A DNA stretch of 64,000 nucleotides from Mesorhizobium liriopis (GTDB lineage: Bacteria > Pseudomonadota > Alphaproteobacteria > Rhizobiales > Rhizobiaceae): positions 124,001-188,000 of the forward strand of contig NZ_JAMXQS010000006.1 in assembly GCF_024053505.1 (NCBI RefSeq). Direction: 5' to 3'. Positions 1 through 64,000 of this stretch are shown here, piece after piece. The notes beneath the pieces were generated by a model. It did no database searches and was not told the DNA's origin. It saw nothing but the letters and a program-made list of their open reading frames with translations. Both the position numbers and the translations under genes were made by a program. Position 1 is the stretch's first letter; each line of letters begins with the position of its first letter.

Positions 1-1
1 A

Positions 2-1141
2 GGCGCAGGCCCTGTCGGCTCGCTGGCTGCGGTGGCGCTCGCAAGGCACGGTTTCGCGGTCGGACTGATCGGGCCGGAAGCTGCAACAGACCGGCGGACC
101 ACGGCCATCATGACGCCCGCGCTGCAGTGGCTGGACGAACTCGGGCTCGCCACGAAACTGCAGGTCGAAGGCGCGCCGCTGCGCGTGATGCGCATCGTCG
201 ATGCAACCACACGGCTGGTCCGCAGCCCGCCGGTGACGTTCCGCGCGAGCGAGATCGGTGAGGATGGGTTCGGCCTCAACGTCCCGAATGCCATCCTGAA
301 CCGCGATCTGGCCGATGCAGTGGCGCAGGAAGCGGGCATTGAGCGGCTTACCCTCTCAACGACACACTGGCTGATGGAAGGCGGCGAGGTTGCCGCCACA
401 TTGTCGGACGGAACGCTGGCAAAGGCCAAACTGGTCGTAGCCGCCGACGGCCGCATGTCGCCGGCACGTCAAGCAGCAGGTATCGGCCTATCGAAGGAAA
501 GCTTGCCGCAAAGCGCGCTGGTGCTGAACTTCGCGCATAGTCGGGATCACGGCTACGTCTCGACGGAGTTCCATACGGAAACGGGTCCGTTCACGCAGGT
601 TCCGCTGCCCGGACGGCGCTCGAGCCTGGTTTGGGTAGAAAATCCCGAACGTGCCGCTTCGCTCGAAAAGATGGGTGCCGACGAGCTGTCGCGCGCTGTC
701 GAGAGCAAGATGCAGTCCATGCTGGGTGAGGTGAAGGTCGAGGATGGGCGGCAGGTCTATCCACTGAGTTCAGCCCTGCCCCGGGCCTATGCCGCGCGCC
801 GCGTGATGCTCGCGGGCGAGGCTGCGCATGTGTTTCCGCCAATCGGAGCGCAGGGCTTGAATCTGGGCATCAGGGACATTCGCGATATCGTTTCCGTTGT
901 AGAGAGCAATCGCGATGATCCGGGAAGCGATGGGGCGTTGTCCGCTTATGATCGAAAACGCCGGCTCGACGTGGTCAGCCGCAGTGCCGGTGTCGGCCTG
1001 CTGAACCGCTCTCTTTTGTCGGGCATGCTGCCGATGCAGATCGGAAGGCATGTGGCGCTTTCGGCGCTCGACCGTTGGGCGCCGCTGCGCGGCTTCGCAA
1101 TGCGCATGGGGCTTGGCGGGGCGGGGCGGAAATCGGCTTAG
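2..1141 (+). CDS. UbiH/UbiF/COQ6-family FAD-dependent hydroxylase (5' end outside window)
   Basis: The reading frame is open to the left edge and begins inside a GAGPVG dinucleotide-binding motif, so only the first few residues are missing. About 379 residues are visible. A second FAD motif (ADGRMSPAR) lies mid-protein, and the ribityl-binding motif AGEAAHVFPPIGAQGLN is near residue 270. This pattern is typical of class A flavoprotein monooxygenases that hydroxylate the ubiquinone ring. Which ring position is modified (UbiH, UbiF, UbiI or UbiL type) cannot be told from this fragment. The gene stands alone ahead of hspQ on the same strand, with about 120 bp between. Confidence 0.85.
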   Translation, partial: GAGPVGSLAAVALARHGFAVGLIGPEAATDRRTTAIMTPALQWLDELGLATKLQVEGAPLRVMRIVDATTRLVRSPPVTFRASEIGEDGFGLNVPNAILNRDLADAVAQEAGIERLTLSTTHWLMEGGEVAATLSDGTLAKAKLVVAADGRMSPARQAAGIGLSKESLPQSALVLNFAHSRDHGYVSTEFHTETGPFTQVPLPGRRSSLVWVENPERAASLEKMGADELSRAVESKMQSMLGEVKVEDGRQVYPLSSALPRAYAARRVMLAGEAAHVFPPIGAQGLNLGIRDIRDIVSVVESNRDDPGSDGALSAYDRKRRLDVVSRSAGVGLLNRSLLSGMLPMQIGRHVALSALDRWAPLRGFAMRMGLGGAGRKSA

Positions 1142-1263
1142 TACCGGATTGATGGCCTCGTGCCCCGGTCCGCGGTCCCAATTCTTGGGGGATCAAGCGC
1201 CTACGCGTTGCGTTTAGGTGTGCCTGTCGTCAAAATAGCCGAAGGCACTTGGTTCAAACGTCG

Positions 1264-1587
1264 ATGCGGACAGCGAAATTTCAGATCGGGCAGATCGTGC
1301 GGCACCGGATATTTCCGTTTCGCGGCGTGATCTTCGACGTTGATCCGGTCTTCAACAACACGGAGGAATGGTATGAAGCCATCCCTGCCGATGTGCGACC
1401 GCGCAAGGACCAGCCCTTTTACCATTTGCTGGCCGAAAACGAGGACACGGAATACATTGCCTATGTGTCCGAGCAGAATCTTCTGCCGGACCGATCCGAT
1501 GAGCCGGTGCGGCATCCGCAGATCGGAGAGTATTTCGAGCAGATGCCGGACGGGCAGTTGAGGCCGCGGGATCAAGCCAAGCACTGA
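1264..1587 (+). CDS. hspQ: Heat shock protein HspQ
   Basis: A 107-residue protein with the HspQ/YccV signature: FQIGQIVRHR near the N-terminus, then RGVIFDVDP, DQPFYHLL and YVSEQNLLPD. HspQ binds hemimethylated DNA in vitro and modulates Lon-dependent proteolysis in enterobacteria; it is cytoplasmic. I chose the ATG at 1264 because homologues begin M(K/R)xAKF. A TTG at 1249 in the same frame lies just behind a GAAGG ribosome-binding sequence and would add five residues, so the exact start is uncertain. A strong hairpin terminator follows 11 bp after the stop codon. Heat-shock control is expected from the family, but I did not see a convincing sigma-32 promoter. Confidence 0.88.
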   Translation: MRTAKFQIGQIVRHRIFPFRGVIFDVDPVFNNTEEWYEAIPADVRPRKDQPFYHLLAENEDTEYIAYVSEQNLLPDRSDEPVRHPQIGEYFEQMPDGQLRPRDQAKH

Positions 1588-1598
1588 AGCGCAAAACG

Positions 1599-1623
1599 AA
1601 AGGGCCGCATCGCGCGGCCCTTT
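1599..1623. terminator. Bidirectional rho-independent terminator between hspQ and the IalB-like gene
   Basis: A perfect 10-bp inverted repeat AAAGGGCCGC / GCGGCCCTTT with a 5-base loop. The A-rich and T-rich flanks let it work in both directions, closing hspQ on the plus strand and the IalB-like gene (ending at 1650) on the minus strand. Confidence 0.85.
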
Positions 1624-1649
1624 GTCATGTTGGATCCCAGCTTGCCGAC

Positions 1650-2279
1650 TTACTGGCTCGCCTTCGCCTTTTCTTGCTCGTCCTTGAGCTTCTTGGCGAA
1701 GTCCTGGTTGTTCTTGCTCACGAAGTCCTGAAGCTTCTTCTGGCGGTCCGCGATATCGGACTGCTTGAGCGGCGCGCCGTCATAGGCGCCGGTGAAGCCC
1801 TTGAGCGAAACCTTGATCGGGTTCGGCTGGTTCTGGAAATTGACCGACGTCAGCGTCAGCTCGGTGCCCTTCTTGAACGTGCCGACAAGACCGTCGGTCA
1901 GCGCGATCTCGGCCACGCAGCGGTCCGGAAAGCAGATCACATAGTCGAGCTTCTGCGCCTTGCCGCCGTCAATCTGCAGGTTGATGCCGGGAGGCACGAG
2001 ACGGCCGCTCGGCACGGTGACCTGGAACACGCGGCGCGTGACCTTGCCCTTGAGGTCGATCAGCGAAACGCCGGTCACGAGCTGGCCTGTGCTCGCGGTC
2101 ACGATCTGCTGCACATTGCAGATGTCCACATCGTTCTGCTTCGTGCAGGCCTTGAACCAGCCCTCAGGAATACGCTGCTGCTGGGCTGCCGCAGGCTGCA
2201 CATTGGCGACCGAAGCGAGACCCACAAGCGCGGCCACCGATAGCGCCGCACGCGAAATGTTGATGAACACGCTCGTCAT
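1650..2279 (-). CDS. Invasion-associated locus B (IalB-like) family exported protein
   Basis: A 209-residue protein starting MTSVFINISR with a hydrophobic signal segment and a likely cleavage after the alanine-rich PAAA near residue 30. The mature part carries features of the IalB family: WFKAC, a VDICN cysteine pair, RVFQVTVPSGRLVPPG and VICFPDRC. IalB was named in Bartonella, where it helps erythrocyte entry, but members are widespread in free-living rhizobia and their role there is unknown. The last 30 residues are highly charged (Lys/Glu/Asp/Gln) and probably helical. The start at 2279 has a GGAGG 13 bases upstream and gives a clean signal peptide; a longer frame reading back to 2420 looks non-coding. 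Confidence 0.85.
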   Translation of the reverse strand: MTSVFINISRAALSVAALVGLASVANVQPAAAQQQRIPEGWFKACTKQNDVDICNVQQIVTASTGQLVTGVSLIDLKGKVTRRVFQVTVPSGRLVPPGINLQIDGGKAQKLDYVICFPDRCVAEIALTDGLVGTFKKGTELTLTSVNFQNQPNPIKVSLKGFTGAYDGAPLKQSDIADRQKKLQDFVSKNNQDFAKKLKDEQEKAKASQ

Positions 2280-2467
2280 CCCCTTTAGTTGCCTCCAAAC
2301 TCTGGAAAGTCGGCGCTGCCGCCCTATTGCCCGCTCCCTCTCGCATGAATGAGGCAACAGGATGACTGGCCGTCTCGCCGCTCCTGCCGCCCCATGCCAC
2401 TCTTCGACGGGTTGAAGCAAGCTATGCCGGCCATGCTAAGCAGGCACGAATCAAAAAAGCTGACGCC

Positions 2468-4270
2468 TTGAACCGTTTCCTGAAACCCATTCTGCCCACC
2501 TTGGCTTTCCTGGCGCTTGCCACGTTAGGCGTGCAGGCAGAGCCGCGCCACGGGATCGCGATGCATGGCGAACCGACCCTGCCTGCGACCTTTCAGCATT
2601 TCCCCTATGTGAACCCGGATGCGCCGAAGGGTGGGCGCGTGGCCTATGGCTGGCCGGGCACGTTCGACAGCGTGAACCCCTTCATCGTGCAGGGAAGCGC
2701 GGCGCGCGGCAGCCTCGATCTGATCTACGGCAATAACGTCTTCGACACGCTGATGATGCGTTCGGCCGACGAGCCGTTCACGCTCTACCCGCTGGTGGCT
2801 AAGACGGTCGAAACGGATGAGGCGCGCAGCTTCGTCGAATTCACCCTGGACGAGCGCGCGAAGTTTTCTGACGGACAGCCGATCACGCCCGAGGACGTGA
2901 TCTTCACCGTCGAACTGCTGCGCGACAAAGGCCTGCCGCGCTATGGCGTGACCGCTCGCAAGATCGCGAAGATGGAAAAGGTCGGCGAGCGCAGTGTGCG
3001 CTTCACGTTCAACGAGCCCGACCGTGAGCTGCCGCTGATCCTCGGGCTGATGCCGGTGCTGCCCAGGCATGCGAACGATCCGGCGACATTCGGGCGTTCG
3101 ACGCTGAAGCCGTTGGTCGGCAGCGGGCCCTATGTCTTGGAGAATGTTCGCCCGGGCGACAGCATCACGCTGCGCCGCAACCCGGATTATTGGGCAAAGG
3201 ATTTGCCGTCCAAGCGCGGCTTCGACAATTATGATGAGATCCGCCTGACCTATTACCGGGACGAGAACGCGATGTTCGAAGCGTTCAAGGGCGGTCTGCT
3301 CGATGCCTTTATCGAGGGCAGCAGCGGACGCTGGAAGAGACAGTACAACTTTCCCGCCAAGTTGCGCGGTGACGTGGTTCAGGAGACATTCGACACCAAG
3401 CTCGCGTCGGGCATGCTCGGCTTTGTCATGAATACGCGCCGCGCGCCGTTCGACGATCGCGAGGTACGCCGCGCGCTAGCGAGCCTGTTCGATTTCGAAT
3501 GGGCGAACCGCAACCTGCTTTCGAACGCCTACACGCGAACGCAGAGCTATTGGGACAATTCCGACCTTTCCTCGCATGGCGTGAAGGCAAGCGATGGCGA
3601 ACGCAAACTTCTGGCACCGTTTCCCGATGCGGTCTCGGCGGACATCATGGATCACGGCTGGGACGCGCCTGTTTCGGATGGTACGGGACGCGACCGCAAC
3701 TTCTTGCGCGCGGGCTTCGACAGGCTCAAGGCCGCCGGTTTTGCGATGCAGAACGGCCAGCTGACGGGAAAGAATGGTCGCGCGCTTTCCTTCGAACTGA
3801 TGCTGAAGGGCCGTGACGGCGAGCAGTTGGCGAGCGCTTGGGCGGCGTCGCTTGCCCGGCTCGGCATCACCGTGACTATCCGCTCGGTTGATGCCTCGCA
3901 GTATCAGCTCCGGCTGAACGCCTATGACTACGACATGATCATGTTCAACTATACCTCATCGCTGTCGCCGGGTGTCGAACAGATGTCACGCTGGGGCTCG
4001 GCCTCACGCGACGTGAAAGGCACCTACAACTATGCCGGCGCCAACGATCCGGCGCTGGATGCCATGATCAATGCGATGCTCGCGGCAAAGGATCGCGAGA
4101 GCTTCCGAGATGCGACGCGCGCCTTCGACCGGGTACTCTTGAGCAACGCTTATGTGGTGCCCCTTTATTACCTGCCAGAGCAATGGCTTGGACATTGGTC
4201 GCGGATCGAGCGGCCGCAGGCGACGCCGATCTATGGCTATCAACTCCCGACCTGGTGGAGAAAACAATGA
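2468..4270 (+). CDS. ABC transporter periplasmic solute-binding protein, family 5 (oligopeptide/YejA-like)
   Basis: A 600-residue periplasmic binding protein with a signal peptide (MNRFLKPIL... cleaved after GVQA, near residue 24). The mature N-terminus (HGIAMHGEP, YVNPDAPKGG) and the FDSVNPFIVQG segment are typical of the YejA-like subgroup of SBP_bac_5, which binds oligopeptides or related molecules such as microcin C. The only in-frame start before the signal peptide is TTG; no ATG is available. No permease or ATPase gene is adjacent, so the partner transporter must be elsewhere. Its stop codon overlaps the start of the next gene (ATGA), implying co-translation with a thiol oxidoreductase. 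The ligand is not predictable from the sequence. Confidence 0.85.
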   Translation: MNRFLKPILPTLAFLALATLGVQAEPRHGIAMHGEPTLPATFQHFPYVNPDAPKGGRVAYGWPGTFDSVNPFIVQGSAARGSLDLIYGNNVFDTLMMRSADEPFTLYPLVAKTVETDEARSFVEFTLDERAKFSDGQPITPEDVIFTVELLRDKGLPRYGVTARKIAKMEKVGERSVRFTFNEPDRELPLILGLMPVLPRHANDPATFGRSTLKPLVGSGPYVLENVRPGDSITLRRNPDYWAKDLPSKRGFDNYDEIRLTYYRDENAMFEAFKGGLLDAFIEGSSGRWKRQYNFPAKLRGDVVQETFDTKLASGMLGFVMNTRRAPFDDREVRRALASLFDFEWANRNLLSNAYTRTQSYWDNSDLSSHGVKASDGERKLLAPFPDAVSADIMDHGWDAPVSDGTGRDRNFLRAGFDRLKAAGFAMQNGQLTGKNGRALSFELMLKGRDGEQLASAWAASLARLGITVTIRSVDASQYQLRLNAYDYDMIMFNYTSSLSPGVEQMSRWGSASRDVKGTYNYAGANDPALDAMINAMLAAKDRESFRDATRAFDRVLLSNAYVVPLYYLPEQWLGHWSRIERPQATPIYGYQLPTWWRKQ

Positions 4271-4917
4271 CGCTGCGCATCGATGTCGTGTCGGATGTCG
4301 TCTGCCCGTGGTGCTTTCTCGGCATGAAGCGCCTCGATCGCGCGCTCGTGCAGGTGCCGGAAGCGAACGCGGTCGTCACTTGGAGACCGTTTCAACTCGA
4401 TCCGAGCATCCCGCCGAACGGCCTCGATCGGCAGCAATATATGCAGGCGAAGTTCGGTTCGAGCGACAGGCTGCAGCAGATTCATGCGACGCTGGAACAG
4501 CTCGGTGCTGCCGAAGGCATCAGCTTCCGGTTCGATGCGATCACCCGCTCACCCAACACGCTCGACGCGCATCGGCTGATCCGCTGGGCCGGCGCCGAGG
4601 GCGAAGCCATCCAGCGCGATGTCGTGGCCGAACTGTTCTCGCGCTATTTCGAACAAGGGCAAGATATCGGCGATCATGACGTCCTGACGGACGTTGCCGA
4701 GAGGTCCGGCATGGCAACGGCCAACCTTGGCGAGCGTCTCACAAGCGCTGAGGATCGTGGTGCCGTACAGGCCGAAATCGCCGAGGCGCAAAGCAAGGGC
4801 GTTTCGGGCGTGCCCTTCTTTATCCTCGCCGGGCGCTACGCTGTTTCTGGTGCACAGGAGACGGCAGTTCTGGCCGATGCCATCGCCCAGATCGCTGCGA
4901 TGCCGAAGGAGGCTTAG
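4267..4917 (+). CDS. DsbA family (FrnE-like) thiol oxidoreductase
   Basis: A 216-residue thioredoxin-fold protein without a signal peptide, so probably cytoplasmic. The CPWC redox motif is at residues 13-16 and the cis-proline loop GVSGVPFF near residue 175. These features match the FrnE/DsbA-like family, whose members act as disulfide isomerases or oxidoreductases, in some species linked to oxidative stress. The start ATG overlaps the stop of the solute-binding protein gene (ATGA). The 3' end overlaps the convergent mfd gene by 4 bp. The substrate is unknown. Confidence 0.87.
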   Translation: MTLRIDVVSDVVCPWCFLGMKRLDRALVQVPEANAVVTWRPFQLDPSIPPNGLDRQQYMQAKFGSSDRLQQIHATLEQLGAAEGISFRFDAITRSPNTLDAHRLIRWAGAEGEAIQRDVVAELFSRYFEQGQDIGDHDVLTDVAERSGMATANLGERLTSAEDRGAVQAEIAEAQSKGVSGVPFFILAGRYAVSGAQETAVLADAIAQIAAMPKEA

Positions 4918-7900
4918 GCCGCGTCCTTCTTCTCCACCAACCTCGCCAGTTGCGTCATGACTACCGCTGAGCCCGCCAACCGCTTCTCGGGCGTCGCCCA
5001 ATCGCGGATGAAGACCACGCTCTGATCGGGTCTGATTTTCGCCATCGAGCCCTGTTCGCCGATAAAGCGGACGAGGCCGGCAGGGTTCGAGAATTCGCGC
5101 TGGCGGAAGTGGACCACGACGCCTTTGGGTCCCGCATCGAGCTTTTCGACATTGGCCTTGCGGCACAGCGCCTTGATGAAGACGATCTTCAGCAGGTGCT
5201 GAACCTCTTCGGGCATCGCGCCGAAGCGATCCACCAGTTCCGCGCCGAACGCGTCGATGTCTTCGGGCGAGTCGAGCTCACCCAGGCGGCGATAGAGATT
5301 GAGGCGAAGCTGGAGGTCGGGCACGTAGGACTCGGGGATCATCACCGATGTGCCCACGGCGATCTGCGGTGACCAGCCACTGTCGGCCGCGTCTTCCTGT
5401 CCGCGCAATTCGGCGACGGCCTCCTCCAGCATCTGCTGGTAAAGCTCGAAGCCGACTTCCTTGATGTGGCCGGACTGTTCCTCGCCCAACAGGTTGCCGG
5501 CACCACGAATGTCGAGATCGTGGCTCGCAAGCTGAAAGCCTGCGCCGAGCGTGTCGAGCGATTGCAGGACTTTCAAGCGACGCTCAGCCGTCTGCGTCAA
5601 GGTACGGTTGGCTGGCAACGTGAAGAGCGCATAGGCGCGGACCTTCGAGCGGCCGACGCGGCCGCGCAACTGATAGAGCTGCGAGAGGCCGAACATGTCG
5701 GCACGGTGCACAATCATGGTGTTCGCAGTCGGCACATCAAGGCCAGATTCCACGATGGTCGTGGAGAGCAACACGTCGTACTGCCCGTCATAGAAGGCGT
5801 TCATGATGTCGTCGAGCTCGCCGGCCGGCATCTGGCCATTGGCGGTGGCGACCTTCAGTTCCGGCACCTGTTCCGCGAGAAAATCCTGAATTTCCTTCAG
5901 GTCGGAAATGCGCGGCACGACATAGAAGCTCTGCCCGCCGCGATAGCGCTCGCGCAGAAGCGTCTCACGGATCACGAGTGGATCGAAGGGCGAAATGAAG
6001 GTGCGCACCGCCATGCGATCCACAGGCGGCGTGGCGATCAGCGAGAGTTCGCGAACACCCGTGAGCGCCAGCTGCAGCGTGCGTGGGATCGGCGTGGCGG
6101 ACAGCGTGAGCACGTGCACGTCGGATTTCAGCTCTTTCAGCCGCTCCTTGTGCTTCACGCCGAAATGCTGCTCCTCGTCGATGATCAGCAGGCCCAGATT
6201 CTTGAAGCTGACGCCACTGCCGAGCAGCGCATGGGTGCCGACGACGATATCGATCGTGCCATCCGTGATGCCCTTCTTGGTCTCGGCCAGCTCTTTCGTT
6301 CCGACGAGACGCGACGCTTGCCGCACCTTGACCGGCAGGCCGGCAAAACGCTGCGAGAATGTTTTGAAGTGCTGGCGTGCGAGAAGCGTGGTCGGCACGA
6401 CCACCGCGACTTGGAAGCCTTCCAGTGCCGCAAGGAAGGCCGCACGCAAGGCCACCTCCGTCTTGCCGAAGCCGACATCGCCGCAGATCAGGCGATCCAT
6501 CGGCTTGCCCGCCGTCAGGTCCTCGAAAACCGCGTCGATCGCGTTCTGCTGGTCGTCTGTTTCCTCATAAGGGAAGCGCGCCGAGAACTCGCCATAAAGG
6601 CCTTCGGGCGGGTTCATGACCGGTGCCTTGCGGGTCTGGCGTTCGGCTGCGAGCTTGATCAGACCGCCCGCCATATCAAGCAGGCGCCGCTTGAGGCGAG
6701 CCTTCCTCGCCTGCCAAGCGCCGCCGCCGAGCTTGTCGAGATGTGCTTCGGCAGAATCCGAGCCATATCGCGACAGAAGCTCGATATTCTCGACCGGCAG
6801 GAAAAGCCGGTCGTCGCCGGCATAGTGGATCTCCACGCAGTCGTGCGGCGCGCCCAGTGCTTCGATAGTCTTGAGGCCGATGAAGCGGCCGATGCCGTGA
6901 TCGGCGTGAACCACGATGTCGCCCGCATTAAGCGAGGAGACCTCGGCGATGAAGTCCGAGCCCTTCTTGCGCCGCTTCGAGCGGCGCACGAGGCGGTCGC
7001 CTAGAATATCCTGCTCGGCTACGACAACGAAGCTGTCGGTCTCGAAACCCGCCTCGATGGGCAGGATGCCGAGCCCGGCCTCGTTCTTCGCGAGCTTGTC
7101 GAGCCCTGCGAGATTCTCGACCGATTTTAGCCTGCTTAAGCCGTGCTCGCCCATGATCTGGCTGAGGCGATCAAGCGAGCCTGCGGTCCAGCCGGCGAGC
7201 AGAACCTTGCGGCCCTTTGCGCGAATATCCGCGACGTGATCGACAGCCGCCTCGAAGACATTGGCTTCGGTATCCGCGCGCTCACGCTCGAAGCTGCGGC
7301 CCTCATGCGAGCTGGCGTGGTAAACCTTGCGCGCACTGCTTTCCGGCGTGTCGAAGGGCGAGAATTCGAGCAAGACACGGCGTTGCGCAACTGCCTGTGC
7401 TTCGTCCGGATCAAGGAACATCAGCGCGGGCGGGACCGGTTTGTAAGGCACAGAGTCCGCACCACCCAAGGTGCTTTGCTTCTGGCGCGCATCGAAGTGG
7501 TCGAGAATAAGCGTGTGACGCTCGCCCATCGCTTCGCGCGACAAGTGATCGAACACGACCGGCGCATCGGGCAGGTAGTCGAATAGCGTATCGAGCCGCT
7601 CGTAGAAGAACGGGAGCCAGTGCTCCATGCCGGCGAAGCGACGCCCTTCCGAGATCGCGGCATAGAGCGCATCGTCACGCGACGGCGCCCCGAAGGCCTC
7701 GATATAGTTACGGCGGAACCGTGCGATGGTGTCGGGCGACAGCGTGACTTCGGTCATCGCCTGCAAAGAGACCGATGTGCGCTGGCCCGTGGTGCGCTGG
7801 GTGGCCGGATCGAAGGCGCGGATAGTTTCGAGCGTGTCGCCAAAGAAGTCGAGACGAAGCGGTTCGTCGGCTCCCGGCGCGAACAGGTCGAGGATACCGC

Positions 7901-8417
7901 CGCGCACGGCATATTCGCCGACTTCACGAACCGTGCCGACGCGTTCGAAGGCGGCCGATTCGAGCCGCGCGATGAGCGTCGCCATCTCTACCTGATTGCC
8001 CGGCTTCGCATTGAAGCTCTGCGCCTCGATCAGATCGGCTGGTGGAATACGCTGAAGCAGTGCGTTGGCGGTCGTCAGAACGATGGCACGATGCGGTTTC
8101 CGGCGCAGCGCCGCGAGACCGGCCAGCGCTTCGAGACGACGCGCGGCGGCGTCGGCGCTCGGTGAGACGCGATCGTATGGCAGGCTATCCCAGCCGGGCA
8201 GTTCCAGCACAGGGATGTCGGGGGCTGCGAAGGCCAGCACATCGCGCAGATTGGGCAGGCGCTGACCGTCGCGAGCGACGAAGAGCAGCGGGCCATCCGG
8301 CGCAAGCTCAGCGGAGGCAGCGGCAAGTGCGAAGCCCGCGAAGCCATCGGCCACGCCGTCGAGGATGGACAGGCCGGGCTTGGCTTTGGCAAGGCCGATA
8401 TCGGGAAGCAGCGTCAT
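4914..8417 (-). CDS. mfd: Transcription-repair coupling factor Mfd
   Basis: A 1167-residue protein of normal length for Mfd. It removes RNA polymerase stalled at DNA lesions and recruits UvrA for nucleotide excision repair. Visible parts in order: an N-terminal UvrB-like region, an RNA-polymerase-interacting CarD-like domain (HADHGIGRF), then the RecG-type translocase with Walker A GDVGFGKT at about residues 646-653, DEEQHFG near 745 and SATPIPRT, ending in the TRCF C-terminal domain. It follows sdhE on the minus strand after 15 bp and is convergent with the DsbA-like gene. No strong ribosome-binding site is seen. uvrA, its partner in repair, is in the same window. Confidence 0.97.
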   Translation of the reverse strand: MTLLPDIGLAKAKPGLSILDGVADGFAGFALAAASAELAPDGPLLFVARDGQRLPNLRDVLAFAAPDIPVLELPGWDSLPYDRVSPSADAAARRLEALAGLAALRRKPHRAIVLTTANALLQRIPPADLIEAQSFNAKPGNQVEMATLIARLESAAFERVGTVREVGEYAVRGGILDLFAPGADEPLRLDFFGDTLETIRAFDPATQRTTGQRTSVSLQAMTEVTLSPDTIARFRRNYIEAFGAPSRDDALYAAISEGRRFAGMEHWLPFFYERLDTLFDYLPDAPVVFDHLSREAMGERHTLILDHFDARQKQSTLGGADSVPYKPVPPALMFLDPDEAQAVAQRRVLLEFSPFDTPESSARKVYHASSHEGRSFERERADTEANVFEAAVDHVADIRAKGRKVLLAGWTAGSLDRLSQIMGEHGLSRLKSVENLAGLDKLAKNEAGLGILPIEAGFETDSFVVVAEQDILGDRLVRRSKRRKKGSDFIAEVSSLNAGDIVVHADHGIGRFIGLKTIEALGAPHDCVEIHYAGDDRLFLPVENIELLSRYGSDSAEAHLDKLGGGAWQARKARLKRRLLDMAGGLIKLAAERQTRKAPVMNPPEGLYGEFSARFPYEETDDQQNAIDAVFEDLTAGKPMDRLICGDVGFGKTEVALRAAFLAALEGFQVAVVVPTTLLARQHFKTFSQRFAGLPVKVRQASRLVGTKELAETKKGITDGTIDIVVGTHALLGSGVSFKNLGLLIIDEEQHFGVKHKERLKELKSDVHVLTLSATPIPRTLQLALTGVRELSLIATPPVDRMAVRTFISPFDPLVIRETLLRERYRGGQSFYVVPRISDLKEIQDFLAEQVPELKVATANGQMPAGELDDIMNAFYDGQYDVLLSTTIVESGLDVPTANTMIVHRADMFGLSQLYQLRGRVGRSKVRAYALFTLPANRTLTQTAERRLKVLQSLDTLGAGFQLASHDLDIRGAGNLLGEEQSGHIKEVGFELYQQMLEEAVAELRGQEDAADSGWSPQIAVGTSVMIPESYVPDLQLRLNLYRRLGELDSPEDIDAFGAELVDRFGAMPEEVQHLLKIVFIKALCRKANVEKLDAGPKGVVVHFRQREFSNPAGLVRFIGEQGSMAKIRPDQSVVFIRDWATPEKRLAGSAVVMTQLARLVEKKDAA

Positions 8418-8432
8418 AAAGCAGGCGAACTT

Positions 8433-8696
8433 TTAGGACCGAATGGAAGCCTTGATGCGGTCGAGCAGGCTCTCGGCCCAGGCCGGCGGCGCGGCTCGCG
8501 CGCCCGTCACCCATCCGAGCAGCTCGGCATCAGGAATGTCGAGAAGGTTCTCATATTGTTCGAGTTCCGGCAGGGTCAAGGCACCGAGTTCGCGGTCGGC
8601 GAATGGGCCCAGGATCAAGTCCATCTCGCGCATGCCGCGATGCCACGAACGGAAGCGGGCGCGCTTGCGGCGCGGGTCGAGCTGATGAACATCCAT
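8433..8696 (-). CDS. sdhE: FAD assembly factor SdhE (succinate dehydrogenase assembly factor 2 family)
   Basis: An 87-residue protein of the SdhE/DUF339 family. The RSWHRGMREMD segment (residues 16-26) contains the conserved RGxRExD surface needed for covalent flavinylation of succinate dehydrogenase. The family works in the cytoplasm on SdhA and related flavoproteins. The start chosen (MDVHQLD) gives a normal length; an upstream in-frame ATG would add about 25 residues with no family similarity. It is divergent from recG, with 76 bp between the starts, and sits just upstream of mfd. Confidence 0.9.
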   Translation of the reverse strand: MDVHQLDPRRKRARFRSWHRGMREMDLILGPFADRELGALTLPELEQYENLLDIPDAELLGWVTGARAAPPAWAESLLDRIKASIRS

Positions 8697-8772
8697 GCCG
8701 CACGCACTATCCGAGGTCGTCCCCGCGCGCCAGCTTTGCAAGCATGGCCACTTGTCGCTAACTGAGCGCCGC

Positions 8773-10881
8773 ATGCGCCCGACAATCCTCGATCCCCTGT
8801 TCGCACCGATCACCTCGCTTTCCGGCGTGGGTGAGAAGGTTGCCGGCCTGATCGAGCGCGTGGTGCCAGCCGATCTGGGCGGACGCCATGCGCGGGTCGC
8901 CGATCTGCTGTTCACCTTGCCGCATTCGGTGATCGACCGTCGCTTGCGGCCCGGCATCGCACTTTCGCCGGAAGGCGCGATCGTAACGCTCGACCTGCGC
9001 ATCGACCGTCACCAGCCGCCGCCCCGCGGCAATCATTCGGTGCCCTACCGTGTCTTCGCGCATGACGACACCGGTGAAATCTCGCTGACTTTCTTTCGCG
9101 CACAGGGGCAGTGGCTCGAGCGGCAGATGCCGGTGGGCGAGCAGATGGTCGTCAGCGGGCGGATGGAATGGTTCAACGGGCGGCCGAACATGGTCCATCC
9201 GGACCATATCGCCAAGGCCGAGGATGCCGCTTCGCTGCCGCTCATCGAGCCGGTCTATCCCGGCACGGCTGGACTGTCCTCAAAGGTCCTGAAGCGCGCC
9301 ATCGACCAAGCCCTGGGCCGGATACCCGCCCTGCCCGAGTGGCTGGATGGCGACGCGTTGCGCACGCATGCGCTGCCTGCCTTCAGCGCCGCTCTCAGCG
9401 CGCTCCATCATCCCGACGAACCGTCGGAAGCGGCTCCCGAAAGCAACGCATGGAAGCGGCTGGCCTATGATGAGCTGTTCGCGGGACAGATCGCGCTCGC
9501 TCTGGTGCGCGGGAGCACAAGGCGGGACAGCGGACGACGCATGGCACTGACGGGCGAGATCGCGGCTCGCATTCGCACGGCACTGCCTTTTCAGCTCACC
9601 CGTTCGCAGGAGCAGGCCGTGGCCGAGATCGATTCGGATCTGCGCTCTGACAACCGGATGCTGCGCCTGCTTCAAGGCGATGTCGGCTCAGGTAAGACGG
9701 CCGTGGCGCTGATGGCGATGGCGGGCGCGGCGGAGGCCGGGCGGCAGTCAGCGTTGATGGCGCCAACGGAAATCCTTGCGCGCCAGCATTTCGCGACGAT
9801 CGGGCCGCTGGCCCAGAAGGCCGGCTTGCGTACGGCAATCCTGACGGGACGGGAAAAGGGCCGGGATCGCGCCGAGACGCTGGCTGGATTGGCTTCCGGC
9901 GAAATCCAGTTGATCGTCGGCACCCATGCTCTCTTTCAGGAACAAGTGGAGTTCCACGACCTCGGCCTCGCGATCGTCGATGAGCAGCACCGCTTCGGCG
10001 TGCATCAGCGGCTCGCCATGAACGCCAAAGGCGAGCAGCCGGATATGCTGGTGATGACGGCCACGCCGATTCCGCGCACTCTGGTGCTGACGGCGTTCGG
10101 CGACATGGAAGTGTCGCGTCTGACGGAGAAGCCTGCCGGGCGCCAGCCGATCCGAACAGTGTCCATGCCGGACGACCGTATCGGCGAACTCGTCGGGCGC
10201 ATCGGGGACGCGATGGCGGATGGGCAGAAAGCGTACTGGATCTGCCCGCTGGTCGAAGAGTCGGAAGAGCTCGACCTGACGGCAGCACAGAAGCGGTTCG
10301 AATCCCTGCAGAAGGTATTCGGCGACGCGGTCGGCCTCGTTCACGGCAAGATGCACGGCCGCGACAAGGACGAGGCGATGCGGCGCTTCAAGGAAGGTGA
10401 AACGCGGCTGCTGGTAGCGACCACGGTCATCGAAGTCGGCGTCGATGTGCCGGATGCGACGATCATCGTGATCGAACATGCCGAGCGTTTCGGCTTGGCG
10501 CAGTTGCATCAGCTGCGCGGCCGCGTCGGGCGCGGATCGAAACCGTCTTCCTGCGTGCTCGTGTTCAAGGGGCCGCTCGGGGAGACGGCCAAACGGCGGC
10601 TCACTATCATGCGCGAGACCGAGGACGGTTTCCTGATTGCCGAAGAAGACCTCAAACTGCGCGGCGAAGGCGAGGTACTGGGCACACGGCAGTCGGGCAC
10701 GCCGGGCTTCCAGATCGCGCGGCTAGACGTTCATCAGGACGTTCTGGCAATCGCGCGCGACGACGCACGACTGCTGCTCTCACGCGATCCCGAACTGCAA
10801 TCGCCGCGCGGCCAATCCGTGCGGCTCCTGCTTCATCTTTTCGGTCGCGAGGAAGCCGTGCGCCTGCTCGATGCCGGCTGA
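8773..10881 (+). CDS. recG: ATP-dependent DNA helicase RecG
   Basis: A 702-residue helicase with the RecG layout: N-terminal wedge/OB domain (ITSLSGVGEK... GRMEWFNGRPNMVHPD), Walker A GDVGSGKT at residues 302-309, DEQHRFG near 403, SATPIPRT-like TATPIPRT, and the TRG-containing C-terminus (LHQLRGRVGRGS). RecG reverses stalled replication forks and processes recombination intermediates. The start at 8773 matches the usual MRPxxLDPLFAPIT beginning; the longer frame from 8695 is antisense to sdhE. Its stop directly abuts the convergent glmS stop. Confidence 0.97.
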   Translation: MRPTILDPLFAPITSLSGVGEKVAGLIERVVPADLGGRHARVADLLFTLPHSVIDRRLRPGIALSPEGAIVTLDLRIDRHQPPPRGNHSVPYRVFAHDDTGEISLTFFRAQGQWLERQMPVGEQMVVSGRMEWFNGRPNMVHPDHIAKAEDAASLPLIEPVYPGTAGLSSKVLKRAIDQALGRIPALPEWLDGDALRTHALPAFSAALSALHHPDEPSEAAPESNAWKRLAYDELFAGQIALALVRGSTRRDSGRRMALTGEIAARIRTALPFQLTRSQEQAVAEIDSDLRSDNRMLRLLQGDVGSGKTAVALMAMAGAAEAGRQSALMAPTEILARQHFATIGPLAQKAGLRTAILTGREKGRDRAETLAGLASGEIQLIVGTHALFQEQVEFHDLGLAIVDEQHRFGVHQRLAMNAKGEQPDMLVMTATPIPRTLVLTAFGDMEVSRLTEKPAGRQPIRTVSMPDDRIGELVGRIGDAMADGQKAYWICPLVEESEELDLTAAQKRFESLQKVFGDAVGLVHGKMHGRDKDEAMRRFKEGETRLLVATTVIEVGVDVPDATIIVIEHAERFGLAQLHQLRGRVGRGSKPSSCVLVFKGPLGETAKRRLTIMRETEDGFLIAEEDLKLRGEGEVLGTRQSGTPGFQIARLDVHQDVLAIARDDARLLLSRDPELQSPRGQSVRLLLHLFGREEAVRLLDAG

Positions 10882-12705
10882 TTACTCGACGGTGACCGAC
10901 TTCGCGAGATTGCGTGGCTGGTCCACATCAGTGCCCATGAAGACAGCGGTATAATAGGCCAGCATCTGGATCGGCAGTGCGTAGATGATCGGTGCGACGA
11001 TCTCCGGCATATCCGGCAAGACGATGGTCTGCAGCGTCTCGACGGTCGCGTGTTCGGCGCCCCTCTTGTCGGTGATCAGGATGATCTTGCCGCCGCGCGC
11101 TGCAACTTCCTGCATGTTCGAAACCGTTTTCTCGAACACACGGTCGTGCGGGGCGATCACGATCACCGGCATGCTCTCGTCGATGAGTGCGATCGGCCCG
11201 TGCTTGAGTTCGCCGGCGGCATAGCCCTCGGCGTGAATGTAGGAAATCTCCTTGAGCTTCAGCGCGCCCTCGACCGCAAGCGGGTAGCTCGTGTCACGGC
11301 CGAGATAAAGCACGTGCTTGTAATGCGCGAGTTCGCGCCCGAGCGCTTCCAGCTGCGGCGCGAGCTTGAGCACCTGGCTCGCCAGACGCGGTGCTTCGGC
11401 CAACTCGCGCACGAGTTGTTCTTCGCCGGCATCATCCACCATGCCCCGCGCCTTGGCTGCATTCACGACGAGCGAAGCAAGAACGGAAAGCTGGCAGGTG
11501 AAGGCCTTGGTCGACGCGACGCCGATTTCCGGACCGGCAAGTGTCGGCAGAACGACGTTGGATTCACGCGCGATCGTCGATTCGCGCACATTGACGATGG
11601 CACCGATCGGCAAGCCGGCCTTGCGGCAGTAGCGCAGCGAAGCGAGCGTATCGGCCGTTTCCCCGGACTGCGAAACGAAGAGCGCCGCACTGCGCATCGA
11701 GAGCGGCATCTCGCGATACCGGAACTCGGACGCGATATCGATATCGACCGGCAGCTTGGCGATGCGCTCGAACCAGTATTTGCCGACCGAGCCCGCCAGA
11801 AACGCCGTGCCGCAGGCTGCGATGGCAAGACGATCGACCTTAGCGAAGTCGAATGGCAGATTGAGAGGTTTGGCGCGGTTGGTGGTAAAGTCGAGATAGT
11901 TCGCCAGCGTGTGCGAGATGACCTCGGGCTGCTGGTGGATTTCCTTTTCCATGAAATGGCGGTGGTTGCCCTTGTCCACCAGGAAGCTGGTGCCGATGGA
12001 CTGCTGGCGCGTGCGCTCGACGGGCTGGCCGTCGATGTCGAAAATCCTTGCTTCGTCGCGGCGAACCACCACCCAGTCGCCATCCTCGAGATAGGTGATC
12101 GAATCGGTGAAGGGTGCAAGCGCGATAGCGTCGGAGCCCAGGAACATCTCATTGTTGCCGTGACCGATGGCGAGCGGCGGGCCGTTACGCGCGCCGACGA
12201 TCAGGTTGTCGTCGCCTTCGAACATGATCGCCAGGGCGAAAGCTCCTTCGAGCCTGCGCAACGCGTTGTGCGCGGCCGCGACCGGTTCAATGCCCTTCGC
12301 AAGTTCGCGCGCAACGAGATGCGCGACCACTTCGGTGTCGGTCTGCGAGGAGAAGGCGTAGCCGTCGCGCCGCAATTCATCGCGCAGAGCGGCGAAATTC
12401 TCGATGATTCCGTTATGAACGATGGCCACGCCATTCGAGAAATGCGGATGGGCGTTGGTTTCGTTGGGCACGCCATGCGTCGCCCAGCGCGTGTGACCGA
12501 TGCCGATCGAACCATCCAGCGGTTCCGCAGCCAGGCGGCGTTCCAGATTGATCAGCTTGCCCTCGGCACGCCGACGGCCTAGCGCGCCTTGATCGACAGT
12601 AGCGACACCAGCGGAATCATAGCCGCGATATTCCAAACGTTTCAGCGCATCCACGATGAGAGGCGCGACCGGCGCATGGCTGACGATGGCGACAATGCCG
12701 CACAT
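10882..12705 (-). CDS. glmS: Glutamine-fructose-6-phosphate aminotransferase (isomerizing) GlmS
   Basis: A 607-residue enzyme that makes glucosamine-6-phosphate from fructose-6-phosphate and glutamine, the first step to UDP-GlcNAc. After Met removal the N-terminal Cys (MCGIV) is the glutaminase nucleophile. The class II amidotransferase domain (EYRGYDSAGV, GIGHTRWATHG) is followed by two SIS sugar-isomerase domains (ACGTAFLAG, SQSGETADTL; LGRDTSYPLAVEGALKLKE). A G-rich ribosome-binding sequence lies ahead of the ATG. It is downstream of glmU on the same strand (126 bp gap), so two enzymes of the pathway are clustered. No glmS ribozyme or sRNA site was recognised. Confidence 0.98.
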   Translation of the reverse strand: MCGIVAIVSHAPVAPLIVDALKRLEYRGYDSAGVATVDQGALGRRRAEGKLINLERRLAAEPLDGSIGIGHTRWATHGVPNETNAHPHFSNGVAIVHNGIIENFAALRDELRRDGYAFSSQTDTEVVAHLVARELAKGIEPVAAAHNALRRLEGAFALAIMFEGDDNLIVGARNGPPLAIGHGNNEMFLGSDAIALAPFTDSITYLEDGDWVVVRRDEARIFDIDGQPVERTRQQSIGTSFLVDKGNHRHFMEKEIHQQPEVISHTLANYLDFTTNRAKPLNLPFDFAKVDRLAIAACGTAFLAGSVGKYWFERIAKLPVDIDIASEFRYREMPLSMRSAALFVSQSGETADTLASLRYCRKAGLPIGAIVNVRESTIARESNVVLPTLAGPEIGVASTKAFTCQLSVLASLVVNAAKARGMVDDAGEEQLVRELAEAPRLASQVLKLAPQLEALGRELAHYKHVLYLGRDTSYPLAVEGALKLKEISYIHAEGYAAGELKHGPIALIDESMPVIVIAPHDRVFEKTVSNMQEVAARGGKIILITDKRGAEHATVETLQTIVLPDMPEIVAPIIYALPIQMLAYYTAVFMGTDVDQPRNLAKSVTVE

Positions 12706-12831
12706 AGAGAATATCCCCCGAAGGCCGCCCCCAAGCGGCATAAAGATCAGTCCGTCAGGCGGCTTTTAGTGGAGCGCGCGGCGCGGCGGGAAGTCAAATT
12801 TCATTGCGGCGTATGACAGCAACAATAAGGC

Positions 12832-14184
12832 TTAGACCTTCTTCGCTTTCGCGGCCGCACGTTGCTCGCGAAGCTCTCTGCCGCGTCCCGCTTTCGTCAC
12901 CTGACGTGCCCGACCGAAGGCCAGTGCATCTGCCGGAACCTCATCCGTGACGACACTGCCCGAAGCGACATAGGCGCCGTCGCCGATCTTGATCGGTGCC
13001 ACCAGTGCGGAGTTCGAACCGATGAAGACGTTCTCTCCGATATCGGTGAAAAACTTGGAATAGCCATCGTAATTGCAGGTGATCGTGCCGGCGCCGATAT
13101 TCGAGCCGGCGCCCACGCGCGCATCGCCGATATAGGTCAGATGGTTGACCTTGGCGCCCGCCTCGACCACTGCCTTCTTGACCTCGCAGAAATTTCCGAC
13201 CTTGGCCTTGCGCCTGAGTTCAGCGCCGGGGCGCAGGCGCGCATAAGGGCCGACCTCGCAGGCTTCATCGACGGTCGCGCCTTCAAGATGTGAGAATGCG
13301 TGGATCACGGCATGGCGGGCGACCGAGACGCCGGGCCCGAACCAGACATTCGGTTCCACCACCGTGTCTTGCCCGATGACCGTGTCGTAGGAGAAGAATA
13401 CGGTTTCCGGCGCGATAAGTGTGACACCGTCGAGCATCATCGCGCGCCGCTTGCGCTGCTGCCAGATCTGCTCCGCTTCGGCAAGTTCGGCGCGATTGTT
13501 GATGCCGAGCACGTCCTCATAGGCACATTCGACGACCGCTGCACGATGGCCTGCCTCGTTCGCGAGCTCCACGATGTCGGTGAGGTAGTATTCGCCTTTG
13601 GCGTTCTGGTTGCCGATCTTGTCCAGCAGTTCCAGGACCAGCCGGCCGCTGATGGCCATAGCCCCGCCATTGCAAAGCTGGATCAGCTTTTCATCAGGCG
13701 AACAGTCCTTGTCTTCGCGGATCGCGAGGAGGTCACCGTCACGCTCGATCAGGCGGCCATAGCCCTGTGGGTTCATTGTACGAAAACCCAGCACCGCTAC
13801 GGCTGCACCACCGAGAACGGCATCGCGCGCGCGGCCGAGCACGTCCGCCGTGATGAGAGGCGTGTCCCCAAATGTCACCAGCACGACGGACGGCGCACTG
13901 CTTAGCGCGTCACGCGCGGCGAGAGCAGCGTGAGCCGTGCCCTTGCGCTCAGCTTGCACGAAGGTCTTGTGCGTGCCAAGAAACTTACTTGCAGCATCGC
14001 GAACTTTCTCGACACCGTGACCGACGACTAGCGCAATATCGGATGCGCCCGCGGCCTCTACAGCTTTTGCCACATGGCCGAGCATCGGGAGACCGGCGAT
14101 CGGGTGCAGAACCTTGGGCAGCGCGCTTTTCATGCGCGTTCCCTCTCCCGCTGCGAGAATCACTGCGAGCGTCGTATCCGTCAT
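12832..14184 (-). CDS. glmU: Bifunctional GlmU: glucosamine-1-phosphate acetyltransferase / GlcNAc-1-phosphate uridylyltransferase
   Basis: A 450-residue two-domain enzyme making UDP-GlcNAc for peptidoglycan and lipid A. The N-terminal uridylyltransferase has [11 protein letters not shown] with PKVLHPIAG; the C-terminal part is a left-handed beta helix (hexapeptide repeats such as [17 protein letters not shown] and [15 protein letters not shown]) with acetyltransferase activity. I chose the ATG at 14184 because GGAG stands 6 bases upstream; an in-frame ATG at 14199 would add five residues but would place that ribosome-binding site inside the coding sequence. It lies between a CcdA-like gene (50 bp upstream) and glmS, all on the minus strand. 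Confidence 0.96.
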
Positions 14185-14234
14185 CACTATCTCCGACATC
14201 GGTGCCGGCTCATAGCATCGGCGCGCGCACGCGC

Positions 14235-14969
14235 CTAGCCGAGGCGCCCGAGCGCCGGGAAGGTTTCGAGTAGCCAGTAGGAAGCGGTGGCGACGCCGCC
14301 CGTCATGAAGAAGATGCCGGCGAGAACCAGAAGCGCGCCGATGGCCTTCTCCACTTGACCGAGATGCATCCGGAAGTGTCCGAGAAAGCGCATGAAAGCT
14401 TCTGAAAAGAAGGCCGCGATAAGGAACGGGATTCCGAGACCAAGCGAATAGGCGGCGAGCAGGAGCGCGCCTTCGCTGACCGTCTCTCGACCGCCCGCCA
14501 GTGTCAGAATCGGACCGAGCACCGGGCCGATGCAGGGCGTCCAGCCGAAGGCAAAGGCCAGTCCCATGAGATAGGCGCCCGCAACGCTCGCGGGCTTGCC
14601 CGGCGACTGAAATCGCGCTTCACGAGAAAGGAGCGGAATGCGCAGGACGCCGAGAAAATTCAGCCCCATCAGAATGATGACGATGCCCGCGCCGATCGCC
14701 AAAGGTTCCTGCCAGACGCGAAGAAGACGGCCGATGGTCGAGGCGCCTGCGCCGAGCGCGACGAAAACCGTCGAGAAGCCGAGGACGAAAGCGAAGGCCA
14801 CACTGAGCAAAGCGCGTTGCGCATGGGACTTCTCGCCCGTGCGGAAGTCGTCGATGGAGACGCCCGCCATATAGCAGAGGTAAGGCGGCACCAGCGGCAG
14901 GACGCAGGGCGACAGAAACGAAAAGGCGCCGGCAACCACTGCGCTGGCAAGACCGACATCAATGGCCAT
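14235..14969 (-). CDS. ccdA: CcdA/DsbD-family cytochrome c biogenesis thiol-disulfide transporter
   Basis: A 244-residue inner-membrane protein with about six transmembrane helices. The two redox cysteines sit in the expected proline-rich motifs: [11 protein letters not shown] (Cys22) and [12 protein letters not shown] (Cys146). CcdA passes reducing equivalents across the membrane to periplasmic thioredoxin-like proteins used in cytochrome c maturation. It is the first gene of a minus-strand group with glmU and glmS; the pairing has no obvious functional logic and may be only positional. Confidence 0.9.
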
Positions 14970-15015
14970 GAACGAAAAGCGCCCTCGAAAACATGATGCT
15001 GACAGGGCGAAGGCT

Positions 15016-15091
15016 TGGTGAGCGCGCTGGGACTCGAACCCAGGACCTACAGATTAAAAGTCCGTTGCTCTACCAGCTGAGCTACGCGCTC
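15016..15091 (-). tRNA. tRNA-Lys (anticodon UUU)
   Basis: A 76-nt cloverleaf on the minus strand with encoded CCA. Acceptor stem GAGCGCG pairs with CGCGCTC; the D arm is GCTC/GAGC; the anticodon loop CTTTTAA gives UUU; the T arm is CTGGG-TTCGAGT-CCCAG. All stems pair fully. It sits alone between the CcdA-like gene and a divergent BA14K-like gene. Confidence 0.97.
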
Positions 15092-15284
15092 GCGACAGCC
15101 GGTGAACCGCCGTCCGAATTGCGGCGGACCATATTGAGTCGAACCCAAAGGGTCAACGGCAGAAGCGTCGCATTTCAGCTGGTTCTGCAAATTAGCTCAA
15201 GCGAGCTAGCACGCTGGAACAAACCACTGAATCTTTCGTTGCGCAAACACAAGGGACGTCCAAAACGCTATCGAAGGAAACGTC

Positions 15285-15785
15285 ATGAGAAAGCTTTCAT
15301 CGAGCCTCTTCGCCGTGGGGCTCGCATTTGCCACCGCTTTGACCGGAGTGATGCCGTCGCAGGCTGCGCCGCGCGCGAGCACACCGACGCCAACGGTTGT
15401 CGCTGGTGACGCAGGTCTGGTTCAGGAGGTGCAGTGGGACCGCCGCGATGCCCGTCGCTATCGTGAGATGCGCCGCGCCGAACGGCGTTTCGACCGCAGG
15501 GCGGACCGTTATGAGCGTCGCCGCGACGGCTATTACCGCGGATACAGGGGCTATCGCGATCGCCGTGCCGGCTACCGTTACCACAATGGCTACTGGTTCC
15601 CGGCAGCCGCGTTCCTCGCGGGCGCATTGGCAACCGGCGCCATCGTGGACGCCAACCGTAACCGGGCCAGCGCCGGCAACTCGCATGTCGAGTGGTGCTA
15701 CAACCGCTACCGTTCCTATCGCGCATCGGACAACACGTTCCAGCCGAACAGCGGTCCGCGTCGCCAGTGCGTGTCGCCCTACTGA
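15285..15785 (+). CDS. BA14K-like family exported protein
   Basis: A 166-residue secreted or membrane protein. It has a signal peptide ([15 protein letters not shown]... ending near PSQA), an Arg/Tyr-rich middle (repeated [21 protein letters not shown]), a hydrophobic segment [15 protein letters not shown], and a C-terminal BA14K domain ([21 protein letters not shown] with a second Cys close to the end). BA14K proteins were described in Brucella as immunoreactive; their biochemical role is not known. The ATG follows GAAGGAAA. A strong terminator begins 19 bp after the stop. Confidence 0.85.
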
Positions 15786-15803
15786 GCGATCAAACTTCCC
15801 GTC

Positions 15804-15833
15804 AAACCCGCAGCTTCACCGCTGCGGGTTTTT
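15804..15833. terminator. Rho-independent terminator that also contains the Anbu stop codon
   Basis: An 11-bp perfect stem AAACCCGCAGC / GCTGCGGGTTT with a 6-base loop and a T-run closes the BA14K-like gene. The minus-strand Anbu gene ends at 15816, so its TGA lies in the loop of this hairpin. On the minus strand the stem is also followed by a short T stretch, so it may terminate both. Confidence 0.85.
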
Positions 15834-16574
15834 CTTTGCCTCGGACTCATATCCGAAATCAGGAAGGCTCTTGAACGCGACCTTGAGCGCGTTGGACCAT
15901 CCATCCGAAATTTTGCGATAATAAGGATCGTCAGCGCCGATCCGCTTTCGCAGACCGACCTTTAAGCTGTCGCGTTCGTAGAAGGTCATGTCGAGCGGGA
16001 GCCCGACGGATAGGTTCGATTTCAGCGTGGAGTCGAACGACACCATCAGGAGCTTTGCTGTTTCGGCGAAGCTCATATCGGGGTCATATGCCCGGATGAT
16101 GATCGGCTTGCCGTATTTCGTCTCGCCGATCTGGAAGAATGGCGTGTCTTCCGTGCTCTCGATGAAATTGCCTTCGGGATAGATCATGAAAAGACGCGGC
16201 TCGGAGCCTTCGATCTGGCCACCGACGATCAGCGAAGCCTGAAACGCCTCGGCTTTGTGCCCCCCGCGCGCTGACCGGGCGATGACCTCGCGCAGCGTGT
16301 TTCCGACCAGAAGTGCTGTTTGATACATCGACGGCGTTTCGAGAAGCGTTTGCACGCGGTCCTTCGCTGCCTTCACGCGCTCGTCCAGCAGACTCACGAC
16401 CGCCTGCGTCGTTGCGAGATTGCCGGCCGACATGATGACGATCACGCGCTCGCCGGGCTTCTCCCAGACATGCATCTTGCGAAAGGTCGAAATATTGTCG
16501 ATGCCGGCATTGGTGCGGGTGTCCGACATGAACACCAAGCCGTTATTGATCTTCAATCCGATGCAGTAGGTCAT
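15816..16574 (-). CDS. Anbu-type proteasome-like protease (ancestral beta subunit)
   Basis: A 252-residue Ntn-hydrolase of the proteasome family. After Met removal it would start with Thr (MTYCIGLK), the expected nucleophile. Asp in MSDTR (residue 18) and Lys in FRKM (residue 33) take the proteasome Asp17/Lys33 places. Length and context match Anbu (HslV/proteasome-related peptidase) rather than HslV or the 20S beta subunit. Known Anbu proteins assemble into open helical or ring-like particles without a clear ATPase partner; the substrate is unknown. It is the last gene of a four-gene minus-strand operon (ATP-grasp, alpha-E, transglutaminase, Anbu), 26 bp after the transglutaminase gene. Confidence 0.9.
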   Translation of the reverse strand: MTYCIGLKINNGLVFMSDTRTNAGIDNISTFRKMHVWEKPGERVIVIMSAGNLATTQAVVSLLDERVKAAKDRVQTLLETPSMYQTALLVGNTLREVIARSARGGHKAEAFQASLIVGGQIEGSEPRLFMIYPEGNFIESTEDTPFFQIGETKYGKPIIIRAYDPDMSFAETAKLLMVSFDSTLKSNLSVGLPLDMTFYERDSLKVGLRKRIGADDPYYRKISDGWSNALKVAFKSLPDFGYESEAKKNPQR

Positions 16575-16600
16575 TCGCTCCGCGCCTTCGTCGCGCGGGA

Positions 16601-17395
16601 TTACTGCTCCACCGTGATCCGCACTGCAAGCTGTTCCTCACCACTTCCGACCCTGATGCCCGAAACCGGCATCGCATCGCGGTAATCGCGTCCGATCGCG
16701 ACGCGCACATAGGCTTCGTCCGGCGAGATGCCGTTGGCGACATCGAATGCGACCCAACCGAGTTGCGCGACATGGGCCTCGGCCCATGCATGGGAGGCCG
16801 CCTGCTCCGTGTCAGCCATCTTCAGGTAGCCGCTGACGTAGCGCGCCGGAAATCCGAGCCGCCGGGCGGCGGCGATGAAGATGTGAGTGTGGTCCTGACA
16901 CACGCCCTCGCCCCGCTCGATGGCCTCCTCGGCTTTCGTTTCCGCGTCCGTCACGCCGGCATTGTACGCGACACGCTCGCGTATGGACCCCATCAGGTGA
17001 TGCAATCGCGAAATGTCGTCACCCTTGGATACGACCGATGCAGCGATCGAACTCACCCCCTCACCGGCCTCCGTCAGTTGCGTGTCCGACTGGAACAACC
17101 AGAGCGGCGCAAATCCGCGATGGGGACCACTGACACCGGCGGTATCCGTCGTTTCGACAGTGCCGCTCGCTTCAATGGCGATCAGTTGCGGCTCGCCTTC
17201 GACGCTGATGAGACGGGTGTCGTTGCCGAACTGGTCGCCGAAGCGCAGTTGCTCCCGCCCTCCGGTGATAGCGAGTGTCCAGGGTCCGACCTTTTGCGTC
17301 GAGCCGTTTGGCGGCATGAGGCGCAGGCGCTGAAGCGCGTAAGCAACAGGCGCGTCATAGCGATACTCTGTCCGGTGCGTGATCTTGAGCCGCAA
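16601..17395 (-). CDS. Transglutaminase-like (papain-fold) family protein of the Anbu operon
   Basis: A 264-residue cytoplasmic protein: an N-terminal beta-rich domain (LKITHRTEYRYD) then a transglutaminase/protease core with Cys166 (GEGVCQDHTH), His202 (SHAWAEA) and Asp218 (FDVANG) as the catalytic triad. Bacterial members of this family act as peptidases or amide-bond transferases; the substrate is unknown. I chose the TTG at 17395 because AGGAG lies 7 bases upstream. A TTG at 17410 overlapping the previous stop (TTGA) is also open and would add five residues, so the start is uncertain by that amount. No signal peptide is seen. Confidence 0.88.
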   Translation of the reverse strand: MRLKITHRTEYRYDAPVAYALQRLRLMPPNGSTQKVGPWTLAITGGREQLRFGDQFGNDTRLISVEGEPQLIAIEASGTVETTDTAGVSGPHRGFAPLWLFQSDTQLTEAGEGVSSIAASVVSKGDDISRLHHLMGSIRERVAYNAGVTDAETKAEEAIERGEGVCQDHTHIFIAAARRLGFPARYVSGYLKMADTEQAASHAWAEAHVAQLGWVAFDVANGISPDEAYVRVAIGRDYRDAMPVSGIRVGSGEEQLAVRITVEQ

Positions 17396-17406
17396 GCCGG
17401 ATCTCC

Positions 17407-18348
17407 TCAATAAAACTGGAAATCGCTGGCGAGCTGGTCGCTCAGCTGATTGTTGTCGCGGATGAAGTCCGACAAGAACTCATGCAGCCCCGCGTCGAAA
17501 ATATCCTTGATCGTGCTGTTCGAAAGCTTCGCGTAGGTCGTCTCGGCAGTCGCGTGGCACGCATGGCGGACGCCGTAATCCTGGCTGAGAAAGCGTAGGC
17601 TCTCAGTGAGGTAGCGGTAGCAGAAGGCCAGGGAGCGCGGCATCCGCCCATTGAGAATCAGATAGTCCGCGATCTGTCGCGGCTTGTAGTCGCCCTCGTA
17701 GAGCCAGCGATAGGAACGATGCGCCGCAACCGAGCGGAGGATCGATTCCCACTGTGAGGTGTCGAGCGTCGAACCGACCCACGAGATCGAAGGCAGCAGA
17801 ACATAGTACTTCACATCGAGGATGCGCGCCGTGTTGTCGGCGCGCTCCACGAATGTGCCGAGCTGGCAGAAGTCGAAAATCTCGTTGCGCAGCATGGTGC
17901 CGTGGAAGGAGCCGCGGATCAGCGCCGTCTCGCGCTTGATGGCATCGAGGACGCTTGGCAGGTCACGCTCGTCAATGGGGTCGGCAAGCATGCGCTTGAG
18001 CGACATCCAGGCTTCGTTGATGCTTTCCCATGTTTCGCGCGTAAGGGCGGTGCGCACAGCCCGGCCGTTCTGGCGGGCGTTTTCGATTGAGGACAGCACG
18101 CTCGAGGGATTGGCCGGGTCGCGCAGCAGAAAGTCGGTCACCGGTCCGACCTCGAACTGGTCGTATTTCTCGCGATAGGCGTTTTCCGCGCCGGCGCTGA
18201 CGATGACCGAAGCCCACTCCTCCGCCGATGACTGCGAGCGTGTCAGCGCCATGCGCAAGCCGGCATCGACCAGACGCGCCATGTTCTCGGCGCGCTCAAT
18301 GTAGCGGTTCATCCAGTAAAGGCCGTTGGCGGTGCGACCAAGGAGCAT
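17407..18348 (-). CDS. Alpha-E domain protein (DUF403) of the Anbu operon
   Basis: A 313-residue, largely alpha-helical protein of the alpha-E family (DUF403, COG2307). It begins MLLGRTANGLYWMNRYIERAEN, the standard start of the family, and includes RNEIFDFCQLGTFVERADNTAR near the middle. The fold has no assigned enzymatic activity. In many bacteria it is encoded beside, or fused to, the circularly permuted ATP-grasp protein found upstream here, and is thought to work with it. Its stop codon is 11 bp before the chosen transglutaminase start. Confidence 0.88.
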   Translation of the reverse strand: MLLGRTANGLYWMNRYIERAENMARLVDAGLRMALTRSQSSAEEWASVIVSAGAENAYREKYDQFEVGPVTDFLLRDPANPSSVLSSIENARQNGRAVRTALTRETWESINEAWMSLKRMLADPIDERDLPSVLDAIKRETALIRGSFHGTMLRNEIFDFCQLGTFVERADNTARILDVKYYVLLPSISWVGSTLDTSQWESILRSVAAHRSYRWLYEGDYKPRQIADYLILNGRMPRSLAFCYRYLTESLRFLSQDYGVRHACHATAETTYAKLSNSTIKDIFDAGLHEFLSDFIRDNNQLSDQLASDFQFY

Positions 18349-18409
18349 GAATCAGGCGGCCTTGCGAAATGAGAGGCGATTGCGGCTTTGGCAGGCGTGA
18401 CGCATGCGT

Positions 18410-19822
18410 TCAGTCATCCAGCACCCACGTATCCTTCGTGCCGCCGCCCTGACTGGAATTGACCACCAGGGACCCTTCCTTCAGCGCCACGCGTGTCAGT
18501 CCGCCGGGCACGATCTGGATACGGTCGGAAACGAGAACGAAAGGCCGTAAATCGACATGGCGTGGCGCGAGACCCGCATCCGTGTAGATCGGGCATGTCG
18601 AGAGCGAGAGTGTCGGCTGAGCGATGTAGTTCGATGGGTTCGATTTGAGTTTCGCAGCGAAGGCGTCCTGCTCCACTTTCGTGGAAGTCGGCCCTACCAG
18701 CATGCCGTAGCCGCCCGAGCCGTGCACTTCCTTGACCACCAGTTCGCCCAGATGTTCGAGAACGTATTTCAGGCTGTCCGCTTCCGAACAGCGCCAGGTC
18801 GGCACATTCTTCAACAGCGCCTTTCGCCCGGTGTAGAACTCCACGATCTCGGGCATGTATGAATAGATCGCTTTGTCGTCAGCGATACCGGTTCCCGGTG
18901 CATTGGCAATGGTGACGTTGCCCGCGCGATAGACATCCATGATGCCGGCGACACCGAGGGCCGAGTCGGGTTTGAAGGTCAGCGGGTCGAGATAGGCGTC
19001 GTCGACCCGGCGATAAAGAATGTCGATCTGCTTGTATCCCTCGGTCGTGCGCATCGCGACATGGCCGTCCACCACCCGCAGATCCTGCCCCTCGACCAAT
19101 TGCACGCCCATCTGGTCGGCGAGAAACGCGTGCTCGAAATAGGCCGAGTTGTAGGAGCCGGGGGTCAGCACGGCGATCGTCGGCTGGGACGACGAGCCTT
19201 CCGGACGGGTCGCGGAAAGAGACTGGCGCAGGAGCTGCGGGTAGTTCTCGACTGGTCGCACCTTCACCTTCTGAAACAGCTCGGGAAAGAGCTGCATCAT
19301 GGTTTCGCGATTCTCGAGCATATAGGACACGCCAGAGGGCGTGCGGGCGTTGTCCTCGAGCACGAAGAACTCGTCTTCGCTCGTGCGCACGACGTCGATG
19401 CCGATGATGTGGGTATAGACACCGGCCGGCGGGCGAACGCCGATCATTTCCGGCAAAAACGCCGCGTTGCGCGCGATCAGATCCTTCGGAATGCGCCCTG
19501 CCCGCAGGATTTCCTGCCGGTGATAGATGTCGTCCAGAAAGGCGTTGATCGCCTGCACGCGCTGCTCGATGCCGAGCGTCAGCCGCCGCCATTCGGCGCC
19601 TGATATGATGCGCGGTACGATGTCGAAGGGGATCAGTCGTTCTGCGGCGTCCTCCTCGCCATAAACGGCGAATGTGATGCCGGTCTTACGGAAGACGCGC
19701 TCAGCGTCACGCATCTTGTCCTGAAGGCGCTGGGCCTGCTGAGTCTGCAGCCAACGATCGTAACCGGTATAGGGCTTCCGCAAGCCGTCTACCTGCGGAA
19801 GCATCTCATCGAATGCCGTCAA
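18410..19822 (-). CDS. Circularly permuted type 2 ATP-grasp protein (COG2308) of the Anbu operon
   Basis: A 470-residue protein of the circularly permuted ATP-grasp family (DUF404/DUF407). Recognisable segments are GITFAVYGEEDAAERLIPFD, GVYTHIIGIDVVR, EDNARTPSGVSYM, IDILYRRVDD, ANAPGTGIADDK and a C-terminal VVKEVHGSGGYGM nucleotide-binding loop. ATP-grasp enzymes join a carboxylate to an amine or thiol using ATP, so peptide-bond formation is the likely chemistry. I chose the TTG at 19822 because GGGAG is 9 bases upstream and homologues start MTAFDEM; a frame reaching 19873 is open but lacks a good ribosome-binding site. It is the first gene of the operon, with 61 bp before the alpha-E gene. 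Confidence 0.88.
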   Translation of the reverse strand: MTAFDEMLPQVDGLRKPYTGYDRWLQTQQAQRLQDKMRDAERVFRKTGITFAVYGEEDAAERLIPFDIVPRIISGAEWRRLTLGIEQRVQAINAFLDDIYHRQEILRAGRIPKDLIARNAAFLPEMIGVRPPAGVYTHIIGIDVVRTSEDEFFVLEDNARTPSGVSYMLENRETMMQLFPELFQKVKVRPVENYPQLLRQSLSATRPEGSSSQPTIAVLTPGSYNSAYFEHAFLADQMGVQLVEGQDLRVVDGHVAMRTTEGYKQIDILYRRVDDAYLDPLTFKPDSALGVAGIMDVYRAGNVTIANAPGTGIADDKAIYSYMPEIVEFYTGRKALLKNVPTWRCSEADSLKYVLEHLGELVVKEVHGSGGYGMLVGPTSTKVEQDAFAAKLKSNPSNYIAQPTLSLSTCPIYTDAGLAPRHVDLRPFVLVSDRIQIVPGGLTRVALKEGSLVVNSSQGGGTKDTWVLDD

Positions 19823-20021
19823 GCCATGTCTCCCATTGGCGCTTATTCCATTTCGCAAATGCGAAAAAAGCAAGCATGTTTAAGCGCCTCGCGAGCTTCC
19901 CCGCGTGAGTTTTTGCTGCGCCGGCTCAATCGGCCAATTGAAACTCAACGAGCGGGATGCACGTATCCCTTTCGGACGCTTCACGTAGAAACGGCGCCAG
20001 GGTGACATAGAGGAGAATGCG

Positions 20022-20438
20022 ATGCGCAGCCTTCTTGCGGCGATCGGCTTTTCACTTGCTTCCACAGCACTCGCTCAGGCGGGCGATGCCGAGGTGAAGG
20101 CCGCGCAGAATACGATCGAAATGCAGATGGACGCCTTCCGTGCCGGCGACGGGGTGCGTGCATACAGCTACGCCGCGCCGACCATCCAGAATATCTTCCG
20201 CACGCCCGACCTTTTCATGAGCATGGTGACGAACGGCTATCCGCCGATCCGCAATCCGCAACAATACTCTTTCGGCGCGGTGGAAGAAGCGGCGAACGGC
20301 ACGATTGCCCAGCGTGTGATGGTGACCGGGCCCGACGGCAAGGAATATGAGGCGCTCTACCAGCTTCAGCGCCAGCCCGACGGCATGTTCCGCATCATCG
20401 GCGTCAGCCTGAAGGCCGCGAACACCATCGGGGCGTGA
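20022..20438 (+). CDS. DUF4864 family exported protein
   Basis: A 138-residue protein with a short signal peptide (cleavage probably after ALAQA). The mature part (IEMQMDAFRAGDGVRAYSYAAP, FMSMVTNGYPPI) matches DUF4864, a small NTF2-like fold family common in alphaproteobacteria with no known function. AGAGGAG stands 6 bases ahead of the ATG. It is divergent from the Anbu operon, with about 200 bp of shared upstream DNA, and convergent with tgt (12 bp between stops). Confidence 0.82.
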   Translation: MRSLLAAIGFSLASTALAQAGDAEVKAAQNTIEMQMDAFRAGDGVRAYSYAAPTIQNIFRTPDLFMSMVTNGYPPIRNPQQYSFGAVEEAANGTIAQRVMVTGPDGKEYEALYQLQRQPDGMFRIIGVSLKAANTIGA

Positions 20439-20450
20439 CGTGTCATCCGA

Positions 20451-21581
20451 TCAGCGTGGCGGGATATCGCCCCGCGCCCAACCTTCACTGATCCGAGCCG
20501 CCATATCCACGAATTTGCCCGACGCGATGCCGTCGCGGATTTCGGCCATCAGGCTCTGGTAGTAGGCAAGGTTGTTCCAGGTCAGCAGCATCGCGCCGAG
20601 CGCTTCGTTCGAGCGGACCAGATGGTGGAGGTAGGCGCGTGAGTAGTCACGCGCGGCAGGGCAAGTGCTTTCCTCGTCCAGCGGGCGCGGATCATCCGCG
20701 TGGCGCGCGTTCTTGAGGTTGATCTTGCCAAACCGCGTATAGGCGAGGCCGTGGCGGCCGGCGCGGGTCGGCATCACGCAGTCGAACATGTCGATGCCGC
20801 GCGCGACACTTTTCAGGATGTCGTCCGGGGTGCCGACGCCCATGAGATAGCGCGGCTTGTTCTCCGGCAGTTCGGGACAGGTGATCGACAGCATATCGAG
20901 CATCACCGCCTGCGGCTCGCCGACGGCGAGGCCGCCAACGGCATAGCCTTTCAGGTCCATGCTGTTCAGCGCCTGAGCCGACTTCACCCGCAGTTCGGGC
21001 ACGTCGCCGCCTTGGACGATGCCGAACATCGCCTTGCCGGGCTGGTCGCCAAATGCAGTCTTGCAGCGCTCGGCCCAACGCAGCGACAGCTCCATCGCGC
21101 GCTGAACCTCGGCAGGCTCGGCCGGCAGCGCGATGCATTCGTCGAGCTGCATCTGGATATCGGAGTCGAGCAGGCCCTGAATTTCGATGGAACGCTCCGG
21201 GCTCATCTCGTGCTTGGCGCCGTCGATATGGGAGCGGAAGACGACGCCGCGCTCGTCCAGCTTGCGCAGCCCCGAGAGTGACATGACCTGAAATCCGCCG
21301 GAGTCGGTCAGGATCGGGTGCGGCCATCGCGCGAAGTCGTGCAGCCCGCCGAGCCGGGCGACCCGCTCGGCGCCGGGGCGCAGCATCAGGTGGTAAGTGT
21401 TGCCGAGAATGATGTCCGAGCCGAGGTCTCGGACCTGATCGAGATACATGGCTTTTACCGTGCCGCCAGTGCCCACCGGCATGAAGGCGGGGGTGCGGAC
21501 ATTGCCGCGCGGCATGGAAATCTTGCCGCGCCGCGCGCCGCCGTCGGTCGCGAGCAGCTTGAAAGTGAACTGGTCGGTCAT
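20451..21581 (-). CDS. tgt: tRNA-guanine transglycosylase Tgt with a degenerate zinc site
   Basis: A 376-residue enzyme that swaps guanine-34 for preQ1 in GUN anticodons during queuosine synthesis. Catalytic aspartates are Asp93 (LTDSGGFQ) and Asp267 (FDCVMPTR). The C-terminal zinc site of the Zymomonas and E. coli enzymes (three Cys and a His) is not intact: aligned to Zymomonas the ligands become Ser305, Cys307, Ala310 and Asn336 (TWNNLAYYQ). The start overlaps the queA stop by 4 bp, so the two queuosine genes are coupled. The fold otherwise looks complete, so I expect an active enzyme. Confidence 0.95.
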
Positions 21582-22639
21582 TGGCTGTCTTGCCGGAAAA
21601 GAAGACTGGCGTCGCCGTAGGAGTAGAAGCGGTAGCCGGTTTCGATCGCGTGCGCGTAAGCCGCGCGCATCGTTTCCAGCCCGGAGAAGGCGGAGGCGAG
21701 CATGAACAGCGTCGAGCGCGGCAGATGGAAGTTGGTCATCAGCATGTCCGGCACGCGGAAGCGGTAACCGGGCGTGATGAAAATCTCTGTTGCACCTTCC
21801 CAGGCCTCGATCGTGCCGTCAGGCTGAGCCGCACTTTCCAGCAGGCGAAGCGAGGTGGTGCCGATTGCGACGACCCTTCTGCCTTCGCGCTTCGCCCTCA
21901 TGATGCGGGCGGCGACCTCGGCTGAGATATGGCCACGCTCTGCATGCATGTGGTGGTCATCGGTATCGTCGGCCTTGACGGGCAAGAAGGTCCCCGCGCC
22001 CACGTGGAGCGTGAGGAAGCAATGCTCGACGCCGCGCTGGGACAGCTTTTCGAAGAGCTGAGGTGTGAAGTGCAGGCCGGCGGTCGGAGCGGCGACCGCA
22101 CCTTCCTCGCGCGCATAAACGGTCTGGTAGTCGTGCCGGTCCTGCGCGTCGTCCGGACGCCTGCTCGCGATATAGGGCGGGAGTGGCACATGGCCGACTT
22201 CGGCGATAGCCCGGTCGAGCGCGGGTCCGGACACCGAGAAGCGGAGCGTCGCCTCGCCTGCATCACCTTTGGCAGCGACTGTCGCGGTGAGCGTGTCACC
22301 ATCACCGAAAGTAATGGTGTCGCCTTCGGCCACTCGCTTGGCCGGGCGCAGGAAGGCTTTCCAGCAGTCATCCGACACGCGCATGTGCAGCGTCGCCTCG
22401 ACGCGCGCGCTGGCTTCGCCGCGATGGCGCAGACCTTCAAGCTGGGCGGGAATGACCTTGGTGTCGTTGAAGACAAGCAGATCGCCGGGCTCGAGCAGGT
22501 CAGGCAGATCGCCGACATGGCGATCCGCAAGCCCATCGCCCGGCTTCACGACGAGCAGTCGTGCAGCTTCGCGGGGCTCAGCGGGCCGGAGTGCGATGCG
22601 CTCGTCCGGCAACTCGAAATCGAACGCGTCGACGCGCAT
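21578..22639 (-). CDS. queA: S-adenosylmethionine:tRNA ribosyltransferase-isomerase QueA
   Basis: A 353-residue enzyme that builds the epoxyqueuosine side chain on preQ1-modified tRNA from S-adenosylmethionine. Family segments include [62 protein letters not shown] and [16 protein letters not shown]. It overlaps tgt (next gene) by 4 bp and shares one base with the end of the preceding transporter gene (TGATG), so it lies within one transcription unit. Confidence 0.96.
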
Positions 22640-23094
22640 CAGGTCAAACGGATGAGAAGCGCGCCGCAGAGAAGCAGAACGGCGCCGGTGATGCGGCCGA
22701 GGGAGATCTCGCGCACGGCCACGCCCATGAAGCCGATGCGGTCGATCAGCAGTCCCGCCAGAAGCTGGCCGGTGACGGCGAAAGCCATCACGGCGGCGGC
22801 ACCCACTTTAGGCACAAGAAGAATGGCGACCGTCACGTAGAATGCGCCGAGAACGCCGCCCGCGAAGAACGTCCATCCAGCGGGTGCGCGCAGGTCGATG
22901 CTCTCACCCTGCCACCAGATGAAGCCGAGCGAGACCAGCGCGAGAAGAACCGCGCCGGAAAAGAAGGAAAAGCCGGCAGCGGCCGAAGGCAGGCCGAGAC
23001 CGCGCCCGAGCGCCGTATTGATCGGCGCCTGGACGGCAATGGCGGCGCCCGCGAGGACGCCGAGCACTGCCCAGAGGAAATTCGCCACCGGCAT
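22639..23094 (-). CDS. DMT-superfamily membrane protein, YdcZ (DUF606) family
   Basis: A 151-residue integral membrane protein with about five transmembrane helices. The start [19 protein letters not shown] and motif [13 protein letters not shown] are typical of the YdcZ/DUF606 half-size members of the drug/metabolite transporter superfamily, which often work as pairs or homodimers. The substrate is not known. It is 5 bp downstream of the cyclophilin gene and overlaps queA by one base, so it is probably co-transcribed with the queuosine genes. Confidence 0.82.
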
Positions 23095-23099
23095 AACGG

Positions 23100-23615
23100 T
23101 CAGGCCTGAGCGTCCGCTGCGACCTTGAGCGACACGATGGTGTCGGGATCACGCACGGGCTCGCCGCGCTTGATCTGATCGACGTTCTCCATGCCCTCAA
23201 TGACCTGGCCCCAGACCGTGTACTGACGGTTCAGGAAAGCGGCGTCATCGAAGCAGATGAAGAATTGCGAGTTGGCCGAGTTCGGGCTCTGTGCGCGCGC
23301 CATGGAGCAGGTGCCGCGGCCGTGATTGGCGTTGGAGAATTCCGCCTTGAGGTCCGGCTTGTCCGAGCCGCCCATGCCGGCGCGGTTCGGGTTGAAGAAG
23401 CCCGAGCCCGTCTTGCCGAACTTCACGTCGCCGGTCTGAGCCATGAAGCCCTCGATGACGCGATGGAAAACCACGCCGTCATAAGCACCCTCGCGGGCCA
23501 GTTCCTTGATGCGAGCGACGTGGCCGGGGGCCAGGTCGGGATAGAGCTCGATCACGACGCGACCCTTGGTCGTTTCCATGATCAATGCGTTTTCGGGATC
23601 CTTGATCTCGGCCAT
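23100..23615 (-). CDS. ppiB: Cytoplasmic peptidyl-prolyl cis-trans isomerase (cyclophilin, PpiB type)
   Basis: A 171-residue cyclophilin without a signal peptide. It contains FHRVIEGFMAQTGD (residues 50-63) with the catalytic Arg, RGTCSMARAQ, and SANSQFFICF, so the active site is complete. It catalyses cis-trans isomerisation of Xaa-Pro bonds in the cytoplasm. It is a paralogue of the exported cyclophilin encoded 26 bp upstream. AGGAAAGG lies about 10 bases before the ATG. Confidence 0.93.
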   Translation of the reverse strand: MAEIKDPENALIMETTKGRVVIELYPDLAPGHVARIKELAREGAYDGVVFHRVIEGFMAQTGDVKFGKTGSGFFNPNRAGMGGSDKPDLKAEFSNANHGRGTCSMARAQSPNSANSQFFICFDDAAFLNRQYTVWGQVIEGMENVDQIKRGEPVRDPDTIVSLKVAADAQA

Positions 23616-23641
23616 GAGGCTGAACCTTTCCTGTTATGAAC

Positions 23642-24226
23642 TTACTTGTCGGCCGCGATGCGGACCTTGACCATGCGATCCGGCTCGCTCACCGTGCCGT
23701 TGGCGCTCTCGTCGCCCTTCTTGATCGCGTCGATATGCTCGATGCCCTTCTCGACTTCGCCGACCACAGTATACTGGCCGTCCAGCGAAGGTGCCGGCGT
23801 GAACATGATGAAGAACTGCGAGTTCGCCGAGTTCGGGTCCTGCGCCCGCGCCATGCCGACCGTGCCGCGCTTGAACGGCGTCTGCGAGAACTCCGCCGGA
23901 ATGTTCGGCTTGTCCGAGCCGCCGGTGCCGACATCCGATGCCGAGAAATTCTTATCCATGTTCCCGAACTGCACATCGCCGGTCTGCGCCATGAAGCCGT
24001 CGATCACGCGATGGAACGCGACGCCGTTATAGGCGCCCTCACGCACCAGTTCCTTGATCTGCGCGACGTGCTTGGGCGCGAGGTCGGGCCGCAAGCCGAC
24101 GACCACATCACCGTCCTTCAGCGTGATGATCATGGTGTTTTCCGGGTCGGCCGCCAAGGCCGCCGTGGCACCGAAAGCGACAGCGCATGTCAGCGCGAAC
24201 GCGGTGACCAGCTTCTTGAAGAGCAT
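23642..24226 (-). CDS. ppiA: Periplasmic peptidyl-prolyl cis-trans isomerase (cyclophilin, PpiA type)
   Basis: A 194-residue cyclophilin with a clear signal peptide ([14 protein letters not shown]... cleaved after ALA near residue 25), so it acts in the periplasm. The core has FHRVIDGFMAQTGD, RGTVGMARAQ and SANSQFFIMF. Similarity to its neighbour ppiB suggests a tandem duplication in which one copy gained an export signal. The ATG shares one base with the coaD stop codon. Confidence 0.93.
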   Translation of the reverse strand: MLFKKLVTAFALTCAVAFGATAALAADPENTMIITLKDGDVVVGLRPDLAPKHVAQIKELVREGAYNGVAFHRVIDGFMAQTGDVQFGNMDKNFSASDVGTGGSDKPNIPAEFSQTPFKRGTVGMARAQDPNSANSQFFIMFTPAPSLDGQYTVVGEVEKGIEHIDAIKKGDESANGTVSEPDRMVKVRIAADK

Positions 24227-24744
24227 CAGGCTTTATCCTCTTTGCCGTGAGCGAACTTGGCTTCCAGAGCGGAAGCGACAAGGGGCGGGACGAAGGGGCG
24301 GACATTTCCGCCCATGGATGCGATCTGGCGTACGAGCGTGGCAGTGATGGGGCGCGAGGCGGGCTTTGCCGGAAGAAAAACGGTCTGGATGCCTGGAGCC
24401 ATGGCGGTGTTCATGCCGGCCATCTGCATCTCGTAGTCGAGATCCGTACCATCGCGCACGCCGCGAAGGATGATCGAGGCGCCGTGCTCACGAGCGGCAT
24501 CGATCACGAGACCGCCGAACGCGATGACATCCACCCGTCCAGCGGCTTCCGAAAAATGCGCCTGCGCGACTTTGCGGATCAGCGCGACGCGCTCGTCAAA
24601 ACTGAAAACCGGCTGCTTTCCCGGATGCGTGCCGATCGCCACGAGCACACGGTCGGACAATCCCAAGGCGCCTTCCAGCACGTCGAGATGGCCGTTGGTG
24701 ATCGGATCGAACGAGCCGGAGTAGAGAGCCGTGCGGGAGGTCAT
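24226..24744 (-). CDS. coaD: Phosphopantetheine adenylyltransferase CoaD
   Basis: A 172-residue nucleotidyltransferase catalysing the penultimate step of coenzyme A synthesis (4'-phosphopantetheine plus ATP to dephospho-CoA). The [10 protein letters not shown] motif (residues 10-19, with the TxGH nucleotide site), [15 protein letters not shown] and the C-terminal TLVRQIA segment (ISSTLVR-like) are all present. It is the first gene of the coaD-ppiA-ppiB-ydcZ-queA-tgt run; no strong ribosome-binding site is seen. Confidence 0.96.
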
Positions 24745-24935
24745 TGGGACGGGCTTCTAGCGAGTGGCCGGCTGAAACGCAAACCGCAGAAATTTTCGAT
24801 GCAACGTGTGTCGGATCACGGATGATTCAGCGATGATCAACATAGTTGTGATCGACTGGCGATCGTGAGCCGATGCAACCAAATGAATGAAGCATTCGTT
24901 GCTAGCTCACAAGACGAGACGCGGAAACTGGACCC

Positions 24936-25073
24936 ATGTTGATCTACCTGCTCGCCGCCGCCATGACGATCGCCATGCTTATCGCCACTGCTTTCGGCCT
25001 TCATCAGGAAGCGCAGAAGGTGCGGATCGAAGCACGTCGCAACCGCGTCAATCCGTTCGGTCGCCGTTACTGA
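24936..25073 (+). CDS. Small single-span membrane protein (45 residues), unknown function
   Basis: A short frame running MLIYLLAAAMTIAML then IATAFGLHQEAQKV, with a basic tail ending NPFGRRY. One transmembrane helix (residues 2-22) is followed by a charged amphipathic segment. Codon use is GC-rich at third positions, like the neighbours. The ribosome-binding site is weak (GGAAAC region about 10 bases upstream). It lies between divergently placed coaD and the end of gyrA and is on the opposite strand to both. I do not recognise a named family. It may be a real small gene, but its expression is unproven. Confidence 0.5.
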   Translation: MLIYLLAAAMTIAMLIATAFGLHQEAQKVRIEARRNRVNPFGRRY

Positions 25074-25119
25074 GCCCAAACCGCCCGCGCCCTCTACGAC
25101 GCGGGCTCCGATTTGAGGT

Positions 25120-27858
25120 TTAGTCGTCGGCTTCTTCCTCGGTCTCCGGAATACGCTCGACCGAAACGACTTTTTCGCCACCCGCTGTGCGGAACACGGT
25201 GACGCCCTTCGTCGCACGGCTCGCAAAGCGTATGCCAGTGACAGGCACCCGGATCACCTGCCCCCCATTCGACACCATCATCAGTTGATCGCCCGGTTCC
25301 ACTGGAAATGCCGCGACGAGACAGCCGATTTCGTCCGTCTTCGACACGTCGGTCGCACGGATACCCTTGCCGCCACGTCCTGTGAGGCGGAAGTCATAGG
25401 ATGACGAGCGCTTGCCGTAACCGTACTCGGTCACGGTCAGCACGAACTGCTCGCGTGCCTTAAGTTCCTCGTAGCGGGCCGGCGAGAGGTCGGTTTCTTC
25501 CGCCACATCTTCGTTTGTCAGCGTGACAGCATCCTCTGCATCCTCCGACTCGCTTGGCTCCGCGGCCTTACGTTCGGCAGCTGCCTGTTTCAGATAGGCC
25601 GCGCGCTCTGCCGGACTCGCATCGACATGCGTGAGAATGGTCATTGAGATCGCACGGTCATTTTTAGCCAGTGCGATACCGCGTACACCGATCGAATTGC
25701 GGCCTGCGAAGACACGGACGTCTGACACGGAGAAGCGAATGCACTGGCCCGAGGCTGCGGTCAGCAGCACATCATGCGCCTCTGTGCAGGTCTCGACGCC
25801 GAGAATTTCGTCGCCCTCTTCCTCCAGCTTCATCGCAATCTTGCCGTTACGGTTGATCTGCGTGAAATCCGAAAGCTTGTTGCGACGAACCGTGCCCCGC
25901 GTGGTGGCGAAAAGCACATCAAGCTCCGCCCAGCTATCCTCGTTTTCCGGCAGCGGCATGATCGTGGTGATCCGCTCGTTCTGCTCGAAGGGCAGAAGAT
26001 TGCGCAGGAACTTGCCCTTGGATTGCGGCGTGCCGAGCGGCAGGCGCCAGACCTTTTCCTTGTAGACCTTGCCCGACGAGGTGAAGAATAGGATCGGCGC
26101 GTGCGTGCTGGCCACGAAGAGCCGCGTCACGAAATCCTCGTCCTTGGTCGACATGCCCGAGCGGCCTTTGCCGCCACGATGCTGCGCGCGGTAGATCGAG
26201 AGCGGCACGCGCTTGATGTAACCCTCGTGCGTGACTGTGACGACCATGTCCTCGCGCTGGATCAGGTCTTCATCCTCGACATCGGGCCCGCCTTCCGCGA
26301 GTTCAGTGCGGCGCGGCGTGCCAAATTCGTCGCGAACTGCGATCAGCTCATCCTTGACGATCTGCTGGATGCGAGCGCGCGATGACAGGATGTCGAGATA
26401 GTCTCGAATCTCCGCGCCGATCTTTTCGAGCTCATCGCCGATCTCATCACGGCCGAGCGCGGTAAGGCGCTGGAGGCGCAGTTCAAGAATGGCGCGCGCC
26501 TGCTCTTCGGAGAGGTTGTAGGTGCCGTCATCGTTGATGCGATGACGCGGATCGTCGATGAGGCGGATGAGAGACTCGACATCCTCCGCCGGCCAACGAC
26601 GCGTCATCAGGCGATCACGCGCCGTCTGCGGATCGGGCGCTTCGCGAATAGCCTTGATGACCTCGTCGATGTTGGCGACCGCAATCGCCAGACCGACCAA
26701 CACATGCGCGCGCTCACGCGCCTTGCGCAGCAGGTATTTGGTGCGCAGGCTGACGACGTCCTCACGGAACGTGACGAAAGCCTTCAGCATGTCGTGGAGG
26801 TTCAGGACCTCCGGACGACCGCCGTTCAGAGCCACCATGTTCGCGCCGAACGAGGTTTGCAAAGGCGTATAGCGGTAGAGCTGGTTGAGGATCACGTCCG
26901 CATTGGCGTCGCGCTTCAGCTCGATCACCACGCGGTAGCCCTGGCGGTCGGATTCGTCGCGAATGTCCGAGATGCCCTCGATGCGCTTTTCGCGCACCAG
27001 ATCGGCCATCTTCTCGATCATCGTGGCCTTGTTCACCTGGAACGGCACTTCAGTGATGATGATGGCTTCGCGGTCGCCGCGCAGCTGCTCGATCGAGGTG
27101 CGGCCGCGCATGATGATCGAACCGCGGCCCGTCGAATACGCACTGACGATGCCGGAACGGCCCAGCACCAAGGCACCGGTCGGGAAGTCCGGGCCCGGAA
27201 TGATTTCCATCAGTTCGGACAGGTCGATGGCCGGATTGTCGATCAGCGCGACGCAGCCGTTGACGACCTCGCTCAGATTATGCGGCGGAATGTTCGTTGC
27301 CATGCCCACGGCGATGCCGCCGGAGCCGTTGACGAGCAGGTTCGGAAAACGGGCCGGCAGAACGCGCGGCTCGCTGCCCGACGCGTCGTAGGTGTCCTGA
27401 AACTCGACCGTTTCCTTGTCGATGTCTTCCAGAAGCTCATGCGCGACCTTGGTCAGGCGCGACTCGGTATAGCGCATGGCCGCCGGCGGATCGCCGTCGA
27501 TCGAGCCGAAATTGCCCTGGCCGTCGATCAGCGGCACACGCAAAGACCAGTCCTGCGCCATGCGCACCAAGGCGTCATAAATCGAGGCGTCGCCATGCGG
27601 GTGATACTTACCCATCACGTCGGCGACAGGACGGGCCGACTTCACATATTTGCGGTTCCAGTGATACCCGCTCTCATGCGCCGCATAGAGGATGCGCCGA
27701 TGCACGGGCTTCAGGCCATCGCGCACATCGGGCAGCGCGCGGCTCACGATCACGCTCATGGCGTAATCGAGATAGGAACGCTGCATCTCGTCGATAATGG
27801 AAATGGGCTCGATATCGGTCGGGCCCAATGGCGGGGTCGGATCGCTCAAAACAGTCAC
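25120..27858 (-). CDS. gyrA: DNA gyrase subunit A
   Basis: A 912-residue type II topoisomerase subunit. The active-site Tyr130 is in MRYTESR. The quinolone region reads [12 protein letters not shown], giving Ala91 and Ser92 where E. coli has Ser83 and Ala84, with Asp95 at the E. coli Asp87 place. The C-terminal beta-pinwheel carries the GyrA box ([10 protein letters not shown]) and a second similar QxxGGKG-type element (TGRGGKGI). An acidic, low-complexity insertion ([10 protein letters not shown] region) sits between blades, as in other alphaproteobacteria. The start is GTG at 27858; no in-frame ATG exists nearby, so it is approximate. Confidence 0.97.
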
Positions 27859-27987
27859 GCAATCGAAAAAGAATCGGACCTGTTACATATAGGAAATGAC
27901 AGGGCTAAATACCAACGCCGCGTAAGCGGGCTGCCATGCCGTCCGACGTTTCCACCCGAATTGGCGCGCAAGCCGAGGGGACAGCGA

Positions 27988-28620
27988 TTGCCTGAGTTCG
28001 AAGCCTTGTTCAACGCTTTCGTCACAGTGCTGGTGACCATCGACCCGCCGGGCCTCGCGCCACTGTTTTTGGCGCTGACGCCCGGTATGTCGCGGTCGCA
28101 GCGCGCGCAGGTTTCGTTGCGGGCGAGCCTGATCGCGTTCGGCGTGCTGGCGCTTTTCGCCATCGCCGGGGCTGCGATCCTGAAAGTGTTCGGCATTACC
28201 CTGCCCGCTTTCCGTGTCGCGGGCGGATTGCTGCTGTTCTTCATCGCCTTCGAAATGATCTTCGAGCGCCGGCAGGACCGAAAGGAAAAGAGCGCGGATG
28301 TCGCGATTACGCGCGACATGATCCACCACGTCGCCGCCTTCCCGCTCGCCATTCCGTTGATCGCCGGTCCCGGCGCGATTTCCGCCATCGTCCTGTTGTC
28401 CGGCTCGATGCCGGGTGCCGGCGGCAGCATTGCGCTGACGATAATCATCGCGCTCTCTATCCTGATCACATATGCAGTGCTGATCCTCGCCGAGCGCGTG
28501 GACCGTTTCCTTGGCCAAACGGGCCGCTCGATCCTCACGCGCTTGCTCGGCGTGATCCTCGCGGCGCTTGCGGTGCAGTTCGTGGCGGATGGGGTTCGCG
28601 CGCTCATAAGAGCGGGATGA
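27988..28620 (+). CDS. MarC family integral membrane protein
   Basis: A 210-residue membrane protein with six predicted helices, matching the MarC/UPF0056 family (TIDPPGLAPLFLALTPGMS near the start, FPLAIPLIAGPGAISAIV in the middle). MarC proteins were once tied to multiple antibiotic resistance, but this was not upheld and the function is unknown. I chose TTG at 27988 because GAGGGGA precedes it by about 6 bases and the length fits the family. The open frame extends far upstream, but only as antisense of gyrA. It is divergent from gyrA. Confidence 0.85.
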   Translation: MPEFEALFNAFVTVLVTIDPPGLAPLFLALTPGMSRSQRAQVSLRASLIAFGVLALFAIAGAAILKVFGITLPAFRVAGGLLLFFIAFEMIFERRQDRKEKSADVAITRDMIHHVAAFPLAIPLIAGPGAISAIVLLSGSMPGAGGSIALTIIIALSILITYAVLILAERVDRFLGQTGRSILTRLLGVILAALAVQFVADGVRALIRAG

Positions 28621-28655
28621 GCAAGCCTTCTCTATCTGCGCTGCAGCGTGAATGA

Positions 28656-28689
28656 AAAAGGCACGGCGTGAGCCGTGCCTTTTACTTTT
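28656..28689. terminator. Bidirectional terminator between marC-family gene and ssb
   Basis: A 12-bp stem AAAAGGCACGGC / GCCGTGCCTTTT with a 4-base loop, followed on the plus strand by ACTTTT and preceded by A5, which gives a T5 run on the minus strand. It sits between the convergent stops of the MarC-family gene and ssb. Confidence 0.85.
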
Positions 28690-28704
28690 GCGCGTAAAGT
28701 CAGA

Positions 28705-29253
28705 TCAGAACGGAATGTCGTCGTCGAGATCGCGCGAGCCGCCACCACCGCCGCGCCCACCACGGCCACCACCGCTGCCGCCCCAGTCATCGCTCGGGCC
28801 AGAACTGCCGAAGTCGCCACGACCGCCGCCGCTGCGACCTCCGCCTCCGCCGAAGCTGCCACCACCGCCGCCGTAGTCGCCGACATCGCCACCGCCCTGG
28901 CCGCGCGCGTCGAGCATCTGGAGTTCGCCGCGGAACTTCTGCAGCACGACCTCGGTCGAATACCGGTCCTGACCGTCCTTGTCCTGCCACTTGCGGGTCT
29001 GAAGCGCGCCTTCGAGGTACACCTTCATGCCCTTCTTCAGGTACTGCTCGGCGACCTTGGCGAGGTTGTCGTTGAAGATCACGACGCTGTGCCACTCGGT
29101 CTTTTCCTTGCGCTCGCCCGAGTTCTTGTCGCGCCAGGTTTCCGAGGTCGCAATTCGCAGGTTGACGACAGGGTCGCCGGAACCCAGGCGCCGGACCTCA
29201 GGGTCCGCTCCGAGATTGCCGACCAATATGACTTTGTTGACGCTTCCCGCCAT
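28705..29253 (-). CDS. ssb: Single-stranded DNA-binding protein Ssb
   Basis: A 182-residue protein: OB-fold domain (residues 1-115; [41 protein letters not shown]), a long Gly-rich flexible linker with Asp/Arg/Ser (about 117-173), and the acidic tip DDDIPF that docks repair and replication partners. The ATG at 29253 is chosen because GGAG lies 7 bases upstream; a GTG directly before it is in frame. Two LexA-type boxes lie 86-127 bp upstream, so SOS control is likely. Confidence 0.97.
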
Positions 29254-29338
29254 CACGCTTCTCCACGCATTATCCTAAACCGGCCCGAAGGCGGCGCTAC
29301 CCTAGCCCGCGCTCGCGCCATTTGCTTGCATCATCATC

Positions 29339-29353
29339 GAACATTCCCCGTTC
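29339..29353. promoter_or_regulatory. LexA binding site (SOS box) 1, GAAC-N7-GTTC
   Basis: The sequence GAACATTCCCCGTTC matches the alphaproteobacterial LexA operator in its palindromic form. It lies 86 bp upstream of the ssb start on the minus strand and about 590 bp upstream of uvrA on the plus strand. Both are classic SOS genes. Confidence 0.7.
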
Positions 29354-29365
29354 TCCACAGGATAT

Positions 29366-29380
29366 GTTCCTTGTTTGTTC
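29366..29380. promoter_or_regulatory. LexA binding site (SOS box) 2, GTTC-N7-GTTC
   Basis: The sequence GTTCCTTGTTTGTTC is the direct-repeat form of the alphaproteobacterial LexA operator. Its centre is 27 bp from box 1, so two LexA dimers could sit on nearly the same helix face. Confidence 0.75.
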
Positions 29381-29409
29381 TAAGCAATGTGGTCGGTCTC
29401 CACAAGAGA

Positions 29410-29442
29410 AAGCCCTCCGAGCTCGGAAGCAGCGGAGGGCTT
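29410..29442 (-). terminator. Hairpin resembling a minus-strand terminator in the ssb-uvrA gap
   Basis: A 10-bp perfect stem AAGCCCTCCG / CGGAGGGCTT with a 13-base loop. Read on the minus strand it is followed by TCTCTTGT, giving a T-rich tail, and begins 22 bases after the stop of the open frame ending at 29465. On the plus strand there is no T-run. Confidence 0.5.
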
Positions 29443-29581
29443 GCATGGCAACGCCATTGGCAGTTCAGGATGCCGGCCTTTGTTCGTGACGCAACGCGAA
29501 ACCGCGCGGTCCGACTATAGTCTCTTCGGTGGGTTGGGTTTCGGCTTCGCGCGCCGGGATGAGCCAGCTCGTATCGGCCGT

Positions 29582-29608
29582 GGCTCCAATCGTCAGGTGG
29601 AGCCTTTT
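29582..29608 (+). other. Terminator-like hairpin in the ssb-uvrA gap
   Basis: A 7-bp perfect stem GGCTCCA / TGGAGCC with a 9-base loop followed by TTTT on the plus strand. On the minus strand the same stem overlaps the last codons of an 11-codon frame with a strong ribosome-binding site (29593-29628). Confidence 0.45.
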
Positions 29609-29938
29609 GAACGCTGCGGTGGAGTCATGGCCTCCCTCCGGTTCGTTGCTCACAATGTTCAGCCACCTTCCCGGTGCCTGCGGCGCCTCGCAGGCGGTCG
29701 CTGATCGACGCGGGTGCAAGAAGGCTGGAACAGGATGAAACGTGCGCCCGATCACGCAGCCTGTCAACGAAAACGGAATCATGCTCGCGGATTCGTGAAT
29801 GTCAGGACGCGACAGCACCAAATTGCCGCTGGATTTGTTTCCGTTGCGTTCTCACTTAAGCCGATGTTAATCACTGCAACGATCTAGGCGCCGCGCCCGT
29901 TAGCCGTTCGACCGCGCCACCCACACTCCCGAGATATC

Positions 29939-32857
29939 ATGGCCGACCACCGAACCATTTCGATCCGCGGCGCGCGCGAGCACAATCTCAAGAATATCGA
30001 CCTCGATCTGCCCCGGGATTCGCTGATCGTGATGACCGGCCTGTCGGGCTCCGGTAAGTCATCGCTCGCCTTCGACACGATCTATGCGGAAGGCCAGCGC
30101 CGTTACGTCGAGAGCTTGTCGGCCTATGCGCGCCAGTTCCTCGAAATGATGCAGAAGCCGGATGTCGATCAGATCGACGGCCTGTCACCCGCGATCTCCA
30201 TCGAGCAGAAGACGACTTCGAAGAACCCCCGTTCAACGGTCGGCACCGTCACGGAGATCTACGATTATATGCGCTTGCTCTGGGCGCGCGTCGGCATCCC
30301 CTATTCGCCGGCCACCGGCCTGCCTATCGAGAGCCAGACGGTGAGCCAGATGGTGGACCGCGTGCTCGCGCTCGACGAAGGCACGCGCCTTTTCATCATG
30401 GCGCCCATCGCGCGGGGCCGTAAGGGCGAATACAAGAAGGAGCTGGCCGAGCTTCAGAAGAAGGGCTTCCAGCGCGTCAAGATCGACGGCGAATTCTACG
30501 AAATCGGCGAAGCACCGACACTCGACAAGAAGTACAAGCACGATATCGACGTGGTCGTGGACCGCGTCGTGGTGCGCGCCGATATGAGCTCGCGCCTAGC
30601 TGACAGCCTGGAAACGTCGCTGAAGCTCGCTGAAGGCTTGGCCATTGCGGAGTTCGCCGACAAGCCGCTGCCCGAGGGCGCCACGGCCAAGGATTCCGCG
30701 AACAAGTCGAAAAACGAGACGCATGAGCGGATGCTGTTCTCGGAGAAGTTCGCCTGCCCGGTTTCCGGCTTCACGATCTCCGAGATCGAGCCGCGCCTGT
30801 TCTCGTTCAACAACCCGTTCGGCGCCTGCCCGACTTGCGATGGCCTCGGCAGCCAGCAGGCCATCGATCCGACGATGATCGTGCCCGATGAAGGTCTGAC
30901 GTTGCGCAACGGCGCTATCGCACCGTGGGCGCGCTCGACCTCGCCCTACTACAATCAGACGCTGGAGGGTCTCGGCGCGATCTATGATTTCAAGCTTTCC
31001 GACCGGTATCGCGACCTGTCCGCCGAGGCGAAGAAGGCGATCCTTTATGGCACCGGCTCGAAGCAGGTCGCATTCCAGTACAATGACGGGCTGCGTTCCT
31101 ACAAAACCAACAAGACCTTCGAGGGCGTGATCCCGAATCTCGAGCGTCGGTGGAAAGAGACCGAGTCTGCCTGGATGCGCGAAGAGATCGAGCGCTTCAT
31201 GTCCGCCACGCCCTGCCCGGCGTGCAAAGGCTATCGCCTGAAGCCGGAAGCTTTGGCGGTGAAGGTTGCCGGGCGGCATATCGGCGAGGCCACTCAGCTC
31301 TCGATCAAGGCAGCGGATGCCTGGTTCGATACTCTGCCCGGGCAGTTGAGCGAAAAGGACAATGAGATTGCGGTCCGCATTCTCAAGGAGATCCGCGAAC
31401 GCCTGCGCTTCCTCAACGATGTCGGCCTCGACTATCTGACGCTTTCGCGCAATTCCGGCACGCTGTCGGGCGGCGAGAGCCAGCGCATTCGCCTGGCATC
31501 ACAGATCGGCTCGGGGCTGACCGGCGTGCTTTATGTGCTGGATGAGCCGTCTATCGGCCTGCATCAGCGCGACAATGCGCGGCTGCTCGAAACGCTCAAG
31601 CACCTGCGCGATCTCGGCAACACGGTTATTGTTGTCGAGCATGACGAGGATGCCATCCTGCAGGCGGATCACGTGGTCGATATCGGTCCTGCTGCGGGCA
31701 TCCACGGTGGAGAGATCATCGCGCAGGGCACGCCATCCGACATTCTTGCGAGCCCAAAGTCGCTGACCGGCCAATATCTGTCTGGCTCGATAGGTGTGCC
31801 GGTGCCGGATCATCCTCGCGTCGGCAAGAAGGGGAAGATGCTGAAGGTCGTCGGCGCGCGGGGCAACAACCTCAAGAACGTCACGGCTGAAATTCCGCTC
31901 GGCACTTTTACGGCGGTGACGGGCGTTTCAGGCGGCGGCAAGTCTACATTCCTCATCGAGACGCTGTTCAAGGCCGCGTCGCGCAAGATCATGGGATCGC
32001 GCGAGCACCCGGCCGAGCATGACAGCATCGAAGGCCTCGAATTCCTCGACAAGGTGATCGACATCGACCAGTCGCCCATCGGACGCACGCCGCGTTCGAA
32101 CCCCGCCACCTATACGGGCGCCTTCACGCCGATCCGAGACTGGTTCGCCGGCCTGCCGGAAGCCAAGGCGCGCGGTTACCAGCCGGGCCGCTTCTCGTTC
32201 AACGTAAAGGGCGGCCGTTGCGAGGCATGCCAGGGCGATGGCGTCATCAAGATCGAGATGCACTTCCTGCCCGATGTCTATGTCACCTGCGATGTCTGCC
32301 ACGGCAAGCGCTACAACCGCGAAACGCTGGATGTCACGTTCAAGAGCAAGTCGATCGCCGATGTGCTCGATATGACCGTGGAGGAAGGCTGCGACTTCTT
32401 CTCGGCCGTGCCGGCCGTCCGCGACAAGCTGCTGACGCTCAACAAGGTCGGCCTCGGCTATATCCGCATCGGCCAGCAGGCCAACACGCTGTCCGGCGGT
32501 GAGGCTCAGCGCATCAAGCTCGCCAAGGAACTGTCGCGCAAGAGCACCGGCAAGACGCTTTATATCCTGGACGAGCCGACCACCGGCCTGCACTTCCACG
32601 ACGTCGCGAAGCTCCTCGAACTGCTGCATGAGCTTGTCGAACAGGGCAACACCGTGATCGTGATCGAGCACAATCTCGAAGTCATCAAGACGGCGGACTG
32701 GATCCTTGATCTTGGGCCGGAAGGGGGCGATGGCGGCGGTGAGCTCGTCGCCGAAGGGCGACCGTCAGACATCATCAAGCAAAAGCGGTCCTATACTGGC
32801 CGCTTCCTCAAGGAAGTAATGGAGCGTCGGCCAAGCCTGCCGCAGGCTGCGGAGTAG
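29939..32857 (+). CDS. uvrA: Excinuclease ABC subunit A (UvrA)
   Basis: A 972-residue damage-recognition ATPase of nucleotide excision repair. The first ABC module has Walker A GLSGSGKS (residues 34-41) and signature LSGGESQR; the second has GVSGGGKST and [11 protein letters not shown]. The C-terminal zinc module (CEACQGDG ... CDVCHGKR) is complete. The first zinc module reads CPVS...CPTC (Cys273, Ser276, Cys297, Cys300), so one of four usual cysteines is a serine. Cooperation with UvrB and Mfd (the latter encoded in this window) is known for the family. LexA boxes far upstream suggest SOS control. Confidence 0.98.
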
Positions 32858-32865
32858 AAGCGAAT

Positions 32866-33774
32866 TCAGCGCCGCTTGGGCTTCAGCGCTTTCGGTCCGA
32901 GTTCTGTGAGCACTGCCGGCAGCGCGTCCGGCAGATCCTCGGCGATCAGCCCCGGTCCGAACCGGGATGCCGTTTCCGCATGGAGCCAGACGGCCGCGGA
33001 TGCCGCCTCAAATGGCGGCATGCCTTGCGCAAGCAGGCCGCCGCAAAATCCGGCCAGCACATCGCCCGAACCCGCGGTGGCCAGAAAAGGCGTCGCGTTG
33101 CGGTTGATGGCTGCGCGGCCATCGGGATCGGCGATGATTGTTTCCTCGCCTTTCAGGATGACCACGGCGCCTGATCGTCTTGCGGCCTCTCTCGCCCTAT
33201 CCACGCGGGTGAGTCCCTCGTCTTCCCCGAGATCGGGGAATAAGCGGCTGAACTCGCCTTCGTGTGGGGTCGTCACCACGTGGGAGGCGCTGCTCTTGAT
33301 GGCTTCGAACAGGATTTCAGGCTTGTCTCGGAACGCGGTGATGCCATCGGCGTCGAGAACGAGTGACGACGCTTGCTTAAACGCGAGCACAGTGATCGCG
33401 AACGCGTTCGCCTTCTCGAGATTTCCAAAGCCGGGCCCAAGGACATAGGCGCGGCAGCGCGCTTTTTCCTGAAATGCGTCCAGAGCATTAGCGTCAGCCA
33501 GCGAGCGCACCATGATCGCGGTCAGGTGAATGGCATTCACCAGCAGCGCATTCGGTGGCGACAAAACCGTCACCGCCCCTGCCCCGATCCGCGCCCCGCC
33601 TCTGGCCGAAAGTCGTGCGGCGCCAGTCATCGAGGCGGGGCCTGAGAAAACCGCGAGATGGCCGCGTGCGTATTTGTGGGTATCACCGCCCGGCCATGGA
33701 AAATGGTCGAGCCAGAGTTCCGGCCGGTTTTCGACTAGGCTGCCGCTAAGGTGAGTTGCCGCGCGGCTGGTCAC
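32866..33774 (-). CDS. nnrD: ADP/ATP-dependent NAD(P)H-hydrate dehydratase, stand-alone NnrD domain
   Basis: A 302-residue protein that repairs hydrated NAD(P)H. It contains THKYARGHLAVFSGP, GAARLSARGGARIGAG, LGPGFG, TPHEGEFSRLFP and the ATP-site TAGSGDVLAG. In most bacteria this domain follows an NnrE epimerase domain in one protein of about 500 residues; here only the linker before the dehydratase (ENRPELWLDHFPWP) is present and the epimerase is missing. The start is GTG at 33774, overlapping the stop of the DUF2945 gene (GTGA). It ends 8 bp from the convergent uvrA. A later internal start is possible but would cut into the linker. Confidence 0.88.
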   Translation of the reverse strand: MTSRAATHLSGSLVENRPELWLDHFPWPGGDTHKYARGHLAVFSGPASMTGAARLSARGGARIGAGAVTVLSPPNALLVNAIHLTAIMVRSLADANALDAFQEKARCRAYVLGPGFGNLEKANAFAITVLAFKQASSLVLDADGITAFRDKPEILFEAIKSSASHVVTTPHEGEFSRLFPDLGEDEGLTRVDRAREAARRSGAVVILKGEETIIADPDGRAAINRNATPFLATAGSGDVLAGFCGGLLAQGMPPFEAASAAVWLHAETASRFGPGLIAEDLPDALPAVLTELGPKALKPKRR

Positions 33775-33977
33775 TTCTTGTGCAGGCTGTCCGGCTTGTG
33801 CGCGGCCTTCGCGCCGCTCTTCGCGCTTTCGACGATGATCTGTGGATCGTCCTTGGACGCGGATACTTTGTGACCTTTGATCTTCGTGTCACTCGTCTGC
33901 TTTTTGACGACTTTGCCCTCTGTCTCTCCCTGCGAGGTATTCCAGGCGACTTTGTCGCCTTTCTTGAATTCAGTCAC
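33771..33977 (-). CDS. DUF2945 (HVA1-like, Tudor-fold) small protein
   Basis: A 68-residue, lysine-rich cytoplasmic protein. The pattern FKKGDKVAWNTSQGETEGKVVKK, then TSDTKIKGHKVSASKDDPQ, matches DUF2945, also called hypervirulence-associated protein with a Tudor-like barrel, found in bacteria and fungi. Its role is unknown. Its stop overlaps the NnrD start by 4 bp, so the two are probably translated together. It occupies the place where the NnrE half of a fused Nnr protein would be expected. Confidence 0.85.
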   Translation of the reverse strand: MTEFKKGDKVAWNTSQGETEGKVVKKQTSDTKIKGHKVSASKDDPQIIVESAKSGAKAAHKPDSLHKK

Positions 33978-34081
33978 GCGCGCCTCCTCTATGTCCGGCC
34001 TCTAGAACGACAATGGATGAGCAACGTTCCTACGCCAATCGTGCTCACGGATTAGGCGAATTGCATCCGAATTAAGCATGA

Positions 34082-34582
<501 letters not shown>

Positions 34583-34634
34583 GCGTTCGAGCCGATTAAA
34601 AAGACCACAAACGAAAACAGGGAAAGACCGATAC

Positions 34635-36044
34635 ATGACGACTGCCTCAGACATCATGAAGCAGATCAAGGACAACGACGTGAAGTTCGTTGACCTGCGC
34701 TTCACCGACCCCAAGGGAAAGCTGCAGCACGTCACCATGGATGTGGGCGTGGTGGACGAGGAAATGTTCGCCGATGGCGTGATGTTCGACGGCTCCTCGA
34801 TTGCGGGCTGGAAGGCCATCAACGAGTCCGACATGGTGCTGATGCCCGACACGGACACCGTCCACATGGACACGTTCTTCGCGCAGTCGACCATGGTCGT
34901 GGTTTGCGACATCCTCGATCCGGTCACCGGCGAAGCCTACAATCGCGATCCGCGCGGCACGGCGAAGAAGGCCGAGGCCTATGTGAAATCGGAAGGCATC
35001 GGCGACCAGATCTTTGTCGGCCCGGAAGCAGAATTCTTCATCTTCGATGACGTGAAGTACAAGGCCGATCCTTACAATACCGGCTTCAAGCTCGACTCTT
35101 CGGAACTGCCGTCCAACGACGACACAGACTATGAGACGGGCAATCTCGGCCACCGTCCGCGCGTGAAGGGCGGCTACTTCCCCGTTCCGCCGATCGACAG
35201 CGCGCAGGACATGCGCTCCGAGATGCTGACGGTTCTGTCTGAAATGGGCGTGACCGTCGAGAAGCACCACCACGAGGTGGCGGCGGCCCAGCATGAGCTC
35301 GGCCTGAAGTTCGACAGCCTCGTGCGCAACGCCGACAAGATGCAGATCTACAAATATGTCGTGCATCAGGTCGCGAACGCCTATGGCAAGACCGCGACCT
35401 TCATGCCCAAGCCAGTGTTCGGCGACAACGGCTCAGGCATGCACGTGCATATGTCGATCTGGAAAGACGGCAAGCCGACCTTCGCGGGCAATGAATATGC
35501 CGGCCTTTCGGAGAGCTGCCTCTTCTTCATCGGCGGCGTGATCAAGCATGCCAAGGCGGTGAATGCCTTCACCAATCCGCTGACGAACTCGTACAAGCGC
35601 CTGGTCCCGGGCTACGAGGCGCCGGTTCTGCTCGCCTATTCCGCGCGCAACCGCTCGGCATCCTGCCGCATTCCGTTCGGCTCGTCGCCGAAGTCGAAGC
35701 GCGTCGAAGTTCGCTTCCCCGATCCGGGCGCGAACCCCTATCTCGGCTTCGCTGCACTGCTGATGGCCGGTCTCGACGGCATCAAGAACAAGATCCACCC
35801 CGGCCAGCCGATGGACAAGGATCTCTATGACCTGCCACCGCGCGAATTGAAGCGTATTCCGACCGTGTCCGGCTCACTGCGCGAGGCGCTGCAGAACCTC
35901 GACAAGGATCGCGGCTTCCTGAAGGCTGGCGGCGTGTTCGACGACGATCAGATCGACGCCTTCATCGAACTGAAGATGGCCGAGGTCATGCGCTTCGAAA
36001 TGACCCCGCATCCGGTCGAGTTCGACATGTATTATTCGATCTGA
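34635..36044 (+). CDS. glnA: Glutamine synthetase type I (GlnA)
   Basis: A 469-residue dodecameric GSI making glutamine from glutamate and ammonia. Signatures: [11 protein letters not shown] near residue 53, [12 protein letters not shown], the ATP-binding [16 protein letters not shown], and NRSASCRIP. The adenylylation site is Tyr398 in DLYDLPP, so control by GlnE is likely. It follows glnB after 52 bp, with GGAAAGA before the ATG, and is closed by a strong terminator. A second, unrelated-type synthetase (glnII) is encoded 600 bp downstream. Confidence 0.97.
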
Positions 36045-36068
36045 TCGAATGTCGATTTATTCGAAAGA

Positions 36069-36104
36069 AAAAGGGGCGCGGCTGAAACAGCCGCGCCCCT
36101 TTTT
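36069..36104 (+). terminator. Rho-independent terminator after glnA
   Basis: A 16-bp perfect stem AAAAGGGGCGCGGCTG / CAGCCGCGCCCCTTTT, 3-base loop, followed by a T-rich tail. It closes glnB-glnA and may also serve the DUF2735 gene ending at 36145 on the other strand. Confidence 0.9.
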
Positions 36105-36144
36105 ATTTATCTTACGATCACGGAAACTCACCGCCGTCGGCAGC

Positions 36145-36339
36145 TCAGAATTTCCTCGCATTCAATTCGTCGCGCATCGCTTGCTCATGATACCAACCGT
36201 CCGTGTCGATGATCGGACGGATCAATTCCACATTCCGCGTGCCGGCCACATCTCCTGCCGCATGTCCCCGCCTTTGGCGGATGGCGTGAAGCGGGAATTG
36301 CAGAACCGTCGCGGATGCTTCCTGCATCCTGCCAGACAT
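36145..36339 (-). CDS. DUF2735 family small protein beside glnII
   Basis: A 64-residue protein with the VLQFP motif near the N-terminus and DGWYHEQAMRDE near the C-terminus, matching DUF2735, a small rhizobial family commonly encoded next to glnII. Its function is unknown. I chose the ATG at 36339 because GAGGG lies 7 bases upstream; an ATG two codons earlier would have almost no spacing. It is divergent from glnII and convergent with glnA. Confidence 0.72.
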   Translation of the reverse strand: MSGRMQEASATVLQFPLHAIRQRRGHAAGDVAGTRNVELIRPIIDTDGWYHEQAMRDELNARKF

Positions 36340-36649
36340 GTTCATTCCCTCAAATTTGTCGTTGGGATCGAACTTAGTACGTTCCTCAAGATAAGCAAGC
36401 GATCTGCCCAATAATAATGCTTATTGCCTAATATATGTGCATTTGAGCGAGCATGAGCGGTCGGCCCCAAGAGATGAGCAGCCGCTAGGGCCCGGCGAAA
36501 GCCGCCCTCGGTGCCGATGTTCCAGTGCCGCGGACGAAATTTCGCGGTTGGCACGAGGCTTGCAGTATCCCTCGCGTCGAGCGCGCCAAAGGGAAACGCG
36601 TCGGCTGCCGCGCCCGGGGCATGGAGAGAGGCGAAAAAAGAAGGTCATC
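36340..36649. other. 310-bp intergenic region between the DUF2735 gene and glnII
   Basis: It holds the sigma-54 promoter of glnII near its right end, an AT-rich inverted repeat CAATAA-N6-TTATTG at 36409-36426 close to the DUF2735 start, and an 85-base glnII leader. No protein gene is visible. Confidence 0.6.
36549..36564 (+). promoter_or_regulatory. Sigma-54 promoter of glnII
   Basis: TGGCACGAGGCTTGCA is an almost perfect RpoN consensus: GG at 36550-36551 and GC at 36562-36563, 10 bases apart. Transcription should start about 12 bases after the GC, leaving a leader of roughly 75 bases before the ATG. glnII is a known NtrC/RpoN target in rhizobia. Confidence 0.9.
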
Positions 36650-37693
36650 ATGACGAAATACAAACTCGAATATATCTGGCTGGATGGCTGCAAGCCTGTG
36701 GCGGGCCTGCGCGGCAAAACGCAGATCAAGGAATTCGCTGAGTTTCCGACGCTGGAGCAGCTGCCGCTCTGGGGCTTCGATGGTTCGTCCACCGAGCAGG
36801 CGGAAGGCCGCTCTTCGGATTGCGTTCTCAAGCCCGTCGCCATTTATCCCGATCCGGCCCGCACGAATGGCGCGCTTGTCATGTGCGAAGTGATGATGCC
36901 CGACGGCGTCACCCCACACGTGTCCAACAGCCGCGCAACCATCCTCGATGATGAAGGCGCTTGGTTCGGATTCGAGCAGGAATACTTCTTCTACAAGAAC
37001 GGCCGTCCCCTCGGCTTCCCCGAGAGCGGTTACCCGGCGCCGCAGGGCCCTTACTACACCGGCGTCGGCTACAAGAATGTCGGCGACATCGCGCGCCAGA
37101 TCGTCGAAGAGCATCTCGACCTCTGCCTCGCGGCCGGCATCAACCATGAGGGCATCAATGCCGAGGTGGCCAAGGGTCAGTGGGAATTCCAGATTTTCGG
37201 CAAGGGCTCGAAGCGTGCTGCCGACCAGATGTGGATCGCGCGTTACCTGCTCCTCCGCTTGACCGAGAAGTATCAGATCGACATCGAATTCCACTGCAAG
37301 CCGCTCGGCGATACCGACTGGAACGGTTCGGGCATGCATTGCAACTTTTCGACCGCCTATATGCGCGAAGTCGGCGGCAAGGCCTATTTCGAAGCGCTCA
37401 TGGGTGCGTTCGAAAAGAACCTGCAGGAGCACATCGACGTTTACGGTCCGGACAATCACATGCGCCTCACCGGCAAGCATGAGACCGCTCCGTGGAACAA
37501 GTTCTCCTACGGCGTTGCCGACCGGGGTGCTTCGATCCGCGTGCCGCACTCCTTCGTCAACAACGGCTACAAGGGCTATCTCGAGGATCGCCGTCCGAAC
37601 TCGCAGGGCGACCCGTACCAGATCGCTTCCCAGGTTCTGAAGACCATCGCCTCGGTTTCGGCCGAGGAAGGCAATGTTTCCGCAGCCGCCTAA
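36650..37693 (+). CDS. glnII: Glutamine synthetase type II (eukaryote-like GSII)
   Basis: A 347-residue octameric or decameric GSII, distinct from GSI in length and sequence. It starts MTKYKLEYIWLDG and has LWGFDGSSTEQA, WFGFEQEYFFY, INAEVAKGQWEFQIFG, GDTDWNGSGMHCNFST and NDH-type GPDNHMRLTGKHETAPW. It lacks the GSI adenylylation site, so control is mainly transcriptional. The C-terminus is Ala-rich. Rhizobia, Bradyrhizobium and Frankia carry such an enzyme beside GSI. The gene has its own sigma-54 promoter and terminator. Confidence 0.97.
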   Translation: MTKYKLEYIWLDGCKPVAGLRGKTQIKEFAEFPTLEQLPLWGFDGSSTEQAEGRSSDCVLKPVAIYPDPARTNGALVMCEVMMPDGVTPHVSNSRATILDDEGAWFGFEQEYFFYKNGRPLGFPESGYPAPQGPYYTGVGYKNVGDIARQIVEEHLDLCLAAGINHEGINAEVAKGQWEFQIFGKGSKRAADQMWIARYLLLRLTEKYQIDIEFHCKPLGDTDWNGSGMHCNFSTAYMREVGGKAYFEALMGAFEKNLQEHIDVYGPDNHMRLTGKHETAPWNKFSYGVADRGASIRVPHSFVNNGYKGYLEDRRPNSQGDPYQIASQVLKTIASVSAEEGNVSAAA

Positions 37694-37726
37694 AAAGCGC
37701 CTCGCGTAACCTCCAAGCCAGTTTTC

Positions 37727-37762
37727 GCGGCGGCCCGAGCAATCGGGCCGCCGCTTTCGTTT
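37727..37762 (+). terminator. Rho-independent terminator after glnII
   Basis: A 12-bp GC-rich perfect stem GCGGCGGCCCGA / TCGGGCCGCCGC with loop GCAA, followed by TTTCGTTT. It starts 33 bp after the glnII stop codon. Confidence 0.88.
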
Positions 37763-37965
37763 GATCACATTCTGCGATGTTCTTGTTTTGTTCATTTAAC
37801 CGAGCTAGGTTGGAAGAGTTTCGTCAACCTCCTTTGCGCATGGTCGCGAAATGCTTGTGGACGAGTGTGAATCGCGGGCACCGGGTCTGAATGAGGCAAG
37901 TCGGGTTCGCCCGAATCGCCTCACCCCGCTAACCTGCTTTCTTTTCGTTGGAGCAATCGACTGTC

Positions 37966-39453
37966 ATGGCTGAACCTGCCCGTAAGATCGGTCTTGTCGA
38001 AACCCCGCTTTATCGCGAGGCTCCCAGCAACATCGAGGCCGAGCAGGCCCTGCTGGGCGCCATCCTCGTCAACAATGACGCGCTTTATCGTGTCACGGAC
38101 TTTCTCAAGCCCGAGCACTTCTTCGAGCCGCTGCACCGTAAGATCTACGAGGTCGCGGGCGACATGATCCGCATGGGCAAGACGGTCAGCCCGGTGACGA
38201 TCAAGACCTTCCTGCCCGCTGACGAGAAAGTCGGCGACATGACCGTTGCCTTCTATCTCGCGCGCCTCGCAGCCGAAGCCGTGACCATCATCAACGCCTC
38301 GGACTATGGCCGTGCCATCTACGATCTAGCCACCCGCCGTTCGCTGATTTCGGTCGGCGAGGACATGGTAAACGTCGCCTACGATTCGCCGGTCGACAGC
38401 TCGCCGCAAAGTCAGATCGAGGATGCCGAGCGAAAGCTTTTCAGCCTGGCCGAAAGCGGTCGCTACGATGGCGGCTTCGAATCGTTCAACGACGCGGTGA
38501 AGACCGCGATCGACATGGCCAACGCCGCCTACATGCGGGATGGAGGCCTGTCGGGCATCTCAACTGGTCTGCGCGATCTCGACAAGCGCATGGGTGGCCT
38601 GCAGCCCTCCGACTTGATCGTGCTCGCCGGGCGTCCCGGCATGGGCAAGACCTCGCTTGCGACCAACATCGCCTATAATATCGCGTCGGTATATGAGCCG
38701 ATCCAGCAGGCCGACGGCTCGTTCAAAGCCAAGAACGGCGGCGTCGTCGGCTTCTTCTCGCTCGAAATGTCGTCCGAGCAGCTTGCGACCCGTATCATTT
38801 CCGAGCAGACGGAAATCGCCTCCTCCAAGATCCGTCGCGGTGAGATTACCGAGGTTGATTTCGAAAAGCTCACGGCCTGTGCGATTCAGATGGAGAGGGT
38901 TCCCCTCTATATCGATGCGACGGGCGGCATTTCCATCGCGCAGCTCGCCGCGCGTGCCCGCCGTCTCAAGCGTCAACGGGGGCTGGATCTTCTGGTGATC
39001 GACTATATCCAGCTGATGCAGGGCTCTTCGAAGAACAGCCAGAACCGCGTGCAGGAGGTGACCGAGATCACCACCGGCCTGAAGGCGCTCGGCAAGGAGC
39101 TCGCGGTGCCGATCATCGCGCTGTCCCAGCTTTCGCGTCAGGTCGAGAACCGCGACGACAAGCGTCCGCAGCTTTCCGACCTTCGCGAATCGGGCTCGAT
39201 CGAGCAGGACGCCGACGTTGTGCTCTTCGTGTATCGCGAGGAGTACTACCTCAAGAACAAGGAGCCCAAGCCCGGCACGGAGGAATACGTGCAGTGGGAA
39301 AACAACATGAATGAGATGCGCGGCAAATCCGAAGTGATCATCGCCAAGCAGCGTCACGGTCCCACGGGCTCGGTGCCTCTCGGCTTCCAGTCCGAATTCA
39401 CGCGCTTCTTCGACCTCGCCGAGGAAGACCGCCTGCCTGTTCAATACGAGTAA
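37966..39453 (+). CDS. dnaB: Replicative DNA helicase DnaB
   Basis: A 495-residue hexameric 5'-3' helicase of the replication fork. The N-terminal primase-interacting domain (NIEAEQALLGAILVNNDA) is followed by the RecA-like motor with Walker A GRPGMGKT at residues 222-229, FSLEMSSEQL, LLVIDYIQLM and the C-terminal KQRHGPTGSV. No intein or insertion is seen. The ATG at 37966 matches the MAExARK start of rhizobial DnaB; an in-frame TTG at 37948 is less likely. radA follows after 36 bp on the same strand. Confidence 0.97.
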   Translation: MAEPARKIGLVETPLYREAPSNIEAEQALLGAILVNNDALYRVTDFLKPEHFFEPLHRKIYEVAGDMIRMGKTVSPVTIKTFLPADEKVGDMTVAFYLARLAAEAVTIINASDYGRAIYDLATRRSLISVGEDMVNVAYDSPVDSSPQSQIEDAERKLFSLAESGRYDGGFESFNDAVKTAIDMANAAYMRDGGLSGISTGLRDLDKRMGGLQPSDLIVLAGRPGMGKTSLATNIAYNIASVYEPIQQADGSFKAKNGGVVGFFSLEMSSEQLATRIISEQTEIASSKIRRGEITEVDFEKLTACAIQMERVPLYIDATGGISIAQLAARARRLKRQRGLDLLVIDYIQLMQGSSKNSQNRVQEVTEITTGLKALGKELAVPIIALSQLSRQVENRDDKRPQLSDLRESGSIEQDADVVLFVYREEYYLKNKEPKPGTEEYVQWENNMNEMRGKSEVIIAKQRHGPTGSVPLGFQSEFTRFFDLAEEDRLPVQYE

Positions 39454-39489
39454 TCCCTTGAAGCACCCAGCATCGGGAGCGCGCGGCTG

Positions 39490-40893
39490 ATGGCTAAGCC
39501 GCGCGCTCAATTCATCTGTCAGAACTGCGGGACGGTTTACAGCCGGTGGGCGGGCAAGTGCGACGCCTGCGGGGCCTGGAACACGATCGTCGAAGAAGGG
39601 ACGTCCGGCGGCATCGGCGGCGGACCGGCCGCGATGCGTTCGGCTCGCAAGGGCCGTCCGGTTGCGCTGACCTCGCTGCAAGGCGAGATCGAGGATGCGC
39701 CGCGCATCGTCACTGGCATCGCGGAACTCGACCGCGCCACAGGTGGTGGGTTCGTGCCCGGCTCGGCACTGCTGGTCGGTGGTGACCCCGGCATCGGCAA
39801 ATCGACGCTGTTGATGCAGGCGGCGGCGGCACTCGCGAGTAAAGGCTATCGCATCGTCTATGTCTCGGGCGAGGAAGCGGTCGCGCAGGTGCGCCTGCGG
39901 GCACAGCGTTTGGGCGTGGCATCTGCCCCGGTCGAGCTGGCAGCCGAAACGAATGTCGAGGACATCCTCGCCACCCTCGCCGATGGCAAGCACCCCGATC
40001 TCGTGATTCTCGATTCGATCCAGACGCTTTGGACCGACCTTGTGGAATCCGCACCCGGCACCGTCACGCAGGTCCGCAGCTCCGCCCAGAGCATGATCCG
40101 CTTCGCCAAGGCGTCGGGCTCGGCCATCGTGCTTGTCGGCCACGTCACCAAGGAGGGCCAGATCGCGGGTCCTCGTGTGGTCGAGCACATGGTCGACGGC
40201 GTGCTCTATTTCGAGGGCGAAGGCGGGCATCACTATCGCATCCTGCGCACTGTGAAGAACCGTTTCGGGCCGACCGACGAAATCGGCGTGTTCGAGATGG
40301 GCGATAAGGGTCTGCGTGAGGTCTCGAACCCTTCCGAACTCTTCCTCGGCGAGCGGCAGGAGAAGGCGCCGGGTGCTGCGGTCTTCGCCGGCATGGAAGG
40401 CACGCGGCCGGTGCTGGTCGAGATTCAGGCGCTGGTTGCCCCCACTTCCCTTGGCACACCACGCCGCGCGGTGGTCGGGTGGGACGGCGCGCGGCTGTCC
40501 ATGGTACTCGCGGTGCTCGAAGCGCATTGCGGTGTCCGCTTCGGTCAGCATGACGTTTATCTCAATGTCGCGGGCGGCTATCGCATCAGCGAGCCGGCAG
40601 CGGATCTGGCCGTGGCGGCAGCCCTGGTCTCCTCCATGACCAGCCTTGCCCTGCCCGCGGATTGCGTTTATTTCGGCGAGATCAGCCTGTCGGGTGCCAT
40701 CAGGCCGGTTGCGCATGCGCAGGCCCGGCTCAAGGAGGCCGAAAAGCTCGGCTTCGGACAGGCCGTGATGCCGGCTTCCAGCGAAGAGACGCTGAGCGGG
40801 ATCGGCAGCAAAGGCTTCCAGCCGCGCATGCTGATCGATCTGGTTTCGCGGATCGCTGGCGCCCGGCTGAGGCGGGAGGCGGACGACGATTAA
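39490..40893 (+). CDS. radA: DNA repair protein RadA (Sms)
   Basis: A 467-residue RecA-related helicase that helps branch migration in recombination. It has an N-terminal C4 zinc finger (Cys10, Cys13, Cys24, Cys27), Walker A GGDPGIGKST at residues 97-106, the RadA signature KNRFG, and a C-terminal Lon-like domain (HDVYLNVAGGYRISEPAADLA). A GGGAG ribosome-binding sequence lies about 11 bases upstream. It is between dnaB and cvpA on the plus strand. Confidence 0.97.
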   Translation: MAKPRAQFICQNCGTVYSRWAGKCDACGAWNTIVEEGTSGGIGGGPAAMRSARKGRPVALTSLQGEIEDAPRIVTGIAELDRATGGGFVPGSALLVGGDPGIGKSTLLMQAAAALASKGYRIVYVSGEEAVAQVRLRAQRLGVASAPVELAAETNVEDILATLADGKHPDLVILDSIQTLWTDLVESAPGTVTQVRSSAQSMIRFAKASGSAIVLVGHVTKEGQIAGPRVVEHMVDGVLYFEGEGGHHYRILRTVKNRFGPTDEIGVFEMGDKGLREVSNPSELFLGERQEKAPGAAVFAGMEGTRPVLVEIQALVAPTSLGTPRRAVVGWDGARLSMVLAVLEAHCGVRFGQHDVYLNVAGGYRISEPAADLAVAAALVSSMTSLALPADCVYFGEISLSGAIRPVAHAQARLKEAEKLGFGQAVMPASSEETLSGIGSKGFQPRMLIDLVSRIAGARLRREADDD

Positions 40894-41072
40894 AGGCCGA
40901 GAGGGCAAAGTGGCATTCGCTTTGCCTGCTCGAACAGCCGGCAATCGAGAATTCTGGGGCAGCGCGGGTCCACCGCGCCGTTCAAGGCTTGTTTTGGCCG
41001 CATTTTCGGGGACAGAGCGGGGCTTACCGTTTCCGGAACTGCCTTACTTGGACGAGGGGGTCCATTCTCGCG

Positions 41073-41693
41073 ATGCCGATTACGCTGCTCGACGGAATCC
41101 TCGTCGGCTTCACGCTCGTTTCCGCCGTTCTCGCCATGGTGCGTGGCTTTTCGCGCGAGATTCTGTCGATCGCTTCATGGGCCGGCGCCGCGATCGCCGC
41201 CTATTTCCTCTACCCCTATGCCCTGCCCTATGTGCAGCCTTACGTGAGCAGCGCGCAGCTGGCGCTTGCCGCGGCAGCCGGGGCGGTGTTCGTGATCGCC
41301 CTGATCGTCATCACCTTGATCACGATGAAGATCGCCGACTTCATTATCGACAGCCGCGTGGGCGCGTTGGATCGCACGCTCGGTTTCCTCTATGGTGTCG
41401 CACGCGGCGTGATCGTGGTTGCCGTTGCGCTGATGTTCTTCAACTGGCTCGTCGGCACCAATCCGCCTGCCTGGATAGCCAACGCCAAGTCACGCCCCTG
41501 GCTCGAATCCATCGGCCAGTGGATCGAAGCGAAGCTGCCGGCCGACCCCGAAGATTCGCTGCTGCGCCGTCTGCGTCCGGGTGAGACCACCGAGCAGCCT
41601 TCGACGACACCGCCCGCAGAGGTAGCGCCGTCCGACGAGGCCTCACCGCCCACTGACAACGCACCTGTGGATGCGCCGCCGGCTGACAATTGA
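41073..41693 (+). CDS. cvpA: CvpA family membrane protein
   Basis: A 206-residue inner-membrane protein with four predicted helices in the first 130 residues (ITLLDGILVGFTLVSAVLAM, SWAGAAIAAYFLY and later spans) and a soluble Pro/Ala/Glu-rich tail. The RGFSREILSI loop and DRTLGFLYGVARG segment are CvpA hallmarks. CvpA was found through colicin V production in E. coli and is often next to purF, as here; it also affects envelope stress resistance. purF starts 59 bp downstream. Confidence 0.9.
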   Translation: MPITLLDGILVGFTLVSAVLAMVRGFSREILSIASWAGAAIAAYFLYPYALPYVQPYVSSAQLALAAAAGAVFVIALIVITLITMKIADFIIDSRVGALDRTLGFLYGVARGVIVVAVALMFFNWLVGTNPPAWIANAKSRPWLESIGQWIEAKLPADPEDSLLRRLRPGETTEQPSTTPPAEVAPSDEASPPTDNAPVDAPPADN

Positions 41694-41752
41694 TTGAGTA
41701 GCGACAGTGCCCGCCCTTTCCTATATGCGTGGCTCTCGCGGAGACTGAACCC

Positions 41753-43216
41753 ATGTCCCAGCAAACCGAGCTGATGGCCGAGGCAGACGACTACTTCCAC
41801 GACGAGTGTGGCGTCTTCGGTATCTTCGGACGCCAGGATGCCGGCGCCATCGTGACGCTCGGCCTTCATGCCCTGCAGCATCGCGGCCAGGAAGCGGCCG
41901 GTATCGTTTCTTATGACGGGCAGCAGTTCCACGTGGAACGTCACGCCGGTCTGATCAGCGATGCCTTCACGAGGCCGGACGTGATCGAGCGGCTCAAGGG
42001 AAGCCGTGCTATCGGGCATACCCGTTACGCCACCTCCGGCGGCGGTGGCATGCGCAATATCCAGCCGTTCTTCGCAGAACTCGCGGATGGTGGCTTCGCG
42101 GTTGCGCATAACGGCAATCTCACCAATGCCCGTGCCGTTCAGCGCGTGTTGCAGAAGCAGGGATCGATCTTCTCCTCGACCTCGGACACCGAGACGATCC
42201 TGCACCTCGTCGCCACCAGCAAGGAGCGTGACACCAATGCGCGCTTCATCGATGCCGTGCGCCAGATCGAAGGCGCATTCTCGCTCGTCGCGCTGACGAC
42301 CAAGAAGATGATCGGTTGCCGCGATCCGCTCGGCATTCGCCCGCTGGTGCTAGGCGATCTCGACGGTGCCTATATCCTTGCCTCCGAAACCTGCGCGCTC
42401 GACATCATCGGTGCGCGTTTCGTGCGCGATGTGAAGCCGGGCGAGATGGTGATCATCACTAATAAGGGGATCGAGAGCCGGTTTCCGTTCGAGCCGGTCA
42501 AGTCGCGCTTCTGCGTGTTCGAGTATGTCTATTTCGCGCGGCCGGATTCGATGATCGAGGGCCGCAACGTCTATGAAGCCCGCAAGCAGATCGGGGTGGA
42601 ACTTGCGTTGGAAAGCCCGGTCGAGGCTGACGTAGTCGTGCCCGTGCCGGATTCCGGCGTGCCGGCAGCGATCGGCTTCGCGCAGGCTGCGAATATTCCC
42701 TTCGAACTCGGCATCATTCGCAATCACTATGTCGGCCGCACCTTCATCCAGCCGGGGGACTCGATCCGGCATATGGGCGTGAAGCTCAAGCACAACGCGA
42801 ACCGCCGGATGATCGAGGGCAAGCGCGTGGTGCTGGTGGACGACTCCATCGTGCGTGGCACCACTAGCCAAAAGATCGTGCAGATGGTCCGCGATGCGGG
42901 CGCGAAGGAGGTGCATATGCGCATCGCTTCTCCGCCGACGCGCTCCTCATGCTTCTATGGCGTCGATACGCCCGAGACTGCCAAGCTTCTCGCCTCGCGC
43001 ATGTCGGTCGAAGAAATGGCGGATTTCATCCGCGTGGACTCGCTCGGATTCCTTTCGATCGACGGGCTTTACCGCGCTGTCGGTGAAACGAACCGCAACA
43101 ACGAGACGCCACAGTTCTGCGATGCCTGTTTCACCGCCGAGTATCCGACGCGCTTGGTGGATCATGAAGGCGTGGACAATGTGCGGCCGCTGACACTGCT
43201 CGCAGCAGGCGCATAA
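41753..43216 (+). CDS. purF: Amidophosphoribosyltransferase PurF
   Basis: A 487-residue enzyme for the first committed step of purine synthesis. The nucleophilic Cys19 (DECGVFGIFG) is preceded by an 18-residue propeptide that must be removed, as in the Bacillus type. The PRPP loop is VLVDDSIVRGTTS. Cysteines in SRFCVFEYVYFARPDS, SSCFYGVDTP and CDACF match the ligands of the 4Fe-4S cluster of Bacillus PurF, so this is probably an iron-sulfur enzyme. An upstream in-frame GTG at 41729 is possible but less likely. Confidence 0.96.
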   Translation: MSQQTELMAEADDYFHDECGVFGIFGRQDAGAIVTLGLHALQHRGQEAAGIVSYDGQQFHVERHAGLISDAFTRPDVIERLKGSRAIGHTRYATSGGGGMRNIQPFFAELADGGFAVAHNGNLTNARAVQRVLQKQGSIFSSTSDTETILHLVATSKERDTNARFIDAVRQIEGAFSLVALTTKKMIGCRDPLGIRPLVLGDLDGAYILASETCALDIIGARFVRDVKPGEMVIITNKGIESRFPFEPVKSRFCVFEYVYFARPDSMIEGRNVYEARKQIGVELALESPVEADVVVPVPDSGVPAAIGFAQAANIPFELGIIRNHYVGRTFIQPGDSIRHMGVKLKHNANRRMIEGKRVVLVDDSIVRGTTSQKIVQMVRDAGAKEVHMRIASPPTRSSCFYGVDTPETAKLLASRMSVEEMADFIRVDSLGFLSIDGLYRAVGETNRNNETPQFCDACFTAEYPTRLVDHEGVDNVRPLTLLAAGA

Positions 43217-43217
43217 G

Positions 43218-43958
43218 GTGACTGTCGATCTTGCGGGACGCATCGTCCTCGTCACCGGTGCCTCGCGCGGCATCGGTTATCATCTTGCCAAGCAATCTGC
43301 CGAAGCCGGCGCGCATGTGATCGCGGTCGCGCGCACGGTCGGCGGGCTCGAGGAGCTGGACGACGAGATCAAGGCGGCGGGCGGCGAGGCAACTCTGGTT
43401 CCGCTCGATTTGGCCGACATGAAGGGCATCGACCGCTTAGGCGGCGCCATCCATGAGCGTTGGGGCAAACTCGACGTGCTCTTCGCCAATGCCGGCATTC
43501 TAGGCACCATCTCCCCCATCGGCCATGTCGAGGCGAAGGTGTTCGAGAAAGTCATGGAAGTAAACGTGACTGCGACTTGGCGGCTGATCCGCTCGGTCGA
43601 TCCGCTGCTTCGCCTGTCCGATGCCGGCCGCGCCATCATCATGTCGTCGGGTGCGGCGCATAGCGCCAAGGCGTTCTGGGGGCCGTATGCGGCGTCCAAG
43701 GCAGCAGTCGAAGCGCTGGCGCGGTCGTGGGCGGACGAAACCAAGAACTCGCCGCTGCGCGTGAACTCGGTTAACCCTGGTGCCACGCGCACGGCGATGC
43801 GCGCTCAAGCCGTGCCGGGCGAAGACCCGAGCACCCTGCCCCATCCGTCCGAGATCGCCGCTCGCATCATGCCGCTCGCTTCACCGAGCGAAACGCGCAC
43901 GCGCATGATCTATGAGGCCAAGCCCGATCGCTGGACCTCGTATCAGATGCCTGAGTGA
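43218..43958 (+). CDS. Short-chain dehydrogenase/reductase (SDR) family protein
   Basis: A 246-residue Rossmann-fold oxidoreductase. The cofactor motif TGASRGIG is at residues 13-20, the NAG motif at 91-93, and the catalytic Ser/Tyr/Lys at about 144, 157 and 161 (YAASK). The GTG start is 1 bp after the purF stop, implying coupling with purF. The 3' end overlaps the convergent pssA by 16 bp. The substrate cannot be inferred; the purF neighbourhood gives no clear hint. Confidence 0.88.
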   Translation: MTVDLAGRIVLVTGASRGIGYHLAKQSAEAGAHVIAVARTVGGLEELDDEIKAAGGEATLVPLDLADMKGIDRLGGAIHERWGKLDVLFANAGILGTISPIGHVEAKVFEKVMEVNVTATWRLIRSVDPLLRLSDAGRAIIMSSGAAHSAKAFWGPYAASKAAVEALARSWADETKNSPLRVNSVNPGATRTAMRAQAVPGEDPSTLPHPSEIAARIMPLASPSETRTRMIYEAKPDRWTSYQMPE

Positions 43959-44767
43959 TCAGGTCCGGCTTTCGCCTCTTCGATATCGGCGCGCCGTGAA
44001 TAGGCTCGTGCGCTCAACGGCAAGAAGATGAGATAGGCGAGCGTCGACAGGCTCAGCGTTCCCCACGGATAAACGACCAGCAATACGACATAGAAGGCTG
44101 CGGCGAGAATGGCCGGCAGCGCATATTCGCGCCTCAATCGAAAGCTCTTCGCCGACCAGACCGGCAGGCGGCTGACGAGAAGGAACGCGATCAGCACCGT
44201 ATAGGCCGCCGAAATGTAGGCAAAGGTTCGGTCCGGCGTGACGAAATCAAGGAAGGAAACATAGATCGGCAAGAGCACGAGCACCGCGCCGGCAGGCGCG
44301 GGCACGCCAACAAAGTACTCGATCTGCCAGGCAGGCCGTGCATGCTCCTCGTCCAATTCATCGAGGACGTTGAATCGCGCAAGGCGCAGACCGCATGCGA
44401 TGGTGAAGAGAAGCGCCGCGATCCAGCCCGGCGAGCGCGTGAGGTCGAGCAGGTAGGCGTAGAGCACGAGGGCCGGCGCCACACCGAAATTGACGATATC
44501 GGCCAGCGAATCCATCTGAGCGCCGAAGCGTGAGGTGGCCTTCATCATCCGCGCTATGCGGCCATCGATGCCGTCGAGAAAGGCAGCGATCAGAACCATC
44601 ACCACTGCCGGCTCGAAGCGACCCTCGAAGGCCAGGCGGACGCCAGACAGGCCGGCGCAGATCGCGAGCACCGTAATAAGGTTCGGCACCAAGAGGCGCA
44701 TCGGAATTTCACGGATGCGCGGGCCGCCGCTGCCATGGGGTTCGAAGGGCTGGAATGGGCCGACCAT
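43943..44767 (-). CDS. pssA: CDP-diacylglycerol-serine O-phosphatidyltransferase PssA
   Basis: A 274-residue membrane enzyme making phosphatidylserine from CDP-diacylglycerol and serine. The CDP-alcohol phosphotransferase motif DGxxARx8GxxxDxxxD appears as DGIDGRIARMM ... GAQMDSLAD around residues 65-90. About eight hydrophobic segments follow. It is 3 bp downstream of psd, so the two steps to phosphatidylethanolamine are encoded together. The first 20 residues are variable and the start could be slightly later. Confidence 0.94.
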   Translation of the reverse strand: MVGPFQPFEPHGSGGPRIREIPMRLLVPNLITVLAICAGLSGVRLAFEGRFEPAVVMVLIAAFLDGIDGRIARMMKATSRFGAQMDSLADIVNFGVAPALVLYAYLLDLTRSPGWIAALLFTIACGLRLARFNVLDELDEEHARPAWQIEYFVGVPAPAGAVLVLLPIYVSFLDFVTPDRTFAYISAAYTVLIAFLLVSRLPVWSAKSFRLRREYALPAILAAAFYVVLLVVYPWGTLSLSTLAYLIFLPLSARAYSRRADIEEAKAGPDHSGI

Positions 44768-44770
44768 GGT

Positions 44771-45469
44771 TCAGCTCACCCGAACGAGAGACGACGGCAC
44801 GGAAGCGCCGAACTCGGCGATGACAGTTTCGCCGCCAACCGCAGTTTGGCCGACCGCCACACGGGTGGTGAAGCCGGCGGGCAGATAAACATCGAGACGC
44901 GAGCCGAAGCGGATCAGACCGAAGCGCTCGCCCATGCCGATGGCGTCACCGCCACGCGACCAGCACAGGATGCGACGGGCCACCAAGCCGGCAACCTGGG
45001 TCACGGCGATTTGGCCGTGTGGTCCTTCGATCAACAGGCTGTTGCGCTCGTTCTCGGCACTCGCCTTGTCGAGATCGGCATTCAGGAACTTGCCCGGACG
45101 ATACTCGATGCGGGCGATGCGGCCACGCACCGGGGAACGATTGATGTGGCAGGAGAAGACATTCATGAACACCGAGACGCGTGTCAGCTCAATGTCGCCC
45201 AACCCCAGTTCGCGCGGCGGAATGGCGGGGCCGACGGCGGACACGATGCCATCCGCCGGGCTGATCACAAGCCGGTCGTCGGTTGGCGTAACGCGAACCG
45301 GATCTCGGTAGAAATAGGCGCACCATGCTGTGAGGATCGCACCTATCCAGAACAGCGAGGTGGACCAGAGCCCGAGCAGGATGGTCACGACCGCGAAAGC
45401 CGCGATAAACGGATAGCCCTCGCGGTGAATGGGCACGAAGGTCTTGCGAATGGTATCGGAGAGGCTCAT
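44771..45469 (-). CDS. psd: Phosphatidylserine decarboxylase proenzyme
   Basis: A 232-residue decarboxylase of the short (PSD-A) type. An N-terminal membrane segment is followed by RDPxRxxP, ISPADGIV, and [14 protein letters not shown]. Self-cleavage at the GS of [13 protein letters not shown] would produce the pyruvoyl-bearing alpha subunit. It converts phosphatidylserine to phosphatidylethanolamine. The ATG at 45469 was chosen over a longer frame with no family similarity. pssA lies directly downstream. Confidence 0.94.
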
Positions 45470-45544
45470 CGCGTGTCGGGAATTCCCTGTTGCGGCAAGC
45501 CTGTCAGTAAACAAAGGCTTAGCCAGCCGCAATGCGGCATGGCT

Positions 45545-47431
45545 TCAAGGGACGCCGACAGGGCGCCGACGCACGACGAAGCCCTCTTCATCCGCTTCAC
45601 GCGCGATGCGCAGCTTCTCTTCGGCCTCGGTCGCCTCGCGCTGGCGTTGCCACATGGAGGCGTAGAGGCCGTTGCTTGCCAGAAGCTCGCCATGGGTGCC
45701 GCGTTCGGCGATCTCGCCATCCTTGAGCACGATGATCTCATCGGCCGAAATCACGGTGGAGAGGCGGTGCGCGATGACCAGCGTGGTACGACCTCGACTG
45801 ACCAGATCGAGCGCGGCCTGTATCTCTTGCTCGGTCTGCGTGTCGAGCGCAGAAGTCGCCTCGTCGAGCATGAGGATCGGCGGCGCTTTGAGAATCGTGC
45901 GCGCGATGGCGACACGCTGTTTCTCGCCGCCTGAAAGCTTCAGGCCGCGCTCGCCGACCATGGTTCGGTAGCCATCGGGCAGGCGTTCGATGAACGGACC
46001 GATCTGTGCCAATTCGGCCGCACGACGCACATCCTCTTCGCTCGCATCGGTTCGGCCATAGCGGATGTTGTAGGCGATGGTGTCGTTGAAGAGCACGGTA
46101 TCCTGGGGGACCATGCCTATCTCACGACGGAGGCTTTCCTGCTCGACCGAGGCAATGTTCTGCCCGTCCACCAGGATCTCGCCGCCTTGGATGTCGTAGA
46201 AGCGGAACAACAGGCGCGAGATCGTCGACTTGCCCGCACCCGATGGACCGACGATTGCGACAGTGCGCCCGGCCGGCACTTCGAAAGAGACGTTCTTGAG
46301 GATCGGTCGTGCCGGATCGTAGGCAAAGCTCACATTGCGAAACTCGATAGTGCCTTTACCCACCACCAGCGGCTTCGCATTCGGCGCATCCTGCACTTCC
46401 TGCGGTACATCCAGCAGGTCGAACATCTGTTCGATGTCGGTAAGCCCCTGGCGTACTTCGCGGTAGATGAAGCCGATGAAGTTGAGCGGCACGGAAAGCT
46501 GCATCAGCATCGTGTTGATGAAGACGAAATCGCCCACGGTCTGTGTGCCGGCCATCACTTCGCGGGCGGACATGACCATGGCAACCGTCATGCCGATGCC
46601 GAAGATCATGCCCTGACCGAAATTCAGCCAGCCGAGCGAGGTCCAGCCTTTGGTTGCGGCCACCTCGTAACGCGCCATGGAGCGGTCGAAGCGCTCGGCC
46701 TCCATGCGCTCATTGTTGAAATACTTCACCGTCTCGAAATTAAGCAGCGAGTCGATGGCCTTGGTGTTGGCGTCGGTATCGGACTCATTCTGCTCGCGCC
46801 GGATGCCGATGCGCCAGTCGCTGGCGCGGATCGTGAACCACACATAGACCGCGACGGTGATGGCGATCACCGCCACATAGGACCAGCCATAGGCGAAGGC
46901 GAAGACGCCTGCGGTCAGGGCGAACTCGAGAACGGTGGGCAGGGAGTTGAGGATCGTGAAGCGGACAATCGTCTCGATGCCCTTCGTGCCGCGCTCGATG
47001 ATACGCGACAGGCCGCCCGTGCGCCGTTCGAGATGAAAGCGCAGCGACAGCTGGTGCATGTGCACGAAAGTGCGATAGGCGAGCTGGCGCACCGCATACT
47101 GGCCGACGCTTGCGAAAAGCGCATCGCGCAGCTGGTTGAAACCCCATTGCACGAGGCGGACGACGTTGTAGCCGATGACTAGCGCGACCGGCGCCAGCAG
47201 GATCGGCGGCAGGTCCGGCAGGCCCTGAGGCTCGTCGGCCAGCGCATCGGTCGCCCATTTGAAGAAATATGGGACGCCGATCAGGACGACCTTGGCGATG
47301 ACGAGAAAGAACGTCGCCCAGATCACACGCCATCTGAGATCGGGCCGATCTTTCGGCCACATATATTCCCAGAGATTGGCGAGCGTGCGGAAAGTCGAGC
47401 CGGTTTCGGCCGAAACTGTTTTCTGCGCCAT
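45545..47431 (-). CDS. ATM1/HMT1-type ABC exporter (fused membrane and ATPase domains)
   Basis: A 628-residue half-transporter with six membrane helices (about residues 35-330) and a C-terminal ATPase: Walker A GPSGAGKST, signature LSGGEKQR, Walker B ILMLDEATSALD, His-switch IAHRLST. Membrane-domain sequence (LRFHLERRTGGLSR, ERGTKGIETIVRF, NFETVKYFNNE) is characteristic of the ATM1 subfamily, which exports glutathione-linked compounds and heavy-metal conjugates. It starts 4 bp after the arsR stop, so it is probably the regulated target. Substrate is inferred only from family and the ArsR partner. Confidence 0.92.
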   Translation of the reverse strand: MAQKTVSAETGSTFRTLANLWEYMWPKDRPDLRWRVIWATFFLVIAKVVLIGVPYFFKWATDALADEPQGLPDLPPILLAPVALVIGYNVVRLVQWGFNQLRDALFASVGQYAVRQLAYRTFVHMHQLSLRFHLERRTGGLSRIIERGTKGIETIVRFTILNSLPTVLEFALTAGVFAFAYGWSYVAVIAITVAVYVWFTIRASDWRIGIRREQNESDTDANTKAIDSLLNFETVKYFNNERMEAERFDRSMARYEVAATKGWTSLGWLNFGQGMIFGIGMTVAMVMSAREVMAGTQTVGDFVFINTMLMQLSVPLNFIGFIYREVRQGLTDIEQMFDLLDVPQEVQDAPNAKPLVVGKGTIEFRNVSFAYDPARPILKNVSFEVPAGRTVAIVGPSGAGKSTISRLLFRFYDIQGGEILVDGQNIASVEQESLRREIGMVPQDTVLFNDTIAYNIRYGRTDASEEDVRRAAELAQIGPFIERLPDGYRTMVGERGLKLSGGEKQRVAIARTILKAPPILMLDEATSALDTQTEQEIQAALDLVSRGRTTLVIAHRLSTVISADEIIVLKDGEIAERGTHGELLASNGLYASMWQRQREATEAEEKLRIAREADEEGFVVRRRPVGVP

Positions 47432-47435
47432 GGCG

Positions 47436-47747
47436 TCAGGCCTTTTCAACGCAGCAAGCGGACAGTCTCGCGAGTTCGGCCTGAAGCTGCTCGAACGCGG
47501 CAAGTTCGACAGTGAACAGCGACTTTTGACCCTGTGCCGCTTGTTTCACCAAGCCGGCATCCACCAGCACCCTGAGATGCTGGGATACGGTCGATTGCGC
47601 GAGATCGAGCCGAGCCACGACCTGCCCGCAGCAACAGCTCCGTTCCAGGAGAAGATGCTGCAGAATTTCAAGGCGGCGCGGGTGACCAAGGGCCGCGAAG
47701 CCCTTGGCAACATCGCCCATGCCCGCTGATACGGAGGAATTATTCAT
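47436..47747 (-). CDS. ArsR family transcriptional regulator
   Basis: A 103-residue winged-helix repressor. The recognition helix is LDLAQSTVSQHLRVL (about residues 47-61). Cysteines lie in a CCC cluster at 38-40 just before the DNA-binding helices and as a CC pair at 98-99, places used for metal or metalloid binding in several ArsR proteins. The start ATG at 47747 lies inside a 33-bp palindrome; no ribosome-binding site is seen ahead of it, so translation may begin at Met10 or on a nearly leaderless message. It heads a two-gene operon with the ATM1-type exporter. Confidence 0.9.
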   Translation of the reverse strand: MNNSSVSAGMGDVAKGFAALGHPRRLEILQHLLLERSCCCGQVVARLDLAQSTVSQHLRVLVDAGLVKQAAQGQKSLFTVELAAFEQLQAELARLSACCVEKA

Positions 47748-47773
47748 CGTCTATCGCCGATAGACGATGAATA
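47741..47773. promoter_or_regulatory. 33-bp perfect palindrome: probable ArsR operator
   Basis: Two 16-base arms TATTCATCGTCTATCG and CGATAGACGATGAATA are separated by one base. The core TATCG-N-CGATA is typical of ArsR-family operators. It covers the arsR start codon, so bound repressor would block its own transcript and that of the ABC exporter. Confidence 0.85.
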
Positions 47774-47804
47774 TTGGCTCTTCAACATGCGAATTGGAGA
47801 ATGG

Positions 47805-49472
47805 TCAGTTCGCCGCAGGCGGGTTCGAGACGGACTGCTCGCCCATCGCGCCCATATTCGCTGCTTCACCCTCTGCAGATTTATTGGGCACCGTGAAAAC
47901 CTGACCCGGCCAGATGCGGTTCGGGTTGGTGATCTGCTGCTGGTTGGCGAGGTAAATGGTCGAGTAGCGCGTGCCGAAGCCGTAGACCCGGCGCGAAATG
48001 CGCCAGAGATTGTCGCCGCGCCGGATGATCACGGCGCCATCGACGTTCTGAAGTGCTGGCGACAAGTTCTCATCGGTCTGCGCCGCTGTGTGCGCCGAGG
48101 CGACGGCGGTATCGGCACTATGGGCGTCGCCCTGCCCTGAGCCAGCGGCGGATTGCGCTGTCGATGCGCCGGGCTCAGACGACCCAGCGCCGTTGGTCTG
48201 TGCAGCCGCCTGTTCGCCGATTGGACCGTCAGCAGCGCTTTGCGCACCAACTGCACCAGCCGGCGTGCCGGGAGCAGCAGGCGACGTCTGGGATGTCGTC
48301 GCATCGGATGTGGGAGCAGCGGTCGCCTTTGCGGGAGTGCTCGGTGCCACGGCGGCGAGCGTCTCTCCAGGCTCACGCTGGAACGGCACTGCGGCGCGAG
48401 CCGTCACTTTTCCGTCCGCGCCGAGCACATCCGCGCGGACGACGTAATTTCCGACCGCAAGGTCGCGCTGCGCTTCGACCAGGAACTGGCCATCGGGCGA
48501 CGCCTTGGCATCGCCCAGCAGCGTCTCGCCCGCATAAACACGGACGGTTGCGCCCGGCGCGGCACTGCCTGCGACGAAGACCTTGCGGCCTTCGATTTCG
48601 ACGGCCTTGACTGCTACCGCATTCTGCGAGCCGGGCGCTCCAGCAGGTACCGTGACGCGGGGCTGCGTCTCGGTTACTGCAACCTCGGCACCGCTGGGAG
48701 CAGACGTTTTCGACGGCGCACTCTGTGCTGTTGGCGTCTGAGAACCGCCCGACGCCTGACTTTGTGTCGCCACATCCGGCATCGGCTGTGCGGGTTGCAC
48801 AGCGGCGTTGCTGTCGGGCTGCGGTGCCGTCAGGATTCGGCTCGCCTCACCCGGCTGATCGACCATCGCCAGCACTTGGCCGTTCGGCTGCATGGGCACG
48901 GAAACGGTGGCCGTTTGCGGGGAGACGACCGGCTTGCCATCGGGACCTGTCGCCTGGAGCTCGATCTGGTGGTTGCCGGGCTCGAGCGGCTGGTCGAGAA
49001 CGATAGCGAAATCGCCCCCCGGTCCCGCCTGCGCACTGCCTAGGACCTTGCCGCCGAGCCGAAGTTCGACCTTGGCGTTCGGCGCCGCCTGCCCCGCCAC
49101 GACTGCCGAACCATCACCCTCGACCCGAACGACGTCGAAGGACGGCGTCGCGACAATTGCTGCGGCAGGGTTCGCATTCGCCGATGATGGCGCCGTCCCT
49201 TGTTCGGGCTGCGCCATGTCAGCTGGCGGCGTTGTGGCCTGTTCAGTGCCGACAGACGTCCGATCACCCTTCGGCGCGCTCGCGGCGACGTCCGTGGTGC
49301 GACCTTCCTTGCTCGTCGTTCCAGCCACCGGCGAATTGACAGCACCATTCTGCGCGGCTTGTTGCGACGGCGAAGCGCTCGGCTGCCAGCGGCCGGCGAC
49401 ATATGCCGCGCCAGTCACAGCCAGCACACCGCCCAGCACAAACAAAAATATCTTCAACGGCTTGTTAGCCAT
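47805..49472 (-). CDS. LysM domain membrane-anchored protein with bacterial Ig-like repeats
   Basis: A 555-residue protein. One N-terminal membrane helix (KIFLFVLGGVLAVTGAAYVAG) is followed by long Ala/Ser/Thr/Pro/Gln-rich linkers. Two similar beta modules of the pattern VEGDGSAVVAGQAAPNAKVELRLGG (near 125) and VEIEGRKVFVAGSAAPGATV (near 305) resemble bacterial Ig-like domains. A C-terminal LysM (RRGDNLWRISRRVYG ... IWPGQVFTVP) should bind peptidoglycan. GGGAG precedes the ATG. Function is likely structural or envelope-linked; homologues sit next to the LOG-family gene in rhizobia. Confidence 0.86.
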   Translation of the reverse strand: MANKPLKIFLFVLGGVLAVTGAAYVAGRWQPSASPSQQAAQNGAVNSPVAGTTSKEGRTTDVAASAPKGDRTSVGTEQATTPPADMAQPEQGTAPSSANANPAAAIVATPSFDVVRVEGDGSAVVAGQAAPNAKVELRLGGKVLGSAQAGPGGDFAIVLDQPLEPGNHQIELQATGPDGKPVVSPQTATVSVPMQPNGQVLAMVDQPGEASRILTAPQPDSNAAVQPAQPMPDVATQSQASGGSQTPTAQSAPSKTSAPSGAEVAVTETQPRVTVPAGAPGSQNAVAVKAVEIEGRKVFVAGSAAPGATVRVYAGETLLGDAKASPDGQFLVEAQRDLAVGNYVVRADVLGADGKVTARAAVPFQREPGETLAAVAPSTPAKATAAPTSDATTSQTSPAAPGTPAGAVGAQSAADGPIGEQAAAQTNGAGSSEPGASTAQSAAGSGQGDAHSADTAVASAHTAAQTDENLSPALQNVDGAVIIRRGDNLWRISRRVYGFGTRYSTIYLANQQQITNPNRIWPGQVFTVPNKSAEGEAANMGAMGEQSVSNPPAAN

Positions 49473-49581
49473 TCTTCCAGCTCCCACCACCCCCATGGAT
49501 TTAGCGGCTTTTGCCGGCGCTCACAAGAAACGCGTGCTGCGCTCTTGACGAGTTACGAGCGCCATCCCCAATCAGTTTCCC

Positions 49582-50184
49582 ATGACCATGATTCGATCCG
49601 TCTGCGTGTATTGCGGTTCCTCCAACGGGAACGGTGGGCTTTATCGAGCGGCGGGCGTCGCGCTGGGCCGAAGCATCGGCGAGGCCGGGCTGAGACTTGT
49701 TTATGGCGGTGGCACGCGCGGCATCATGGGCGCGGTCGCCGAAGGGGCGATGGCCGCGGGCGGCACGGTCACCGGCATCATTCCGAGCTTTCTGCTCGAC
49801 AAGGAGGCGTCGCGCGATGCGCTGGCGCATCTGACCGAAGTCACCATCACCGAGAACATGCATGAGCGCAAGCACGCGATGTTCGAGCGCTCCGATGCCT
49901 TCGTTGCAATGCCCGGCGGCATCGGCACGCTGGAGGAGATCGTCGAGATCATGACCTGGGGACAGCTCGGCCGTCACCACAAACCGATCCTGTTTGCCAA
50001 CATCAACGGCTTCTGGGACCCGATGCTCACACTTCTCGATCACATGCGCACGGAGGGTTTCGTCCATACCGGTCACCTGGTTCAGCCGCTTGTGGTGGAT
50101 ACGGCCGAAAAGATCGTGCCCGCCCTGCTCGCGGCAGGCAGTTCCGGGAACAGCGGCGATGCGCCGATTATTCAGAAAATGTAG
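49582..50184 (+). CDS. LOG family protein (TIGR00730; cytokinin riboside 5'-monophosphate phosphoribohydrolase type)
   Basis: A 200-residue Rossmann-fold enzyme with the LOG signature PGGIGTLEE at residues 111-119, MHERKHAM just before, and GGGTRGIMG near 42-50. LOG enzymes cleave N6-substituted AMP to the free base and ribose-5-phosphate; in bacteria many act as general nucleotide monophosphate nucleosidases. A second ATG two codons later is an alternative start. It is divergent from the LysM gene and convergent with rarD. Confidence 0.9.
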   Translation: MTMIRSVCVYCGSSNGNGGLYRAAGVALGRSIGEAGLRLVYGGGTRGIMGAVAEGAMAAGGTVTGIIPSFLLDKEASRDALAHLTEVTITENMHERKHAMFERSDAFVAMPGGIGTLEEIVEIMTWGQLGRHHKPILFANINGFWDPMLTLLDHMRTEGFVHTGHLVQPLVVDTAEKIVPALLAAGSSGNSGDAPIIQKM

Positions 50185-50190
50185 GGGCGC

Positions 50191-51096
50191 TCACCGCTTT
50201 CTGAAGATCGACCAGGTGTAGACGACGAGCGACAGCCAGATCAGGATGAAAGCGATGCCGCGAACGGTGCTGAAGGGTTCGCGGAAGACGAATACCGCGA
50301 TCAGGAACACCAGCGTCGGTGCGATGTATTGCATGATGGCGATGGTCGACAGGCGCAGGCGCTTGGCGCCGTTGGCGTAGAGGATCAGCGGGATCGCTGT
50401 GACCAGGCCCGATGCCATCAGCAGAACCGTGTCCTGCCAGCCCGTCACGCCGAAATGTGCCGTGCCGCTCTGGCCGACCCAGAAAAGGCAGATCAGCGCC
50501 AGCGGCGAGAGCAGAAGGACTTCCAGAAAGAAACCCTGATTTGCGCCGATCGGCAGAGCTTTCTTGAGCAGCGCATAGACGCCCCAAGAGCCGGCAAGGC
50601 CAAGCGAAACCCAAGGCAGGCCGCCGGTTTCCCATGTCAGGAGTGCGACGGCCGCAGCCGCGATTCCCACCGCAACCATCTGCAGTCCATTAAGCTTCTC
50701 GCCGAGAACGGCGGCTGCTAGCAGAACGCTGATGAGCGGATTGATGTAATAGCCGAGCGCGCCTTCCACGGCGTGGCCCGAGCCGATCGCCCAGACATAG
50801 ATGCTCCAGTTGACCGTCAGGAAGCCGGCCATCAGCATCCCCATGCCGATCATGCGCGGCGAGATCAGGGCTTCGCGCAACTCTTTGGTCCGGCCGGTCA
50901 GGATTACGACCAAGCCCGCAATCGGCAGCGACCAGAGAATCCGGTGCGCGACCACTTCGAAGATCGGGATGTGCCCGACCGCCTTCAGGTAGAATGGCAG
51001 GAAGCCCCAGAGCAGGTAGGCCGAGAAAGCGAAGGCGAAACCCTTGCGGCTCTCATCGGCGGGCGCATCGACCGGCGCGGCGGCGAGTGTCGACAT
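50191..51096 (-). CDS. rarD: EamA/RarD family transporter
   Basis: A 301-residue membrane protein with ten predicted helices in two EamA repeats. The N-terminal AYLLWGFLPFYLKAVG and later GYYINPLISVLLA and AIPLILYANGAKRLRLS are typical of RarD, a DMT-superfamily permease named for chloramphenicol sensitivity in Pseudomonas. The transported substrate is unknown. It lies 91 bp downstream of cimA on the minus strand and may be on the same transcript. Confidence 0.9.
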   Translation of the reverse strand: MSTLAAAPVDAPADESRKGFAFAFSAYLLWGFLPFYLKAVGHIPIFEVVAHRILWSLPIAGLVVILTGRTKELREALISPRMIGMGMLMAGFLTVNWSIYVWAIGSGHAVEGALGYYINPLISVLLAAAVLGEKLNGLQMVAVGIAAAAVALLTWETGGLPWVSLGLAGSWGVYALLKKALPIGANQGFFLEVLLLSPLALICLFWVGQSGTAHFGVTGWQDTVLLMASGLVTAIPLILYANGAKRLRLSTIAIMQYIAPTLVFLIAVFVFREPFSTVRGIAFILIWLSLVVYTWSIFRKR

Positions 51097-51187
51097 CGGG
51101 CGTTTCTCCAGACGGCTTTTGACCCCGCCTCTGCGCCTGTTCAGCCCCGCTTACCAGTTCAATTCGTTGATCCAACCATTAACGGCT

Positions 51188-52804
51188 CTACTCCGCGGCT
51201 GCCCGCCCCGCGAGATCGCGGTTCTTCATGAGCTTGAAGACGATGGAATCCATCAGGGCCTGGAAGGACGCGTCGATGATGTTGTCCGAGACACCAACGG
51301 TAGTCCAACGCGCGCCTGCGCCATCATGCGATTCGATCAGGACACGCGTCGTGGCTGCGGTGCCGCCATTGAGGATGCGGACTTTGAAGTCCACGAGTTC
51401 AAGGTCGGCGATCTCGCGCTGGTATTTGCCGAGGTCCTTCCGCAGCGCGATGTCGAGCGCGTTAACCGGGCCATGACCTTCGGCGACAGACATCTTCTCT
51501 TCACCGTCGATCAGCACTTTCACGACCGCTTCCGAGAAGGTGCGCAGCGTTCCGTTCGCGTCGTAGCGGCGCTCGACGGTGCAGCGGAAGCTCGTGACGT
51601 GAAAGAAGTCCGGCACCGTGTCGAGCATGCGGCGGGCGAGGAGCTCGAAGCTCGCATCCGCCCCTTCATAGGCGTAGCCCTCGGCCTCACGCTCCTTGAC
51701 CAGCGCCACGAGGGCATCGAGGCGTCCCTCGCCTTTCGGCACGTCGATGCCGCGACGCTTGAGTTCGGCCACGAAATTGGCCTTGCCGCCCTGGTCGGAA
51801 ACCATGACGCGCCGGCGATTGCCGACGCTTTCGGGTGGCACATGCTCGTAAGTGGCCGGTTCCTTGAGCAAAGCCGAAGCGTGAATTCCGGCTTTGGTCG
51901 CAAACGCCGACTGGCCCACATAAGGCGACTGTGCATCCGGCGCGCGGTTCAACAGCTCGTCGAACCCGCGCGAGAGATGCGTGATTCCTGCCAGCGCGTC
52001 TGGGGAGATGCCGGTCTCGAAGCGCTCGGCATAAGCAGGCTTGAGCAGCAAGGTCGGGATCAAGGAGACGAGATTCGCATTGCCGCAACGCTCGCCGATG
52101 CCGTTCAAGGTGCCTTGGATCTGGCGCGCGCCGGCCTCGACGGCGGCCAGCGCATTCGCGACGGCCTGACCCGTATCGTTGTGCGGATGGATTCCGAGTT
52201 GTGCGCCGGGGATGCCGCCCCTCACGACCTGCTCGACGATTGCCCGCACTTCGCTCGGTTGGGTGCCGCCATTGGTGTCGCACAGCACGACCCATCGCGC
52301 ACCGGCTTCATAGGCTGTTCGCGCGCAGGCAAGGGCGTAGGTCGGGTTCGCCTTGAAGCCGTCGAAGAAATGCTCGCAATCGACCATTACCGCCCGGCCC
52401 GCAGCCGAGGCCGCCTCGACCGAGGCACGGATGGCGTCGAGGTTTTCGTCCTTTGTGCAGCCCAGCGCCACGCGTACGTGGTAGTCCCAACTCTTGGCCA
52501 CGAAACACACGGCATCGGCTTCCGCGCGTAGGAGCGTCGCGAGACCGGGGTCGTTCGAGGCCGAGACGCCGACGCGCTTGGTCATGCCGAAGGCGACGAA
52601 CTTCGCCTTCGCGGTGCGTTTGCGCGTGAAGAAGGCCGTGTCCAGCGGGTTTGCACCGGGATAGCCGCCTTCGACGTAATCGACGCCGAGTTCATCGAGC
52701 ATGCGCGCAATCGAGATTTTCTCCTCGAGCGAGAAATCGATGCCGGGTGTCTGTTGGCCGTCACGCAGGGTCGTGTCGAAAAGATAGATGCGTTCCCGCG
52801 ACAT
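51188..52804 (-). CDS. cimA: Citramalate synthase CimA
   Basis: A 538-residue enzyme of the DRE-TIM family. It has DTTLRDGQQTPG (residues 10-21), an HPHND metal site, GERCGNANL, and a C-terminal LeuA-type dimer domain. It condenses pyruvate and acetyl-CoA to (R)-citramalate, a threonine-independent route to isoleucine. Distinction from 2-isopropylmalate synthase or homocitrate synthase rests on the overall pattern (YLFDTTLRDG, DYVEGGYPGANP). It starts 4 bp after the pip stop, at the end of the cysS-GFA-GFA-pip-cimA run. Confidence 0.92.
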   Translation of the reverse strand: MSRERIYLFDTTLRDGQQTPGIDFSLEEKISIARMLDELGVDYVEGGYPGANPLDTAFFTRKRTAKAKFVAFGMTKRVGVSASNDPGLATLLRAEADAVCFVAKSWDYHVRVALGCTKDENLDAIRASVEAASAAGRAVMVDCEHFFDGFKANPTYALACARTAYEAGARWVVLCDTNGGTQPSEVRAIVEQVVRGGIPGAQLGIHPHNDTGQAVANALAAVEAGARQIQGTLNGIGERCGNANLVSLIPTLLLKPAYAERFETGISPDALAGITHLSRGFDELLNRAPDAQSPYVGQSAFATKAGIHASALLKEPATYEHVPPESVGNRRRVMVSDQGGKANFVAELKRRGIDVPKGEGRLDALVALVKEREAEGYAYEGADASFELLARRMLDTVPDFFHVTSFRCTVERRYDANGTLRTFSEAVVKVLIDGEEKMSVAEGHGPVNALDIALRKDLGKYQREIADLELVDFKVRILNGGTAATTRVLIESHDGAGARWTTVGVSDNIIDASFQALMDSIVFKLMKNRDLAGRAAAE

Positions 52805-52808
52805 AAGC

Positions 52809-54231
<1,423 letters not shown>

Positions 54232-54235
<4 letters not shown>

Positions 54236-54723
54236 GCGTGCTTCTCCAAGGGCCACTGATCGGTATCGTGATCGGGATGCTGATAGGACACGATGTCCAG
54301 CAAATAGCTGGATGCATCGGTGTCGTCGAACGTGTCATGGCCCGGAAGCGACGGCACGCTATCGACGTACGGCAAAGCCGCCTCGCGGCCCCACTGGACG
54401 GTTGGCGCCAGTGACGAGGGGTCATCGAATGCGCCGACCGTCAGTGCGATGCCTTCCGGCGTCTCGAAGGTCAGCGGCGTGCCGCACTCAGCGCAGAAAC
54501 CGCGCTTGACGTGATTGGACGACTGAAATCGCTTCGGCTCGCCGCGCGTCCATTCCAGCGTCGCATCGCCCGTGCCGACGAGCGTCAGATACAGATTGCC
54601 GGCCGCCTTCTGGCACATGCGGCAGTGACAGACGGAAGGCGACTCGATGGCGCCTTCCACGTGGAAGCGGACGGCACCACACTGGCAGCCGCCCGAGAAA
54701 GTGGGCCTGTTGTCGAGGCTCAT
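54232..54723 (-). CDS. GFA family zinc protein, copy 2
   Basis: A 163-residue GFA/CENP-V fold protein with [19 protein letters not shown] and [11 protein letters not shown] as zinc ligands, and a C-terminal [12 protein letters not shown] shared with copy 1. Start ATG at 54723 overlaps the cysS stop (ATGA). Being translationally coupled to a cysteinyl-tRNA synthetase hints at thiol metabolism, but this is inference only. Function unproven. Confidence 0.88.
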
Positions 54724-56153
54724 CGGTTGACCTCCCAAGTCGTGATGCGCTCTCCCGTCGCCGGGTCTTTGCCGTCCTTGAGCTGGACACCTTCGGCAAG
54801 AAGCTCGTCGCGAATCCTGTCAGCTTCGCCCCAATCCTTCGCGCGGATCAACTGCAAGCGCTGCTCGATCCGCGCGGTAAGCTTCTCGGCTTCGTCTGCA
54901 TCGAGTTGCTTGGCAGTGAAATCCAATCCGAGAAGTTCCGCAGCGGCCCGAAACTCACCCGCGGCAATACCCTCGCCACGCTGGCTGAAGAGCCAGTTCA
55001 GCGCAGCGGCAGTGTTGAGATCGTCCCCGATGGTCTCGAGAAATTCCGATGGGACATTCGACGCCGGCGTGTTGCCGATAAAGGAGCGCGCCCGTGCCAC
55101 GAGGTTCTCCGCCTCCTGAAGCTTGCGGACGCTGAAATCGATCGGCTCGCGGTAGTGCGTCATCAGCATCGCCAGACGCAGCACCTCGCCCGGCCATGCC
55201 CGCCCCCCGAACTTGTCGGTTTCCAATAGCTCGGCGATGGTGACGAAATTGCCCTCGCTCTTGGACATCTTGCGCCCTTCGACCTGCACGAATCCGTTGT
55301 GAAGCCAGTAATTGGCCATCACTTCCGTGCCATGCGCACAGCGCGACTGGGCGATCTCGTTCTCATGGTGGGGGAAGATCAAGTCGAGCCCACCGCCATG
55401 GATGTCGAAGACTTTGCCGAGATAGGCAGCCGACATGGCGGAACACTCGATGTGCCAGCCGGGGCGGCCACGGATGGGGATTTTCTGCCCATCGACCTCG
55501 AAGGATGCATCCCAGCCGGGCTCGTCCGCGCTGGAGGATTTCCAGAGCACGAAGTCGGCGGGGTTTCGCTTGTGCGCATCCACCGCCACGCGCGCGCCGG
55601 CCTGCTGCTCGTCGAGAGGACGTTTCGAAAGCGCGCCGTAATCGGCCATCGAGCGGGTGTCGAACAGGATTTCACCTTCCGCCTCATAAGCATGACCGCG
55701 TTTGATGAGATCCTGAATGATGCTCACCATATCGGCCTTGCCATCCGCGCGCGGCAGCACGAACTCGGTAGCGCGCGGCTGCACGGTCGGGTTCAAGCAG
55801 CCGAGCGCCTGGACGTCCTTCTGATACTGCGCCGCCGTCGTTTCCGTCACCTTGCGGATCGCGTCGTTGAGCGGCAGGCCGGGATGGTCGCGCAAGGCGC
55901 GCGCGTTGATCTTGTCGTCCACGTCCGTGATGTTGCGGGCATAGGTGACGTGATCGTCACCGTAGAGGTGGCGCAGCAGACGGAACAGCACGTCGAAGAC
56001 GATGGCCGGGCGCGCATTGCCGATATGGGCATAGTCGTAGACGGTGGGCCCGCAGACATACATGCGCACGTTCTTCGCATCGATCGGCAGGAAGGCCTGC
56101 TTTTCTCGCGCCAGCGTGTTGTAAAGCCTCAGCTTCGGTGTGCCGTCAGTCAT
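54720..56153 (-). CDS. cysS: Cysteinyl-tRNA synthetase CysS
   Basis: A 477-residue class I aminoacyl-tRNA synthetase. Present are [19 protein letters not shown] (HIGH-type motif and a zinc Cys), [20 protein letters not shown], and KMSKSEGN. It charges tRNA-Cys. The ATG at 56153 is preferred over a TTG one codon upstream. It begins the gene run cysS-GFA-GFA-pip-cimA. No T-box or other leader element was recognised upstream. Confidence 0.97.
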
Positions 56154-56511
56154 CAAGTCCGCCCGTCAGAGAACGCGAAAAGCTCAACCGCCCGCCGGCT
56201 GGTCGGGTGGGTTCTCGTGCAGTCTCAGTGAGAGGGCGAAAACGTCCGGACCAGCCAAAGGGCTAGCCGATAATGCAGATGCCGGAAATGGCCGTGGACG
56301 CGTTCATGCGTGTCTCTTCTTCCACACGGCAAAGAAAATCAAGTCCCGACACAATCGAACGCCCCGGGCGGCATCGGTTCGAAACACTTCGTTAAGCATG
56401 AGAGCGCTTCGCTGAAACATCTTGATACGAAGGTTGAACGTGGCGTCACGAATTCGACCGAATCCGCCAACACTTCTTCGGTCCATAGGGACACGAGATC
56501 GGGAGAGAACA
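56154..56511. other. 358-bp gap between divergent cysS and a small plus-strand gene
   Basis: I see no convincing protein gene, tRNA or strong hairpin. It must contain the promoters for cysS (minus) and the 52-residue gene plus Nudix gene (plus). Short overlapping frames on both strands lack ribosome-binding sites and family similarity. Confidence 0.5.
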
Positions 56512-56670
56512 ATGTCCGCCAAGAAGCCGGAAGCCGAACGAGCGCAAATCGACAACCAGGCGCTTGCCACCCAGTATCGTGAGATCGGCCCTGCCGCGCT
56601 CGTCGCAGCCCTGCTTTGCGCCGCCAAGAAGGGCAAGAAGGCTGACGAGGGCAAAAAGAAAGCCGCTTGA
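56512..56670 (+). CDS. Small lysine-rich protein (52 residues), unknown function
   Basis: A short protein starting MSAKKPEAERAQIDNQ, with a hydrophobic middle (GPAALVAALLCAAKK) and a basic tail GKKADEGKKKAA. A good GGGAGAG ribosome-binding sequence is 6 bases upstream. Its stop overlaps the TTG start of the Nudix gene (TTGA). I do not recognise a named family. The good start signal and coupling make it likely to be real. Confidence 0.65.
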   Translation: MSAKKPEAERAQIDNQALATQYREIGPAALVAALLCAAKKGKKADEGKKKAA

Positions 56671-57083
56671 GCGGCAGTCCGCAACCACTGGCGCTGATCG
56701 AAGCGGTTTCGGTCGCGCTCAGGCAGGGCGATGCCCTGCTTCTGGTCAAGCGCGGTCGCGCACCATCGCTTGGCTTATACGCGTTCCCGGGTGGCCGGGT
56801 CGAACCGGGCGAGACGCTGATCGAGGCCGCGCGCCGCGAACTTTTCGAGGAAACCGCGCTTCGTGCCGCGCATCTCGAACATCTCCGCACCATTCTGCTG
56901 CCCGCCGAAGGCGACAATGGCACGCCGCATTACTCGCTGACGGTCTTTCTCGGCGAGAACCCGTCGGGCGATCTGCAGGCAGGCGACGATGCGGCCGAAG
57001 CTGGATTCTTCACGCTGGCTGAAATGGCATCCCTCCCCATCACCGCCTCGACTTTTGATGCCGCTCGTTCGATTTTGAGCTAA
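56667..57083 (+). CDS. NUDIX hydrolase
   Basis: A 138-residue pyrophosphohydrolase. The Nudix box GGRVEPGETLIEAARREL then FEETAL lies at about residues 42-65, with Ala in place of the final Gly of the consensus (EETAL). The substrate (nucleoside diphosphate derivative) is not predictable; ADP-ribose- or NADH-type activity is possible. The start is TTG overlapping the previous stop; no alternative ATG occurs before the conserved region. Confidence 0.85.
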   Translation: MSGSPQPLALIEAVSVALRQGDALLLVKRGRAPSLGLYAFPGGRVEPGETLIEAARRELFEETALRAAHLEHLRTILLPAEGDNGTPHYSLTVFLGENPSGDLQAGDDAAEAGFFTLAEMASLPITASTFDAARSILS

Positions 57084-57126
57084 ACGCGCCTTATCGCCGT
57101 CAAAATGGGCGTGCTTGTTGGTGCCC

Positions 57127-57489
57127 ATGCGTTTGGTTGCGTGCGTCTCTGCTGGTCTGTTGTTGTGCGCGACGCCGTTGCGCGCGGCCGAAGCCCCGTT
57201 CGAACCGAGCTTGCTCCGATTGGCCGAGATTCTCGGCTCGCTTCACTTCCTGCAGACATTGTGCGGTGGCGAATCGCGCGACTGGCGCATGGAGATGGAG
57301 ACCCTTCTTGACGCCGAGAAGCCGAGCGCGGAGCGCCGCGCACGCTTCATCGCCGGCTTCAACAGCGGCTATCGTGCTTACGCGGCAAATTATACGACCT
57401 GCACGCCCTCGGCGAGGGCAGCCATCGCGCTTTATGCAAAAGAGGGCGAGAAGCTCACACGGGAAGTAACCGGCCGTTTCGGCAATTAG
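57127..57489 (+). CDS. TIGR02301 family exported protein
   Basis: A 120-residue protein with a signal peptide (MRLVACVSAGLLLCATPLRA) and the family pattern LAEILGSLHFLQTLCGG, then FIAGFNSGYRAYAANYTTCTPSA. Two Cys in the mature part may form a disulfide. TIGR02301 is a small family found almost only in Rhizobiales, of unknown function. The ATG at 57127 is preceded by in-frame TTG and GTG codons, so the start could be up to four residues earlier. Confidence 0.85.
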   Translation: MRLVACVSAGLLLCATPLRAAEAPFEPSLLRLAEILGSLHFLQTLCGGESRDWRMEMETLLDAEKPSAERRARFIAGFNSGYRAYAANYTTCTPSARAAIALYAKEGEKLTREVTGRFGN

Positions 57490-57626
57490 GCAACTGTTAA
57501 CCTTTAATTCGCGTCGGCGGTTTCGCGCGAAATCAGGCATGGTAGAACTCTTAACGAGACATTAATTCATCGATTCAAATTGGCTGGGGCATTCCCGGTC
57601 GTGAGAACCGAAGCGGGGGCGAGCAT

Positions 57627-57884
57627 ATGGCTCAGGGCATGAACGAAATCGACGCGCTGGTGCGCGAGGAAAAGCGTCTGACCGCCGTGGATTGCCACAA
57701 CGAAGCCTGGGCCGAGGGCCTGTCGGCCGGCATCGAGCCCGATATCATCGCGGAAGCGGCGTTGACCACCGCATTCGGCGAGCTTTGCCGCTCGAGCGGC
57801 GAAAATGCCGCCCTTGCCTTGCTCGACCGCATGCGTTCGATGGTGGAAGCGGGCGAGTTCGAGCCGTCGAAGCTGAAGCACTGA
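57627..57884 (+). CDS. Conserved hypothetical protein (85 residues)
   Basis: A small acidic helical protein with no signal peptide or membrane segment. It contains DCHNEAWAEGLSAGIEPDIIAEAALTTA-type helices and ends SMVEAGEFEPSKLKH. I do not recognise the family, though the composition and codon use are those of a true gene. A G-rich stretch (GCGGGGGCGAG) lies ahead of the ATG. It is between TIGR02301 and a secreted unknown on the same strand. Confidence 0.75.
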   Translation: MAQGMNEIDALVREEKRLTAVDCHNEAWAEGLSAGIEPDIIAEAALTTAFGELCRSSGENAALALLDRMRSMVEAGEFEPSKLKH

Positions 57885-57916
57885 GCCGACCGCTTCGCAA
57901 CTCTGGAATTTCCTCG

Positions 57917-58654
57917 ATGACGATTACCCCCAACCGTCTCACTGCTTCCCGTGCTCTTCTGCTCGCCCTTACGCTTGGTGTCAGTTCCTTCGTCTCCTCA
58001 TCGGCGTGGGCCTTGAGCGAAATCCAGCGCGAAGAAATTCCGGCGCCTGCCGGTGAACAGCCGACGCAAAGCGCGCCGGACGCGACGACGCCCGCTCAGC
58101 CCGAAGCGGGCGAAGGAGCTGAGACACCTGCGCCTGAAGGTGGTGACAAAGCTCAGGCGCCGACCGCAGAGGAAGACGAGACACCTCCGCCGCCCATCGA
58201 ATACGACCTTCCGAAACTGCCAGAAGCAGTGAAGCGCACGCATGATCAGCTGATCGAGATCGCCAAGAGTGGCGAGATCGAGAAACTGCGCCCTCTGCTC
58301 GGCACAGGCGATGAGGCCACCCAGCTTTCCGTCGGCGAAGTCTCGAGCGATCCGATCGAATTCCTGAAATCCGCTTCCGGCGATGGTCAGGGCTATGAGA
58401 TCCTCGCCATCCTGCAGGAAATCCTGTCGGCCGGTTTTGTCCACCTCGATGCGGGCGAACCGGAAGAGCTTTATGTCTGGCCCTATTTCTTCGCCGTGCC
58501 GCTCGACACGCTCGACGGTCGCCAGCAGGTCGAGCTGTTCAAGCTGATCACGGCTGGCGATTTCGAAGAGATGAAATCGGTCGGCAATTATATTTTCTAT
58601 CGCGCTGGCATCACGCCACAGGGCCGCTTCGCCTTCTTCCTCGCAGGCGACTAA
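57917..58654 (+). CDS. Secreted protein with Pro/Glu-rich linker, unknown function
   Basis: A 245-residue protein. A signal peptide (RALLLALTLGVSSFVSSSAWA) is followed by a low-complexity Pro/Ala/Glu/Gln/Thr linker (about residues 40-95), then a compact C-terminal domain (LPKLPEAVKRTHDQLIEIAKSG, ILAILQEILSAGFVHLD, LYVWPYFFAVPLD, NYIFYRAGITPQGRFAFF). I do not recognise the domain; the WPYF and aromatic-rich end suggest a periplasmic binding or structural role. The ATG follows a weak TTTCCTCG. Its stop overlaps that of the convergent dihydroorotase gene by 4 bp. Confidence 0.75.
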   Translation: MTITPNRLTASRALLLALTLGVSSFVSSSAWALSEIQREEIPAPAGEQPTQSAPDATTPAQPEAGEGAETPAPEGGDKAQAPTAEEDETPPPPIEYDLPKLPEAVKRTHDQLIEIAKSGEIEKLRPLLGTGDEATQLSVGEVSSDPIEFLKSASGDGQGYEILAILQEILSAGFVHLDAGEPEELYVWPYFFAVPLDTLDGRQQVELFKLITAGDFEEMKSVGNYIFYRAGITPQGRFAFFLAGD

Positions 58655-59988
58655 GCGCTCGCTCCCAGGGTCTCACTAAACCTGATCGGCTGGCCGCCAC
58701 CTGCGGCCGCCAACTCGCCTTCCCACATCCGCATATTGCCGCGCACGATGGTGCCGACCGGCCAGCCGGTGACCTTGCGCTCATGATGCGGCGTCCAGCC
58801 CGCCTTCGAACCGGCTTGTTCGTTCTTAATCGTCTCACGCCGCTTGAGATCGACGACGGTGAAGTCGGCATCGTACCCGACCGCGATACGCCCTTTGCCG
58901 GCGATGCCGAACAAACGCGCAGGACCGGCGCTCGTCATGTCGACGAACCGTTCGAGCGACAGGCGGCCGTTCGCAACATGATCGAGCATTACCGGAACGA
59001 GCGTCTGCACACCGGTCATGCCCGAGGGCGATTGCGGATAGGACTTGGCCTTTTCCTCCAAAGTGTGCGGCGCATGGTCCGAGCCGAGAATGTCGAGGAT
59101 GCCGCTTGCCAGGCCCTCCCATAGCCCGTCGCGATGGAAGGTCTCTCGCACCGGCGGGTTCATCTGCAGTAGCGTGCCGAGGCGGGCATAATCGTCAGAT
59201 GAAAGCGTCAAGTGGTGCGGCGTCACCTCGGCACTCGCATAATCTTTGGCGGCTGCGAGCAGCGGGAGTTCGTCACGCGTCGAGATGTGCAGCACATGGA
59301 TGCGCGCGCCGGTCTCCTTCGCGATCCGCAGAAGGCGACTCGTCGAACTGACGGCAGCTTCGACATCGCGCCAGACATGGTGCGACGTGGGATCGCCCGG
59401 GCGCCGCTCGTCGAGACGCGCGCGCAGGCGGAATTCGTCCTCGGAGTGAAATGCCGCGCGGCGGCGCGTGTTGCGCAAGATGGCCCGCACGCCCTCGTCG
59501 TCCTCCACCAGCAGGCTGCCGGTCGAGGAGCCCATGAATACCTTGATGCCGGCCGCCGCCGGCAGGCGTTCCAGTTCGGCCACCTCATGCGCGTTCTCGC
59601 GCGTGCCGCCGACCCAGAAGGCGAAGTCGCAATGCATCCGACGCGTCGCGCGCCGCACTTTGTCCGCAAGTGTCGCTTCGCTCGTCGTAAGCGGATTGGT
59701 GTTCGGCATTTCGAAAACACCGGTGACGCCGCCCAGGACCGCCGCACGTGAGCCGCTTTCGAGGTCTTCCTTGTGATCCAACCCGGGCTCACGAAAATGC
59801 ACCTGCGTGTCGATCACGCCCGGCAGAACGTGCAGGCCGGCGCAGTCGATGGTCTCACCGGCACTCACGCCAGCAAGCGCGCCGATTGCCGCGATGCGTC
59901 CCGAGCGGATGCCGATGTTTCGCGTCCCCACTCCATCCTGATTGACGACGGTTCCGTTCAGAAGAAGGAGGTCGAAGGTATCGGCCAT
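58651..59988 (-). CDS. Dihydroorotase (multifunctional-type, PyrC/AllB-like amidohydrolase)
   Basis: A 445-residue cyclic amidohydrolase. The metal site motif DTQVHFREPG lies near residue 60, the carbamylated-lysine segment GIKVFMGSSTG near 148, and SDHAPHT near 305. Length and sequence fit class I dihydroorotases of the TIGR00857 type, which convert carbamoylaspartate to dihydroorotate; allantoinase or hydantoinase activity cannot be excluded. No other pyrimidine gene is adjacent. The upstream region is shared with ygfZ. Confidence 0.85.
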   Translation of the reverse strand: MADTFDLLLLNGTVVNQDGVGTRNIGIRSGRIAAIGALAGVSAGETIDCAGLHVLPGVIDTQVHFREPGLDHKEDLESGSRAAVLGGVTGVFEMPNTNPLTTSEATLADKVRRATRRMHCDFAFWVGGTRENAHEVAELERLPAAAGIKVFMGSSTGSLLVEDDEGVRAILRNTRRRAAFHSEDEFRLRARLDERRPGDPTSHHVWRDVEAAVSSTSRLLRIAKETGARIHVLHISTRDELPLLAAAKDYASAEVTPHHLTLSSDDYARLGTLLQMNPPVRETFHRDGLWEGLASGILDILGSDHAPHTLEEKAKSYPQSPSGMTGVQTLVPVMLDHVANGRLSLERFVDMTSAGPARLFGIAGKGRIAVGYDADFTVVDLKRRETIKNEQAGSKAGWTPHHERKVTGWPVGTIVRGNMRMWEGELAAAGGGQPIRFSETLGASA

Positions 59989-60070
59989 GCAGGTTCGTCC
60001 CTTGCTCGCGCTCAGGCTCGGGCATAATTACGCCCTGCCCCTTCCGCAAGCTTCAGCGCCAAACGAACCC

Positions 60071-60919
60071 ATGCCATCCGCAATTCTTTCCAACCGCGCT
60101 CTCCTTCGTCTTTCAGGCGAGGATGCGGCGTCGTTCCTCCAGAACCTCGTCACCACGGACATCGATTTGATCGGTAACGACGAAATCCGCGCATCAGCGC
60201 TGCTCTCGCCGCAGGGAAAGGTCATGTTCGACTTTCTCGTCTCGCGCGACGGCGAGGAGCTTCTTCTCGAAACTCGCGCCGATATCGCAGCCGATCTGGC
60301 CAAGCGACTGACGCTATACAAGCTGCGCGCGAAGGTTGTGATTTCTCAGCCGGAGCAGGTTGTTGCCAAAGTTTTCTGGGACGATGATTCAGCGTCGGTG
60401 ATGTCCGGCAGCAAGCGTGACACACGGTTCAAGGGGCTGGTCGTGTGGCGTGTTTATTTGGATGCTGGACAATCATCGAACGAAGATGAGTGGAACCGCC
60501 TCCGTATTGCATCTGGCGTGGTCGAAAGCGGATCTGACTACGCGCTCGGCGATGCGTTTCCCCATGACATCTCATTCGACCAGAATAGTGGGGTCGGCTT
60601 CGGCAAAGGGTGTTTCGTCGGACAGGAAGTGGTTTCGCGCATGAAGCACCGCGGGACGGCACGACGGCGGGTGCTGATTCTCGAAGGCAGCGACGCCTTG
60701 CCCGTGACGGGCACGGATGTCACGGCGAACGGACGGCCGCTCGGGTCGCTCGGGACGGTTGACGGAAACAAGGCGCTCGCGATCCTGCGCATCGACCGTG
60801 TGGCTGATGCGCTCAACGGCGCATTGGCGATTCTGGCGGGCAGCGTCCCGGTCACAGCATCGCTTCCGCCGGATGTGAGCTACAGCTTTCCCGCCGACAC
60901 CACGTCGGCCCAAGACTAA
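60071..60919 (+). CDS. ygfZ: Folate-binding protein YgfZ (GcvT-like, Fe-S cluster maintenance)
   Basis: A 282-residue tetrahydrofolate-binding protein of the GcvT fold. The hallmark GKGCFVGQEV (KGCxGQE, near residue 185) is present. YgfZ helps maintain or build iron-sulfur clusters in certain proteins, in the cytoplasm. The ATG at 60071 was chosen by homology (SNRALLRLSGEDAASFLQNLVTTD start); the open frame extends upstream only as antisense of the dihydroorotase gene. Its stop shares bases with the next start (TAATG). Confidence 0.92.
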   Translation: MPSAILSNRALLRLSGEDAASFLQNLVTTDIDLIGNDEIRASALLSPQGKVMFDFLVSRDGEELLLETRADIAADLAKRLTLYKLRAKVVISQPEQVVAKVFWDDDSASVMSGSKRDTRFKGLVVWRVYLDAGQSSNEDEWNRLRIASGVVESGSDYALGDAFPHDISFDQNSGVGFGKGCFVGQEVVSRMKHRGTARRRVLILEGSDALPVTGTDVTANGRPLGSLGTVDGNKALAILRIDRVADALNGALAILAGSVPVTASLPPDVSYSFPADTTSAQD

Positions 60920-61527
60920 TGCCGCCGCGCAAAGATGCCAGCCCGCGTGCGTGGCAGCGGATGTTGTCCGGTCGGCGGCTCGACCTTCTCGATCCCTCGC
61001 CGCTCGATATCGAACTCAGCGACATCGCCCATGGACTTGCCCGCGTTGCGCGCTGGAACGGCCAGACGCTCGGCGCGCATGCCTTTTCGGTGGCGCAGCA
61101 TTCGCTTCTGGTCGAGGATATCTTCGGCCTGATAGGCGAGGAGCCAAGCCCGAAGGAGCGGATCGCGGCACTGCTGCACGACGCCGCCGAGTATGTGATC
61201 GGCGACATGATCTCACCCTTCAAGGCAGTCGTCGGCGGTGGCTATCGGGAGGTCGAACATCGCCTGCGCCATGCCATCCATTTGCGGTTTGGGCTCAAGC
61301 CCGACCTTTCCAAGAAGCTCGAGGCGCGGATCAAGCGAGCGGATCAGGTGGCCGCCTATCTCGAAGCCACCGTGCTTGCGGGCTTTTCAAACACCGAGGC
61401 AGCAGCTTTTTTCGGAAAGCCGAGTGAAATCGTGGTCGAGCGTTTCGATGTGACGCCGCAGCCGGTCGAGCAGGTGCAGAACGCTTTCCTCGAAAGATTT
61501 TCAGCGCTCGAAGCTGCGAGGCACTAA
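60919..61527 (+). CDS. HD-domain phosphohydrolase (YfbR-like)
   Basis: A 202-residue metal-dependent phosphohydrolase. Residues of the HD site are visible: His in SVAQHSLLVED, His-Asp in ALLHDAAEYVIGD, and a later Asp in IKRADQVAAYLE. Relatives of this size include 5'-nucleotidases and metal-dependent phosphohydrolases. It is coupled to ygfZ by a TAATG overlap and ends 4 bp into the convergent ATP-grasp gene. Substrate unknown. Confidence 0.87.
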   Translation: MPPRKDASPRAWQRMLSGRRLDLLDPSPLDIELSDIAHGLARVARWNGQTLGAHAFSVAQHSLLVEDIFGLIGEEPSPKERIAALLHDAAEYVIGDMISPFKAVVGGGYREVEHRLRHAIHLRFGLKPDLSKKLEARIKRADQVAAYLEATVLAGFSNTEAAAFFGKPSEIVVERFDVTPQPVEQVQNAFLERFSALEAARH

Positions 61528-62987
61528 CGCGCGGTTCGTTCCAGCCGGTCGAGGAACCATTGGGTGAGGCGCACCCAAACCTCGTCCTTCTCTCCCGAAT
61601 CTTCATAGCCATGGTCGAGGTTCGGGTTGTCGTTGACCTCGATCACCGTCACGCCGTCTTTCGTCTCCTTCAGATCGACGCCATAAAGTCCATTGCCGAT
61701 ACAACTCGCCGCGCGCACGGCCGTATCGACCACATGAGCAGGTGCGTCCCTGAGCGTGAAGGTGCGCACGCCGCCCTGATCCGGCTTACCGTTCCGCTCG
61801 TGATTGACGATCTGCCAGTGCTTCTTGGCCATCATGTACTGCACGGCGAAAAGCGGTCTGCCGCCGAGCACGCCGACGCGCCAGTCATAGGCGGTCGGCA
61901 CATATTCCTGCGCAATCAGCAGATCGGAGTCCTCGAGCCACTTGCCGGCAATCTGAGCTAGCTCATTCGGATTATTCGCTTTCTTCACCCCGCGCGAGAA
62001 AGAACCGTCCGGAATTTTCAGGACCAACGGAAAGCCAAGCGTATCGGCGGCTTGCTCGAACTCCTGCGGGCCCGCGATCATCATCGTTGCGGGAACAGGC
62101 ACCTTGTTGGCGCTCATCAGTTCGTTGAGATAGACCTTATTGGTGCAGCGGATCATCGACAGCGAGTCATCGATGACCGGCATGCCCTCCTGCTCCGCGC
62201 GACGCGCAAAGCGGTAGGTATGATTGGAGATCGCCGTCGTCTCGCGGATGAACAGCGCATCGTAATTGGCGAGTTTGGCCAAATCCTTCCGCGTGATCGG
62301 CTCGACCTCCACTCCCATCTTCTCCGCGATGCGCGCCCAGTAGCGCAGCGACGCGACCGTAGAGGGCGGCATGTCCTCCTGCGGATTGACGAGCGTGGCG
62401 AACGTAAAGCGCGCGGGGGTTCGCGTCTTCCCATCGCGCCACTCGCGGCTCGTGTAGGCGTCGAGGCATGCGAGAAACCGCGTACGCTCCTCACCATCGA
62501 TGCGGCCGAGCGGCTTGAAGGCGATCTTGCGGATCGACGCCCATCCGTCAGCGTCCTTGATCGAAACCTCCAGCGCCGGCGCGCGGAACCAGTCGAAGAG
62601 CAGCTTGGCGAAGCGTTCCCAGGGTTTGGATGGCGCGATACCGAAAAAGATCACGATCCTGGCCGGAAAGTCTCCGCCAAGTTCCTTTCGGCATTTGTTG
62701 AGCGAAACTTCGAGTTCCGGCAGCGCGGTCTCGTAGAGCTTGCGCTCGGAGAGATCGATCATCGTCTCGACGGTCGGGATCACCTTGTGTCCGCGTGAGC
62801 TGGCAAGCAGCGACGCGTAGTAGCCGCGACTTTGATAGCCCGTGCTGCCAGCGAGATTGATGACCTTTGGCCGCTGTCCGTTGAACAGCGTTGGATGGAC
62901 GAGATAATCTTTCGCCGTGATGATCTTGTGCGGCGTGGCGACCTGATCGAGGTCCCCCGGACGGCTGGTGACGATCACCCAGCTCAT
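61524..62987 (-). CDS. RimK-like ATP-grasp ligase with N-terminal RLAN domain
   Basis: A 487-residue protein with two parts: an N-terminal domain of the RimK-like ATP-grasp N-terminal type (RLAN; about residues 1-200, including YLVHPTLFNGQRPKVINL and STGYQSRGYYASLLA) and a RimK-type ATP-grasp (LGFPLVLKIPDGSFSRGVKK, IAQEYVPTAYDWRVGVLGG, VIEVNDNPNLDHGYED). Enzymes of this class add amino acids such as glutamate to a peptide or protein carboxyl group; the substrate here is not known. Its start overlaps the GNAT stop (ATGA), so the two are one operon. Confidence 0.85.
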   Translation of the reverse strand: MSWVIVTSRPGDLDQVATPHKIITAKDYLVHPTLFNGQRPKVINLAGSTGYQSRGYYASLLASSRGHKVIPTVETMIDLSERKLYETALPELEVSLNKCRKELGGDFPARIVIFFGIAPSKPWERFAKLLFDWFRAPALEVSIKDADGWASIRKIAFKPLGRIDGEERTRFLACLDAYTSREWRDGKTRTPARFTFATLVNPQEDMPPSTVASLRYWARIAEKMGVEVEPITRKDLAKLANYDALFIRETTAISNHTYRFARRAEQEGMPVIDDSLSMIRCTNKVYLNELMSANKVPVPATMMIAGPQEFEQAADTLGFPLVLKIPDGSFSRGVKKANNPNELAQIAGKWLEDSDLLIAQEYVPTAYDWRVGVLGGRPLFAVQYMMAKKHWQIVNHERNGKPDQGGVRTFTLRDAPAHVVDTAVRAASCIGNGLYGVDLKETKDGVTVIEVNDNPNLDHGYEDSGEKDEVWVRLTQWFLDRLERTAR

Positions 62988-63493
62988 CGGAGAACCGCCT
63001 GTCCCAACGACTTGATGAAGTGCAAGGCAGTCGCGCCGTCAGAATAGTAGTTCTTCGTTTCGCCCAACAATTCGTAGCCGTCGCGCCGGTACAGGCTTAC
63101 CGCAGGTTCATTGTCCGCGCGAACCTCGAGGCTGACGGCCTCGCATCCCCGCTCCCTCGCCGCACGCTCCATCTCAGCAAGCAATGCTCTCCCAACGCCT
63201 TTACCCCGGGCGGCTTGCGCGACAGCCAGTGAATAGAGTCTGCAGCGCCTGGAGTAAGACCGGAACAGCACGACTGCGCATCCGGCGATCAGGGTGCCCT
63301 CAACGGCGACGAGCACTGCCGCGCTGGGTGCTCCGACAAGGCGCGCGAATGATCGGCGGGAGATACGATCCTGGCTGAAGGCTTCGTTCTCCAAGGCGAC
63401 GATCGCGTTCAGATCCGATAAGGTCGCATGACGAATGTTCAGCGAGCCCCCATCGTACCTCACTACTGGCACTGCCTCAGTCTGCGTGCTCAT
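62984..63493 (-). CDS. GNAT family N-acetyltransferase
   Basis: A 169-residue acetyltransferase with the acetyl-CoA loop QAARGKGVGRALL and the RimI-like motif VSLEVRADNEPAVSLYRRDGY. It is the first gene of a two-gene minus-strand operon with the RimK-like ligase (4-bp overlap). The ATG at 63493 was chosen because the longer frame to 63526 adds residues without family similarity. The pairing suggests N-acetylation of the same peptide or amino acid substrate, but this is inference. Confidence 0.85.
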   Translation of the reverse strand: MSTQTEAVPVVRYDGGSLNIRHATLSDLNAIVALENEAFSQDRISRRSFARLVGAPSAAVLVAVEGTLIAGCAVVLFRSYSRRCRLYSLAVAQAARGKGVGRALLAEMERAARERGCEAVSLEVRADNEPAVSLYRRDGYELLGETKNYYSDGATALHFIKSLGQAVLR

Positions 63494-63678
63494 GAAAGCC
63501 CCGATCCCACCCTCAGGCACACGCAAGGTGCCGCGCGCAAACGCCCGTGCAATACGGCTACAGTGTGACGCGTTCGCCTGATCGGCGCATCAGAGTTTCT
63601 GACGCATTCATCCGGCGAATTGAATTAACTTGCGCGCCCCGTCGCGCTAGAAATCCTGATCCTTCCGGAGTTCATCCC

Positions 63679-64000
63679 ATGACCGTCGCAAATCCTCCGC
63701 GTCAGTCCAGCGCGTCGCTTCCCTGGCTGGTGATCGGCTGCGGCTGCCTCGTCGCGGCGCTGACCTTCGGACCGCGCTCCGCAATGGGCTTTTTCCAGCT
63801 GCCCATGATCACCGACAGGGGCTGGGACCGCGCGACGTTCGGCCTCGCCATGGCGATCCAGAACCTCTTCTGGGGCCTCGGCCAACCGCTCTTCGGCGCA
63901 ATGGCCGACAAGTTCGGAACATGGCGCGTGCTCACGCTTGGCGGGGTGCTCTATGCAGTGGGCCTGCTGATGATGGCGCATGCCAACAATGTCGCGATGC
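63679..64000 (+). CDS. MFS transporter (3' end outside window)
   Basis: The first 107 residues of a Major Facilitator Superfamily permease. Helix 1 (WLVIGCGCLVAALTFGPRSAMGFF) and helix 2 flank the loop GQPLFGAMADKFGTWRV, a clear MFS signature between helices 2 and 3. Other family members of this pattern (PMITDRGWDRATFG) are often oxalate/formate-type or monocarboxylate transporters, but the substrate cannot be set from the fragment. CGGAG lies about 8 bases before the ATG. It is divergent from the GNAT gene. Confidence 0.85.
   Translation, partial: MTVANPPRQSSASLPWLVIGCGCLVAALTFGPRSAMGFFQLPMITDRGWDRATFGLAMAIQNLFWGLGQPLFGAMADKFGTWRVLTLGGVLYAVGLLMMAHANNVAM

Follow-up and report, generated by a model that had tools for sequence, protein, structure and literature searches.

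Features of the ssb-uvrA intergenic block

The window, by which we mean the whole stretch of 64,000 nucleotides analysed here, contains between ssb and uvrA a block (29381 to 29938) for which an SOS-induced small RNA, a leader of uvrA or ssb, or a small gene had been proposed. All features named in this original prediction were confirmed at their positions. These are a TGTGG/CCACA hairpin at 29388 to 29404, a 10-bp stem (AAGCCCTCCG/CGGAGGGCTT) at 29410 to 29442, a GGCTCCA/TGGAGCC stem followed by TTTT at 29582 to 29608, and a LexA-type box, a perfect GTTC-N7-GTTC, at 29366 to 29380. On the minus strand, GGAGGGAGG at 29639 to 29631 is followed by an ATG and a frame of 11 codons, the stop of which, at 29593, lies inside the GGCTCCA/TGGAGCC hairpin.

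By energy alone, the hairpins of the block were not beyond chance on either strand. The minus-strand transcript folded with a z-score of -1.53 (6 of 100 shuffles were as good) and the plus strand from 29381 to 29611 with a z-score of -1.16 (26 of 200 shuffles). At an E value of ≤1, none of the eight ORFs tested matched a Pfam family. At gathering score, Rfam 15 (4,227 families) gave only tRNA elsewhere in the window and nothing in the block, where sX6 and ohsC scored far below threshold. The same search of 12 loci from relatives produced a sole match outside the element, to the rpsB sRNA (RF01815, 42.9 bits, L085:2144-2254), beyond ssb on its 3' side in one of the relatives. The RNA described below therefore matches no family in the Rfam release searched; the Rhizobiales-1 motif is given no Rfam accession in the table of Weinberg et al. 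(2010) with which to compare it.

Comparison with relatives by gene position

A nucleotide search with the whole block against 61 genomes, the route to conservation that had been suggested, recovered its own genome and two 42-bit fragments only. Taken alone this would suggest that the block is unconserved, so a comparison by gene position was needed, and it was by position that conservation became visible. The ssb regions compared came from the best 80 of 579 named contigs (with best hits in Mesorhizobium, Phyllobacterium, Chelativorans and others) and from genomes of the window's family. In many relatives the ssb-uvrA gap was found to hold a conserved block whose parts fit together on the minus strand, consisting of a Shine-Dalgarno sequence, ATG-ACT-CCA-CCG-GAC, a hairpin and a 3' module, with the hairpin differing in sequence between relatives but occupying the same place. 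Judged against these relatives, the predicted minus-strand elements greatly exceed chance expectation. A counterpart of the 5-bp TGTGG/CCACA stem was not seen by eye in the three nearest relatives. The earlier interpretation was thus partly supported: an RNA does appear to lie in the block, and the minus-strand GGAGG with its short frame running into a hairpin was the key observation. The 63-residue gene was not supported, as none of the eight ORFs tested had a Pfam match and conservation falls on the parts of the RNA gene.

Predicted anatomy of the minus-strand RNA gene

Taken together, the comparisons indicate that the block almost certainly contains a conserved RNA gene, about 330 nt long, on the minus strand. 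Its predicted transcript occupies 29404 to 29732, with the start placed about 7 nt past the -10 element and the end at the terminator. The -35 element, TTGACA, lies at 29762 to 29767 and is separated by a spacer of 17 from the -10 element, CACGTT, at 29739 to 29744 (CANNAT in many relatives). Among the 137 elements having at least 200 nt upstream, TTGAC was present in 134 (mean of 20 in base shuffles) and the full promoter pattern in 126 (mean of 1.25), and all 27 aligned upstream regions carried TTGAC on the minus strand. The 5' untranslated region contains a hairpin, P1 (CCTGCG-AGGCGC-CGCAGG, 29677 to 29694), which with a loop of AGACGC or AGGCGC was found in 71 of 151 elements, compared with 1.6 in shuffles. 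The outer three pairs of P1 covary, all three holding in 83% of 29 distinct sequences versus 44% with the arms swapped.

The Shine-Dalgarno sequence GGAGGGAGG (29631 to 29639) is followed by the mini-ORF (29593 to 29628), which reads MTPPQRSKGST-stop. GGAG, GAGG or AGGA was observed ahead of the ATG in 152 of 152 unique elements, a count that partly reflects the inclusion of a Shine-Dalgarno-type context in the early motif searches. The hairpin behind the mini-ORF, P2 (GGCTCCA-9 nt-TGGAGCC, 29582 to 29604), begins 24 nt (0-based) from the A of the ATG. Further downstream is the 3' module, CCACCGAAGAGACTATAGTCGGACC...CACGAAC (29480 to 29532), which forms the 3' end of the window's match to covariance model R1 (29480 to 29642, E value of 1.1e-22). 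This module is degenerate relative to the ACAATCAGAGAC...GTCGGAT...ATCCGA of relatives, in which its stem covaries from GGAT/ATCC to GGGC/GCCC. Several loci from order families f2, f7 and f23 (e.g. L160, L162, L163, L165 and L177) were seen by eye to carry 3' modules with a different core, GAGGGCG, a hairpin and CAGAGCC, the geometry of Shine-Dalgarno sequence, ORF and P2 being unchanged. The gene ends in a putative intrinsic terminator at 29404 to 29442, AAGCCCTCCG-13 nt-CGGAGGGCTT followed by TCTCTT, which is the 10-bp stem noted above. Under the rule used, a terminator-like hairpin was present in 113 of 150 elements and absent in 37, compared with 3 of 40 shuffled sequences. In silico, the RNA thus has its own promoter and terminator and belongs to no longer mRNA, as would a dual-function small RNA.

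Distribution of the RNA gene

Model R1 was built from 20 sequences (176 positions, 17 pairs). At the match cut used (E ≤ 0.01), near which some rows are false (e.g. G002, L173) so that all tallies include some false rows, R1 matched 123 of 394 genomes of the family, representing 46 of 109 genera, with the window copy at an E value of 9.8e-22. There was one copy per genome, bar one weak second match in G200. Among 81 sources, namely the window and the named contigs, 32 matched, including Mesorhizobium, Pseudaminobacter, Chelativorans, Aquamicrobium and Oryzicola; the non-matches say little, because many of these sources stop short of uvrA. In the order search, 22 of 249 genomes matched R1. When 20 regions from weak or distant R1 matches were inspected, 14 showed the Shine-Dalgarno sequence, Pro-Pro ORF and hairpin, while L167, L168, L169, L173 and L176 look false and L179 lacked the motif.

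The second model, R2 (71 positions, alignment A3), covers only the region from the Shine-Dalgarno sequence to P2. It matched 94 of 247 family genomes and, in the order search, 30 of 297 genomes; 24 of these 30 loci had the full geometry on inspection and 6 did not, and 16 of the 24 fall outside the window's family, in 8 families. The class search returned 11 of 289, the window's own genome included, of which L270, L271 and perhaps L278 look real, giving two or three outside the order. R2 also misses real copies, as L290 of G016 was found by position only. The predicted RNA gene therefore recurs in many family genomes, extends to other families of the order and occurs in a few genomes outside the order.

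In 20 of 20 R2-unmatched family genomes examined, no mini-ORF was present in the 1.2 kb upstream of ssb, indicating that the RNA gene is dispensable. Nineteen of these genomes show uvrA upstream of ssb, 17 of them within about 410 bp, and just one LexA box is present in 18 of the 20. Family genomes lacking the RNA gene (L292 to L311) mostly have this compact ssb-uvrA gap with a single box, and genomes with it often have two; where present in the gap, the RNA gene separates the two repair genes.

Covariation of the predicted stems

The original prediction held that compensatory changes in the stems would support an RNA, and such changes were found in both alignments, A2 and A3. In A2, whose structure underlies R1, 88.5% of cells were paired, compared with 29 to 46% for slid versions, and its 24 double-sided cells were reached by 0 of 500 shuffles. 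Two of the five measures on A2 were weaker, further pair types being at the shuffled level (283 of 500) and double-sided pairs being reached by 24 of 500 shuffles. In A3, 43 double-sided cells were counted, a number that none of 500 shuffles reached, and the covariation score lay above all 500; pairs with a change on both sides were reached by 13 of 500. Covariation of P2 was judged from A2 and A3, as the arm-swap measure is biased by the selection of the P2 arms as hairpins.

Coding constraint on the mini-ORF

The mini-ORF was compared across 152 unique elements, obtained from 188 R2 rows by removing nine (L101, taken as a copy of L027, and eight short partial matches) and merging 27 identical copies. 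In all 152 the ORF begins Met-x-Pro-Pro, with Met and Pro-Pro invariant, and P2 starts at an offset of 24 to 26 nt from the A of the ATG in 142; these invariances are partly ascertainment and are upper estimates, because the early motif searches and both models favour look-alike copies. Only starts leading into Pro-Pro were counted and both models hold ATG-Pro-Pro and hairpin columns, yet 0 of 179 rows lacked such a start. At codons 3 and 4 the third base alone varies (152 of 152), with entropies by position of 0, 0 and 0.56 bits at codon 3 and 0, 0 and 1.13 bits at codon 4, and codon 8 near 2 bits throughout. Residue 2 is T, N, S, I or K. Residue 5 is D in 129 elements, E in 7, G in 7, K in 4, N in 3 and Q in 2; the window mini-ORF reads MTPPQ. 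This pattern argues that Met-x-Pro-Pro-x is very probably under coding selection, which is again as in a dual-function small RNA.

We considered whether the ORF might encode a functional secreted or regulatory micropeptide of 19 residues, MTPPDSPxRLxxxxEPRQA. More elements encode 19 residues (51 of 152) than any other length, and EPR[QR]A is a recurring C-terminal sequence. This tail, however, coincides with the 3' arm of P2, which can account for the recurrence, codon 8 is near random, and the length ranges from 6 to 39 residues in the 152 elements and from 5 to 39 when L290 and L287 are included, so we regard a micropeptide as improbable. The stop follows after 6 to 8 codons in 15 of 152 elements and directly after codon 5 in the further divergent copies L290 (MSPPD) and L287 (MSPPA), which suggests that the length of the peptide is free and that Pro-Pro-X is not. 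Other divergent copies read MSPPDYTA or MSPPDYVA (L281 to L283) and MTPPEKR... (L286). What is kept thus appears to be translation through Pro-Pro-X and not a peptide.

Neighbourhood of the RNA gene and its relation to LexA boxes

Of the 80 genomes with a located uvrA, which are the better-scoring part of the 123 R1-matched genomes, 73 have the element no more than about 1 kb from uvrA and divergent from it. The element lies 1.8 to 6.4 kb from uvrA in G174, G200 and G258, and on a separate contig from uvrA in two of the 80. In G028 and G150, uvrA is more than 230 kb off and the element is about 300 bp upstream of ssb. In G128 the element adjoins uvrA, the best-scoring ssb match, among the matches listed, is about 210 kb away, and the 3 kb beside the element (locus L144) shows other genes. 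Because it is also found away from one or both of ssb and uvrA, sometimes beside ssb only or beside neither gene, the predicted RNA gene is autonomous and is not a leader of either. In some Mesorhizobium loci (L008:459-848, similarly in L004 and L245), a frame for a small, uncharacterised, exported-looking protein (LPGVxxDYRIAKPxPEPDDA) sits between the RNA gene and a clpP-like frame and converges on the RNA gene.

The order of Shine-Dalgarno sequence, short ORF, hairpin and terminator resembles that of leader peptides, and in the window ssb is codirectional and downstream, so that a ribosome-dependent attenuator of the downstream gene, here ssb, was also considered. Across nine genomes, eight of the nine large ORFs downstream of the element had Pfam families; all eight differed and four of the eight are antisense to the RNA, so no conserved same-strand gene directly follows. 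In addition, ssb has its own LexA box downstream of the RNA terminator, and the arrangement in G128 does not fit an ssb attenuator. We consider this explanation quite improbable, and the suggested uvrA or ssb leader was not borne out, as the RNA gene is divergent from uvrA, has its own terminator ahead of ssb and exists apart from these genes.

The box at 29366 to 29380 (GTTCCTTGTTTGTTC, plus strand) is the ssb-side box and sits downstream of the terminator of the RNA gene. The LexA box nearest to the RNA promoter is the uvrA-side one at 29837 to 29851 (GTTTCCGTTGCGTTC, plus strand), which is degenerate with one mismatch and about 70 bp upstream of the -35 element, and thus in the window no box overlaps or adjoins the promoter as would be expected of an RNA of the SOS regulon. 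Both boxes are neighbours of the RNA gene and lie outside it. Of the 49 loci reaching both genes, 37 had a perfect GTTC-N7-GTTC no more than 200 bp from ssb, 38 had one no more than 260 bp from uvrA, and 2 had neither. The uvrA-side box of the window has lost a key base, and uvrA may be less SOS-responsive in this genome. A plus-strand small RNA induced from the LexA boxes had been envisaged, and the window does contain a true LexA-type box at 29366 to 29380 and a terminator-like plus-strand hairpin at 29582 to 29608. The supposed terminator ending at 29608 is, however, P2 read from the other strand, all three conserved features (promoter, ORF and terminator) belong to the minus strand, the box is the one on the ssb side, and plus-strand folding is unexceptional. 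Such an RNA is extremely improbable.

Proposed role of the Pro-Pro-X motif

We propose that the purpose of the mini-ORF is to induce a ribosome pause at Pro-Pro-X. A ribosome's leading edge lies about 15 to 16 nt beyond the first nucleotide of the P-site codon. If the P site is occupied by the second Pro codon and the A site by codon 5, this edge would stand at offset 24 to 25, where P2 has its base in almost every copy. EF-P, which is encoded in the window's genome, or a sufficient supply of prolyl-tRNA would relieve the pause, and the share of RNA carrying a parked ribosome would set the folding, the stability or the availability of the 3' module, so that the RNA would report the state of translation. 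As no gene consistently follows the RNA gene, the RNA would act in trans. We lean modestly toward a programmed Pro-Pro-X pause against P2 on an autonomous regulatory RNA, and with the same slight preference toward the pause as the function of the mini-ORF; action in trans is predicted with about even confidence.

The residue that follows Pro-Pro bears on this proposal. In a study of Escherichia coli by ribosome profiling and reporters (PMC4140641), acidic A-site residues stalled Pro-Pro-X whatever the -2 residue, PPG is cited as a strong pause without EF-P, hydrophobic and aromatic residues gave no stall, a PP-basic pause required an acidic -2 residue, and PP-amide can fail to pause after a hydroxyl residue. 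When this sequence criterion for an EF-P-dependent pause was applied to the 152 elements, residue 5 was D or E in 136, G in 7 and another residue in 9. Some copies speak against the pause. A Lys at residue 5, found in 4 of 152, is expected to cause a pause only following an acidic residue, and the Ala of L287 is left unexplained. The window's own MTPPQ is a PP-amide after a hydroxyl residue and may pause weakly. The 3' module and the -10 element of the window, which are poorer than those of relatives, also count against the proposal, and together MTPPQ and the degenerate 3' module may mean that the window carries a weakened copy.

A different reading is that of an ordinary trans-acting base-pairing small RNA, whose 3' module and ACAAUC segment would pair with mRNAs and whose mini-ORF would only bring ribosomes that protect the RNA or compete for its use. 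In keeping with this, the RNA gene has its own predicted promoter and terminator, the 3' stem is conserved with covariation, and A[CA]AAT[CT] was found in 114 of 152 elements (13.7 in shuffles) at a median position of +106. It would leave unexplained, however, why Pro-Pro and D, E or G are retained while peptide length and the remainder drift, and why the distance from the ATG to the hairpin is fixed. We rate this reading as unlikely, though it deserves consideration. The pause at Pro-Pro-X, extended to its full scope, would describe a widespread group of free-standing alphaproteobacterial riboregulators in which a five-codon Met-x-Pro-Pro-Asp ORF parks a ribosome against a hairpin, so that the activity of a trans-acting RNA to which no gene is attached would follow the state of EF-P or prolyl-tRNA; we put this forward as a tentative and still doubtful generalisation.

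Stalling at Pro-Pro-X has been known chiefly as a difficulty resolved by EF-P, or as an element of cis-acting switches in leaders. If the proposal is true, a large bacterial order, nodule symbionts among its members, would have in this RNA a natural means of reporting or regulating the status of EF-P and proline-tRNA. The basis for this is a conserved, usually single-copy, free-standing RNA with a Met-x-Pro-Pro-x constraint and a hairpin at the distance of the ribosome's leading edge. The RNA gene would also account for the non-coding block beside uvrA in many genomes and would provide a testable RNA family without a match in the Rfam release searched.

Relationship to known systems

Among the titles and abstract openings searched, no description of the minus-strand RNA was found; the terms uvrA and ssb are absent from the main text of PMC3927594, PMC5596092, PMC10117765 and PMC2245857, and uvrA from that of PMC5082802. 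The candidate motifs Rhizobiales-1 and Rhizobiales-2 (Weinberg et al., 2010; PMC2864571) are likewise predicted RNAs of the same order; Rhizobiales-2 is RF01723, and no Rfam family reached threshold at the window element. MH_s13, an intergenic small RNA of 366 nt from M. huakuii 7653R (PMC5596092), is similar in being an unannotated Mesorhizobium RNA of comparable length. When its synteny (speF, 4.5S RNA, glycine riboswitch) was compared with G240, position and strand fit two of the three markers, but there was disagreement in the glycine-riboswitch marker and in the direction of the right-hand gene.

The mgtL leader of Salmonella (PMC6460261) contains a short ORF too; its proline codons are described as responding when EF-P is lost. 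It differs in lying in the mgtA leader and acting in cis, whereas the window RNA has no attached regulated gene and a single Pro-Pro pair, at codons 3 and 4. rnTrpL/peTrpL of Sinorhizobium meliloti (PMC7298713) is similarly a short alphaproteobacterial RNA with a tiny ORF and a terminator at its end, and action in trans is reported for it. In contrast to the window RNA, rnTrpL derives from the trpE(G) attenuator and starts at the ATG of its ORF; the RNA predicted here has a long 5' untranslated region, no fixed downstream gene, and a conserved coding core of Pro-Pro.
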